Assembly: GCA_012517325.1 (NCBI GenBank)
Contig: JAAYVF010000069.1
Coordinates: forward strand, 1-45,897
Reading direction: 5' to 3'
Length of the DNA: 45,897 nucleotides
Origin: Myxococcales bacterium
Lineage (GTDB): Bacteria > Lernaellota > Lernaellaia > Lernaellales > Lernaellaceae
A model generated the notes under the pieces. The model saw only the letters and a program-made list of their open reading frames with translations, made no database searches and was not told where the DNA came from. The position numbers and the translations under genes were made by a program. Each line of letters starts with the position of its first letter. Positions within the stretch are counted from its first letter, which is position 1. Below, piece by piece: positions 1 to 45,897 of the stretch.

Positions 1-128
1 GCGGCCGGCGTGGGCGCTTCCGCGGCCGGCGCTTTGGCCCGGGCGGTCCGCTTGGCCGGCGCGGGTTTGGCGGCGGGCGTCGTGGCGGTGAAGATGTCGT
101 CGAAGCCCTTCGATTTCTTATCGGTCAT
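1..128 (-). CDS. Partial unknown protein coupled to ParA (N-terminal 42 residues)
   Basis: The ATG at 128-126 overlaps the TGA of the upstream parA-like gene (ATGA overlap), so the two are very likely co-translated. The visible part begins MTDKKSKGFDDIF and then becomes a low-complexity stretch rich in Ala, Pro, Lys and Arg before it leaves the window. I do not recognise the family. A small basic, disordered partner next to a ParA ATPase could be a DNA- or cargo-binding adaptor, but this is inference from position alone. No ParB-type helix-turn-helix is visible in the part present. Confidence 0.6.
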   Translation of the reverse strand, partial: MTDKKSKGFDDIFTATTPAAKPAPAKRTARAKAPAAEAPTPA

Positions 129-910
129 CGGCTTGCCCCTCCTTCGATGCGCGCGAGCACTTCGCTCGTCAATAGTTCAAAATCCGTCGTGCCTTTGCCG
201 TTCCGGCTGGCTTCGTATTCGTAGATGGTCTGCGACCTGCTGGGCGCGCTTTTCTGCCGCGTGTTGATGCGGATGCGCGCCTGGAAAACCTGGTCGCCGA
301 ACTTTTCCCGCAAGGTCTGTTCGACCTGGAAGGTGATCGCCTCCCGCCGGTCGTACATGGTGATGAGATACCCCAGGATGCTCAATTCCTGGTGCAGCTT
401 CTGTTGCACCTTGCCGATGGTTTCGAGCAGGAATTTCAGGCCGAGCAGCGGCAGGTATTCGCACGAAATGGGCACCAGCACGTAGTCGGCAGCGACCAGC
501 GCGTTGACCGTCAGCAGGCCGAGGTACGGCCCGTTGTCGATCAGCACGTAGTCGTAGCCGATTTTTTCCAGCGGGGCCAGGATGTTGCGCAGATACCGCT
601 CGCGGCCCATCTGCGAAGCCAGGTTGAGGTCGGCGTTGGCCAGCGATTCGCCGGCCGGAACCAGGAACAGGTTTTCCTGCTTGGTCGGCACGATGATCGC
701 GGACAGTTCGCCCTCGTCCAACAGCACCTCGCAAATGCCCGTTTCGTTCTCTTCCAGGCGGCGATGCAGAATCTGCGTGGCGTTGGCCTGGCTGTCGAGA
801 TCCACCACCAGCACCTTGCGGCCGTTCCGCGCCAGTCCGGCGCCCAGGTTGACGGCCACGGTCGTCTTGCCGACGCCGCCCTTTTGATTGGCGATCGCAA
901 TGGTTTTCAT
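125..910 (-). CDS. ParA/Soj-family chromosome or cargo partitioning ATPase
   Basis: The protein has 261 residues from the start MKTIAIANQKGG. An in-frame extension upstream to 1027 lacks a ribosome site and family similarity, so I reject it. The deviant Walker A is KGGVGKTT (residues 10-17), Walker A' is VVDLDSQ around residue 39, and Walker B is VLIDNGP near residue 119. The usual Asp-Cys-Pro-Pro-Ser after Walker B is altered here to Asp-Asn-Gly-Pro-Tyr. Family members dimerise on ATP, bind DNA non-specifically and position chromosomes, plasmids or protein cargo. The stop overlaps the start of the next, unknown gene. No parB is seen, so the cargo is open. Confidence 0.9.
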   Translation of the reverse strand: MKTIAIANQKGGVGKTTVAVNLGAGLARNGRKVLVVDLDSQANATQILHRRLEENETGICEVLLDEGELSAIIVPTKQENLFLVPAGESLANADLNLASQMGRERYLRNILAPLEKIGYDYVLIDNGPYLGLLTVNALVAADYVLVPISCEYLPLLGLKFLLETIGKVQQKLHQELSILGYLITMYDRREAITFQVEQTLREKFGDQVFQARIRINTRQKSAPSRSQTIYEYEASRNGKGTTDFELLTSEVLARIEGGASR

Positions 911-1039
911 CGTTATCCCGCGCCTGTTGAAACTCGTTAGAGCTAACATCGCCCGTCGCGCGTTGTCAAATCGCGACGCCCGCTCTGGCGGCCGCGAATC
1001 GCGCCGAAAAATGGACTGGGCCGCCACGATAAAAGGTTT

Positions 1040-1113
<74 letters not shown>

Positions 1114-1257
1114 AGGGAGCGAGGCGAAACTAACACGGTTCCCCGCATGGGAAAAGAGGAGCGGGGGGATTCCGAGCCTTGCCTTTTCACGGTTGCGGAC
1201 AAGCATTTTTTCATGGTATGCAATCCGCGCAATTCAACATTGAAACGGGAGTAATCG

Positions 1258-1926
1258 ATGAAGAGACTTCTTATGTTGGCGATTTTTGCATTGCTGTTTG
1301 CCGGAATCGGCGTGGCGCTTTCTTGCGGCGATGACGATGACGACGACAACGATGTTGCCGACGACGATACCGGCGATGACGATACCGGTGACGACGATGC
1401 CGCCGACGATGATGCGGCGGACGACGACGCCGCCGACGATGACGACGACAACGACGACAATGACGATGACGATCAGGAAACGTGGACCGATCCCACTACC
1501 GGCTTGAATTGGTTGGTGAATCCCTCCGCCAGCCCGCTGGACTGGGCCGGCGCGGCTTCCTATTGCGACGCCCAGACCGTGAACGGCGGCGGCTGGCGCC
1601 TGCCCACCGTTTCGGAACTACGCACCCTGATTCGCGGTTGCGCCTCGACCATCACCGACGGCACTTGCGGCGTGACCGACGAATGCACCGAACTCGACTG
1701 CTATGACGACACCTGCTACGCCTGCGGGGAGGGCGAAGGCCCGACCGAAGGTTGCTACGGCCCCGCCGAACTGCCGGCCGAATGCGGTTGGTATTGGTCG
1801 GCCACCGAAATGGCCGGAAGCACCAGCGATCTCGTGTGGGGCGTCGACTTCAACGAGGGCGATCTGGCTTTTGATTCCATGTATTCCACGCGTATGACGC
1901 GTTGCGTGCAATTGCTCCAAAAATAA
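1258..1926 (+). CDS. Asp/Asn-linker lipoprotein with Lcl/DUF1566 domain
   Basis: The protein has 222 residues. A signal peptide ends in the lipobox A-L-S-Cys23. Residues 24 to about 72 are an acidic linker of Asp, Asn, Ala, Thr and Gly. The rest (about 73-222) looks like an Lcl C-terminal/DUF1566 domain: it starts TWTDPTTGLNW, has W-R-L-P-T followed by E-L-R-T-L, and near the end YWSATE. This is a C-type-lectin-like fold common in secreted bacterial proteins. Eight or more Cys in the domain suggest disulphides and so a location outside the cytoplasm. GGGAG before ATG supports the start. The molecular function is unknown. Confidence 0.85.
   Translation: MKRLLMLAIFALLFAGIGVALSCGDDDDDDNDVADDDTGDDDTGDDDAADDDAADDDAADDDDDNDDNDDDDQETWTDPTTGLNWLVNPSASPLDWAGAASYCDAQTVNGGGWRLPTVSELRTLIRGCASTITDGTCGVTDECTELDCYDDTCYACGEGEGPTEGCYGPAELPAECGWYWSATEMAGSTSDLVWGVDFNEGDLAFDSMYSTRMTRCVQLLQK
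1330..1473 (+). repeat. Low-complexity GAY/AAY codon tract (Asp/Asn linker)
   Basis: A run of GAT, GAC and AAC codons, broken by GCC, ACC and GGC, encodes the acidic linker of the surrounding lipoprotein. The same type of tract occurs in five other lipoprotein genes of this window. Confidence 0.9.
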
Positions 1927-2047
1927 CGGTCGCGAGCCATTTTCGCGAAATAAACACGAGCCGCGCGTACGGCAGCCGTTAGCGCATTTGCCGTAATCGT
2001 GCTATGCCTGGGTTCGGTGAATTTTCACACCGGATCGGGTGAGCGCG

Positions 2048-3265
2048 ATGAATAAACTCCACTTTATTTTCCTGCTGGCGATGCTGGCTTTGCTGTGCGG
2101 CTGGTCCTTTTCCTGTTCGGAAGACGACGATGCCGATTCTGCTCAAGACCAATCCGACGACGACGATAATGACAACGATGACGACAACGACAACAACGAC
2201 GTTTCGCCATCCGATGACGACGACGACAATGACGATAACGATGATGACGACAACGACAACGACAACGACAATGACGACAATGACAACGATACCTCGCCGA
2301 TCGCCTACGAATACACCATCAAGGTCGATAATCTGCCGATGACCGACGTCACGAACCGGCTCGATCTGTTCGTCGAGCACGGTCTTTCAATGATGCTCAA
2401 CGTGCGCCCCTGGGATATCACTCCTGATCTGCTGACCTTGCTGGCGGCGGCGCGTGAGGCGGGCGTGCCGGTCATCATCTGGCCGCTGCTGGATTGGAAC
2501 GACGGTTCATGGGGTTGCGAGGACACGTTGGACGCGTTCATCGAAAACGCCTTGCTGGTGGCCGATTACATCCAGCCGCAGGCGGAAGCCATTCATCAGT
2601 TCGCTATCAACATGGAACTGGGCCACCCGGAAATCGACGAGTTATACGAGTACTTCGCCAACGGTGACTGGGACGCGGCGATTCAGCTTTTACTCGACAA
2701 CCGCGATCAGGCGCGCTTCGCCGCCAGCCTGGCGAAGGTGGAATACCTGATCGAGGAACTGGCGGCGCGGGGCTTCAGCGCGATGGTGTCGACCTATCCC
2801 TTCATTCTCGACGACCTGATCGACGGCGATCCCGACATTCAGGACATCGCCGACATCCCAATGTCCGGCGCGGAATGGGCGCGCTGGGCTTTCAACCCCT
2901 ACACGACGGAATACGGGGCCAACCTGGGCCTGCCGTTGGGCGCGGACATGGTTTACGAATACGCCCACGACGCGATCGAGCGCTGCGGAACGGACGTCGA
3001 GATCACCGTGGGCATCGTCAGCGCCGACCCGGATGTCGGCTACGATTCGGTCGAGGCGTTCGCCGCCGATATCGCCGCCGCGAAGGCGGGCGGTGCCCGG
3101 CGCATCGGCGTCTACAACCTGCCGGGACTGCTATCCATGGACGACCCGGAGGCTTGGATCGCTGCGTTGGAAACGCCCCCGACGACACCGCCGGCCGAGC
3201 CGATCGTCGGCTTGTTGCGCTCCGGCGTCCGGTTCGTCGATCGGTTGCTCGACGCTATTCCTTAG
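2048..3265 (+). CDS. Asp/Asn-linker lipoprotein, possible TIM-barrel (glycosidase-like) domain
   Basis: The protein has 405 residues from the ATG at 2048. A GTG nine bases upstream is in frame but would add three residues to the signal peptide. The signal peptide ends F-S-Cys23. Residues 24-81 form two Asp/Asn runs. The C-terminal ~320 residues have alternating strand/helix character: a strand giving LNVRPWD, a second giving VPVIIWPLLDW, then FAINMELGHPEIDE, FSAMVSTYPF and RRIGVYNLPG. This resembles a TIM barrel of a glycoside-hydrolase-like or xylose-isomerase-like type, with the Glu of NMELG at a strand end as a candidate acidic residue. The assignment is tentative. The triheme cytochrome follows after 12 bases. 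Confidence 0.8.
   Translation: MNKLHFIFLLAMLALLCGWSFSCSEDDDADSAQDQSDDDDNDNDDDNDNNDVSPSDDDDDNDDNDDDDNDNDNDNDDNDNDTSPIAYEYTIKVDNLPMTDVTNRLDLFVEHGLSMMLNVRPWDITPDLLTLLAAAREAGVPVIIWPLLDWNDGSWGCEDTLDAFIENALLVADYIQPQAEAIHQFAINMELGHPEIDELYEYFANGDWDAAIQLLLDNRDQARFAASLAKVEYLIEELAARGFSAMVSTYPFILDDLIDGDPDIQDIADIPMSGAEWARWAFNPYTTEYGANLGLPLGADMVYEYAHDAIERCGTDVEITVGIVSADPDVGYDSVEAFAADIAAAKAGGARRIGVYNLPGLLSMDDPEAWIAALETPPTTPPAEPIVGLLRSGVRFVDRLLDAIP
2156..2290 (+). repeat. Low-complexity GAY/AAY codon tract (Asp/Asn linker)
   Basis: Two blocks of GAC/GAT/AAC/AAT codons separated by a short Val-Ser-Pro-Ser segment. On the opposite strand the tract opens false reading frames of Val/Ile. Confidence 0.9.
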
Positions 3266-3277
3266 AGGAGGGGGGCC

Positions 3278-3613
3278 ATGCACAAACAGGTTTTGTGGTT
3301 GATCCCGGCGGTGTTGGCCGCCTGTCTGACGGCATGGCTGGTCGGATGCGCCGCGACGCCGGCGCCGGCCTCCGGGTACTTCATCCATCAAAGCGCGGCC
3401 GGAGCGAATTGCCGTTCCTGCCATCCCGACTTGAAAGCGGATCAGAAGCCGGCGATGCACGACGACCGTTTTTTACGCCGGCACGCTTCGTATTCGCACG
3501 ATCCGACTTGCGCGTTCTGTCACGGCCGCAACGCTTGCGCGAGTTGTCATCCCCAGAAAAAAGACGAACCGCCCAAGGCGCCGGACCCGCGCCGGTTGAT
3601 TCCACGGCGCTGA
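3278..3613 (+). CDS. Small triheme c-type cytochrome lipoprotein
   Basis: The protein has 111 residues. The signal peptide ends in the lipobox L-V-G-Cys24. Three heme-binding motifs are present: CRSCH (45-49), CAFCH (78-82) and CASCH (87-91). Several further His (37, 61, 69, 74) could be distal ligands. The size and spacing fit a small multiheme electron carrier tethered to a membrane at the periplasmic or outer face. A strong AGGAGGGGG ribosome site precedes the ATG. It follows the lipoprotein gene by 12 bases and may be co-transcribed with it. No dedicated electron-transfer partner is encoded nearby, so the donor and acceptor are unknown. Confidence 0.9.
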   Translation: MHKQVLWLIPAVLAACLTAWLVGCAATPAPASGYFIHQSAAGANCRSCHPDLKADQKPAMHDDRFLRRHASYSHDPTCAFCHGRNACASCHPQKKDEPPKAPDPRRLIPRR

Positions 3614-3618
3614 ACCAA

Positions 3619-4260
3619 TCAGCTATTGGCCTTGAAGTAGTCGCACTGGTCGGCGACCGGGCAGGCCGGACAGACCGGTTGGCGGGCTTTGCAGACGCGG
3701 CGCCCGTGAAAAATCATCACGTGCGAAAGCAACGTCCATTCCTTTTGCGGGATCAGTTCCATCAAGTCGAATTCGACCTTCACCGGATCGTCGTTTTGCG
3801 TCAGGCCGATTCGCCGGGTGACGCGGCCGACGTGCGTATCGACGACGATGCCGGGAACGTCGAAGGCGTTGCCGAGGATGACGTTGGCGGTTTTACGGCC
3901 GACGCCGGGGAGGGTCACCAGCGTTTCGAGGTCGCGCGGCATCTCGCCGCGGTATTTTTCGATGATTTCCCGCGCCGCGCCCTGGATCGATTTCGCCTTG
4001 TTGCGGAAAAAGCCGGTCGAGCGGATGTCGTTTTCCAATTCGCTCAACGGCACGGCCAGGTAGTCGGTCGGCCGGCGGTACTTTTGAAACAGCTCCTTGG
4101 TGATCAGATTCACCCGCACGTCGGTGCATTGCGCCGAGAGGATCGTCGCGACGAGCAATTCGAACGGATTGGAAAAATCGAGCTCGATCCGGGCGTCCGG
4201 GTGCTGTTTTTTCAGCCGCCGGTAAACTTCCACGGCCTTTTTCCTCAAATCCACGGTCAT
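3619..4260 (-). CDS. nth: Endonuclease III (base-excision repair DNA glycosylase/AP lyase)
   Basis: The protein has 213 residues from MTVDLRKKAVEVY. It removes oxidised pyrimidines and cleaves the abasic site. The helix-hairpin-helix is LPGVGRKTANV with the catalytic Lys, and the catalytic Asp lies in VVDTHVGR. The C-terminal 4Fe-4S loop has the standard spacing Cys-x6-Cys-x2-Cys-x5-Cys. The length matches the family. The ATG overlaps the TGA of polX (ATGA), so the two repair genes are translationally coupled. It converges on the cytochrome gene with only five bases between the stops. Confidence 0.97.
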   Translation of the reverse strand: MTVDLRKKAVEVYRRLKKQHPDARIELDFSNPFELLVATILSAQCTDVRVNLITKELFQKYRRPTDYLAVPLSELENDIRSTGFFRNKAKSIQGAAREIIEKYRGEMPRDLETLVTLPGVGRKTANVILGNAFDVPGIVVDTHVGRVTRRIGLTQNDDPVKVEFDLMELIPQKEWTLLSHVMIFHGRRVCKARQPVCPACPVADQCDYFKANS

Positions 4261-5978
4261 TGCTTCCTCCGGGTGAAATATTCGGCCAGCCGGGCGGCCG
4301 GCCAACAGGTCGGCACGTCTTCCTTCGTCAGCCCGCCCTTGCGCGCGGTGCCGACACCGTAGGCGATGTCGTCGAGGCCCGCGGGCGTGTGGGCGTCGGG
4401 GCAGATCGGAATCGGAATCCCCAGTTCACGGGCTCGGCGATGGTGCCGCCAATCCAGGTCGAGCCGGTGTGGGTTGGCGTTGATTTCGACGGCCACGCCG
4501 CAGCGCGCCGCCGCGTCCAGCACCGCCGGTAGATTCACCGCGTAGCCGTCGCGCGACAATAGCAACCGACCGGTCGGGTGGCCGAGGATGGTCGTATACG
4601 GATTTTCCAGCGCCGCGACGATCCGCCGGGTCATTTCCTCCTCGCCGAGATTGAAACGGCTGTGCACCGAGGCGATGACGAAATCGAAGGCGGCCAGTTC
4701 CCGCTCGTCGTAGTCGAGACGCCCGTCGGCCAGGATGTCGGATTCGATGCCCTTGAAGATAATAAATGGCGCCAATTCCTCGTTCAGGGCGTCGATTTCG
4801 TCGTGCTGGCGTTTGAGGTCGTCGGGCTTGAGGCCGCCGGCGTAAGCGGCGCTTTGCGAATGATCGGTCACGCCGAGGTAATGATAGCCGCGGTCGCGCA
4901 CGAGCAGCGCCAGTTGGCGCAGGGTCAACTGGCCGTCCGAGTAAGTGGTGTGCGCGTGCAGCACACCTTGCACGTCCGCGTCATCAACCAGCGCCGGAAA
5001 ATCGCCGCGCGCGGCCCGCTCGATCTCGCCGAGGCCTTCGCGCAGTTCCGGCGGCACGAAATGCAAACCCAGGCGGCGATAAAGATCCGTTTCGTCGCGC
5101 AAGGGCAGCGGCGCGTCGTTTTCAAACAAGCCGTATTCGGAGAGCTTGCGGTTCTGGTCTTTGGCCAGCGAGCGCAGTTGGGTGTTGTGTTCCTTCGAGC
5201 CGGTGAAGTGGACCCACGCCGCCGCGTACTGGGTTTCGTCGACCACCCGCAAATCGACCGCGATGCCGCCGGCGAGCACGACCGACGACTTGGTTTCGCC
5301 GTGGCCGGTGATTTGGGCGACCCCGGGGGTATTCACGAACGCTTCCATCAGCCGCGCCGGTTGGGAAGAGGCGGCCAGCAGATCGATGTCTTTGACGATT
5401 TCCTTGCGCCGGCGCAACGAACCGCCGATCGCCAGGCGTTCGGCCAGCCCCGTCGCCCGCAGATGCGCCAGCAGTTCGTCGGCGATGCGGCGCGCGGTCG
5501 AATAGAGAAACAGTCCGCTGAACCGGCGCAGGCGTTCGATCCCGGCCAGGATGTTTTCCTGCGACTTGGCGCCGAAACCGGCCACTTTCAGCAGGTGGTT
5601 TTCGCGGCAGGCTTCCTCCAGGTCGCCGACCGATTGGATGCCCAGTTCCTGGTGCAGGGTGCGGATTTTTTTTGCGCCGAGGCCGGGTATCCGCAACATT
5701 TCCAGCAGGCCGGCCGGAAAAGCGGCGCGCAGTTCGTTCAGGTAGGCGATTTCACCCGTCCGCTGCAACTCGTCGATTTTTTCGGCGAGGCCCTTGCCGA
5801 TGCCTTTGATCTCGCCGGCCAGCGAACGCGCCGCCAGATCGGCCAGCCCGAGTTCGCCGCTCTGCACGATCCGGGCGGCATTGGCATAAGCGCGGCCCTT
5901 GAAGGGATTTTCGCCCATCAGATCGAGCAATACGGCGATTTCCTCGAAAGCCGTCGTCAAATCTTTCAGCGTCGCCAT
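4257..5978 (-). CDS. polX: DNA polymerase X family protein with PHP domain (PolX)
   Basis: The protein has 573 residues, the usual length for bacterial PolX. The order is an N-terminal helix-hairpin-helix 8-kDa-like region (ENPFKGRAYANAAR), thumb HhH repeats (IPGLGAKKIRTLH), a nucleotidyltransferase palm with GSLRRRKEIVKDIDLL carrying the metal-binding acidic residues, and a C-terminal PHP domain starting LHAHTTYSDG with later metal-ligand motifs DHS and ANPHRLDLDW. Family members fill short gaps, and the PHP domain gives 3'-5' exonuclease and AP endonuclease activity. This suits its coupling to endonuclease III in base-excision repair. GGGAG precedes the ATG. Confidence 0.96.
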   Translation of the reverse strand: MATLKDLTTAFEEIAVLLDLMGENPFKGRAYANAARIVQSGELGLADLAARSLAGEIKGIGKGLAEKIDELQRTGEIAYLNELRAAFPAGLLEMLRIPGLGAKKIRTLHQELGIQSVGDLEEACRENHLLKVAGFGAKSQENILAGIERLRRFSGLFLYSTARRIADELLAHLRATGLAERLAIGGSLRRRKEIVKDIDLLAASSQPARLMEAFVNTPGVAQITGHGETKSSVVLAGGIAVDLRVVDETQYAAAWVHFTGSKEHNTQLRSLAKDQNRKLSEYGLFENDAPLPLRDETDLYRRLGLHFVPPELREGLGEIERAARGDFPALVDDADVQGVLHAHTTYSDGQLTLRQLALLVRDRGYHYLGVTDHSQSAAYAGGLKPDDLKRQHDEIDALNEELAPFIIFKGIESDILADGRLDYDERELAAFDFVIASVHSRFNLGEEEMTRRIVAALENPYTTILGHPTGRLLLSRDGYAVNLPAVLDAAARCGVAVEINANPHRLDLDWRHHRRARELGIPIPICPDAHTPAGLDDIAYGVGTARKGGLTKEDVPTCWPAARLAEYFTRRKQ

Positions 5979-6048
5979 GTCGCTCCCGTGAAGGTTGATG
6001 GGTCGATGATAGGAAAGAAAGGGGACGCTGACCAGCGGGCGGCGCTTT

Positions 6049-7047
6049 TTAAAGCGAGTCGCCTTGGGTGTAGCAGCAATTGACGCGGTAATTGCAGCCC
6101 CGGGCGCACCCCGTCATGCTCTCGCGGAGGCGGGCGGCGGCGGGCGACCGCCACAGCTCGCCCGGGTCGTCCGCGATGGTGCCCAACGCCCCGTGGTGAT
6201 CGCAAAACGTGACCGCCCCGTCGGCCGTCACCAGCAGGTGGTCGCGGGCGACGCGGCACGGTTGATCGGCGAAGAAGCCGCGCGGATCGCGAAAATAGCC
6301 GCGCCAGAGCGCGAACTGCGCCGCTGGATTGTTGATCGGCCAGCCGTCGCTCTTCATTTGTTCCAGTTCGTCGAGCGCGGCCAGCACCGCGGCCAGCGTT
6401 TGCGGATCGCGCGGCCAGAGCGGGTCGCGGTCGAAAAACTCCCACGACCAAGGCACGGCCAACGGCGGGATGATCGCCTGGAAGTGGATCGTTTCCAGCC
6501 GGTAGGCACCGGACAGGCGGCGCACCAATTCGGGCAGTTCGGCGGCGCCGGCGGCGCTGACGAGCGCCACGGCCCGGAGCGGCAGGGCGGAATGCCGCGA
6601 GGCATATTCCAGCATGTCGCACAAACCCTGGTAGAGGCCGGGAGCGTCGCGCAGGCGGTCGTGCGTTTCGCCGAGGCCGTGAAAGGAAAAAATCAGCGAA
6701 CCCAGCCCGGCGGCTTCCAGTTGCGCCAGCCGTTCGACGGTCAGCAGGATGCCGTTGGTGTTCAGGCGAGGTTCGAATCCTTCTTTCGCCAGGGCGCGGA
6801 TCATCACGTCCAGGTCGTCGCGCAACAGCGGCTCGCCGCCGGTCAGGGTGATGACGCGCGGCCGGGGCAGCCAGCGGGCGAGACGTTCGAAGAACCGCAA
6901 CCAGGAATCGGTGTCGGGTTCGCGTAGATTCGCCAGGTTGCTTTGGCACATCCGGCAGTTGAGGTTGCAGCGCGCGGTCACGCACAGATTGACGAACCAC
7001 GGCAGATCGTCCGGCGGTCGCTCGTAACAGCGGCGTGGTGCGGTCAC
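6049..7047 (-). CDS. Radical SAM protein with SPASM/twitch-like C-terminus
   Basis: The protein has 332 residues. The radical SAM motif is Cys27-x3-Cys31-x2-Cys34 (CNLNCRMC), followed by the GGEPLL SAM-binding loop. The C-terminal third has further Cys (PCRVARDHLLVTADG, TFCDHHG, GCARGC, NCCYTQ) arranged as in SPASM or twitch proteins that hold an auxiliary Fe-S cluster. The start is GTG, and GTGA overlaps the stop of the PQQ-propeller lipoprotein, so the two are co-translated. SPASM proteins often modify peptides or help cofactor synthesis. I cannot name the substrate, and no small precursor peptide is visible nearby. Modification of the coupled lipoprotein is only a guess. Confidence 0.9.
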   Translation of the reverse strand: MTAPRRCYERPPDDLPWFVNLCVTARCNLNCRMCQSNLANLREPDTDSWLRFFERLARWLPRPRVITLTGGEPLLRDDLDVMIRALAKEGFEPRLNTNGILLTVERLAQLEAAGLGSLIFSFHGLGETHDRLRDAPGLYQGLCDMLEYASRHSALPLRAVALVSAAGAAELPELVRRLSGAYRLETIHFQAIIPPLAVPWSWEFFDRDPLWPRDPQTLAAVLAALDELEQMKSDGWPINNPAAQFALWRGYFRDPRGFFADQPCRVARDHLLVTADGAVTFCDHHGALGTIADDPGELWRSPAAARLRESMTGCARGCNYRVNCCYTQGDSL

Positions 7048-9590
7048 CGGTCTCCTCCCGCTTGGGGCGGCAGGGCGGCCGAATAAAGCGGATACAGGTT
7101 GACGATGACGTACGCGCTTTTACCGGTCGGATCGAAGCCCGGCGGCAAATTCAACCGGACCCCGTCCAGCTTGCCGGTGCCGGTCGCCGATTTTTCGAGG
7201 TTCGTTCCGTATTGAAGATCGATCGCCGCGAAATTCTCGTCGTCCACGACGAGGATCACCGGCAATTGTTCGGCGGCCGGCAGGTCGTTCGGTTGGAACG
7301 ACGCTTCCAGATAGCCGCCGCCGAGGGTGCCGCCCGTGGCGTGATAGGTCAGCTCGTCGATGGCCAATCCCGCCGGCCGAAGGCCTTCGCCGCCCGTTTG
7401 CGGCGCCAGAAGCGCGGTGCCGTTGACGATCATCTTGCCGCTGTCCGGCGAGCAGAGCCCCAGGAGATTCAGGGCAAAGCCGAAAAATTCGATTTCGGCG
7501 CAGGTCACCTCGTCATAGATGTTGAGGTTGTCGGCGGTCAGATCCGGGGCCAAAAGGCCGCTGAGCCGAAACAGATCCATCGCGATCGACACCCCGGTGA
7601 TGTCGAGCCGAAATCCCTCGCCGCCGAAGGCGAAATACGAATCGCGGTACTCGCCGTTCAGGCCGAAAATGCTCTTGGTGTCCACGTTCACGTGCGGCGA
7701 CAGGCCGGGCGTGCCTTCCACCGTCAGCAGGATGGCTTTCTTGCGGGCCGGGTCGATCGCCACCGTGCCGAGCAGGAAGTTGTAGCTGTCGAAGCCGATC
7801 TGGTTGAAGGTCGTCAGCATCGGCGGCTGCGGCGCGGCCATCCGGCGCAGGAGCAGAGTGGTCGCCTGATCCTCGGTGACAGTCAGCGGCAACGGATGCC
7901 CGGTCGGCGCGGCCGTGCTGAAGGTAAAAGTGCGTTGGAAAGAACCGCCGACTTCACCGCCGAACAAACGATTGCCCAGCCGCCAGCCGCCGGTGAGGTA
8001 CTGGCCGGAAATCGCGACGGTCATGGCGGTGTTCAGCGGCAGCGGCTCTTCCGGAATGACACTGAGGAAATTGCCGTCGGCCGAGACCTCGACCCGGTGC
8101 GCGACGTTCGGCGTCAGGGTCAGGTCGAGAGTGGAGGATTTCACGCGGGCGCGCACGGTTTCGCCGTTTTTACGCACGACCAGGCGGAAGGTGAGAACCT
8201 CGGTCGGCGCCGGCGCGGTTTCGATTTCCGCGACCGAGGAACCGCCGTTCGTGTAGAAGTACAGAAACGCGCCATGGTCGGGAATCGCCTCGTCGGGTGA
8301 GGTGTCGCAGCGGGAATCGGCGTTGTTATCGCAATAGCCGAACGGCACGAACACCACCGCGCCCGCTTCGCCGCCGATGACGATGCCCTGTTTGTCGATG
8401 GCCGGCGAGCCGTTCAGATCGTTGCGGTCGCCGGTGGTGGTGTCGAACGACCAGGCTTTTTTACCGTCGGGCCGCAGCGCGTACAATTTCCCGTCGCCGC
8501 AACCGAAGTACAGGTTGCCGTCGCCGTCGACAGCCGCCGAACTGCGGATCGGATCGAGCGTGTCGAACGACCACCGTAACGTGCCGTCCGGGTTGATCGC
8601 GTACATTGTGCCGTCGGCCGAGCCGATGTAGATCGTGCCGTCCGCGGCGATCGCCGGCGAGGCGTAAAAATGATCGCGAGCCGCGAATTTCCAGCGCGGC
8701 TTGCCGGTCGCAGCGTCGTAGGCGTGCAGGTAACCGTCGAACGAACCGACGTAAACCGTTGCGCGATCATCCGACAGTGCGGGCGAACCGGCGACCGGCC
8801 CCAGGGTCAGCGCCCGCCAGGCCCGTTTGCCCGCGGCGGTGACCGACCGGAACAGCAGGTCGTTCGAGCCGAAAAAGAGCCGGCCGTTTAGGCCGAACGC
8901 GGGGCAGGACCAGATCTGATCGCCGGTGGCGTATGTCCAGTCGATCCGGCCGTCGAGCGATATGCAGTACATCCGCCGGTCGTCGTTGCCCGCGTACAGG
9001 CGCCCGTCGGGGCCCATCGCGGCGTGGCCTTCCCACCAGGTGAGATAACCCTGATCGCCCAGGGCGGAAAGCCGCCATATTTCCTCGCCCGTCGCGGTCA
9101 GGGCGTGGATGTAACCGTCACCGCCGGGCACGTAGATCGTGCCGTCGGCCCCGAGCACGGCGGTGGAGTCGACCAGTTCGGTCATGGCGAAACGCCACTT
9201 TTCGGTGCCGTCGGGATTGATCGCGTAAAAATTGGTGTCGGCCGAGCCGATGTAAACGGTGCCGTCCTCGTCGAGGATCGGTTCGTGGAACATCCCCTTG
9301 GCGGTCTGGAAAAACCAGGGTTCGCGATCGTTGGGCGTCGGCACGATCGGGCTGCGGCCGCTGTGGGTGCTGGTGCGCCGGTGTTCCGGCCAGGGCGAAG
9401 TCGCCTTCACCGGCACGTCGTAATCGTATTCCTCGGGCGGCGGGCTCAGGTCGTTATCGTCATTGTCGTCGTCATCAGCGCCGCCGGCGTCGTCATCGGC
9501 GGTAGCGTCGCCGTCGTTTTCGCAAGCGATCAGCACACCCGTCGTCCATACAATCAGCAGCCATAAAAACAGGAGGTTTCTATTTTTCAT
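7044..9590 (-). CDS. Lipoprotein with PQQ-like beta-propeller and Ig-like C-terminal region
   Basis: The protein has 848 residues. The signal peptide ends L-I-A-Cys23, then comes a short Asp/Asn linker (about 24-47). Residues ~60-430 hold about eight PQQ-like blades with the recurring pattern DGTVYIGSAD, FYAINPDGT, KW-F and DGYLHA, as in YVTN/PQQ outer-membrane propellers (BamB type). Residues ~450-560 look like a bacterial Ig-like domain (LTFRLVVRKNGETV), and the last 280 residues are unassigned beta-rich sequence. Such propellers act as protein-protein scaffolds, and no enzyme cofactor binding can be claimed. The radical SAM gene overlaps its stop. Confidence 0.88.
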   Translation of the reverse strand: MKNRNLLFLWLLIVWTTGVLIACENDGDATADDDAGGADDDDNDDNDLSPPPEEYDYDVPVKATSPWPEHRRTSTHSGRSPIVPTPNDREPWFFQTAKGMFHEPILDEDGTVYIGSADTNFYAINPDGTEKWRFAMTELVDSTAVLGADGTIYVPGGDGYIHALTATGEEIWRLSALGDQGYLTWWEGHAAMGPDGRLYAGNDDRRMYCISLDGRIDWTYATGDQIWSCPAFGLNGRLFFGSNDLLFRSVTAAGKRAWRALTLGPVAGSPALSDDRATVYVGSFDGYLHAYDAATGKPRWKFAARDHFYASPAIAADGTIYIGSADGTMYAINPDGTLRWSFDTLDPIRSSAAVDGDGNLYFGCGDGKLYALRPDGKKAWSFDTTTGDRNDLNGSPAIDKQGIVIGGEAGAVVFVPFGYCDNNADSRCDTSPDEAIPDHGAFLYFYTNGGSSVAEIETAPAPTEVLTFRLVVRKNGETVRARVKSSTLDLTLTPNVAHRVEVSADGNFLSVIPEEPLPLNTAMTVAISGQYLTGGWRLGNRLFGGEVGGSFQRTFTFSTAAPTGHPLPLTVTEDQATTLLLRRMAAPQPPMLTTFNQIGFDSYNFLLGTVAIDPARKKAILLTVEGTPGLSPHVNVDTKSIFGLNGEYRDSYFAFGGEGFRLDITGVSIAMDLFRLSGLLAPDLTADNLNIYDEVTCAEIEFFGFALNLLGLCSPDSGKMIVNGTALLAPQTGGEGLRPAGLAIDELTYHATGGTLGGGYLEASFQPNDLPAAEQLPVILVVDDENFAAIDLQYGTNLEKSATGTGKLDGVRLNLPPGFDPTGKSAYVIVNLYPLYSAALPPQAGGDR

Positions 9591-9674
9591 GGATAACTCC
9601 GCCGATGGCTATCTTCATCGGCAGAATAGTGGAGGGGCCGGCGAGCGGCAACCCGGGAGAATATCCGCTTGACG

Positions 9675-9708
9675 CGGGACGGCAAAACCGCTAAATACAG
9701 CCGTCCCG
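9675..9708. repeat. 9-bp inverted repeat in the gap before the tRNA unit
   Basis: CGGGACGGC at 9675-9683 is the exact reverse complement of GCCGTCCCG at 9700-9708, with a 16-base loop. No T-run follows on either strand. It lies between the PQQ lipoprotein start and the tRNA promoter, so it could be in the leader of the minus-strand gene or a site for a regulator. The role is unknown. The rest of 9591-9736 shows nothing else that I can name. Confidence 0.55.
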
Positions 9709-9736
9709 AGACACCGCCGGGCGGGTGTCGCCGATC

Positions 9737-9765
9737 TTTACAGCAAGGCGCAATATTTCTATAAA
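9737..9765 (+). promoter_or_regulatory. Sigma70-type promoter of the tRNA-Ala/tRNA-Arg unit
   Basis: TTTACA (9737-9742) and TATAAA (9760-9765) are separated by exactly 17 bases. Initiation about 7 bases downstream would fall near 9772, ten bases before the first tRNA. Each box differs from consensus by one base. Confidence 0.75.
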
Positions 9766-9781
9766 GAAACCGAATGACAGT

Positions 9782-9854
9782 GGGCCGTTAGCTCAGCTGG
9801 AAGAGCGCTGCCTTCGCAAGGCAGAGGTCGGCAGTTCGAATCTGCTACGGTCCA
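9782..9854 (+). tRNA. tRNA-Ala (anticodon CGC)
   Basis: The acceptor stem GGGCCGT/ACGGTCC includes the G3-U70 wobble pair that identifies alanine tRNAs. The anticodon stem CTGCC/GGCAG encloses TTCGCAA, so the anticodon is CGC. The T loop is TTCGAAT, the discriminator is A, and CCA is not encoded. Confidence 0.97.
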
Positions 9855-9864
9855 TTTTTTTATT

Positions 9865-9937
9865 GCCCCCTTAGCTCAGTGGATTAGAGCATCGGACTCC
9901 GGATCCGAGTGCGCTGGTTCGATTCCAGCAGGGGGCG
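9865..9937 (+). tRNA. tRNA-Arg (anticodon CCG)
   Basis: The acceptor stem is GCCCCCT/AGGGGGC, and the anticodon stem TCGGA/TCCGA encloses CTCCGGA, giving anticodon CCG (CGG codon). The T loop is TTCGATT, the discriminator is G, and CCA is not encoded. It starts ten bases after tRNA-Ala, so the two form one transcript. Confidence 0.97.
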
Positions 9938-9948
9938 AATCTTTTCAG

Positions 9949-9977
9949 GGCCGCGCCGAGGCGGTCTTTTTCTTTTT
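9949..9977 (+). terminator. Rho-independent terminator of the tRNA unit
   Basis: The stem GGCCGC/GCGGTC (9949-9954 with 9961-9966, one G-U pair) has a six-base loop and is followed by a T-rich run at 9967-9977. It ends the transcript that starts near 9772. Confidence 0.8.
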
Positions 9978-10007
9978 AAACACCAAATGATGTCGGCCGC
10001 CGAACGC

Positions 10008-10691
10008 TCAACGCGGCGGATGCTTATAGAAACCCTCGAGAAAAACCTCGACCAGCGTTTGAAACCGCGTTTCGAATGGTGCTTGCTCAACGCCGAGCAG
10101 GGCGCGGTCTTTCGGTGTCATGGTGATTTCCAGCAGGATCGCGCCGTGGATGCCGGCCCAGAGCGTCGCCGCCACCAGGCCCGGATCGGTGTACTTTTCC
10201 TTCAGACGGCCTTCGCGAATGCTTTCGGCCATCAGCGTCGTCAGCACGTGCAGCGTTTCGCGTTCCAGCGGCGGGCGTTCGTATTTGCGCAGTTCGATGT
10301 CCTGTTCCGCCCAGGCGGGCGGCGGCACGAGCAGCAAGCGGTAATGGTTCGGGTGGGCGATGCCCCACGAGGCGTAACGCCGAGCCATTTCGATCACCCG
10401 CTGCAGCGGATCGCCGACTTCGGCACACTCCAGCAGAAACGCCCGCAGGTCATCGGAATCCTTGCGAATGATTTCCATCACCAGCGCTTGTTTGTCTTGG
10501 AAGAATTGGTAGATGAACCCCGGTGAATATTCGATTTTTTGGGCGATCTTCCGCAGGGTGACCGCCTCGTAGCCGTCCCGCACGAACATCTCGCGCGCGA
10601 CGTTCATGATCCGTTCGGTCATTTCCGCGCGCTCACGCTCCCGGCGCAATTCGGAAACGGATGGTTGACTTTTCGGTCGGCTTTGGTCCAT
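10008..10691 (-). CDS. TetR-family transcriptional regulator of the divergent operon
   Basis: The protein has 227 residues from MDQSRPKSQPSVSELRR. An in-frame upstream extension runs through the operator region and is rejected. The N-terminal helix-turn-helix is VAREMFVRDGYEAVTLRKIAQ followed by YSPGFIYQFFQDKQALV, the classical TetR pattern. The ligand-binding C-terminal half (about 80-227) is typical in length and diverges as usual. It is divergent from the aminotransferase/aldolase/kinase operon. Two perfect palindromes lie in the 82 bases between the starts, so it probably represses both itself and the operon until a pathway metabolite binds. Confidence 0.93.
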   Translation of the reverse strand: MDQSRPKSQPSVSELRRERERAEMTERIMNVAREMFVRDGYEAVTLRKIAQKIEYSPGFIYQFFQDKQALVMEIIRKDSDDLRAFLLECAEVGDPLQRVIEMARRYASWGIAHPNHYRLLLVPPPAWAEQDIELRKYERPPLERETLHVLTTLMAESIREGRLKEKYTDPGLVAATLWAGIHGAILLEITMTPKDRALLGVEQAPFETRFQTLVEVFLEGFYKHPPR

Positions 10692-10700
10692 AATCGCCCT

Positions 10701-10715
10701 CTGAACAGTGTTCAG
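10701..10715. promoter_or_regulatory. Putative TetR operator 1
   Basis: CTGAACAGTGTTCAG is a perfect 7+1+7 palindrome, ten bases upstream of the regulator's start codon. It shares the core ACAGTGT with the adjacent palindrome. Confidence 0.75.
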
Positions 10716-10716
10716 A

Positions 10717-10733
10717 TTATACACAGTGTATAA
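10717..10733. promoter_or_regulatory. Putative TetR operator 2
   Basis: TTATACACAGTGTATAA is a perfect 8+1+8 palindrome, one base from operator 1 with centres 17 bases apart. It includes TATA-like sequence that may be part of the operon promoter, which would allow direct steric repression. Confidence 0.75.
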
Positions 10734-10773
10734 GTGCCTGACAATAAGAAAATTTTTTCGAGGACGGACGACC

Positions 10774-12252
10774 ATGCCAGCGAACAAAGTTCCCAAAACC
10801 GGCTTCGCCATTTCCGAATATCACGATACCCGCGAGGTTTATCGCCGACTGGCGAAATTGACCGCGCAACCCGTGCGGCGGCTGAAGAAAAGCGCCTTGG
10901 AAGCCTACCTGCGCCAATACGAGGAGCATTGTAAGAAATCCAAGGCGATGACCGAGGAAGCCAAGCAATACATTCCCGGCGGCGTCCAGCACAACCTGGC
11001 GTTCAGTTATCCGTTTCCGCTTGTGTTTCCGCGGGCCGAAGGCGCCTATCTCTATGACCTGGACGGCAACCGCTACATCGATTTTCTGCAGGGCGGCGGG
11101 CCGACCGTGCTGGGCAGCAACCCGCCGGTGATCCGCGAGCAGGTGGAAGAGTTGCTGCGCGCGACCGGGCCGGTGACCGGGCTGTTCCACGAATACGAAT
11201 TGAAGCTGGCCAAGTTCATCGCCGAGCGTTTTCCGAGCGTGGAAATGTTCCGCATGCTGGGCAGCGGCACCGAGTCGTGCATGGCGGCGATCCGGCTGGC
11301 CCGCGTCGCCACCGGAAAAAAGCAGATCGTGAAGATGGGCGGTGCCTATCACGGCTGGAGCGATCAGTTGTCCTACGGCATGCGGATCCCCGGCACACGC
11401 GGTTTCCTGTCGCATGGCATTCCCTACTATATTTTTTACCGGACCCACGAGGTTTATCCGAACGACATCGACGCGCTGAAGCGGCGGCTCCAGTTTAACC
11501 AGTTGCGCGGCGGCACGGCGGCGGTGCTGGTCGAGCCGGTCGGCCCCGAAAGCGGCACGCGGCCGGTGGACAAGGATTACAACGCCAAGGTGCGCGAATT
11601 GTGCGACCGCTACGGCGCGCTGCTGGTTTTCGACGAGGTCGTGACGGGTTTTCGGCTGGGGATGAGCGGCGCGCAGGGCTACTTCGGCATCAAGCCGGAC
11701 CTCACCGTTTTCGGCAAGGCGGTGACGGGCGGCTATCCGTCGGCCGGCGGCCTGGGCGGGCGGCGCGAACTAATGGAGCTGCTGGCGGGCGGCATCGGCG
11801 GCAAGGCGATCAAGAAAAAAGTCCACGTCGGCGGCACGCTGGCGGCGAACCCGCTAAGCTGCGCGGCGGGCTATTTCACCCTGATGGAAATGGAGCGCAC
11901 CAACGCGCCCGAGGTCGCGGGCCGGGCCGGCGATCGCCTGACCAAGGGTTTGCAGGCGCTGATCGATAAATACCGCCTGCCGTACGTGGCCTACAATCAA
12001 GGCTCCATCTGCCACTTGGAAACGACGGGCGTGATGCTGTTGGACATCAAACTGACGAAAATCAAATCGCTCCTGGAGGAAATCAACCTCCGGACCCAGC
12101 TCATGCAGGAGATCGGCGCGGCCTACATGGCCGAGGGCCTGATCACGCTGGCCGGCAGCCGCATGTACACCAGCGCCGCCTGCACCAACGCCATCATAGA
12201 CGACGCCCTGGCGCGGTTCGAACGCGTCTTCCAGAACATCGAGGGCGTGTAG
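10774..12252 (+). CDS. Class III PLP-dependent aminotransferase (HemL-like)
   Basis: The protein has 492 residues from MPANKVPKTG, with GAGG nine bases upstream. It belongs to fold-type I class III transaminases. The PLP-contacting acidic motif is VFDEVVTGFR (Asp287), and the Schiff-base Lys is Lys315 in FGKAVTGGYPSAG. The phosphate-binding region is GSGTESCMAAIRLAR, and AYHGW follows. It resembles glutamate-1-semialdehyde aminomutase (hemL) but is about 60 residues longer at the N-terminus, and the gene sits with an aldolase and a sugar kinase, not heme genes. I infer transamination of an amino-sugar or amino-polyol intermediate. True HemL activity is unlikely but not excluded. Confidence 0.88.
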   Translation: MPANKVPKTGFAISEYHDTREVYRRLAKLTAQPVRRLKKSALEAYLRQYEEHCKKSKAMTEEAKQYIPGGVQHNLAFSYPFPLVFPRAEGAYLYDLDGNRYIDFLQGGGPTVLGSNPPVIREQVEELLRATGPVTGLFHEYELKLAKFIAERFPSVEMFRMLGSGTESCMAAIRLARVATGKKQIVKMGGAYHGWSDQLSYGMRIPGTRGFLSHGIPYYIFYRTHEVYPNDIDALKRRLQFNQLRGGTAAVLVEPVGPESGTRPVDKDYNAKVRELCDRYGALLVFDEVVTGFRLGMSGAQGYFGIKPDLTVFGKAVTGGYPSAGGLGGRRELMELLAGGIGGKAIKKKVHVGGTLAANPLSCAAGYFTLMEMERTNAPEVAGRAGDRLTKGLQALIDKYRLPYVAYNQGSICHLETTGVMLLDIKLTKIKSLLEEINLRTQLMQEIGAAYMAEGLITLAGSRMYTSAACTNAIIDDALARFERVFQNIEGV

Positions 12253-12265
12253 GAGGAGACGAACC

Positions 12266-12937
12266 ATGTCGCTGACCGAACAAGAAGCACGCCTGTTGGT
12301 GCGCGACGGCGGCATCAAGTTGTTGCGCGAGGGGCTCGTCGCGCGGACGTGGGGCAACGTCAGTTGTCGCCTGGACGAGGAACGCTTCGTCATCACCCCC
12401 AGCGGCCGGGCCTACGAGGAGCTGACGCCCGAGGACATGGTCGTGGTGAATCTGCTCACCGGCCAGTACGGGGGCGACATCCGGCCCTCGGCCGAGCGCA
12501 AACTGCATGCGGCGATTTACCGCGAGCGCCCGGACGTGGGCGGGGTGATCCACACGCATCAGACCAACGCGTCGGTCGTCGCGGCGGCGCGGCGCGAGAT
12601 TCCGCCGATCCTCGACGATCAGGTGCAACTTCTCGGCCCGTCCGTCCGGTGCGCGGATTACGCGCTGCCCTCTACCATGAAAACGGTGCGCGCTTGCCTG
12701 AAGGCGCTGAAGGGGCGTAACGCCGCGCTGATGGCCAACCACGGCGCGGTGTGCGTGGGGACGACGCTCGACGACGCCTTCGCGGCGTGCCTGGTGCTCG
12801 AAAAAACCTGCAAGGCGTTCATCGAGGCGGAGTTTCTCGGCGGCGCCAAAAGTATTAACGTGTTCGAGGCGCACTTGATGCACCAATACTATTTGCGCCT
12901 GTATTCCAAGCAAAACGCGAAAAACCGCCGGGACTGA
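12266..12937 (+). CDS. Class II aldolase/adducin family protein
   Basis: The protein has 223 residues, the usual length for L-fuculose-phosphate-type aldolases. The substrate-phosphate region resembles TWGNVSCR and ITPSGRAY. The metal ligands are His96 and His98 (VIHTHQT) and His159 (MANHGAVCVG), and the catalytic acidic residue is Glu77 in PSAERKLH. Family members cleave a phosphorylated keto-sugar into dihydroxyacetone phosphate and an aldehyde. Some are epimerases or decarboxylases, so the reaction is not fixed by sequence. GGAGGA after the upstream stop gives a 13-base intergenic gap, showing one operon with the aminotransferase. Confidence 0.92.
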   Translation: MSLTEQEARLLVRDGGIKLLREGLVARTWGNVSCRLDEERFVITPSGRAYEELTPEDMVVVNLLTGQYGGDIRPSAERKLHAAIYRERPDVGGVIHTHQTNASVVAAARREIPPILDDQVQLLGPSVRCADYALPSTMKTVRACLKALKGRNAALMANHGAVCVGTTLDDAFAACLVLEKTCKAFIEAEFLGGAKSINVFEAHLMHQYYLRLYSKQNAKNRRD

Positions 12938-12960
12938 CGCGGCGGAAGGATGCCGAACCG

Positions 12961-14568
12961 TTGAAAAAGAAAGCCAGTCAGGCGGCGGAATACGTTCTGG
13001 CGATCGATCTGGGCACCTCCGGATGCAAGGCGGCGATCGTCGACTATTTTGGAACGGTTCACGCCTGGGAATTCCGCGGGGTGGAGACCATCCTGCCGCC
13101 CGGAGGCGGGGCGGAACAGGATCCCGAGGCCTGGTGGCGGGCGATCACCGCCGCCTGCCGGGCCGTCGTCAAGCAAGGCGTCGTTCCCGCCGGGGCCATC
13201 GCGGCGATCTGCGCCAACACCCAGGGCGAGGGCACGGTGCCGGTGGACCGGGACGGCAAGCCGCTCGGCAACGCCATTTTGTGGATGGATACCCGCGGCG
13301 CGGCGCTGGTCCGCAAACGGATGAGCGGGTTGGTGAACGTCTCGGGCTATTCTCCCGAAAAGATCGTGCAGTACATCTGGCTGACGGGCGGCGCGCCGTC
13401 GCTCACCGGCAAGGACCCCGTGGGCCACATGTTGCTGATCAAACAGCAACAGCCGGACATTTACCGCCGGACCCACAAGTTTTTAAATGTCCTGGACTAC
13501 GTCAACTTCAGATTGACCGGGCGGCTGGTTTCGACCTTCGATTCCATCGCCACCTCGTGGCTGACCGACAACCGCTCGCCCGACCGCGTGAAGATCGATC
13601 CGCGGCTGTGCGCGCTCATCGGCATTCCGCCCGAGAAAATCCCCGCGCCCGTGCCGTGCACCGAAATATTAGGCGGCGTCGCGCCGGATTTCGCGCGGGA
13701 GGTCGGCCTTGCGCCGGCCACGCCGGTGGTCGCGGGCGCGATCGACGCCACGGCCGCCGCCGTGGGGGCCGGCACGATCGGCGACGGCGACACGCATCTT
13801 TACCTGGGCACCTCGAACTGGTTCGCCGCGCACGTGCCTTTCAAGAAGACCGATCTGCTGTCCGCCATCGCTTCGCTGCCGTGCGCCGTGCCCGGGAAGT
13901 ACCTGATGATCGCGTTGCAAGCCACCGCGTGCGGCAACCTGACGTTCCTGCGCGACAACCTCCTGTTCCATCGCGATCTGCTTTACCGGGATGAAACGCC
14001 GGCGACGTTTTATCAAATCCTCGACCGCCTGGCCGAATCCGCGCCGCCGGGGGCTCACGGCCTGCTTTACACGCCGTGGATTTACGGCGAACGCGCGCCG
14101 GTTGAAAACCAGTCGATCCGCGCCGGTTTCCACAACCTGTCACTCGAACACACGCGTCCCGATCTGATCCGCGCCGTGTTCGAAGGCGTGGCGCTCAACG
14201 TTCGTTGGCTGCTGAAGCCGGTCGAAAAATTCCTGGGCCGGCGCTGCCTCTCGATCGCGGCCGTGGGCGGCGGCGCCAAATCCGCCGTTTGGTGCCAGAT
14301 CTTCGCCGATGTTCTGGATCGTCAGATTCGGCAGGTGCGCAACCCGATCGAGGCCAACGTGCGCGGTTCGGCGTTCATCGCCGCCGCCGCCCTCGGCCGG
14401 ATTCGGTTCGACGAAATCCCCCAGCGGGTGGCGATCCAGGCGACGTACGATCCGCAACCGCAAAACCGCCGAGTCTACGATCTGCACTTCGCGGAATTCA
14501 CCAACCTGTATCAGGCCGAAAAGGGCATCCACCAGCGCCTCAACGCCTTCCACCACCGCGGGCGGTAG
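12961..14568 (+). CDS. FGGY-family carbohydrate kinase (xylulokinase-like)
   Basis: The protein has 535 residues. I use the TTG at 12961 because the only nearby ATG (12951) runs into a stop after four codons; GGAAGG lies upstream. The N-terminal phosphate-1 motif is AIDLGTSGCKAAIVD. ILWMDTRG, the region that follows the substrate-binding strand, is typical of xylulokinase-type members. The second actin-like domain has GAIDATAAAVGAG, YLGTSNW and the adenosine motif VGGGAKSAVWCQIFADVL. It phosphorylates a sugar or polyol with ATP. As the last gene of the TetR-controlled operon it probably makes the phosphate that the aldolase cleaves. Confidence 0.93.
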   Translation: MKKKASQAAEYVLAIDLGTSGCKAAIVDYFGTVHAWEFRGVETILPPGGGAEQDPEAWWRAITAACRAVVKQGVVPAGAIAAICANTQGEGTVPVDRDGKPLGNAILWMDTRGAALVRKRMSGLVNVSGYSPEKIVQYIWLTGGAPSLTGKDPVGHMLLIKQQQPDIYRRTHKFLNVLDYVNFRLTGRLVSTFDSIATSWLTDNRSPDRVKIDPRLCALIGIPPEKIPAPVPCTEILGGVAPDFAREVGLAPATPVVAGAIDATAAAVGAGTIGDGDTHLYLGTSNWFAAHVPFKKTDLLSAIASLPCAVPGKYLMIALQATACGNLTFLRDNLLFHRDLLYRDETPATFYQILDRLAESAPPGAHGLLYTPWIYGERAPVENQSIRAGFHNLSLEHTRPDLIRAVFEGVALNVRWLLKPVEKFLGRRCLSIAAVGGGAKSAVWCQIFADVLDRQIRQVRNPIEANVRGSAFIAAAALGRIRFDEIPQRVAIQATYDPQPQNRRVYDLHFAEFTNLYQAEKGIHQRLNAFHHRGR

Positions 14569-14652
14569 AACGGCGATCGACCGCAAACAGATGAGCATCG
14601 AACCCGTAGGGTCTTCACTGGAGTCTGAAAACACTATCGAGTGGGACGAAAA

Positions 14653-15426
14653 TTAGAAATTCAATAAATGTCGACACGCAAGGCCCAGTAGGAAAAGAGC
14701 GATCGCCACGACAATTCCCCAAATCCATCGTTTCTTTTGCGTTTTTCCGGTTTGGGTAATTTTATTTATTATCTTTTCCGTAGGGAAGGGCTGTTCTTTT
14801 TTTATCTTTTCCAATAAATCATGATGGCTTTGAATGCTTTGATTGATGGTAAATAAATTGGTTGTTAGCGTCTCATAACGATAAATCAAATCTTCGCCTT
14901 TGGTGCAATCCTCTTGGATCCTCGCACTTTCCTTTTTTAAGTCTTCCAATTGTTTGATAAAGTGATCGTATTGATTGAAAGCGGTTTTTTCCTGATCGCT
15001 CAATACGGACAGAATGTGTGTGATTGAATATTTTGATATATAGTTAGAATAGGTCTTGTTGATGCTGCTAATGATCAAGTTATAGGAATGATAGCAAATG
15101 TGGTAGAGCTCTTTTTGTATTTTTTCAAATTCTTCAAGCCAAATACGATTCGGTTCCTCCTCCAGGTGCACTCCGTACTTTTCAAATCCATAATCCCCAG
15201 TCAATAGGGTCATCAGTGAATCAAGGACATTGGCCAATTTTCGTGCGTTACCCAACGAAAAATAATGCGGGTTGAACGACACTGCTTTGTTGGACATGGA
15301 TTGGACAGTGCCTAAAAGTTGTTTTGTGTGGTAATATAAATGAATGATATTGGAAAAAGATTTCTTTTGTTCATCGGAAGGAATAGAAAATTTCTCGCGT
15401 TGCTTCATCCGTCTATTTCTCGACAT
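14653..15426 (-). CDS. Unknown coiled-coil protein with C-terminal membrane anchor, AT-rich gene
   Basis: I do not recognise this protein (257 residues from the ATG at 15426). The frame stays open to a TTG at 15474, and an ATG at 15408 is an alternative; none has a strong ribosome site, so the start is uncertain. It is mostly helical, with a likely coiled coil around residues 145-215. A basic patch KKRWIWG leads into a single C-terminal membrane segment (about residues 233-252), so it is tail-anchored with the bulk in the cytoplasm. Base composition is clearly lower in GC than the flanking genes and AT-rich codons are preferred, suggesting transfer. A 64-residue gene lies just upstream. Confidence 0.7.
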   Translation of the reverse strand: MSRNRRMKQREKFSIPSDEQKKSFSNIIHLYYHTKQLLGTVQSMSNKAVSFNPHYFSLGNARKLANVLDSLMTLLTGDYGFEKYGVHLEEEPNRIWLEEFEKIQKELYHICYHSYNLIISSINKTYSNYISKYSITHILSVLSDQEKTAFNQYDHFIKQLEDLKKESARIQEDCTKGEDLIYRYETLTTNLFTINQSIQSHHDLLEKIKKEQPFPTEKIINKITQTGKTQKKRWIWGIVVAIALFLLGLACRHLLNF

Positions 15427-15498
15427 CCAAAAGTGGAAGTTTAAAGTATGGCTATTAATTAAATGAGGTACCAAATAACCAGTGCAAACAGGGTGTTG

Positions 15499-15693
15499 TT
15501 ACTTTGGTGATTCGACTGTATGTTCGTGTTCTGGGCTATCGGTATCTAATGTTTTAACGGCATCACCGTTTTTAGGGAGTTGTTCTTTCTTCAGAGTGCG
15601 TCTGATTTCAGTCAAATCCAGCAATTCCGCGAGCGGCCGTTTGTTCAGTTCGTCGGCGGACTTGCCGGTGATTTTTTCTGCAATCGAACTCAT
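15499..15693 (-). CDS. Small unknown soluble protein (64 residues)
   Basis: The start MSSIAEKITGKSADELNKRP has a good GAGGGAG ribosome site eight bases upstream. The protein is charged, with a Lys/Leu-rich helical middle (about residues 14-40) and an acidic, His-containing tail ending PEHEHTVESPK. There is no signal peptide or membrane segment. It is the first gene of a likely two-gene unit with the coiled-coil membrane protein, but its GC content is closer to the genome average than that of its partner. No function can be given. Confidence 0.6.
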   Translation of the reverse strand: MSSIAEKITGKSADELNKRPLAELLDLTEIRRTLKKEQLPKNGDAVKTLDTDSPEHEHTVESPK

Positions 15694-15711
15694 CCGCGCA
15701 TCTCCCTCTCT

Positions 15712-15740
15712 ATTATAAACATCGGTTTATCGCGCCTCAA
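15712..15740 (-). promoter_or_regulatory. Possible sigma70 promoter for the small unknown gene pair
   Basis: On the minus strand, TTGAGG (15740-15735) and a perfect TATAAT (15717-15712) are 17 bases apart. The start would fall near 15705, inside the ribosome site, leaving a leader of only about 12 bases. That is a weakness of this call. Confidence 0.4.
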
Positions 15741-16120
15741 ACTTTAGTAATATTAGCACTTTACGAATACCAAAGCGACGCCTGGCCGACGAGAAAACAG
15801 GATGCCCGAAATGCGAGTAAATTCGTACCACTGTTTTCAACTTTCTCGCTACCTTCCCGCCCCTGCACACTTTTTATGGTAACTCGTTGCACGAAAAAAT
15901 CAAGATAATAATTTCACTTCATCAAGGATAACAATAGGATATAAAAGAAATATAACGTGTATTTATAATTAATCGCCGCAAAATGCTGTAATATAAGAGA
16001 AAAAATAGAAACGCTGAATGAGCGCTCAATCAACCATGGCGAAAAATAGCACAGTGAAAATGTATTTGGCAAGGTTTTTTTAACCAAATGTTGTTTTAAA
16101 TGGTTGTAGCAAGGATGAAA
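15741..16120. other. AT-rich intergenic region without a gene
   Basis: The stretch is clearly AT-rich and holds runs such as ATATAAAAGAAATATAA. I see no open frame with a ribosome site, no tRNA and no convincing terminator for the beta-helix lipoprotein that ends at 16121. It continues the low-GC character of the neighbouring unknown gene. Confidence 0.6.
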
Positions 16121-17428
16121 TCAGCGTGACGTGTATTCATCCATACCGATGTCCCAGCCGTTGCCCACGGGACGGAGTTCGCTGTCCCAATCCCGGTCGT
16201 CCAGGTTGCCGTCGTACCAGGGCGTCGGGTCGACCCCGGTGTCGATGCAGGGGCTGCCGGCGGTCAGATGATAATCCCCGTTGGCGAAATCCGCGAAGGC
16301 CGGATCGGCGCTGATGTTGCCGGAGGCCTCCTCGCATCCGAGCCATTCGCAGGCGTTGACGTCGGCGGCCGTCATCTCCGAGTTCACCAAGGCAAGGGCG
16401 TCGCTGCTCCAGAGATCGTTATTGAGCAGATAGACCGAGCTGGAAACCACGTCGACGGCTTCATCACCGTTTTCGTCGAAATAAACGATGTTGTTGATCA
16501 TGGTCAGCGTGCTGCCGTCGACCGCGACCCCGTAGTCCGAACCCTCACCGTTGTTGACGATGGTATTGCCGAGGAGATTCAACCGGCTGTCGCGCCAGAC
16601 GTAAATACCGAAGGAAGTGCCGCTCGACGTGCCGCCGTTCAGCACGCAGTTGACCAGGGTCAGATTGGCTTCGAACATGACGTAAACCGCCGCCGTCAGC
16701 GCGGCGTTGCCGCCGTTGATGGTCAGCCAGGAAAGGGCGACGGACTTTTCGTGGGCATAGTTGGTGATGTAGACCCCGATGTCGGTGGCGGCGTTGATCC
16801 GCGTCGGCCCTTTGCCGCCGCGTTCCCAGGTTTCGTCACTGTAACCGCCGTGAATGGATACTTTCGTTTCGATGTATTCGGTGTAGTCGCCGACCGCGAC
16901 GAAGACGGGCAGGTTCGAGGCTTGGGCGACCTCGACGCCGGCGTCGATCGTTTTCATCGGTGCTTCCATGGTGCCCGGATTCAGATCGTCGCCGCTGGGC
17001 GCCACGAAAATGCCGGTGTCGTTCGCGGGGATCAAATCCGCGCCGTCGCAGTCCTCGTCGATATCGTCGGTGGGCAGTTCCGCCGCGTCGGGGTTGGTCA
17101 GAAAGTCGGCATCGTTGCAATCGGTATGGTCATCGACCCATCCTTCCGGACAGGTGTCTGCCTGGAAGTCCTGATCAACCTCGGCATCGCCGAAGCCGTC
17201 GGAATCGTAGTCCCGATAACAGGCAATTTGATTGTCGTCGTTGTCATTATCGTCGTCGTCATCGTCGCCGGCGTCGTTGTCATCGTCGCCGTTGTCGTCG
17301 TCGGACGCGTCGTTATCGTCATTGTCGTCGTTATCATCGTCATCGTCGTCGCAGGCGCAGCCGGCGAGGGTCGTCAGCACGGCAAGAAGTGAAGCCGCAA
17401 AGACCATAAGCCAATATAGATTCCTCAT
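16121..17428 (-). CDS. Asp/Asn-linker lipoprotein with right-handed beta-helix domain
   Basis: The protein has 435 residues from MRNLYWLMVF. A longer frame begins at 17464, but the shorter start gives a proper signal peptide ending L-A-G-Cys24. Residues ~26-66 are the Asp/Asn run. A short Cys-containing calcium-type repeat follows (DCNDAD...NPDAAELPTDDIDEDCDG), as in MopE-like metal-binding segments. From about residue 135, IFVAPSGDDLNPGT opens a DUF1565/parallel beta-helix domain with repeating LTLVNCVLNGG, LLGNTIVNNGE and INNIVYFD rungs. Similar proteins bind or cleave polysaccharide, but no catalytic residues can be assigned here. It is probably displayed on the surface. Confidence 0.87.
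   Translation of the reverse strand: MRNLYWLMVFAASLLAVLTTLAGCACDDDDDDNDDNDDNDASDDDNGDDDNDAGDDDDDDNDNDDNQIACYRDYDSDGFGDAEVDQDFQADTCPEGWVDDHTDCNDADFLTNPDAAELPTDDIDEDCDGADLIPANDTGIFVAPSGDDLNPGTMEAPMKTIDAGVEVAQASNLPVFVAVGDYTEYIETKVSIHGGYSDETWERGGKGPTRINAATDIGVYITNYAHEKSVALSWLTINGGNAALTAAVYVMFEANLTLVNCVLNGGTSSGTSFGIYVWRDSRLNLLGNTIVNNGEGSDYGVAVDGSTLTMINNIVYFDENGDEAVDVVSSSVYLLNNDLWSSDALALVNSEMTAADVNACEWLGCEEASGNISADPAFADFANGDYHLTAGSPCIDTGVDPTPWYDGNLDDRDWDSELRPVGNGWDIGMDEYTSR
17231..17350 (-). repeat. Low-complexity GAY/AAY codon tract (Asp/Asn linker)
   Basis: Runs of GAC, GAT, AAC and AAT codons on the minus strand encode the linker of the beta-helix lipoprotein. The next lipoprotein gene, divergent from this one, has a similar tract starting at 17818, so the two form an inverted pair about 470 bases apart. 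Confidence 0.9.
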
Positions 17429-17700
17429 TTTTGCCTTTTTTGGCAGCCCGAGGAAATAATTCATGGTTGGCGATATTCAAGATTGCTCAGGATTGAAACC
17501 GTTGCCGCTTTTTCTTTTATATCAAAAAGGTTCTTTGCGTTGCAGCCTTTGCTTGCGGGAAAATAAATCACCTATTCAAGTCAATAATATCGCTCAATAA
17601 TTTAATGCCGGCGTATTTGTATCTGTTCGTTATTTGGTTTATCATTTATGAAGTTTCGTTTAATATTTGAGGGACAGGATTCGCAGAAGGGGAAATGACC

Positions 17701-20319
17701 ATGCAGCGCAGGCTTTATTTGACCATATTGCTGTTGTTGTCGCTCGCACTGGGACTGGCGACGATAAGCGGTTGCCGCGGCGATGGCGATGACAACGACG
17801 ATGACTCCTCGCCCGCGGACGACGACGATGATGACGACGACAATGACGATAACAACGACGATAACGATAATGATGACAACGACGATAATGACGATAACGA
17901 TGACGACGATAACGATGACAACGACGACAACGACACTCCGGTGACGACGGCAGGCTTTGCGTATATTCCGGCGGGTGATTTCTACATGGGCAGTCCCGAA
18001 TCCGAAACCGGCCATCGGTCGAACGAGGTCCGGCATCTGGTCACGCTTTCCCGCCATTTCGAAATGAAAAACACCGAGGTGAGCCAGGGCGAGTTTCTGG
18101 ACGTCATGGATTTCAACCCCAGCCACTTCCCCAACTTCGGCGCGGATGAAACCTTGCCCGTCGAAACAGTGAGCTGGTTCGACGCGCTGGCCTACACCAA
18201 CCGTCTTTCCGAAGATTTGCAGTACGCCCCTTGCTACGTGCTGGCCGAGATCATCTGCACCGATGAAACGGCCGGCGACACGCAAACCTACTGCGCGGAA
18301 CATGGCGGCATCGCCGACGCCGCCGTCACCCTGAACGGCGAGGATTCCGTTTACGAGTGCGAAGGTTTCCGGCTACCGACCGAGGCCGAATGGGAATACG
18401 CGGCCCGCGCCGGAACGACGACCGCCACTTATGCCGGCGACCCGACGCTGATCACCTGCGAGCCGGTCGATCCGCTGCTGGATGGGATCGCCTGGTATTG
18501 CGGCAACTCCAAGAAGCAGACCCACCCGACCGGTAGCGGCAAAGCGGCCAACGATTGGGGTTTGTTCGATATGCTCGGCAACGTCGCCGAATGGACCTGG
18601 GATTGGTATCAAAACGATCTAGGCGGCGCGGCGACCGACCCGGAAGGGCCGAGCGACGGCCATTTCCGCGTCGTGCGCAGCACACCATACCGCTGGCTGG
18701 GGGCGGCGCGGACGCGGGCCGCCTATCGCACCGGCCACACGCCCGATTACCGGCTTCACCTGATCGGCCTCCGGCCCGTGCGCACTTTGCCCGCGGATGC
18801 CCCGCGGCTAATGCCTTCTCCCGTCCTCGCGGCGCCGATCGCGGTATCCTTGCCGAAGGCGGCGACCGACTGGCCCGATGAACTGCCGTTCGCGTTCACC
18901 CGGCCGGCGGTCGGCGATCCGCTGACGCCCGAGGAGATTTCAACCTTCACGGAAGCCGTCACTAATTTTTATGCGACCAGCCAATTCTTCCCCCGCATGT
19001 TGTGGGTCGGCCACGGGATGAGCGAGGACAACGGGCAGGGCTGGCCCGACTACAAATTGCAGGTTCAGGACGTGACGTTGACCAAGAGCGAAGGCGTGGT
19101 GACCTTCACCCACACCGGCCCGTCCGACAACCTGATGATCAGCACCGGCCGGTTGTTCAACAACGTGGCCGCGCTCTACCTGGCTTCCGGCGACGCCACG
19201 ATGCGCCGGATTCTGGTCACCCATTCGAAAGGCATCAAGGCCTTGATCCAGGGCATGACCTTTACCGCCGACGATCCGGAGCCTTTTCTGATGCCGCGCA
19301 CGCCGTTCCCTGCCAATCACGCCTATACCGAGGAGGGCGGCCGACAGATCGTCGTCAATTACGACCCGGTCAAGCAGTACCGGTTCGATTGGAACGGGTG
19401 GACGATCCCCAACGATTACAATCCGTATTTCGGCCCGATGTGGATCCGCAACATGCGCAGCAAGGATGACGTGCCGCACATCTATCGCACGATTCCCTTG
19501 CTGATGCGTCTTTCGACCGACGCCCCCGACCAGGATGTCCGCGACGCCGCGGCCGAGGCGCTGGAATACCTGGTCGGCTTCACCCGCGATATCGTCGAGA
19601 CCGGTTATTACATCCGCACCAAGGACGAATGGGGCAATACGTTCATCCCGATGAACATGGACTATCCCTTCCTGGTCAACGACCTGGCGACATTCGAACT
19701 CTACACTGATCTGGTGCCCAGCGCCGAATGCGATCCGCGTTTGGCATCGGCGTTGATCGCCTACGGCGAGCCGCTGGGAGTCGATTGCGGCAACGGCATC
19801 GGCTGGATTTACGAGGTCATCGCGGCCTATCAGCATTACTTCAATTGGGCGATCATTCGCTATTTCCACATCGCGGCCGCGCACCAGGCTTTGATGACGG
19901 GAAACAACGACATCGCTTACGACTTGCTGACGGGCCTGACGCGTCGCGCCGACGACATGATGGAAGGCTTCGGCAACTGGGAAAACAGCCTCGACTACGT
20001 GCCGGATCAGGCGGCGTTTTTGCTGGCCGCGGCGACCGTGGGGTTGCCGCTGACCGATGCAGAGGCGCGGTTGATCCAGGAGCAATACACAACGGCCGTC
20101 ACCCATTACTCCGCCTGGGCTTATTGGGATCCGTGGGATCCTTCGGTCCCCGACGGCGAGATTCCTTTCCGGCCGGATCGCGCGATTTCACCCGAGGAAC
20201 GGGCCGTGCGGTGGGAGGATATGTCGTTCCTGCTGGAATATTGCTATTCGCCGTTCCGCAATCCGGCGGGCGCCCAAGTAGTGGATTGCGACGTGATTCT
20301 CGATCCGGAGCAGTGGTAA
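17701..20319 (+). CDS. Asp/Asn-linker lipoprotein: FGE-sulfatase-like domain fused to a large helical domain
   Basis: The protein has 872 residues. AAGGGGAA lies eight bases before the ATG at 17701, so I prefer it to the ATG at 17695. The lipobox is I-S-G-Cys25, and residues 26-79 are Asp/Asn-rich. Residues ~80-365 match the formylglycine-generating-enzyme/SUMF1-like fold: FAYIPAGDFYMGSP, NTEVSQGEF, PVETVSWFDALAYTNRLS, RLPTEAEWEYAARAGT and LFDMLGNVAEWTWD. The usual R-G-G-S-W is replaced by RSTPYRW, so catalysis like true FGE is doubtful. The remaining ~500 residues are unassigned and helix-rich (EALEYLVGFTRD, IRYFHIAAAHQALM), possibly an alpha/alpha-toroid. This domain combination is unusual. 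Confidence 0.85.
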   Translation: MQRRLYLTILLLLSLALGLATISGCRGDGDDNDDDSSPADDDDDDDDNDDNNDDNDNDDNDDNDDNDDDDNDDNDDNDTPVTTAGFAYIPAGDFYMGSPESETGHRSNEVRHLVTLSRHFEMKNTEVSQGEFLDVMDFNPSHFPNFGADETLPVETVSWFDALAYTNRLSEDLQYAPCYVLAEIICTDETAGDTQTYCAEHGGIADAAVTLNGEDSVYECEGFRLPTEAEWEYAARAGTTTATYAGDPTLITCEPVDPLLDGIAWYCGNSKKQTHPTGSGKAANDWGLFDMLGNVAEWTWDWYQNDLGGAATDPEGPSDGHFRVVRSTPYRWLGAARTRAAYRTGHTPDYRLHLIGLRPVRTLPADAPRLMPSPVLAAPIAVSLPKAATDWPDELPFAFTRPAVGDPLTPEEISTFTEAVTNFYATSQFFPRMLWVGHGMSEDNGQGWPDYKLQVQDVTLTKSEGVVTFTHTGPSDNLMISTGRLFNNVAALYLASGDATMRRILVTHSKGIKALIQGMTFTADDPEPFLMPRTPFPANHAYTEEGGRQIVVNYDPVKQYRFDWNGWTIPNDYNPYFGPMWIRNMRSKDDVPHIYRTIPLLMRLSTDAPDQDVRDAAAEALEYLVGFTRDIVETGYYIRTKDEWGNTFIPMNMDYPFLVNDLATFELYTDLVPSAECDPRLASALIAYGEPLGVDCGNGIGWIYEVIAAYQHYFNWAIIRYFHIAAAHQALMTGNNDIAYDLLTGLTRRADDMMEGFGNWENSLDYVPDQAAFLLAAATVGLPLTDAEARLIQEQYTTAVTHYSAWAYWDPWDPSVPDGEIPFRPDRAISPEERAVRWEDMSFLLEYCYSPFRNPAGAQVVDCDVILDPEQW
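17818..17935 (+). repeat. Low-complexity GAY/AAY codon tract (Asp/Asn linker)
   Basis: An almost uninterrupted run of GAC, GAT, AAC and AAT codons, about 39 codons, the longest pure tract in the window. Confidence 0.9.
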
Positions 20320-20477
20320 ACCGGGGCGCTGGGCAAGGCTGAAAGAAGGTTTGTCCGTCTGTCGTTTCTCTTGCATTCTTTTCTCATTCTACCGGAACGG
20401 CTGAAAGCCGGCCGGACGCAGCGGAAAAAAGAAAATTCGTTGCATTCGGCGATCGGTGTATGGTAGTTAAAAAGAGA

Positions 20478-20537
20478 CGCGCTGCCGGGATGGTGGGATG
20501 TAGGATAGGGGAGGATAACAAACCATCCGGCAGCGCG
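20478..20537. repeat. 16-bp inverted repeat (strong hairpin)
   Basis: Bases 20478-20494 (CGCGCTGCCGGGATGGT) pair with 20522-20537 (ACCATCCGGCAGCGCG) in 16 Watson-Crick pairs with one bulged G at 20489. The loop is 27 bases and purine-rich. No T-run follows directly, so it is not an ordinary terminator. Confidence 0.8.
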
Positions 20538-20551
20538 GTGGGTTCCTGAAA

Positions 20552-20628
20552 ACGCCGTCAAGGGTCGATGACAATCTTGGAAGAAATTCGCCGTTGTAAC
20601 GCTAAGTTGTAAAATCACTCGACGGCGT
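20552..20628. repeat. 8-bp inverted repeat with a competing internal arm
   Basis: ACGCCGTC (20552-20559) pairs with GACGGCGT (20621-20628). CGCCGT (20589-20594) can pair with the same 3' arm (20622-20627), so two exclusive structures are possible. CATCGTTTTCTTT follows on the plus strand. Confidence 0.5.
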
Positions 20629-20751
20629 CATCGTTTTCTTTCCTGCTCACAATATAATCATCGGTCGGTTGGTGTATAGAGCATTAGAAAAATTATGGGC
20701 CGATTTGCACATTCAATTGTAAAGTACGCTTATCTAAATAATACTCATTAT

Positions 20752-20810
20752 CGACGTTATTTTGCCTGAATCCCGAATCGGTCGAAAATGGATGAAACAG
20801 AATAACGTCG
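20752..20810. repeat. 13-bp inverted repeat (hairpin)
   Basis: CGACGTTATTTTG (20752-20764) pairs fully with CAGAATAACGTCG (20798-20810), with one G-U pair and a 33-base loop. The function is unknown. Confidence 0.7.
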
Positions 20811-21356
20811 CAGCCGTTTTGTCGAATTGATTCAAATCTCGTGAGCTTTCATTGAGATAGGTAAACCTTGCCTGCCGGCGGGTGGTCAACTTTGCCGACG
20901 AAAAAAGAAGTTCTCACGCGCAACGAGCTGAAAAACAGCGACTGTCAAAAAAATGTCAGGCAGGAAACTATTTTCAAGCGGCGGCATTTTGACGTGGGAG
21001 GTGATTAGGCGAATCGGTCTAAATACATATAAAACCAAATAGATAGGCTGTTTTTTTGTTTTGACTTGAGTGCCGAAGATTAAAATCTCGCTTGATTTCC
21101 CAAGTATAAACGCCCAATCTGTCGGAAGTTTGGCGTTTTAATTGGCTTTTGACCGCTGCTTTTTCTCGTCAAATCCTTGTCGAACGAATGCGAAAATGTA
21201 AAAAAACAATAAAAACAATAGGATAGGTGCATTTCTATTTCCTTTTCGCATTTTGGCATATTAATTGAACATATATCGAACCGTCTCATGATGCAAAGGC
21301 TTATGGTTCGTTATTCGGCGAATCAAAAACGCTATTTATATGCTCAGGAGGATGAC

Positions 21357-23399
21357 ATGAAACGGTTGATTTGGGTGGCGATTTTCATGGCGGTCGCTTT
21401 GATCGCCGGTTGCGGGGAGGATGTTGCCACGAGCCCCGAATCTTCCCTTGACGAGTTGACCGCGGAAGAGGCGGCGAAAATCGCACCGGACCTCGAAGAC
21501 GCTTTGCTGGCCGACGGACTGGTGGACATCATCGTCCAGGCCGATCCGCAAACGATCTTCGAAAAGGAAATCAGCCCGGCCGCTCAGCAACGGCTGTTGG
21601 ATCCGGCGGTCATCTGGAAAGCCAGCCTCGACGGCGCGGTGATCTGGAAATTTACTCCCGAGCAGGCGGTCATTTGGAAAATGAGCTTCGACCGCGCAGT
21701 GATTTGGAAGCTGGTCGACAAGCTCAACGCTTCCGGATACGCGATCGACGAAGTATTCGACTCGATTCACGCCTTCAAACTGACGGCGGACCGCGCCGTG
21801 GTGCGGGATTTGGTGAAGCTGGACGAAGTGTCCTACATCACTCCCGACCGCGACGTTCAGGTTTCGTCGCTTAGTCTGACCAACAGCACCCTGGGCATGG
21901 ATATGGTGCAGGTGCGGACCAACGCCACGAACTTTAACGGCCTGACGGGCGAAGGCGTGGCGGTAGCGGTCGTCGATTCCGGCATTGACGCCACCCAGGG
22001 CGATTTCGGCGGCGCCAGCGGCAGCCGGATCGTGGCCGTGAAGAACTTCTCCACCGAAGGCACGATCACAAACGTCGCCGACAACTACGGTCACGGCACC
22101 CACGTCGCCGGTTTGATCGCCGGCAACGGCCGCGATTCCTACATCAAGGGTTACAACACGACCTTCGAAGGCGTCGCTCCCGAGGCCAAGCTGGTCGTGG
22201 CCAAGGTTTTGAAGAGCGACGGCTCGGGTTCGGTCAGCAGCGTCATTTCGGCGTTGCAGTGGATCCTGTCGATTCGCTCGACCTACAACATCCGCGTCGC
22301 CAATCTGTCGCTCGGCCTGCCGCCGATGGATCCGTGGTCGCTCGATCCGCTTTGCCAGGCCGTGGAAAACGCGGTGGCCAACGGTTTGCTGGTCGTGGTC
22401 GCGGCCGGAAATTACGGCTATTACAACGGCAAGACGCTGTACGGCGTCGTCGCCTCGCCGGGCATCACGCCCTCAGCGGTCACCGTCGGCGCCAGCGATA
22501 GCCGGGACACCGTGTTGCGGCAGCAGGATCCGAACGGCCACAACGACAACGTGGCGTTCTTCAGCTCGCGCGGCCCGACGGCCTGGAACGGTCTGGCGAA
22601 GCCCGATTTGCTCGCCCCGGGCGTCGAGGTCATCGCCCCCTTGGCCGACGGCAGCACCCTGGCCGCCTCCTATCCGAACCGGATCGTCGATGCTTGCACG
22701 TACGGTGGCACGCCGTGCGGCCGCGCCAACGCCGACTACTTCAAAATGAGCGGTACCAGCATGGCCGCTCCGCTCGTCGCGGGCACCGCGGCGTTGCTCT
22801 TGCAGGCCAATCCTTCCCTGACCGTCAACGCGACCAAGGCCATACTGATGCTGACGGCCGAACCGCTCTTCTACGAGACGAGCCCGGCTTCCTGCTATAC
22901 CAACGAAAACTGGCGCAACGACGCGAATTGCCGGGCGATTCCGGCGATCGAACAGGGCTCCGGCCTGCTCAACGTGCCGGGCGCCTCGTTCCTGGCTCTA
23001 TCCGTCCGACAGGACACCAACCTGCTGCACGCGGGCGACACTTGGTTGTTGGACGAGAGCGTCGAACCGATCACCGTCTTCTCTTCGACCGGTGACGAAG
23101 TGATTTGGAGTCAAGGGTTGGCCTGGACGGGCATCACCGTCTCGGGCGAAAACCTCTACAATCTGTTCCAAGGTTCTTATCAGCCGGGCGTAGTTTGGGG
23201 GACCGGTTTGGCCTGGACCGGCATCGTAATCGGTACCGACCCAGTGTTCACCCCGATTATCCGCAGCCTCTGGGCTTCTTCCTTCGTTTCGCCGCAAAGC
23301 CTGGACGGCAACAATCGGGTACTGGGCGGTTACACGTACGATTGGGAAGCCACTCCCGATTATTCCAATCAGTCGGATGAGTGGTTCCCGCAAGGCTGA
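21357..23399 (+). CDS. Subtilisin-like serine protease lipoprotein (S8) with AVIWK repeats
   Basis: The protein has 680 residues. CAGGAGG six bases upstream fixes the start MKRLIWVAIF over an upstream in-frame ATG. The lipobox is I-A-G-Cys19. The pro-region contains AVIWK four times at an exact 10-residue period (84-88, 94-98, 104-108, 114-118), then an inhibitor-like segment ending near ITPDRDVQV. The catalytic triad is Asp207 (VVDSGID), His246 (GHGTHVAG) and Ser468 (SGTSMAAP), with oxyanion Asn352. The C-terminal ~100 residues repeat a related motif, VIWSQGLAWTGI and VVWGTGLAWTGI. It is a membrane-anchored exported protease with all catalytic residues. A double hairpin terminator follows. 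Confidence 0.95.
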   Translation: MKRLIWVAIFMAVALIAGCGEDVATSPESSLDELTAEEAAKIAPDLEDALLADGLVDIIVQADPQTIFEKEISPAAQQRLLDPAVIWKASLDGAVIWKFTPEQAVIWKMSFDRAVIWKLVDKLNASGYAIDEVFDSIHAFKLTADRAVVRDLVKLDEVSYITPDRDVQVSSLSLTNSTLGMDMVQVRTNATNFNGLTGEGVAVAVVDSGIDATQGDFGGASGSRIVAVKNFSTEGTITNVADNYGHGTHVAGLIAGNGRDSYIKGYNTTFEGVAPEAKLVVAKVLKSDGSGSVSSVISALQWILSIRSTYNIRVANLSLGLPPMDPWSLDPLCQAVENAVANGLLVVVAAGNYGYYNGKTLYGVVASPGITPSAVTVGASDSRDTVLRQQDPNGHNDNVAFFSSRGPTAWNGLAKPDLLAPGVEVIAPLADGSTLAASYPNRIVDACTYGGTPCGRANADYFKMSGTSMAAPLVAGTAALLLQANPSLTVNATKAILMLTAEPLFYETSPASCYTNENWRNDANCRAIPAIEQGSGLLNVPGASFLALSVRQDTNLLHAGDTWLLDESVEPITVFSSTGDEVIWSQGLAWTGITVSGENLYNLFQGSYQPGVVWGTGLAWTGIVIGTDPVFTPIIRSLWASSFVSPQSLDGNNRVLGGYTYDWEATPDYSNQSDEWFPQG

Positions 23400-23408
23400 A
23401 CCCGCAAC

Positions 23409-23430
23409 CCGGGATTCGCCCGAATCCCGG
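23409..23430. repeat. 10-bp perfect hairpin just before the terminator
   Basis: CCGGGATTCG (23409-23418) and CGAATCCCGG (23421-23430) are exact reverse complements. It stands 14 bases before the true terminator and may protect the 3' end of the protease mRNA. Confidence 0.6.
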
Positions 23431-23443
23431 TCGATTGCCTGAC

Positions 23444-23477
23444 GGTCGGTCCGAGCCGCTCGGACCGGCCTTTTTTT
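23444..23477 (+). terminator. Rho-independent terminator of the subtilase gene
   Basis: GGTCGGTCCGAG (23444-23455) pairs with CTCGGACCGGCC (23459-23470) around a three-base loop, 12 bp with one G-U pair, followed by seven T. It separates the protease from the convergent membrane-protein gene. Confidence 0.93.
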
Positions 23478-23500
23478 ATGCCAGGCGTGTGGCGGCGGGA

Positions 23501-25171
23501 TTAAAAGATTTTTCGGCCGGCGCGGGGATGCAGGCGCAGCATCATCCCTTCGACAAACCAGATCGGGTTCTCCACCGGCTCATTCTGGTCGGTGCTTGCG
23601 GCCGGCGACCAATCGGCGATCGCGCGTTCGTCGTGCAGCATCAGCGGCGGCGGCAGGCGGTGGCTGCGGCGATAGGCTTCCATGGCCGCCTGCGTCTGTT
23701 TGGTGATCAGCGGCGTCAAATCCATCAGGTGCTGGTGGCCGTCGCTGAAGCCGTAAAACACTTTTTGCTCTTCGAGCGGCAGGCGGGCGAAAATTCCCAG
23801 CCGCTCGCCGCTCGGCGCGGCGTTGTCGCGCAGCACCAGCCGGCCGCCGACCAGCATCCGATAGCCGACCTGCCGCGGCGGCATGCCGGAATAGTGCGCG
23901 GCCAGAAACGCCGCTTCCATCAAACCCAACCGTGAGGAATCCGTCGGCAGCAGAACCTCGGTGCCGTTCGGCGTGTCGGTCACAAGTTTGGCCAGTTCAC
24001 GGCCCATCCGGTTGACCAACAGCGCCCGGTGCGTCAGAACCTGCTCCAGGCGAAAAGTCTGTGGCCCGACCAGAAAAACCAACATGGCGATAACAATGAT
24101 TTTACGGCGTCGCGACATTCCGAACGAGAAAAGGTCGGCCACCCAGATCGCCAGAAAGATCAGCGAGGGATAGAGCGCCGCCCAGGCCGTCGTGCGGGCG
24201 GGCGGGCCGGGCAGTTCCAGGTTTGTCGCGGCCGGCAACAGGGTCAGCAGGGCGAGCAGCGGCCAGATCGCCAGGCGCGGATGTTTGCGAAACCCGGCCA
24301 TGGTGGCGGACATCAACGCCGCCGAGAGCAGGGCGATGAACACCGGTCCCAGCCATTCCGGACCGCGTGGCATCGTCGGATCGACCGGCAGAAACCAACC
24401 GCGTAGCAACCAGGCTGCGTGGATCGGAAAACGCGATGGCGTCCACTGCCGCAAATTTTCAAGGTACAGCACCGGCCGGCCGAACGAGTTCATGTAATAG
24501 GCGATCAGGACGACGCCGGCCAGCGAGGCGAGCGGCGCGGCGATCCGGCGCGGCCAGGGGTTTTCCTCGGGCTTCCGTGGGCCGGCGAAAGCCGTTAACA
24601 GCACCGCGGGGAGCACGATCAACCCGGCGACATCACAGGCGGCCGCCAGAAACGAAAACAGCAGGACCGGAAAAAGCAGGCGGATCGGGCCCTCTTGCTT
24701 CATCAACAGGGTAAACGCCATGGCCAACAAGGTATAACTCATCGCCAGGATCACCGCCAAGGAAGACAATCCCGCGACGGTGCCGGCGGCGATCGGATGC
24801 AGCGCTGCCAGGAGAATCGCCGGCCAGACCATGGAACGGTCGGGTTGCCAGAGGCGTAAAAGAAAGAACAGGAGATACAGCGCCGCCAGATGGGCGACGA
24901 TGACGGCGAACAATTGGATCGATGGATTGTTACCCAGCCAGCGGAATAATACCGCGACGGTCAGCAGCGACACCGGGGCGGTGCGGCTGAGCGCCTGGTT
25001 CAATTCGGGGCCGCCCAGAACTCCTGCCATATCGAGCCGGTCGGGCGCCAGACCGCCAAGCAGTTGAGCGGCGGCGGCCAGCACGAAATCGTCGGCTTCG
25101 CGAAAACCGTGCCGGAGCAACGGCGAATAGACGAGAACGACCAGAACGGCCAGTCCCAAGGCTGCCAGCAA
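23501..25171 (-). CDS. Multi-pass membrane protein, GT-C glycosyltransferase-like
   Basis: The protein has about 556 residues with some 10-12 predicted membrane segments in the first 390 and a soluble C-terminal part. The N-terminus (VLVYSPLLRHGFREADDFVL) resembles the first periplasmic loop of GT-C enzymes (PMT/GT39 type), where the acidic pair after the first helix binds the lipid-sugar donor. The visible start is TTG at 25171; the frame stays open upstream into the DUF721 gene, so the true start is uncertain. A transfer of sugar from a polyprenyl-phosphate donor at the outer face of the inner membrane is the family expectation. The acceptor is unknown. Confidence 0.75.
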   Translation of the reverse strand: MLAALGLAVLVVLVYSPLLRHGFREADDFVLAAAAQLLGGLAPDRLDMAGVLGGPELNQALSRTAPVSLLTVAVLFRWLGNNPSIQLFAVIVAHLAALYLLFFLLRLWQPDRSMVWPAILLAALHPIAAGTVAGLSSLAVILAMSYTLLAMAFTLLMKQEGPIRLLFPVLLFSFLAAACDVAGLIVLPAVLLTAFAGPRKPEENPWPRRIAAPLASLAGVVLIAYYMNSFGRPVLYLENLRQWTPSRFPIHAAWLLRGWFLPVDPTMPRGPEWLGPVFIALLSAALMSATMAGFRKHPRLAIWPLLALLTLLPAATNLELPGPPARTTAWAALYPSLIFLAIWVADLFSFGMSRRRKIIVIAMLVFLVGPQTFRLEQVLTHRALLVNRMGRELAKLVTDTPNGTEVLLPTDSSRLGLMEAAFLAAHYSGMPPRQVGYRMLVGGRLVLRDNAAPSGERLGIFARLPLEEQKVFYGFSDGHQHLMDLTPLITKQTQAAMEAYRRSHRLPPPLMLHDERAIADWSPAASTDQNEPVENPIWFVEGMMLRLHPRAGRKIF

Positions 25172-25200
25172 GGTTCGGCCGCGTGGTGAAAGATGGCGGA

Positions 25201-25698
25201 TCAGCTTCGCGACTCCCCACGGCGTTTGGCCAACCGGCGGCTGTTCGCCCAGATGCGAGCCGCCAGCCGGCGATGCTCGGGATATTTGCCGATCGCGCTT
25301 TCGTCGAGTTGGCGGTCGATGTCGTCGGTTTCGACCTCGATCGTTTCCAATGGCGGTGGCGCCGCGGGCATCCGCGTCAGCGGTTCGATGACGCCGGTGA
25401 CGACGCGAAGTTTGGTCAGCTGCGCGTCGCCGGTCCGTTCGGCGATCCGCTCCAAAATCAGCGTCGCGTGCATTTTAATGTCGTGTCCCCAGGAGCTATC
25501 GACTGTTTTAATGACCAGTGTCCGGCCTTTGATTTCGACCGGCCGGCAGACTTCCGCCAGCCGCGCACCGACAATCTGTTCCCACAACGGAAACAGCCGG
25601 TGCCGCCCGATCAGCGATTCCAGCCCGAAACGACGGGCGACGGATTCGACCAGTTCGGCGGAATTGTGCACGTTTTTGCCGTATTTGGCTCCGCTCAT
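25201..25698 (-). CDS. DUF721/DciA-like protein
   Basis: The protein has 165 residues from MSGAKYGKNVHNSAELVESV, chosen because GGAGG lies five bases upstream. The DUF721 core (about residues 10-105) shows LFPLWEQIVGARLAEVCRPVEIKGRTLVIKTVDSSWGHDIKMHATLILERI, here seen in parts: W-x2-I-V-G, then C-R-P-V, then the S-S-x-W-x2-D segment. Family members include DciA, the ancestral loader of the replicative helicase DnaB. The C-terminal ~60 residues are charged and less conserved. It is followed by the GT-C-like gene 29 bases downstream and is divergent from the OPT transporter. DciA function is likely but not proved, since DUF721 is broad. Confidence 0.85.
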   Translation of the reverse strand: MSGAKYGKNVHNSAELVESVARRFGLESLIGRHRLFPLWEQIVGARLAEVCRPVEIKGRTLVIKTVDSSWGHDIKMHATLILERIAERTGDAQLTKLRVVTGVIEPLTRMPAAPPPLETIEVETDDIDRQLDESAIGKYPEHRRLAARIWANSRRLAKRRGESRS

Positions 25699-25873
25699 CG
25701 CGCCTCCGGCGAGTATCATGCGATTAAAGCGGAAACGGGTAAAGCTGTTTTTCGCGGGCGAAACGGCAGTACGACGGGATCGGATGATGAAGTAAAGCCG
25801 ATCATTGCCGGTTTCGGAAGCGCGTGATATTTTCACTGGCGTTTATCACCCGCAAGACAAGGATTTATCGACC

Positions 25874-27652
25874 ATGAAGAACAGTTGGTTGCCGAAAGTC
25901 GACACGTGGCAGTACTACGTGCTGCTGGCCGGCGTGACCGGCGTGCTGCTCGGGCCGCTGGGCGGCCTGGCGGCGATGTACATGAATTTCAGCCTCGGCT
26001 TTTTCGTCGGCGGCCAGGTGCTGGTCGGCATCCTGGGCAGCGTCATCACCTTCCATTACGGGGCGCAAGGACGGCACGGCGCGAATTACATGCAGACCAT
26101 GGCCGGCGTGCTCTCCTCGATGTGCGGCATGGCGGTGTTGGTGCAGGCGATGTACTGGCTGGGCATGACGCCGCCGCCGGCCTGGCAGATGGCGGTGTTT
26201 TTCATCGCGGTCGGCATGTTCGGCATCGGCCTGGGCGTAATCTATACGCCGCTACTGGTCGATCGCCTGAAGCTGACCTATCCGTCCGGCGCCGCCGTGG
26301 CGACGATCATCCGCGCGCTGACCGATCCCAAGCTGCTCAAGGTGTCGATCATGAAACTGGGCGGCGGCATTTTGGCCGGCGCGGGCGGCGGCGTGTTGAC
26401 GGGCACCAGCATTCCGATGGGCGGCTTTTCGTCATCGACGCTGGGCGCCGGAATGATCGTCAGCCAGCGGATCGCCATCCCGGGGCTGGTGATGGGACTG
26501 ATCGGCTACGCGATGACACCCACGCTCAAGGCCTGGGGCTGGATCGGCGCCACCGATCCCTTCCGTAAAATCGGCTTTTTGATCGCCCTGGCGATGATCC
26601 TGGGCGCTTCACTGGTCGACCTGACCCTGATCTTCTGGGAGGCGATCCAGCGGATCCGCGGTGCCATGAAGGAAAAGCCGGAAGAGACCCCCGCGAATCA
26701 ACAGGTCAATTTCAAGATTTTCATCGGCTGGGCAATCTTCTGGGGCGTGATCGTGACCGTGCTGGCCAAGACGATGTTGCATCAGCCCATCGGCTTCATT
26801 CTGCTGGCTTTGGGACTGGTGTTGCTGTTTTTGCTCGTCAACGGCATCTCGACCGGTATCTCCGATTCGAACCCGATCTCCTCGGCGTTCGTGCTGAGCG
26901 TGCTGTTGATGTCGGTGCTGGGATTGAAAGACCCGGTGCTGGGCTTGTTCGCCGCCAGCATCCTGCTCATTTGCTGCTCGGTCGGCGTGGACATGCAACA
27001 AGCGCTGGCCACCGGCCGGCGGCTCGGCACCAGCCGGATGATCCAGTTTCATTTTCAGTGGGGCGGGGTGATCATCGGGGCCATTTTCTCGATGATGCTG
27101 GCCGGCGTGTTTTTTAAGGCCTATCCCGACTTGACGCTCAACGCGGTCCATCAGGAAGTGCCGAAGTGGCAATCGGCGATGACCTATAAGATCGTCGGCA
27201 TCCTCGAGGACATCGGCAACCTCAAGCCGCACCAGATGTACGCGCTGATCATCGGGCTCGTTTACGGTGTCGCGGTACAGATCCTGCGCAAGCTGCTCAA
27301 GGACAGCGCGCGTTACCGTGAATTTCTGGCCCGGGCGAAACAGAGCGGCAGCGCCGCGGAGCGGTGGCGCGGGATCATTGCGGACTTCTGCATCGACGCG
27401 CTGCTGTTGAGCAGCCCGTACGCCTTTTCGTTCGGCGGTTTCGTCGACGTGCCGACGGTGCTCTGGTTCGCGGTGGGCGGCGTGATTTGTTCGTCGATCA
27501 ATTTCTATTCGCAACAAAAGGTCAAGCCGGGCGAGGAAATGCCGGAGGAAATCGGCACGACCTTCCTGGTCGGCGGCGGGTTGATCGCGGGCGACGCGAT
27601 TTACGCGTTGGCGATCGGTCTGGTGGGGTTGTTCGGCTTGTTGTTGGGCTGA
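25874..27652 (+). CDS. OPT-family oligopeptide/metal-chelate transporter
   Basis: The protein has 592 residues and about 14 membrane segments, as usual for prokaryotic OPT proteins. The start is MKNSWLPKVDTWQYY. Characteristic parts are LGVIYTPLLVDRLKLTYPSGAAVATIIRAL (visible as the Y-P-S-G motif), the NGISTGISDSNPISSAF segment and the late SSPYAFSFGGFVD. Members import oligopeptides or metal-peptide chelates driven by protons. The substrate cannot be told. It stands alone between divergent DUF721 and the downstream glycosyltransferase-like gene, which begins 36 bases after its stop and might be co-transcribed. Confidence 0.93.
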   Translation: MKNSWLPKVDTWQYYVLLAGVTGVLLGPLGGLAAMYMNFSLGFFVGGQVLVGILGSVITFHYGAQGRHGANYMQTMAGVLSSMCGMAVLVQAMYWLGMTPPPAWQMAVFFIAVGMFGIGLGVIYTPLLVDRLKLTYPSGAAVATIIRALTDPKLLKVSIMKLGGGILAGAGGGVLTGTSIPMGGFSSSTLGAGMIVSQRIAIPGLVMGLIGYAMTPTLKAWGWIGATDPFRKIGFLIALAMILGASLVDLTLIFWEAIQRIRGAMKEKPEETPANQQVNFKIFIGWAIFWGVIVTVLAKTMLHQPIGFILLALGLVLLFLLVNGISTGISDSNPISSAFVLSVLLMSVLGLKDPVLGLFAASILLICCSVGVDMQQALATGRRLGTSRMIQFHFQWGGVIIGAIFSMMLAGVFFKAYPDLTLNAVHQEVPKWQSAMTYKIVGILEDIGNLKPHQMYALIIGLVYGVAVQILRKLLKDSARYREFLARAKQSGSAAERWRGIIADFCIDALLLSSPYAFSFGGFVDVPTVLWFAVGGVICSSINFYSQQKVKPGEEMPEEIGTTFLVGGGLIAGDAIYALAIGLVGLFGLLLG

Positions 27653-27688
27653 TCGCGGCTCGGTTTTGCAGGCCAGACGGGGCGATTG

Positions 27689-29713
27689 ATGCGCGGCGGA
27701 GCTCTCGGAATTTTCATCGGACTGCTGGTCTTGCCGACGGCGGCGCTACTCTTGCTTTGGCCGGTTCACGGGCTCAACACGCATTATTACGCGATCCGCG
27801 ACGAGCAGCCCGTGTTTTGCGCCACGGCCGTTTCCACCGACCTCTTCTATTCCGAAACCGGACTGTTTCAATCGCCGTGCCGGTACGCCTGGAACAGCAA
27901 ATTGCACGGCGACAACGACAAAGTCCCCGAATTGGCGGCCGAGTGGGCGGGCTATTTACGGGTTCCACACGCCGGTTCCTACTACTTTGCCTCGAAAAGC
28001 CCCGGTGATTTTTCGCTCGATCTCGGACCGCATCGAATCACGCTGTCGCCGGACGAACCGGCCGCGCGGCCGCTCTATCTGACGGCGGGGCTTTATCGCC
28101 TGAACGCGCATTATCGCGGCGAAAACGGACCGATGCTGACTTGGAACCGATCGGCCGGTAATCAACGGCCGATCGATCTGCGGTATTTCTACCGCCGCCC
28201 GCCGGCGCCGTTGGCGACTACCCTGGCCGTATTGTCGTTCGTCGCGCTTTTTTTCGCCGAATTCTATTTTCTAGCGCGGCTGGCGCCCGCCCGGGCGGCC
28301 GCTTTGGGGGATTTCGTCTGGCGGCGGCGCTACGGCCTGGCGCTGGTGTTTCTTTTGGCGCTGGTTTTGGCGACGCGGCTCTATCAATACGATCGCATGC
28401 CGTTTGCCGGCGAATCGGGCGACGAATACAACGTCGCGCTCAACGGGTTGAACCTGGTCTACACCGGCGTCCCGTCCTCCTGGTCGATTTTAAAGGCTTA
28501 TCAACCCGCCCAGAGAGAAAAACAGCCGATCTTCGGACGTAATTTTTCAATTGTCCGGCCGTTCTTTGATCACCCGCCCGGCCATTCACTGCTCACCGGA
28601 GTCTGGTTGCGAATCATGGGCGTCGGCTATGACGAGCGCTACGAGCATTACTTCGAAAACAAGGCGCGCCTCGTGCCGATCGTCGCGACGGTGTTCAATG
28701 CCTTATTGCTCTTTTTCCTGGCGTGGCGGGTCTGCGGCCGGCGCGACCTGGCCTTGCTGGCGGTGCTGGTGTTCGCGCTCTATCCACCGGCCATGTTCAG
28801 CGGCCGGCTGTCCAAGGAAGAAAATTTTCTCATCACGTTTTTTCTGCTCGCGCTCCTGGGAGTGGAAAATTATCTATCGACCGGCAAGCCGAGCCGCCTG
28901 CTCCTGGCCGCTGTCGCCGCCGGTGCGGCTTGTCTTTTCAAGGTGTCCGGATTGGCGGTGGTCGGCGGCGCGGCCGGGGTGCTCATCGCGGCGCGCCGGT
29001 GGCGGGCGGCGTTGTGGGTGGGCGCGATCGGCGCGGTGTTTTTTGGTTTGTATTTCGCCTACGGCGCTTACTACGACTGGTCGACTTTTCTGCGCGTCTT
29101 CGCCGGGCAGGCCAATCGCCAGTTCAGCAAGGTCGGCGGCTCATCCCTGAGCACGCAGGGGTTGTGGGCGCTGCTGACTTATTCCGCGCCGGTGCGAAAA
29201 AACTTTTTCTCGCTGACGCATCTCTGGTTTTGGCTTGGCCTGTTTTTCTTCTGGCGCGAACAAAGCAAGCTCCCGGAGGACCGGCGCTGGCGAGTGGATC
29301 TGGTCGTCTGGCCGGCGCTGATCTACCTGGCGTTCATGGCGATCACCATTAGCTCGGATCTGCCTTACGGCTGGTATCGCATCCCGTTTCTGCCGTTTTT
29401 CGCGATCGCCGCGGCCTGGTATCTCGATCGATTGTTGCGTGAGGGCCAAACCCCGCCGGCGGTTTTATTCTGCTTGCTGCCGTTGAACGACGCCCTTTAC
29501 TGGGGCTGGCTCGCGCCGGCGACGCACCACCGACTGACCTACCGGCTGGCCAACCTGGTTCCCGTAGGCTTGCTGGTGTTGGCGCAACTGTTGCCACCGC
29601 GTTATCGACCGGCCGCGGTGAAGGTTGTTTCCTGGGTGGCGGTCGGCGCGGTTTGCATCCTGACGATCGTCAGCCTGTTCCGCCGCTGGTACCTTTACGA
29701 TCTGGAATACTGA
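27689..29713 (+). CDS. GT-C membrane glycosyltransferase with N-terminal PA14-like domain
   Basis: The protein has 674 residues. I use the ATG at 27689; a TTG lies three bases before it. After a first membrane helix (about 5-25), residues ~30-165 form a soluble domain with the pattern of PA14/GLEYA modules: AEWAGYLRVPHAGSYYFASKSPGDFSLDLG, then the late GLYRLNAHYRGENGPMLTWN segment. A second helix follows, then from ~210 a GT39/ArnT-like core with the acidic donor loop FAGESGDEYNVALN and about ten helices. PA14 domains bind carbohydrate, so the fusion may recognise the glycan acceptor in the periplasm. Donor and acceptor are not known. Confidence 0.83.
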   Translation: MRGGALGIFIGLLVLPTAALLLLWPVHGLNTHYYAIRDEQPVFCATAVSTDLFYSETGLFQSPCRYAWNSKLHGDNDKVPELAAEWAGYLRVPHAGSYYFASKSPGDFSLDLGPHRITLSPDEPAARPLYLTAGLYRLNAHYRGENGPMLTWNRSAGNQRPIDLRYFYRRPPAPLATTLAVLSFVALFFAEFYFLARLAPARAAALGDFVWRRRYGLALVFLLALVLATRLYQYDRMPFAGESGDEYNVALNGLNLVYTGVPSSWSILKAYQPAQREKQPIFGRNFSIVRPFFDHPPGHSLLTGVWLRIMGVGYDERYEHYFENKARLVPIVATVFNALLLFFLAWRVCGRRDLALLAVLVFALYPPAMFSGRLSKEENFLITFFLLALLGVENYLSTGKPSRLLLAAVAAGAACLFKVSGLAVVGGAAGVLIAARRWRAALWVGAIGAVFFGLYFAYGAYYDWSTFLRVFAGQANRQFSKVGGSSLSTQGLWALLTYSAPVRKNFFSLTHLWFWLGLFFFWREQSKLPEDRRWRVDLVVWPALIYLAFMAITISSDLPYGWYRIPFLPFFAIAAAWYLDRLLREGQTPPAVLFCLLPLNDALYWGWLAPATHHRLTYRLANLVPVGLLVLAQLLPPRYRPAAVKVVSWVAVGAVCILTIVSLFRRWYLYDLEY

Positions 29714-29727
29714 AAGGGGGATTCGCC

Positions 29728-29959
29728 GTGTCCAACGGGCGCAAAATCCTGTTGCTCTGTTGGACCCTCTGGCCGCTCATTTGCTTCTTCCTGTTTTTCG
29801 CTGTGGTGGTGGGATTCGCCGTCACGAGCATCTACCGCGAACAGACGAGCGCCCGCGCCGACCAGTCAGCCGTTGCCGTCGCTCCGCTTGATCTGGCTGC
29901 TGCTGATCCTGTTTTTCAACATGTTTTGTATGCCGGTTTATTGGTACCTGTACATATGA
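29728..29959 (+). pseudogene. Small two-helix membrane protein, apparently frameshifted
   Basis: GTG at 29728 has a strong AAAGGGGG site upstream, 14 bases after the glycosyltransferase stop. The first frame gives a hydrophobic helix (LLLCWTLWPLICFFLFFAVVVGFAV) and then turns into unconvincing sequence that runs on into the opposite-strand transporter gene. The +1 frame from about 29870 instead encodes a second helix, LRLIWLLLILFFNMFCMP, then VYWYLYI and a stop at 29957-29959, directly before the terminator hairpin. So the intact gene most likely spans 29728-29959 with one indel, a sequencing error or a real mutation. Programmed frameshifting is possible but no slippery heptamer is obvious. 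Confidence 0.6.
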
Positions 29960-29984
29960 AAACCGCGCCCGTTGCCGGGCGCGG
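29959..29984 (-). terminator. Rho-independent terminator of the POT transporter gene
   Basis: CCGCGCCCG (29963-29971) and CGGGCGCGG (29976-29984) form a perfect 9-bp stem with a four-base loop. On the minus strand it is followed by TTTTC. It lies between convergent genes and may also block transcription from the plus side. Confidence 0.82.
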
Positions 29985-30019
29985 TCGGTTGAAACGAGGA
30001 TTTTTTCAAACCGCGACGG

Positions 30020-31366
<1,347 letters not shown>

Positions 31367-31708
31367 TTCTCTCTCCCTTTCGCAGGTGCGGTAGATGAAA
31401 AAGATGTTTTGACTTTACTAGGATAGGAACGGGGAGAAGTCAATGCGATTTGCCTCTGCGGAGGTTCTCTGATTGATGTGGATAGATTCTTCGGTCAAGG
31501 GCCACAGAATGAAAACGACCGATAATCTGTAAAGTGAGCAACCGCTCATCGGTCATTTTTAATATGTTCTTGCGCAGAAAAACTGACACCGGATGCAAAA
31601 TTTCCTCTTGTTTTTTGTCTAGATGCATGCTATTGGCAAAATCGCGGCACTAAGAATCTGTATTTCCAGTGGGGCTGGGAAGGGGGATAAGACTGTAAGG
31701 AGTCCCCG
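31367..31708. other. Intergenic region between divergent genes, with one hairpin
   Basis: It holds the upstream regions of the POT gene (minus) and the HD-GYP gene (plus). GACCGAT (31517-31523) pairs with ATCGGTC (31548-31554), and inside it GAGC-AACC-GCTC (31536-31547) adds four pairs; ATTTTT follows on the plus strand, like a terminator with no gene before it. A 62-codon frame on the minus strand (31440-31628) lacks a ribosome site and is not called. Confidence 0.5.
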
Positions 31709-34123
31709 ATGCCCTGGAAAAATCTGCCGCGACCACTGCAATTTTACATCATCTTTTTAATCACGGCCGCCGCTGCTGTTTTCTTTCAACAAGTGCACTT
31801 CATGGCCGCCGCGCCGCTGACCTGGTCGCTGATTCTCTATATTCTGCTTTCCATTCTAACCGCCCGCATCAATGTGAAGATTCCCTACACCGACGTTCAT
31901 TTTTCGATGGATACGGCGTTCGTTTACGCGATTCTGATGCTCTACGGCGGCTTGCCGGCGATGGTGGCGGATTCGGCGAGCAAGATCATCAACACCATGC
32001 CGCACATCAAGCAGCAGACCTGGTACAAGGTTCCCTTCAACGTCGCGTCGGGGTTGTTGTCGGTCTTCGCGGCCGGCCAGGTCTACTATCTGTTGTTGCC
32101 GAACAACCCGACGTATAGCGGCTATCTGCTGCCGCTGGCCTGCATGGCCATGGCGTATTTCCTGGTCAATTCGATCACCGTGGCGGTGGCGATCAGCCTT
32201 TCCACCGGGATGAACGTGATCAAGCTCTGGGTGGAAAATTTTCTGTGGACTTCCATCGGCTTTTTCGCGGCGTTGTCGATCGCGGTGCTAATTTACCTGC
32301 TCGATTTCACCATCGGCGCCCTGGCGTTTCTGGTCAGCCTGCCGATTCTGGGGCTCGTCTATTTTTCGCAGCGCGTTTACCTCCGGCAGGAGGAAGACGC
32401 CAAGGCGCACATCAACCAGCTCGAAGCGATGCACATGAGCACCATCGAGACGCTTTCGCTGGCCATCGACGCCAAGGACCAGATCACCCACGGTCACGTG
32501 CACCGGGTCACGGCCTACGTCACCAAACTGGCGGAATATCTCGGCGTGACCGCCCCCGAGGAAATGCAGGGGTTGCGCTTCGCGGCGCTGGTGCATGATA
32601 TCGGCAAAATCGGCATTCCCGATTTGCTGCTGGCCAAGCCGGGGCGGTTCACCCACGAGGAGATGGACCGGATGCGCATGCACCCGGTGATCGGCGCCCA
32701 GATCGTCAAGGCGGTGTCGACCGATTTCCCCATCACCGACATCGTGCTGTGTCATCACGAGCGGTGGGACGGCACGGGCTATCCGCGGCGGCTGAAAGGC
32801 GAGGCGATCAACCGTTTCGCCCGCATGTTGGCGATCTGCGACGTCTACGACGCCCTGCGCTCCGACCGGCCTTACCGGCGGGCGATGTGCAAGGAAAAGG
32901 CCGTCAACATCATTCGCGACGAACGCGGCGGCGCTTTCGATCCGGAAATCACCGACGTCTTTTTGACCCACTTGGAGGATTTGGAGGCGGCGGCGGCCGA
33001 AGAGGATCGCCGCCTGGAAGCGCTGACATTTTCGACGCCTTCGTCGACCGACGGTTTGGACGTCGTGCACAATTACAACCCGCTGGAGTTGTACGGCCAG
33101 ATTTCCTACACGCAACAGGAAGTGTTCTTGCTTTACGAGACGGCCCAGTTGGTCGGCTTGAATCTGCCGGCGCAGGAGCTGGCGGCCAAGCTGATGACCA
33201 GCGTCGGCAAATTGATCCCCTACAACACCGCCATCGTGTTTTTGACCGACACCGCCGAGGATCATCTCGAGCCGCTGTACGTCGATTCGCGCGATGCCGG
33301 CGCGTTTTCCGGTTTCCGCATCGCGTTCGGGCGCGGCATGTCCGGCTGGGTGGCGCAAAACGGCCAGCCGATGCGCAACGTCGACCCCGTGGCCGAACTG
33401 GGCGAGTTGGATATCGCCGACCAGAAATACCGGACCATGCTGTCGGTGCCGCTGCGATTCGACGGGCGCACGGTCGGCGTGGTCAGCCTGTACTCCGAGA
33501 AAAAGGATTTCTACCAGGATCGCCACCAGGATCTGCTCATCAAGCTGTGCAGCATGGTCACCCCGGCCGTGGTCGGCGCGCTCAAGAGCGAAGAAATGAT
33601 GTCGGAGGATTTGATCGATCCCCTCACGCACCTGGGCAACGTGCGCGCGATGAAGCACTACTTCGAGGGCGAATTGATCGGCCACCCGCGACAGGAAGCC
33701 TATTCACTGTATTTGCTGGATTTGCGCGGCTGGCGGCAGATCAACCAGCGTTACGGGCATGAGACCGGCGATCGCCTGTTGCAGACGCTGGTCAGCGGCG
33801 TCACCGGCGTACTGCGTCCCGAGGATCGCTGCTTCCGTTGCGGGGCGGACGAACTTGCCGTCGTCGCGCACGGCGCCGACAAACAAGGCGCGATGGCGCT
33901 CACGGTGCGGCTGCGGCGTTCGATCACGCGCCTGGGCGTCAAGGTGGCCGGAGGCGTGCTCTCGCCCGATGTGGCGATCGGCTACGCCTCGTATCCCGAG
34001 GACGGCATCACGCCCGAGGAATTGTGGCGTGTCGCCGACAGCAACCTGTACAAGGACCAGATGCGTAGCGCGGTGCCCGCAAAGGATTGGCACAATTCAA
34101 TGGCGCCGGCCAGCGGATCCTGA
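31709..34123 (+). CDS. Membrane HD-GYP phosphodiesterase with GAF and degenerate GGDEF domain
   Basis: The protein has 804 residues. The first ~220 hold six or more membrane segments, a sensory module I cannot name. An HD-GYP domain follows (~240-425): His296-Asp297 in LVHDIGKIGIPD and HHERWDGTGYP (349-359), all residues for c-di-GMP hydrolysis present. A GAF domain spans ~470-620, and a GGDEF domain ~635-790 reads G-A-D-E-L (712-716), with N-Q in place of the usual N-D earlier. So the cyclase site looks inactive and may be regulatory. It probably lowers c-di-GMP in response to a membrane signal. AAGGAG precedes the ATG, and two FHA genes follow. Confidence 0.94.
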   Translation: MPWKNLPRPLQFYIIFLITAAAAVFFQQVHFMAAAPLTWSLILYILLSILTARINVKIPYTDVHFSMDTAFVYAILMLYGGLPAMVADSASKIINTMPHIKQQTWYKVPFNVASGLLSVFAAGQVYYLLLPNNPTYSGYLLPLACMAMAYFLVNSITVAVAISLSTGMNVIKLWVENFLWTSIGFFAALSIAVLIYLLDFTIGALAFLVSLPILGLVYFSQRVYLRQEEDAKAHINQLEAMHMSTIETLSLAIDAKDQITHGHVHRVTAYVTKLAEYLGVTAPEEMQGLRFAALVHDIGKIGIPDLLLAKPGRFTHEEMDRMRMHPVIGAQIVKAVSTDFPITDIVLCHHERWDGTGYPRRLKGEAINRFARMLAICDVYDALRSDRPYRRAMCKEKAVNIIRDERGGAFDPEITDVFLTHLEDLEAAAAEEDRRLEALTFSTPSSTDGLDVVHNYNPLELYGQISYTQQEVFLLYETAQLVGLNLPAQELAAKLMTSVGKLIPYNTAIVFLTDTAEDHLEPLYVDSRDAGAFSGFRIAFGRGMSGWVAQNGQPMRNVDPVAELGELDIADQKYRTMLSVPLRFDGRTVGVVSLYSEKKDFYQDRHQDLLIKLCSMVTPAVVGALKSEEMMSEDLIDPLTHLGNVRAMKHYFEGELIGHPRQEAYSLYLLDLRGWRQINQRYGHETGDRLLQTLVSGVTGVLRPEDRCFRCGADELAVVAHGADKQGAMALTVRLRRSITRLGVKVAGGVLSPDVAIGYASYPEDGITPEELWRVADSNLYKDQMRSAVPAKDWHNSMAPASGS

Positions 34124-34170
34124 TCCGTCGATCCTTGTTTACCCGCCGCGGTTGCCCGATAATAGCCGCC

Positions 34171-34674
34171 ATGTGGAAACTGCTGACGCGCTTCGGCGAA
34201 GCCGGCGAAGCCGATTTCCCGCTCCTCGACGAGTTGACGATCGGCCGCGCGCCGGATAACGCCATCTGGCTCGACGACCCGCTGGTGTCGCGCCGCCACG
34301 CCCGGATTTATCTCGCGGGACAGGCCGCGTTCGCCGTCGATCTGCAAAGCGCCAACGGCGTTTTTCGCAACGGCGAACGGTTGACCGACCCGGTCGAATT
34401 GCGGCCCGGCGACGTGCTGCTGATCGGCGGCTACAAGCTGCTGGTGACCTGGTCGGGGCAGGGGCCTGCCCCCGCGCCGGCCGGCGATGAGTCGCTCGAC
34501 CGGACGTTTCACCTCACCACGCAACGGCCAGGAGCCGGGGAACTGGAATCGCCGTCGGCAAAGAAAAGCGATGAACCTTTGGCGGCGAAACGCGCGGCGC
34601 CGCGTCCGCGGGCGGGCTGCCTGCTGCCGCTGCTCGCTCCAGTCTTGCTCTGGCTGGCGTTAAGGCTCTGGTAA
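34171..34674 (+). CDS. FHA-domain protein with C-terminal membrane anchor
   Basis: The protein has 167 residues from MWKLLTRFGEAGEADF. A longer frame would overlap the HD-GYP gene by 37 bases. The FHA domain (about 1-95) has the phosphopeptide-binding residues: TIGRAPDN, VSRRHARIY and DLQSANGVFRNG. A Pro/Ala/Lys-rich linker follows, then one hydrophobic tail LLPLLAPVLLWLALRLW at the C-terminus. It binds phosphothreonine peptides at the cytoplasmic side of the membrane. It follows the HD-GYP gene by 47 bases and precedes a second FHA gene by 6 bases. No Ser/Thr kinase is in the window. Confidence 0.88.
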   Translation: MWKLLTRFGEAGEADFPLLDELTIGRAPDNAIWLDDPLVSRRHARIYLAGQAAFAVDLQSANGVFRNGERLTDPVELRPGDVLLIGGYKLLVTWSGQGPAPAPAGDESLDRTFHLTTQRPGAGELESPSAKKSDEPLAAKRAAPRPRAGCLLPLLAPVLLWLALRLW

Positions 34675-34680
34675 CCAAAG

Positions 34681-35100
34681 ATGACTGACGAACGAACCCG
34701 ACTCGAGGATACGACGGTACGCGAATCCACCGCCCATCTGCGGGAAAAGGCCGGGCGGCGGCGCGACGAAGCGCCGCAATGTCCTTACCTGCTGGTGATG
34801 ACCGGGCGGATGAAGCATAAAAAGATCCTGCTGCTCGCCGGGCGGACGCTGATCGGCCGCGACCCGTCCTGCCACCTGGTACTCGACGACCCGTGCGTTT
34901 CGGCGCGGCATCTGCGGCTTGTCCGCCGGCCGGAAGGGGTTTACGGCGAGGACCTCGACAGCGCCAACGGCACGCTCGTCAACGGCCAGCCGCCGGAAGC
35001 GACGCAACCGTTGCGGCACGGCGACCGTCTGCAAATCGGCCGCACCGAACTGGAATTCCGTTATCCGACCGCGACGATTATTCCGAATGGTACCGATTGA
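34681..35100 (+). CDS. FHA-domain protein with Thr-rich N-terminus
   Basis: The protein has 139 residues. The N-terminal tail (TRLEDTTVRESTAHLRE) contains Thr residues next to acids, as in FHA proteins that are phosphorylated and fold back on themselves (GarA-like). The FHA domain covers about 38-125: LIGRDPSCHLVLDD, VSARHLRLVR and DLDSANGTLVNG. There is no membrane segment. It ends inside the 3' end of the convergent prepilin-like gene, an overlap of 23 bases. It probably pairs with the preceding FHA protein in phospho-dependent signalling. Confidence 0.88.
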   Translation: MTDERTRLEDTTVRESTAHLREKAGRRRDEAPQCPYLLVMTGRMKHKKILLLAGRTLIGRDPSCHLVLDDPCVSARHLRLVRRPEGVYGEDLDSANGTLVNGQPPEATQPLRHGDRLQIGRTELEFRYPTATIIPNGTD

Positions 35101-35515
35101 AGAGACAATGCCAGCGGCCGAGGCTGAACCAGTAGTCGATCGCCGGCCGCGTCAGCGTCTCCCGATGTAACGGGCAAAGCGCGTTTTGGCTGGCGCCCAG
35201 ACGGGTCAGGTCGACGTTCAAGCGGGTGCGCGCGCCGCCGGGTTCGTCGAGCTTCGGATTGAAGATAATCACCAACAACGGCGGGCGATCGTCCGGGTAG
35301 CGGATGGAATAGGCCTCCTGGACGTCCCAGATTTCGCGGCCCTGCTCGTAGCAGGTTTCCCATAACGCGCGGTCGAGAGCGATCTGGTGCTGGTAGCAAT
35401 CCTCGCGCGTCGAAGCGTAATAGACATCGTCGATTTTGGTCACGACCAGGACCGCCAGGATCAAGATCGCCAGCAGAAAGACCAGATCGACCGCCGTGAA
35501 TCCGCGCGTGTTCAT
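35078..35515 (-). CDS. Type IV prepilin-like protein with Asp at position 5
   Basis: The protein has 145 residues. The leader MNTRG is followed by F-T-A-V-D and a hydrophobic helix (VFLLAILILAVLVV), the layout of a class III or pseudopilin signal cut by PilD-type peptidase between Gly5 and Phe6. The residue at mature position 5 is Asp in place of the near-universal Glu. The short globular part has four Cys. The start overlaps the stop of the preceding gene by one base (TAATG), so they form an operon. It may be a minor pilin or secretion pseudopilin, but no other pilus genes are here. Confidence 0.78.
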   Translation of the reverse strand: MNTRGFTAVDLVFLLAILILAVLVVTKIDDVYYASTREDCYQHQIALDRALWETCYEQGREIWDVQEAYSIRYPDDRPPLLVIIFNPKLDEPGGARTRLNVDLTRLGASQNALCPLHRETLTRPAIDYWFSLGRWHCLFNRYHSE

Positions 35516-36141
35516 TATTCGAGTTTCAACACTCCGTCGCCCATGATGAAGAGCCGCCGGTAATTGTAACGGTCCGCCCGCGGCAGGTTTAAAATGAATT
35601 GCTCCTCGCCTTCGATCAGCGAGTAAACGTACGGTTCGCCGGTATCCAGGATCGTCGGCGGCTCCGGCAAGTATTTTGGCACGAGCCCTTTCAATTCCTT
35701 GGGAAATTGACCGTCGTTCTCATTGGCGTACAAAAAAATCTTCGAGGCAATATAGGTCATCTGCAACGAGGGATCGCCCATCTGTTTGAAGCGTTTGAGT
35801 TCGTTGACGGCCGGCAGGCCCGCCCGGTCGATGTAGTGGTTCATGTAGATGAGGGTACCGAGCAGCAGCAGGATGAGGACGATGTACCAGCCGTTGATCA
35901 CCTCCAGCGCCGCTTCCAATTTCGTTTTCTTCTTTTTGGTGTCGTCGGCTTTGCGGTGCCGCAATTCGAGGTATTCGCGCGTGTCGTCGTCGGCGATTTC
36001 CACCGCCGATTCCAGGGTGCAGGCGGGACAGATGACCTTGTCTTCCTCGTCGAAGCGCATGCACTGGCCGCAGATCGGTTTGCCGCAACTCGTACACTCG
36101 TAGAGCGCGTCCTCGTTCGGGTGAAAAAAGCACCGAGTCAT
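35515..36141 (-). CDS. B-box-type zinc-ribbon membrane protein
   Basis: The protein has 208 residues. The N-terminal ~45 carry a zinc-binding set: Cys4, His7, Cys16, Cys19, Cys24, Cys27, Cys38, Cys41, as in bacterial B-box-like segments. A charged linker with a Lys run (KADDTKKKKTKLE) leads to one membrane helix (INGWYIVLILLLLGTLIYM). The periplasmic part (about 105-208) includes YIASKIFLYANENDGQFPKEL, which resembles the helix and loop of GspG-type pseudopilins. AGGAG precedes the ATG. The next gene encodes a prepilin-like protein, so a shared role in an envelope machine is plausible but unproved. Confidence 0.82.
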   Translation of the reverse strand: MTRCFFHPNEDALYECTSCGKPICGQCMRFDEEDKVICPACTLESAVEIADDDTREYLELRHRKADDTKKKKTKLEAALEVINGWYIVLILLLLGTLIYMNHYIDRAGLPAVNELKRFKQMGDPSLQMTYIASKIFLYANENDGQFPKELKGLVPKYLPEPPTILDTGEPYVYSLIEGEEQFILNLPRADRYNYRRLFIMGDGVLKLE

Positions 36142-36201
36142 GCCGCGCGGCTCCTTACCGCTGATTAATCGATGAAGAATATTTTGCCCGACTTCGCGAC
36201 A

Positions 36202-37917
36202 TCAATCAACACGGTCGCCGGGGATCGCCAACATGCGTTTGCGTTGGGCCGCCTTGGCATCAAGCGGCAACACCACGGTAAAGGCGGTGCCGTGATCGAT
36301 CCGACTGGCGAAGTGAATGTCGCCGCCCAGCCATTCGACGATCATCCGGCTGATCGGCATGCCCAGGCCGAGGCCGTCGTGATGCGTGTCCAGCCGTTCG
36401 ATCTGCTGAAAACGATCGAACACCTTGTGCGCGTCCTCCGCCTGAATGCCGATGCCGGTGTCCGCGACGACCAGCCGCGCCATCGATTCCAGGCCGCTTT
36501 CCACCAGATCGAGGCGAACGGTGATGCGGCCCTTCTCGGTGAACTTGATCGCGTTGCTCAGCAGGTTGGTGACGACTTGCACCACCCGGTCGGCGTCGAC
36601 GACCACCGCGCGCAGGCGGGGATCGTTCTTCAGATTGATTTCGAACGCGAGCCCCTTCTGGATGATCGAGAGTCGATACGCCTCGCAGGTCTGCTGCACC
36701 AGGGCGATCAAATCGGTCTTTTGGAAATGGAACTGAATCCGGCCCGCCTCGAGGCTCGAAAGGTCGAGCAGGTCGTTGATCAAGCGGGTCAGCCGGAGAG
36801 CCTCGCTCTGCATGATGCGCAGAAAACGTTCGCGGCCGCGTTCGGTCAGCGGCAGGTTTTTCGTCAACAGCGCCTCGGCGCTGGCGCTGATGGAGGTCAG
36901 CGGGGTTTTCAATTCGTGCGAGACGAGGCTGAGGAAGTCGTCCTTGTTTTTATCGAGTTCGCGCAGTTTTTCCAGGGCGATTTCCAGGTCGGCGGTGCGT
37001 TCGCTGATCCGCTTCTCCAGGTTGAGGTTGAGTTGCATGATTTCCTGGTCGGCCTTTTCCAGGGCGCCCTGCTTTTCCTCCAGTTCGCCGCGCGCCTGGA
37101 CCAGCTTGAAGGTCATTTCCGAAAATTTTTCGCTCAGAATGCCGATTTCGTCCATCCGAGCGGCGGCCAACTGAATCGGCTGGCGGCCGTCGAAGGTTTC
37201 CATGTCGGTGGTGAGTTGCTCGAGCGGATGCGTCAGGTTCCGCGCCAGCCAGCGCGACATCAGGATCGCGATCAGGCACAGCGCGAGAAAGAAGGCGAGG
37301 GCGATGAAGCGCAGTTCGGCGATCGCCGAGTCGAACTTGGCGCGGACGTCGGTGGTGAAATCGTCCTGGAAGCGCTGCGCCGCGCTCTGCCAGACCTGAC
37401 TTTTCTCGCGCGGCTGCGCGTAGAGCAGGGTGTAGCCGACCGGCGGCAGCGGGGCGGTCGCCGTGACGTACCCGTGCTGCAACTGACGGTTCACGACGTC
37501 GATCTCCCGGCCGTTGTAGGCCAGGAAATCCGGCGAGGAACTGGCGGTCAGGTTGCCTTCCTCGTTGAACAACAGGACGATGCCGGGCGTATTGTCCAGC
37601 AGCCGCATGAACCGCTGCAGAGTGCGATCGAGGTCGCCCTGGCTGTCCTGATAAAGGTTCTGCCAGCCGGCGGCGAGCGAGGCGGCGTTGGTGTGCAGCG
37701 TCATTTCCAGGTCGTTCTGCAGGGCCAGGTTCAGCAGTTGCGTTTTGCGTTCGGCGTAGTCGCCGGCATCCTTGGCCGTCAGCAGGCGTGTCGAGTTCAG
37801 CATTTCACTGAGCAGCAGAAAAAGCGAAATGATGGGAATGACCGCCAGCAGCATGGTCCAGAAGAGGATGCGGTTTTGCATCGCTTGCGTTCTTCTCGTC
37901 TGGCTGCCTTCAGGCAT
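36202..37917 (-). CDS. Sensor histidine kinase with periplasmic domain and HAMP
   Basis: The protein has 571 residues from the ATG at 37917; GTG just before it is possible, and AGGAG lies eight bases upstream. Two membrane helices (about 15-40 and 205-228) flank a periplasmic sensor of ~165 residues. HAMP (LARNLTHPLEQLTTDM) and a coiled coil follow. The HisKA box is SHELKTPL. The HATPase has DADRVVQVVTNLLSNAIKFT (N box), VVADTGIGIQ (G1) and HHDGLGLGMPIS (G2). It senses an envelope signal and phosphorylates a response regulator. The only response regulator in the window is the NtrC-type gene at the other end of this operon. Confidence 0.95.
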   Translation of the reverse strand: MPEGSQTRRTQAMQNRILFWTMLLAVIPIISLFLLLSEMLNSTRLLTAKDAGDYAERKTQLLNLALQNDLEMTLHTNAASLAAGWQNLYQDSQGDLDRTLQRFMRLLDNTPGIVLLFNEEGNLTASSSPDFLAYNGREIDVVNRQLQHGYVTATAPLPPVGYTLLYAQPREKSQVWQSAAQRFQDDFTTDVRAKFDSAIAELRFIALAFFLALCLIAILMSRWLARNLTHPLEQLTTDMETFDGRQPIQLAAARMDEIGILSEKFSEMTFKLVQARGELEEKQGALEKADQEIMQLNLNLEKRISERTADLEIALEKLRELDKNKDDFLSLVSHELKTPLTSISASAEALLTKNLPLTERGRERFLRIMQSEALRLTRLINDLLDLSSLEAGRIQFHFQKTDLIALVQQTCEAYRLSIIQKGLAFEINLKNDPRLRAVVVDADRVVQVVTNLLSNAIKFTEKGRITVRLDLVESGLESMARLVVADTGIGIQAEDAHKVFDRFQQIERLDTHHDGLGLGMPISRMIVEWLGGDIHFASRIDHGTAFTVVLPLDAKAAQRKRMLAIPGDRVD

Positions 37918-37926
37918 CACCGGCTC

Positions 37927-38739
37927 CTACCAGGGAATCGGCTCCAACGGCCGCGGCACGATCACTTCCGTTTCCGGCCGCAACTGCCGGACTCGTTCGG
38001 CGAACGGAACAGGGTCGCTGCCCGGAATGTATTTGTCCATTTCCGTCAGCGGCCGGGAAAAATCCTCGAAATGGAACGGAAAAACCCGGCGCGGGCGAAT
38101 CCGGGAGAACAGGCGCTGGATGAAATGCGGCGTGTATTGGTGGCCCGAGACGCAGATCCAGGCGTCGTCCACCGCGCATTCCGGCAGGAGGTTGTCGATC
38201 AGGTTGGCCGTGCCCTGGTGAAAAAGAGTCCGCCCGCCGGCCCGCACGAAGGCCAGCAGCGGCGGTTCGCCGTGGCGGTATTTCCAAACCCAGAGCGGCG
38301 GTTTACCGTTTGGGTCGATGCGGCCGGGAAACGGCACCTTGCCCAGCGCCACCCGGCCGTGGCGGGTTTTCACGGTTTCGACGGCAAACGGGCCGATCGT
38401 GAAATTCTCGCCGCCGGCCAGCACTTGCGGGCAGCCCGGCAGGCCGTGCAGGCGCAGCAGGGTGTCGACGCTTTCGTTGCCCCAGACCGGCACGCCCAAT
38501 CGGCCGGCGATGTACGGCGTGTCCTGCGAGTGGTCGGAATGCGCGTGGGTGATCAGAATGCCGCAGACCTCGCCTTCCAGGCCGGCGAGGTACCGGTCGA
38601 TTTTTTCGGTGTCCGGCCGGATCGGCCGCGTGAACGAGGCCCACTTGTCGAGCCGCGACAGATGCGGATCGATCAGCAGGATTTTCCCGTCTTGAGCCAG
38701 CTCAAGACTCGCCGTCCCCAGCCATTTCGCGGTAGCCAT
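37927..38739 (-). CDS. MBL-fold metallo-hydrolase (UlaG/RomA-like)
   Basis: The protein has 270 residues from MATAKWLGTASLEL, with GGAGAG before it. An ATG 24 bases upstream is also in frame. The metal-binding motif is THAHSDHSQD (H-x-H-x-D-H), with downstream ligand candidates in VKTRHGRV, SGHQYTPHF and FPFHFEDF. The start WLGTASLELAQDGKILLIDPHL is typical of metal-dependent hydrolases of this fold. It overlaps the end of trmJ by 38 bases and is followed by the kinase gene after ten bases. The substrate is unknown. Confidence 0.88.
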   Translation of the reverse strand: MATAKWLGTASLELAQDGKILLIDPHLSRLDKWASFTRPIRPDTEKIDRYLAGLEGEVCGILITHAHSDHSQDTPYIAGRLGVPVWGNESVDTLLRLHGLPGCPQVLAGGENFTIGPFAVETVKTRHGRVALGKVPFPGRIDPNGKPPLWVWKYRHGEPPLLAFVRAGGRTLFHQGTANLIDNLLPECAVDDAWICVSGHQYTPHFIQRLFSRIRPRRVFPFHFEDFSRPLTEMDKYIPGSDPVPFAERVRQLRPETEVIVPRPLEPIPW

Positions 38740-39574
38740 CGCGCTCTCCGGTTTTGCAGACATGATTAATATACCACTCCGTGTCGGCGAGAATCCCGTG
38801 CAAAATGCGCGCCTCGCGCAGCGACGGGGCGGCGCGCGAATAAAGGCGCCGCAGGACGCGCATGTTGCGCTCCGGATTGTGGCGATCGATGAAGCCGACC
38901 TCGAGGTAGATCCGGCGCATGTGTTCGTACAGGCGCTGCAGTTGATCGTGCGAGGCCGGATGATGCTTGTCGATCTGCGGCGACACGTCGGCGGCACGGC
39001 TGAACAGCTCGTAGGCGAGAATCACCACCGCCTGCGCCAGGTTTAGGCTGCGATGGCCGGGGTCGGTGGCGATCTCGACCAGTTGATTGCACAAGTCCAG
39101 CTCCGGCTTGGACAGCCCGCTGGTCTCGTTGCCGAATACGATGGCCGCGCGCCGATCGCCCGCCAGTTGCGGCAGCAGCCAGTCGGCCAGGGCGCGCGAG
39201 GTGCAGAAACGCTCGCGAAACTTGCCGATCCGGCGGGTCGTGCCGATGACGTAGTGAAAACCGGCGAGCGCCTGTTCCAGGTCGTCGAAGCGTTCCGCCC
39301 GTTCGACGATGTCGTAGGCACTCGTCGCGTACTGCTTGCAAAGCTCCGTTTCGGTGTATTGCGGATTGACCAGCAGCAATCGGCGCAGGCCGAAATTTTT
39401 CATCGCCCGCGCCGTCTGGCCGACATTGGCGTCGCCGCCCGGCCGGACCAGCACGACGGCGATCCGTTCCATGATCGGCGGATGCTGCGTGACCGTGACG
39501 CCGCGTTCGGCCCGGCCGCGCTTGATGAACGACTTCGAGGTCGCGGACTGTTTCGTCGTCGGAATGGCGGTCAT
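38702..39574 (-). CDS. trmJ: TrmJ-type tRNA 2'-O-methyltransferase (SPOUT)
   Basis: The protein has 290 residues. The SPOUT domain begins MERIAVVLVRPGGDANVGQTARAMKNFG in the protein from residue 35, with motif 2 IVFGNETSGLS and motif 3 SLNLAQAVVILAYEL, which form the SAM-binding knot. The C-terminal helices suit the TrmJ/LasT group that methylates position 32 of some tRNAs. I use the ATG at 39574 because ATGA overlaps the pyrF stop; it adds a 34-residue basic extension, so a start at residue 35 remains possible. Confidence 0.88.
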   Translation of the reverse strand: MTAIPTTKQSATSKSFIKRGRAERGVTVTQHPPIMERIAVVLVRPGGDANVGQTARAMKNFGLRRLLLVNPQYTETELCKQYATSAYDIVERAERFDDLEQALAGFHYVIGTTRRIGKFRERFCTSRALADWLLPQLAGDRRAAIVFGNETSGLSKPELDLCNQLVEIATDPGHRSLNLAQAVVILAYELFSRAADVSPQIDKHHPASHDQLQRLYEHMRRIYLEVGFIDRHNPERNMRVLRRLYSRAAPSLREARILHGILADTEWYINHVCKTGERDGYREMAGDGES

Positions 39575-40296
39575 CCTCCCGTCGCGGTGTGAATTTCCTG
39601 CACAATGGCCGCCACGGCGGCGACCGGGTCGGGGGCCTGGGTGATCGGCCGCCCGATAACCAGGTAGTCGGCGCCCGCGCGGATCGCGGCGGCCGGGGTC
39701 ATGATGCGTTTTTGATCGTCGGCCGAGCCGGAGGCAGGCCGGATGCCCGGGGTCACGGTGAGGAAGTCGGGCCCGCAGGCTTCCTTGATCGCCGCGACGT
39801 CCTGCGCGCTGGCCACCACGCCGTCCAATCCGGCTTCCTTCGCCAGTTTTGCCAACCGCAAAGCCGCGTCCTGGGTCGGCCCCTGCAAGCCGACGGCGGC
39901 CAGATCCTTGTTGTCCAGGCTGGTCAGCACGGTGACCCCGATGACCAGCGGCTTGGGAATGTGCAACGAAGCCACCACCTGCTGCGCCGCCACCGCCGCC
40001 GCGCGGCACATCGCCGGCCCGCCGGCCGCGTGGACGTTGACCATCCAGACACCGTGCGCCGCCGCCGCTTCCACCGCGCCGGCCACGGTGTTGGGGATGT
40101 CGTGGAATTTCAGATCCAGAAAAACCCGCATGCCGTTTTCGACCAGCACCCGGATGATTTCCGGGCCGACGCTGACGAACAGCTCCTTGCCGATCTTGAA
40201 GGCGCCGACCTTGCCGCTCAACTGATGCGCCAGTTGGCGCGCCTTTTCGATGTTGTTGACGTCCAGGGCGACGATGACGCGCTCATGCGGATGCAT
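39571..40296 (-). CDS. pyrF: Orotidine 5'-phosphate decarboxylase
   Basis: The protein has 241 residues, the usual length of the bacterial type 1 enzyme. It makes UMP from OMP, the last step of pyrimidine synthesis. The start is VIVALDV, and the catalytic Lys/Asp set is FLDLKFHDIPNT. Late phosphate-binding parts are TPGIRPASGSADDQKR and GADYLVIGRPI. The start codon lies 14 bases inside the end of proS, with GGAGG six bases upstream, and its stop overlaps trmJ. Confidence 0.97.
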   Translation of the reverse strand: MHPHERVIVALDVNNIEKARQLAHQLSGKVGAFKIGKELFVSVGPEIIRVLVENGMRVFLDLKFHDIPNTVAGAVEAAAAHGVWMVNVHAAGGPAMCRAAAVAAQQVVASLHIPKPLVIGVTVLTSLDNKDLAAVGLQGPTQDAALRLAKLAKEAGLDGVVASAQDVAAIKEACGPDFLTVTPGIRPASGSADDQKRIMTPAAAIRAGADYLVIGRPITQAPDPVAAVAAIVQEIHTATGG

Positions 40297-42004
40297 GCAG
40301 TTCCTCCGCGATGACGGCCTTGATTTTCGCCACGGCGTCGGCCAGCGGCACCATTTCCAACTCGGGCGCAGCGCGCCGTTTCAGTTCCACCGCGCCGGTC
40401 GCCAGTCCTTTCTTGCCGACGGTCAACCGCAGCGGGTAGCCGATGAGGTCGGCGTCGTTGAACTTGACGCCCGGGCGCTCGTCGCGGTCGTCGAAGACCG
40501 CTTCCACGCCCGCGGCGAGCAATTCGCCGTAAAGCTTTTCGGCGACCTGGAATTCCTCGCTGCCCGTTTTGCCGGCGGCCAGCACGACGATCTGGAAGGG
40601 GGCCAGGGGCATGGGCCAGATGATGCCCTTGTCGTCGTGGTTTTGCTCGATCGCGGCGGCGGCGGTGCGGCCGATGCCGATGCCGTAGCAGCCCATGATC
40701 ATCGGTTTTTCCTGGCCGTTCTCGTCGAGGTAGACGCAGCGCATCGACTGTGAATATTTCGTGCCGAGCTTGAAGACGTGCCCGACCTCGATGCCGCGCA
40801 GGATGCGGTAGACGCCGCCGTGCGGGCAGGGGTCGCCTTCGCGGGCGAAGCGCAGATCGGCCCATTGGGTCGGCTGGAAGTCGCGGCCGAGGTTGACGCC
40901 GGTGACGTGGTAATCCTGTTCGTTGGCGCCGGCGACCAGGTTGCCGCGGCCGCGCAGGGCGTAATCGGCGATGACGGGCTCGGTTTTCAAACCCTGCGGT
41001 CCGGCGAAACCGACCGGCGCTCCGGTGACCTTGACGATGGTGTCGGGGTCGGCCAGTTCCAGCGAGTCGGCCTTGAGCAGGCGCTGCAGCTTGATCGGAT
41101 TGATTTCGTGATCGCCGCGGACCAGCGCCACGACGGGTTTGCCGTCGGCGACGAAGACCAGCGTCTTGATGACATCGGTGGCTTGAACGCCGAGGAATGC
41201 CGTGACTTCCTCGATCGTGTGTTGGCCGGGCGTGTGGACTTTTTTCAATTCCTGCCTTTCGCCCGCAAACGCGGCGCCGGGATCGTCGGCCAGTTCGGCT
41301 TTTTCGACGTTGGCCGCGTAATGGCCGATGTCGCTGTAGACGATGGCGTCCTCGCCGGTGGCGGCCAGGACCATGAATTCAGCGCTGAAGCTGCCGCCGA
41401 TGTTGCCCGAGTCGGCCGCGACCTCGCGGAATTTCAGCCCGCAGCGCGCAAAGATGCGGTGGTAGGCCTGGCGCATCGCCTCGTAGGAGGCGTTGGCGCC
41501 GGCTTCGTCCAGGTCGAAGCTGTAGGCGTCCTTCATGACGAATTCGCGCGCCCGCATCAGGCCGAAGCGCGGCCGGACCTCGTCGCGGAACTTGGTTTGG
41601 ATTTGATAGAGGTTGAGCGGCAGTTCGCGGTAGGAGCGCACGTCGCGCCGCACCACGTCGGTGACGATTTCCTCGTGCGTCGGGCCGAGGCAGAAGTCGC
41701 GGAAATGGCGGTCTTTGAAGCGCAGCAGTTCCGGGCCGTAATGCTGCCAGCGCCCGGATTCGATCCACAACTCGGCCGGCAATACCGCGGGCAGCAGGAC
41801 TTCCTGCGCGCCGGCGCGGTTCATCTCTTCGCGGACGATCTGCTCGACCTTGCGCAAAACCCGCAAGCCGAGCGGCAGGTAATCGTACAGGCCGGCGGCC
41901 AGTTTGCGGATCATGCCGGCGCGCAGCATGAGCTGGTGGCTGACGACTTCCGCGTCGGCGGGAGTCTCCTTCAACGTCGGCGCAAACAATTTCGAAAAGC
42001 GCAC
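40283..42004 (-). CDS. proS: Prolyl-tRNA synthetase (bacterial type, with editing domain)
   Basis: The protein has 573 residues from GTG. It charges tRNA-Pro. Class II motif 2 is visible around YQIQTKFRDEVRPRFGLMRAREFVMKDAYSFD, and motif 3 in CYGIGIGRTAAAAIEQ. Between motifs 2 and 3 (about 225-400) is the YbaK-like insertion that removes mischarged Ala. The C-terminal anticodon domain begins LAPFQIVVLAAGK. The gap to ispG upstream is five bases. Confidence 0.98.
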   Translation of the reverse strand: MRFSKLFAPTLKETPADAEVVSHQLMLRAGMIRKLAAGLYDYLPLGLRVLRKVEQIVREEMNRAGAQEVLLPAVLPAELWIESGRWQHYGPELLRFKDRHFRDFCLGPTHEEIVTDVVRRDVRSYRELPLNLYQIQTKFRDEVRPRFGLMRAREFVMKDAYSFDLDEAGANASYEAMRQAYHRIFARCGLKFREVAADSGNIGGSFSAEFMVLAATGEDAIVYSDIGHYAANVEKAELADDPGAAFAGERQELKKVHTPGQHTIEEVTAFLGVQATDVIKTLVFVADGKPVVALVRGDHEINPIKLQRLLKADSLELADPDTIVKVTGAPVGFAGPQGLKTEPVIADYALRGRGNLVAGANEQDYHVTGVNLGRDFQPTQWADLRFAREGDPCPHGGVYRILRGIEVGHVFKLGTKYSQSMRCVYLDENGQEKPMIMGCYGIGIGRTAAAAIEQNHDDKGIIWPMPLAPFQIVVLAAGKTGSEEFQVAEKLYGELLAAGVEAVFDDRDERPGVKFNDADLIGYPLRLTVGKKGLATGAVELKRRAAPELEMVPLADAVAKIKAVIAEELHASA

Positions 42005-42009
42005 CTTCC

Positions 42010-43092
42010 TTACTCCTTATCCGTCTCGTGATTGGCGGCGGGCCATTCGGCCAGTGCCTCGCGAACGCTCGGCACCACCTCGTCCCGCGTTACTTTTTTC
42101 CAGTATTCGCCCTGTTTGTAAAGCAAAAAACCGTCACGGGCGGCGATCACGCCCAGATCCGCCTGGCGGCTTTCACCGGGCCCGTTGACGCTGCATCCCA
42201 TGACGGCCAGATGCAGCCGCAGCTCGCTCTTGCCGAACGCGGCCTCGATGTCGGCGATCACTTCCTCGATCGGTTGTTCCAGGCGCCCGCAGTTGGGGCA
42301 GGAGGTGATCGTGATGCCGCGTTGCCGCAAGCCGAGGCTCTTGAGGATCTCCCAGCCGACCTTGACCTCCGGCGTCGGGTCGCCGGTCAGGCTGACGCGG
42401 ATCGTGTCGCCGATGCCTTCGTGCAGCAGGATTCCGAGGCCCACCGCGCTACGCACCGCGCCGTTGAGCAGGGTCCCGGCCTCGGTGATACCCAGGTGCA
42501 GCGGGATGTCCGAACGGGCGGAAAACAGCCGGTTGGCCGCGATGGTGCGCGGCACGTCGGAAGCTTTCAGGCTCACCTTGATGAGGCGAAAGTCCATGTC
42601 TTCCAGCAGGGCGACGTGATCCAGCGCCGATTCCACCATCGCCTCGGGCGTCGCGCCGCCGTATTTTTCGAGCAGCCGCTTTTCCAGGCTGCCGGTGTTG
42701 ATGCCGATGCGGATGGGCACGCGGCGCTCGGCGCAGGCGCGGACGACTGCTTGGGTCCGTTCTCGGCTGCCGATGTTGCCCGGATTGATCCGCAGCATCG
42801 CCACGCCGGCTTCCAACGACGCCAGGGCCAGCCGATAGTCGAAGTGGATGTCGGCGACGAGCGGCACGCTGGTGCGCTTGACGATTTCCTTGAGCGCCGC
42901 GGCCGCCGCCGCGTCGACCACGGCCAGGCGGACGATTTCCGCCCCGGCACCCTGCAGGGCGTTGACCTGAGCGATGGTCGCTTCAACGTCGCGCGTGTCG
43001 GTGTTGGTCATCGATTGCACGGCGATGGGCGCGCCTCCGCCGATCGGCACGGGGCCGACGAAAATTTGCCGGGTTCGGCGCCGCGCGATCAT
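42010..43092 (-). CDS. ispG: 4-hydroxy-3-methylbut-2-en-1-yl diphosphate synthase
   Basis: The protein has 360 residues, the normal length for the bacterial IspG. It catalyses the penultimate step of the MEP isoprenoid pathway with a 4Fe-4S cluster. The N-terminal TIM barrel has VQSMTNTDTRDVEAT, and the C-terminal cluster ligands are in SCPNCGR and VMGCSVNGPGE. The ATG overlaps the stop of the NtrC-type regulator (ATGA). Confidence 0.98.
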   Translation of the reverse strand: MIARRRTRQIFVGPVPIGGGAPIAVQSMTNTDTRDVEATIAQVNALQGAGAEIVRLAVVDAAAAAALKEIVKRTSVPLVADIHFDYRLALASLEAGVAMLRINPGNIGSRERTQAVVRACAERRVPIRIGINTGSLEKRLLEKYGGATPEAMVESALDHVALLEDMDFRLIKVSLKASDVPRTIAANRLFSARSDIPLHLGITEAGTLLNGAVRSAVGLGILLHEGIGDTIRVSLTGDPTPEVKVGWEILKSLGLRQRGITITSCPNCGRLEQPIEEVIADIEAAFGKSELRLHLAVMGCSVNGPGESRQADLGVIAARDGFLLYKQGEYWKKVTRDEVVPSVREALAEWPAANHETDKE

Positions 43093-44462
43093 TCGTCCTC
43101 CCGCGGCACGTTCAACCCCAGGCTTTTCATTTTGCGATGCAGGTTGGTGCGTTCGATGCCGATCGCCTCGGCCGTCTTGGTGATGTTGCCGCCGTTCTCG
43201 TCGAGCTTGCGGCGCAGGAATTCACGTTCGAACTGCGCCTTGGCCTCGCGGTAGTCGGGCACGGCGAACAGGTCGTCGGGCTCTTCCGGTTGGACGGCCT
43301 GCAGCTTGATCGCCTGGCTGACGTGCGCCGCGGTCACCGATTCGGCGCGGGTGAGGATGACTAGGCGTTCGACGATGTTTTTCAGTTCGCGGATGTTGCC
43401 CGGCCAGTCGTATTCCATCAGCCGGGCGATCGCCTCGGGCTCGAAGTCGCGCGGCGGCAGGCCCGACCGGACGCAGAAGGCCTTGGTGAAGAAATCCACG
43501 AACAGCGGAATGTCTTCCTTCCGTTCGCGGAGTGGCGGCACCTGCAGCGGAATGACGTTGAGCCGGTAGTACAGATCCTCGCGGAAGCGGTTCGCGGCGA
43601 TCTCCTGTTCCAGGTCTTTGTTGGTGGCGGCGATGACCCGCACGTTGACGGGGATCAGTTCGCGCCCGCCGACCCGCTCGAAATGCTGTTCCTGCAAAAC
43701 GCGCAACACTTTGGCCTGCGTTTTGAGGCTCATGTCGGCGATTTCGTCCAGGAAGATCGTGCCGCCGTCGGCCAGGTCGAACTTGCCGCGCCGCCGCTCG
43801 GTGGCGCCGGTGAAGGCGCCTTTTTCGTGGCCGAACAATTCCGACTCGATCAATTCGTCGGGAATCGCGGCGCAATTCACCTCGACGAACGGTTTTTGTG
43901 CCCGCTTGGACTGCCGGTGGATCTGGCGGGCGACCAGTTCCTTGCCGGTGCCGTTTTCACCGGTGACCAGCACCCAGCTATCGGTCGGCGCGGCGAGGGC
44001 GATCTGTTCGCGCAGCGCCAGAATCCGCGGGTGACCGCCGATCATCTCGTACTTGGCCTCGATCCCTTCCTTGAGGTGGCGATTCTCTTCCTCCAGCCAG
44101 ATCAAATCCATCACGCGGTGGACCGTCAGCATGACGTCGGAAAGCGAGAGCGGTTTTTCGATGAAATCGTAGGCCCCGAGCTTGATCGCCTTGACCGCGG
44201 TTTCGACGTTGCCGTGCCCGCTGATCATCACCACCTGCAGGGCCGGGTACATTTCCTTCAGGCGGGCCAGTGTCTGCATGCCGTCGATGCCGGGCATCCA
44301 GATGTCGAGCATGACCAGGTCGGGCCGCTCCTGCCGCACGTATTTCAACGCCTCCTCGCCGGAAGCCACGCCGTGAACCAGAAAACCTTCGTCCTCCAGG
44401 ATGCCGCTGAGCGTCTCCCGGATATCCGGTTCATCGTCGACGATGAGTATTCTTCTCTCCAC
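43089..44462 (-). CDS. NtrC-family sigma54-dependent response regulator
   Basis: The protein has 457 residues. I use the GTG at 44462 (GTGGAGAGAAGA), preceded by GAGG, giving a receiver that starts RRILIVDDEPDIRE; an upstream in-frame extension is less likely. The phosphoacceptor is Asp53 (LVMLDIWMPG), and the receiver ends with DFIEKPLSL. The AAA+ domain (~135-370) has Walker A GENGTGKE, the sigma54 contact loop GAFTGA, Walker B GGTIFLDEIAD and an arginine finger region FREDLYYRLNV. The C-terminal Fis-like helix-turn-helix is NITKTAEAIGIERTNLHRKMK. It activates sigma54 promoters. It heads a long housekeeping operon. Confidence 0.96.
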   Translation of the reverse strand: MERRILIVDDEPDIRETLSGILEDEGFLVHGVASGEEALKYVRQERPDLVMLDIWMPGIDGMQTLARLKEMYPALQVVMISGHGNVETAVKAIKLGAYDFIEKPLSLSDVMLTVHRVMDLIWLEEENRHLKEGIEAKYEMIGGHPRILALREQIALAAPTDSWVLVTGENGTGKELVARQIHRQSKRAQKPFVEVNCAAIPDELIESELFGHEKGAFTGATERRRGKFDLADGGTIFLDEIADMSLKTQAKVLRVLQEQHFERVGGRELIPVNVRVIAATNKDLEQEIAANRFREDLYYRLNVIPLQVPPLRERKEDIPLFVDFFTKAFCVRSGLPPRDFEPEAIARLMEYDWPGNIRELKNIVERLVILTRAESVTAAHVSQAIKLQAVQPEEPDDLFAVPDYREAKAQFEREFLRRKLDENGGNITKTAEAIGIERTNLHRKMKSLGLNVPREDE

Positions 44463-44565
44463 GAACACCTCTATTTCTTGAGCGAATTCGAATGACTCAT
44501 TGTAGCAGATTTGCAACACTTGGCTAGCCGAAAGAGTATCGTTCCTCGCGGGTCGAAAATGGCGC

Positions 44566-44678
44566 GGATCGCTTCGTTTATTCCGCCCCTTCAGGGCGGA
44601 CGTTACTTCCTCTCGATTCCTGGGGTTTCCACCCCAGGCTGAAATATTTCGCCCCTCCGGGACGATCGGCGATCCGCC
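44566..44678 (+). repeat. REP-like multi-hairpin repeat, copy 1
   Basis: This 113-base unit differs from copy 2 (45542-45654) at only two positions. It contains CCGCCC-CTTCA-GGGCGG (44583-44599), CCTGGGGTTTCCACCCCAGG (44619-44638) and CGCCCCTCCGGGACG. It lies between the NtrC-type gene and the Asp/Asn lipoprotein gene. The rest of the gap 44463-44766 shows nothing else. Confidence 0.9.
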
Positions 44679-44766
44679 GAAGGCCGCTTCGGCGACATAT
44701 CAACGAAATATTAAGGCGGCACGAAAAATCACCTCACCTTCCGCGCCGCGCCGACATCCATCTCCG

Positions 44767-45333
44767 CTATTCCGCTACCGTCACGATATCGAGCAACAAC
44801 CGATTGCTGTGCGTCGCGCAGTCATTCGAGATTTCCAGAAAGTAGGGCGCGCCTTCGCCGTTGAGGAAGATCGAGGGGTCCACCTTGAAAATTAACGGTT
44901 CTCCTTTTTCGGTATAACACATACTGGGAATGCCCATCGGGAACGACTCATCGGTTATCGTGCCCTCGGTCTTGTCCAAGCAATAGGATTCTCCATTCTT
45001 CACGATGAAGATATGTCCGCCGCATAATTGGTTCCCCGGATAAGCGAACTCAATGGCAAAAGTCAAATTCGCCTCCAGGCCAATACTGACCGGTTGATTG
45101 ACCGGCGACCCGTCAATCAGGATACTCACGCCATTCAGGTGGGGTTGCCGATCAACCGCTGTTCCACATTCTGGATAATTGTACCCTTCGCAATGTGCCC
45201 CTTCGAAAAAATCGACCGAGCCCTGACCACTATCATTATCGTCGTCATCGTTATCATCCCTGTTGTCGCACATCAGCAACGAGATCGAGCAAAGCAACAA
45301 CGAGGCAAGCAATAAGAAGGTTTGTGCTTCCAT
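44767..45333 (-). CDS. Asp/Asn-linker lipoprotein of unknown fold
   Basis: The protein has 188 residues from MEAQTFLLLASLLL; GGAGTG six bases upstream supports this start. The hydrophobic leader ends L-L-M-Cys22, where Met before Cys makes the lipobox non-canonical, but the Asp/Asn run follows at once (DNRDDNDDDDND), as in the other family members here. The remaining ~150 residues are beta-rich with six Cys (EGAHCEGYNYPECG, NQLCGGHIF, ESYCLDK, SMCYTEK, NDCATH), fit for disulphides outside the cytoplasm. No domain is recognised. The gene is flanked on both sides by REP-like repeats. Confidence 0.8.
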   Translation of the reverse strand: MEAQTFLLLASLLLCSISLLMCDNRDDNDDDDNDSGQGSVDFFEGAHCEGYNYPECGTAVDRQPHLNGVSILIDGSPVNQPVSIGLEANLTFAIEFAYPGNQLCGGHIFIVKNGESYCLDKTEGTITDESFPMGIPSMCYTEKGEPLIFKVDPSIFLNGEGAPYFLEISNDCATHSNRLLLDIVTVAE

Positions 45334-45423
45334 CTTTTCACTCCTTTTCAATTTTATGGCCAAACGCCGCGATAGCCGCCGTCGCCGCTTCCCAAGTGTT
45401 TCAAATCTGCCTGCTTTTTTTCT

Positions 45424-45520
45424 CGCCCAAAGGGGGCGTCATATCGTAGCCAGGGGTGGAGTCTGTAGCGGACGGAACCCCTGGAAACAGGCGGTGTCCA
45501 TTTTTCGCCCTGAAGGGGTG
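45424..45520 (-). repeat. Divergent REP-like multi-hairpin repeat, inverted copy 3
   Basis: On the minus strand the order is the same as in copies 1 and 2. A hairpin around CTTCA (45506-45520) comes first, then CCAGGGGT/ACCCCTGG (45450-45457 with 45477-45484), then CT, an ATAT-containing spacer and CGCCC/GGGCG (45424-45438). The middle loop is longer (19 bases). Confidence 0.75.
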
Positions 45521-45541
45521 ACCTATTTCGAAAAGCAGAAT

Positions 45542-45654
45542 GGATCGCTTCGTTTATTCCGCCCCTTCAGGGCGGACGTTACTTCCTCTCGATTCCTGGG
45601 GTTTCCACCCCAGGCTGAAATATTTCACCCCTCCGGGGCGATCGGCGATCCGCC
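45542..45654 (+). repeat. REP-like multi-hairpin repeat, copy 2
   Basis: This copy matches copy 1 at 111 of 113 positions. Both end with GATCGGCGATCCGCC and then diverge. The distance between the two starts is 976 bases, with the lipoprotein gene and inverted copy 3 in between. Confidence 0.9.
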
Positions 45655-45715
45655 ATCGACGGCTGTCCACTCGGCATAAACGCCGTCGCCGAGCCCTCAC
45701 AGGTCCTCGAGGCTG

Positions 45716-45841
45716 TCATCGTAGAGTTGTTGACTGGTTATTTTTGGTTGTTGGAGGGCAAGAATCGTGCCATGCGGCAAAGCCGATCGCGGCGATTGCC
45801 AAACACGGCAACACCAGGAACAGAAGCGACTTACGTGTCAT
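45716..45841 (-). CDS. Tiny exported peptide or frameshifted lipoprotein (41 residues)
   Basis: A strong GGAGGTAAAC ribosome site precedes ATG at 45841. The frame gives MTRKSLLFLVLPCLAIAAIG, a signal-peptide-like start, then FAAWHDSC and a short polar tail to a TGA at 45718-45716. A second frame over the last part would read LALQQPKITSQQLYDDSLEDL to its own stop, which looks more protein-like. So a one-base shift near 45760 is possible. No function can be assigned. Confidence 0.5.
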   Translation of the reverse strand: MTRKSLLFLVLPCLAIAAIGFAAWHDSCPPTTKNNQSTTLR

Positions 45842-45897
45842 GTTTACCTCCAAAGTTGGCACCGAGTGCAAAGAACGAAGAAGATGGAATAAATATA

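Follow-up and report, generated by a model that had tools for sequence, protein, structure and literature searches.

The repeats near the right end of the window, by which we mean the whole analysed stretch of 45,897 nucleotides, are most likely gene-less, REPIN-like derivatives of hairpins-tnpA-hairpins elements, a reading drawn from the linkage of the Rfam family RF01687 (Acido-Lenti-1) to tnpA genes of subclass 1.2 and from the mirrored arrangement of the hairpins. We assign a probability of about 0.78 to their descent from a small IS200-like family whose complete member carries three-hairpin modules mirrored around a subclass-1.2 Y1 transposase gene. As a repeat of REP/REPIN type the sequence is ordinary, and its interest lies in an RNA family of unknown function, Acido-Lenti-1, for which it provides a probable identity.

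Two modules in direct orientation, copy 1 (44566-44678) and copy 2 (45542-45654), both on the plus strand, are 98.23% identical (111/113 nt), lie 976 bp apart and flank an open reading frame at 44767-45363; alignment confirmed the preliminary description of near-identical copies bracketing a lipoprotein gene. Each contains three hairpins in the order C-B-A, located on the plus strand at 44583-44599 (C), 44619-44638 (B) and 44650-44664 (A) in copy 1 and at 45559-45575 (C_R), 45595-45614 (B_R) and 45626-45640 (A_R) in copy 2, plus a short closing repeat, GGATCGC/GCGATCC. When folded as single-stranded DNA both copies beat 200/200 shuffles (z -4.36 and -4.53), and their B and A hairpins match the 46-position, two-hairpin model of RF01687 at 44619-44664 (42.9 bits) and 45595-45640 (39.6 bits), above its gathering cut-off of 37 bits. 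Copy 1 is a solitary right module, and copy 2 the right module of a pair.

The third copy (45424-45521), inverted and divergent with a reversed hairpin order as its coordinates confirm, presents hairpins A_L (45424-45438), B_L (45450-45484) and C_L (45505-45521) on the minus strand, in the reverse of the order seen in copy 2. With its outer end and a linker it makes up the left module of the pair (45395-45541, minus strand), which is common to the copies on contigs C85 and C99 and whose outer limit was set at the point where C99 departs from C69, the window contig, and C85. Three modules do exist, as first described, but the unit is a six-hairpin pair, [A'-B'-C'][C-B-A], formed by copies 3 and 2, with copy 1 as a lone right half. 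Copy 3 is the weak point of this description: it folds at chance level (z -1.42; 20/200 shuffles equally good), hairpin B_L has a long loop containing an inner arm, and the stretch gives no RF01687 match in the window at E<=1. It was recognised by its mirrored hairpin order, by 13-nt inverted arms in common with copies 1 and 2, and by the presence of counterparts in C85 and C99, which yield weak RF01687 matches (19.9 and 19.8 bits). The same region contains 24-nt inverted arms that are 88% complementary (44505-44528 and 45387-45410), which place a reversed copy of the outer left end of the pair 38 bp before copy 1.

Further copies on C85 and C99, together with 13 RF01687 matches above the cut-off in the window genome (G000; 28 at E<=1, from the 150 candidates scored out of 999), agree with the original designation of a REP-like element. 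By sequence, the copies in this genome form three families. Family A, the window type, has right modules on C69 (twice), C85 and C99 and occurs at three loci, each adjoining a lipoprotein paralogue; family B is found on C47, C37, C105, C13, C25 and C104, and family C on C85 near 31.4 kb and on C107. The pairs on C37, C104, C105 and C69 are separated from contig ends by no more than a few hundred bases, so that assembly breaks follow these repeats. Six family B loci (L041, L042 and L044-L047) also carry a second dispersed repeat, approximately GTGCGCCAGCCGGAATCCAC, with at most three mismatches in 6/6 stretches; it is not present in L038 or L039.

Seven genomes were examined for the phylum, the window genome being the sole representative of its genus. 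At E<=1e-3, RF01687 has 16 matches in G000, at least 89 in G005 (150 candidates scored), 18 in G003, 3 in G006 and none in G001, G002 and G004, while three acidobacterial MAGs have 45, 24 and 0. With stricter filters and E<=1e-4, no match was obtained in 38 genomes reached via GcpE loci or in 14 control genomes; at E<=1, four of the 14 controls contain matches, none above the cut-off.

Neighbouring matches less than 300 bp apart are predominantly arranged as outward pairs (34 of 52 in six genomes), the remainder being inward (13) or in tandem (3 and 2). Six of the inward cases are a single palindrome read on both strands and four belong to an 85-bp type of G003, which consequently has a different arrangement. 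All five close pairs in G000 at E<=1e-3 are outward, with a spacing of 160-169 bp, and outward pairs in G005 are mostly spaced by 148-153 bp. Dispersed inverted palindrome doublets, a mark of REP/REPIN elements, are therefore present both in G000 and in the six-genome set. Some G005 pairs (L181, L184-L197) are enclosed by an outer inverted repeat ending in TAGAGCA/TGCTCTA, resembling a TA-ended MITE around a hairpin pair, and TAGAGCA occurs on both sides within one mismatch in 5/15 pairs of this genome. A TA-ended terminal inverted repeat was rejected as the general end, being absent from the tnpA-bearing copies read and from the window.

Across the six RF01687-bearing genomes, 9 of 60 Y1 transposase matches have an RF01687 match no more than 400 bp away, where a uniform spread of matches would predict 0.36 (Poisson 2e-10 under that assumption). 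Eight of these nine genes, plus one weaker case, are of TnpA-Y1 subclass 1.2 (YxxxQxxHH); the linked gene outside the subclass, on C568 of G008, adjoins a stretch of N. RF01687 matches flank two Y1 genes of G005 on both sides. Three outward pairs in the acidobacterial genomes G008 and G009 are 540-607 bp apart, whereas the others there span 131-261 bp, and all three wide pairs enclose a Y1 gene. The plan in these genomes is A'-B'-C' - tnpA - C-B-A; some stems are imperfect, and on C284 of G009 the gene starts about 10 bp past C'. The same plan recurs on plasmid CP012861 of Persicobacter sp. JZB09 (Bacteroidota), where a single RF01687 match reaches 35.7 bits, slightly short of the cut-off. Mirrored modules stand directly beside tnpA on both sides in G005, G008, G009 and Persicobacter, and inspection by eye revealed all six hairpins at seven or more loci (C165 of G005; C829 of G008; C704, C284, C46 and C203 of G009; Persicobacter). 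No tnpA-bearing copy of family A was found.

Classification was carried out on 55 of the 69 Y1 matches listed, namely those having a locus (14 of G003 were left out), and relied on motif and similarity rather than on a TnpA-Y1 tree. On this basis 16 genes belong to subclass 1.2, of which 12 encode the HUH and Y---Q--HH motifs and four (L005, L226, L231 and L239), being broken or truncated, were placed by similarity. RF01687 is linked to 9 of the 16 subclass-1.2 genes, counting L005 on a match of E 0.002, versus 1 of 39 other Y1 genes (Fisher p 1.6e-5); the other seven have no match at the thresholds used. Viewed by eye, 18 of 19 subclass-1.2 genes are accompanied by module-like hairpins on one or both sides, weak in L221, L223 and L239 and restricted to the upstream side in L099; the Bernardetia gene (L267) shows other repeats. 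Inverted flanks also occur at other Y1 genes (e.g. L006, L009, L236), and mirrored flanks alone are hence not specific to the subclass. The proteins are about 140-158 aa long when whole, contain WQ and mostly DH[IV]H, and one searched against Pfam matched Y1_Tnp with 80.6 bits. Among 43 further genomes, a subclass-1.2 profile hit G038 strongly (E 1e-50) and gave eight weaker matches, spread over five genomes, which showed no Y---Q--HH in the stretch displayed. Downstream of the G038 gene lies a three-hairpin module, even though RF01687 finds nothing in that genome. G006, with three RF01687 matches, yields no subclass-1.2 match at 1e-10. Several G003 loci (L076, L082, L086, L090 and others) hold near-identical IS200-type transposases, full and partial, with a common hairpin set downstream.

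A link to a Y1 transposase, raised in the preliminary description, is supported for the family, but not through an intact gene of this subclass in the window genome. The only subclass-1.2 gene detected there, which sits with family C, is broken: one stop falls at the expected position of the catalytic tyrosine, and there are others. For families A and B, this assembly (96.75% complete) contains no intact transposase gene of their own. The copies in this genome are therefore probably relics.

Counting one tie, the left flank finds its best match in its own right flank at 11 of 13 loci; the observed mean left-right similarity is not reached in any of 10000 permutations. Hairpin B retains pairing in 120/120 cells over 15 chosen sequences, with six of its eight pairs varying, most of these sequences having been found by a structure model that favours pairing. 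The trinucleotide GCT after hairpin B, equivalent to AGC before B on the other strand, is invariant in the 15 sequences. The two ends of a locus change in concert. The Acido-Lenti-1 'RNA' is probably formed by hairpins B and A, on the outer side of a module that serves as a transposon end. We also judge it fairly likely that Acido-Lenti-1 as a whole, rather than being an RNA gene, represents the ends of a distinct class of single-strand transposons. Such elements would have three hairpins at each end and a subclass-1.2 TnpA dedicated to them, would exist both as autonomous copies and as gene-less pairs, and would span at least three phyla; their ends and transposase would change in concert, so that each tnpA would have a hairpin code of its own.

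The best placed of the alternatives, though improbable, is that Acido-Lenti-1 is a genuine small or regulatory RNA whose copies spread passively. Rfam classes RF01687 as an sRNA gene, the table of Weinberg 2010 lists the motif as a probable RNA that is not cis-regulatory, and a 2026 paper, which describes its function as little known, places it 3' of two Tannerella proteases and suggests a role in their regulation. The pairing changes in hairpin B, moreover, fit RNA as well as DNA. Outward pairs at fixed spacing, mirrored copies around tnpA and concerted ends, however, are what is expected of transposon ends, and the promoter-like sites in 44400-45897, searched for the sigma-70 type only, lie outside the modules. 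None of the papers found by our literature search describes a function for Acido-Lenti-1. The search, which covered sources other than subscription journals and preprints, returned no passage in the text available that ties Acido-Lenti-1 or RF01687 to a transposase; nor does any title or abstract opening among the RAYT/REPIN, TnpA subclass 1.2 or Rfam/REP papers it retrieved make that link. No relevant paper on Tannerella repeats was found.

The neighbourhood of the repeats bears on a second alternative. The frame between copies 1 and 2 (44767-45363, minus strand) has no Pfam match; we take it to be lipoprotein-like from a lipobox read by eye. Its two close paralogues, on C85 (57%) and C99 (54%), each adjoin a family A element, and five weaker matches follow at 28-32%. 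To the right, the 5' part of a gene on the minus strand, gene 1 (45652-45897), is cut at the right end of the element and is longer in C99. A short minus-strand frame before the lipoprotein gene (45354-45398) ends in GVWP-stop, comparable to the GIWP-stop of a protease-like gene in C99, and is a possible remnant of that gene as read by eye, automatic local alignment having picked another 16-bp match. Gene 1, the protease-like gene (a weak Peptidase_M43 match, below cut-off) and the lipoprotein gene stand in a row in C99; in C69 and C85, gene 1 ends at the right end of the element, and past its other end comes what looks by eye like the last protease-like codons. At the position of the pair, the central part of gene 1 and the bulk of the protease-like gene seem absent, which is most simply read as loss of the stretch between two elements. 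Because the pair sits at an apparent deletion junction, recombination between the copies is plausible, and it may also have given rise to the cassette. The signal-peptide-like start of gene 1 is out of frame with the reading frame that follows it in C69 and C85 (L038 11000-11737, L039 4800-5060, window 45650-45897), and in C99 too, judged by the identical first 141 bp, consistent with an old frameshift or recoding. Low-complexity repeats at about 1325-2300 and 17230-17950 of the window also occur in Asp/Asn-rich ORFs elsewhere in the genome.

On that second alternative, the window copies would only be by-products of segmental duplication and recombination of a lipoprotein cassette, never mobile themselves. 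Family A was found at three loci, each beside a lipoprotein paralogue, and every one of the ten 50-bp bins between 45350 and 45849, gene 1 stub included, shows 92-100% identity between C69 and C85, compared with 58-86% in bins inside the ORF. Because this near-identity spans 500 bp and includes a gene stub, segmental duplication or recombination appears a better explanation than independent recent transposition, and duplication of the neighbourhood suffices for this pair of loci without the recent spread initially proposed. Copy 1 lies at the edge of a duplicated block, and gene conversion or recombination could each account for it. The same architecture nevertheless recurs in families B and C, and with other sequences beside tnpA in G005, G003, Acidobacteria and Bacteroidota, which makes this account, second among the alternatives, likewise improbable; it may describe the last steps in the window, not the origin of the family. 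In G006, of the same family as the window genome, a regulator-GcpE block 76% identical to that of the window ends at window position 44471 with an unrelated gene beyond, and G004 keeps regulator, GcpE and ProS. The copies are hence neither confined to the window nor set in a gene order kept by all relatives, the two circumstances held at the outset to speak against a REP-like element. C69 and C99 end in the same sequence, an assembly fork, and a chimeric contig is therefore possible.

That the hairpins are transcription terminators or mRNA stabilisers is very unlikely. Copy 1 does lie downstream of the lipoprotein ORF and upstream of a regulator gene, and such secondary effects of REPs are reported in PMC3733652, but this proposal leaves the pairs and the tnpA linkage unexplained, and neither of the two terminator-like sites in 44400-45897 (shuffles average 1.6) falls in a module. 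Terminators and promoters inside the modules were sought across that interval and none was found. Finally, group II introns, with which public descriptions associate the motif, are hardly credible as its source, the reverse transcriptase family RVT_1 giving three matches in two of the six motif-bearing genomes (C11 of G000; C7 and C46 of G005), none on a contig with a motif match among those listed at E<=1e-3. The phrase 'group II intron' is absent from the main text of Weinberg 2010.

In the complete transposon favoured here, the three hairpins of each end stand in mirror order around tnpA. If it works as IS608 and the REP/RAYT systems do, the transposase would recognise the hairpins while the DNA is single-stranded, guided by the conserved bases next to hairpin B, and would cut one strand and rejoin the ends; a gene-less pair could be mobilised in trans, in the manner of a REPIN or MITE. 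We infer both single-strand cutting and movement in trans from these parallels. Today the copies in the window genome would act, if at all, as recombination sites.

If this interpretation is correct, Acido-Lenti-1 loci annotated as 'ncRNAs' are better regarded as the ends of mobile DNA. It gives a testable identity to an Rfam family that has been listed as RNA without known function since 2010 and that a 2026 paper still invokes to suggest gene regulation. A transposase subclass tabled without any REP also gains a DNA partner, and the three-hairpin end would pose a new recognition problem for Y1 transposases.

The elements share a number of features with known systems. As in the REPIN/REPtron systems with RAYT (PMC2817692 and PMC3116915), palindromes occur as inverted doublets, mirrored copies flank the gene and gene-less doublets are dispersed. 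Each end, however, has three hairpins instead of one REP; TAG/CAG-C(C) stands beside hairpin B, and the GT[AG]G tetranucleotide of REPs was not found at the hairpin foot; and the linked genes encode a subclass-1.2 enzyme with Y---Q--HH, not a class 2 enzyme with the Y---NP of RAYTs. The TIRtrons and TIRYTs of Di Nocera 2013 (PMC3733652) likewise place a Y1 gene from Acidobacteria between inverted repeats, some of them self-complementary and dispersed, but Quentin 2018 (PMC6006769) assigns 20/26 TIRYTs to subclass 2.1. In IS200/IS605 (IS608), the nearest solved structure to a subclass-1.2 protein is ISHp608 TnpA (E 9e-5), with the differences that several hairpins are present per end here and that gene copy number is low. 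The likeness to RF01687 covers sequence and two-hairpin structure over the full model, which is read here as DNA, the outer part of a three-hairpin transposon end. The transposases themselves agree with subclass 1.2 as presented in Quentin 2018 in Y---Q--HH, DH[IV]H in most, WQ and size; that source tables the subclass as 'no' for REP and as mainly from Cyanobacteria and Bacteroidetes, whereas modules flank most of the genes viewed here and the subclass is also present in Acidobacteria and the phylum of the window.
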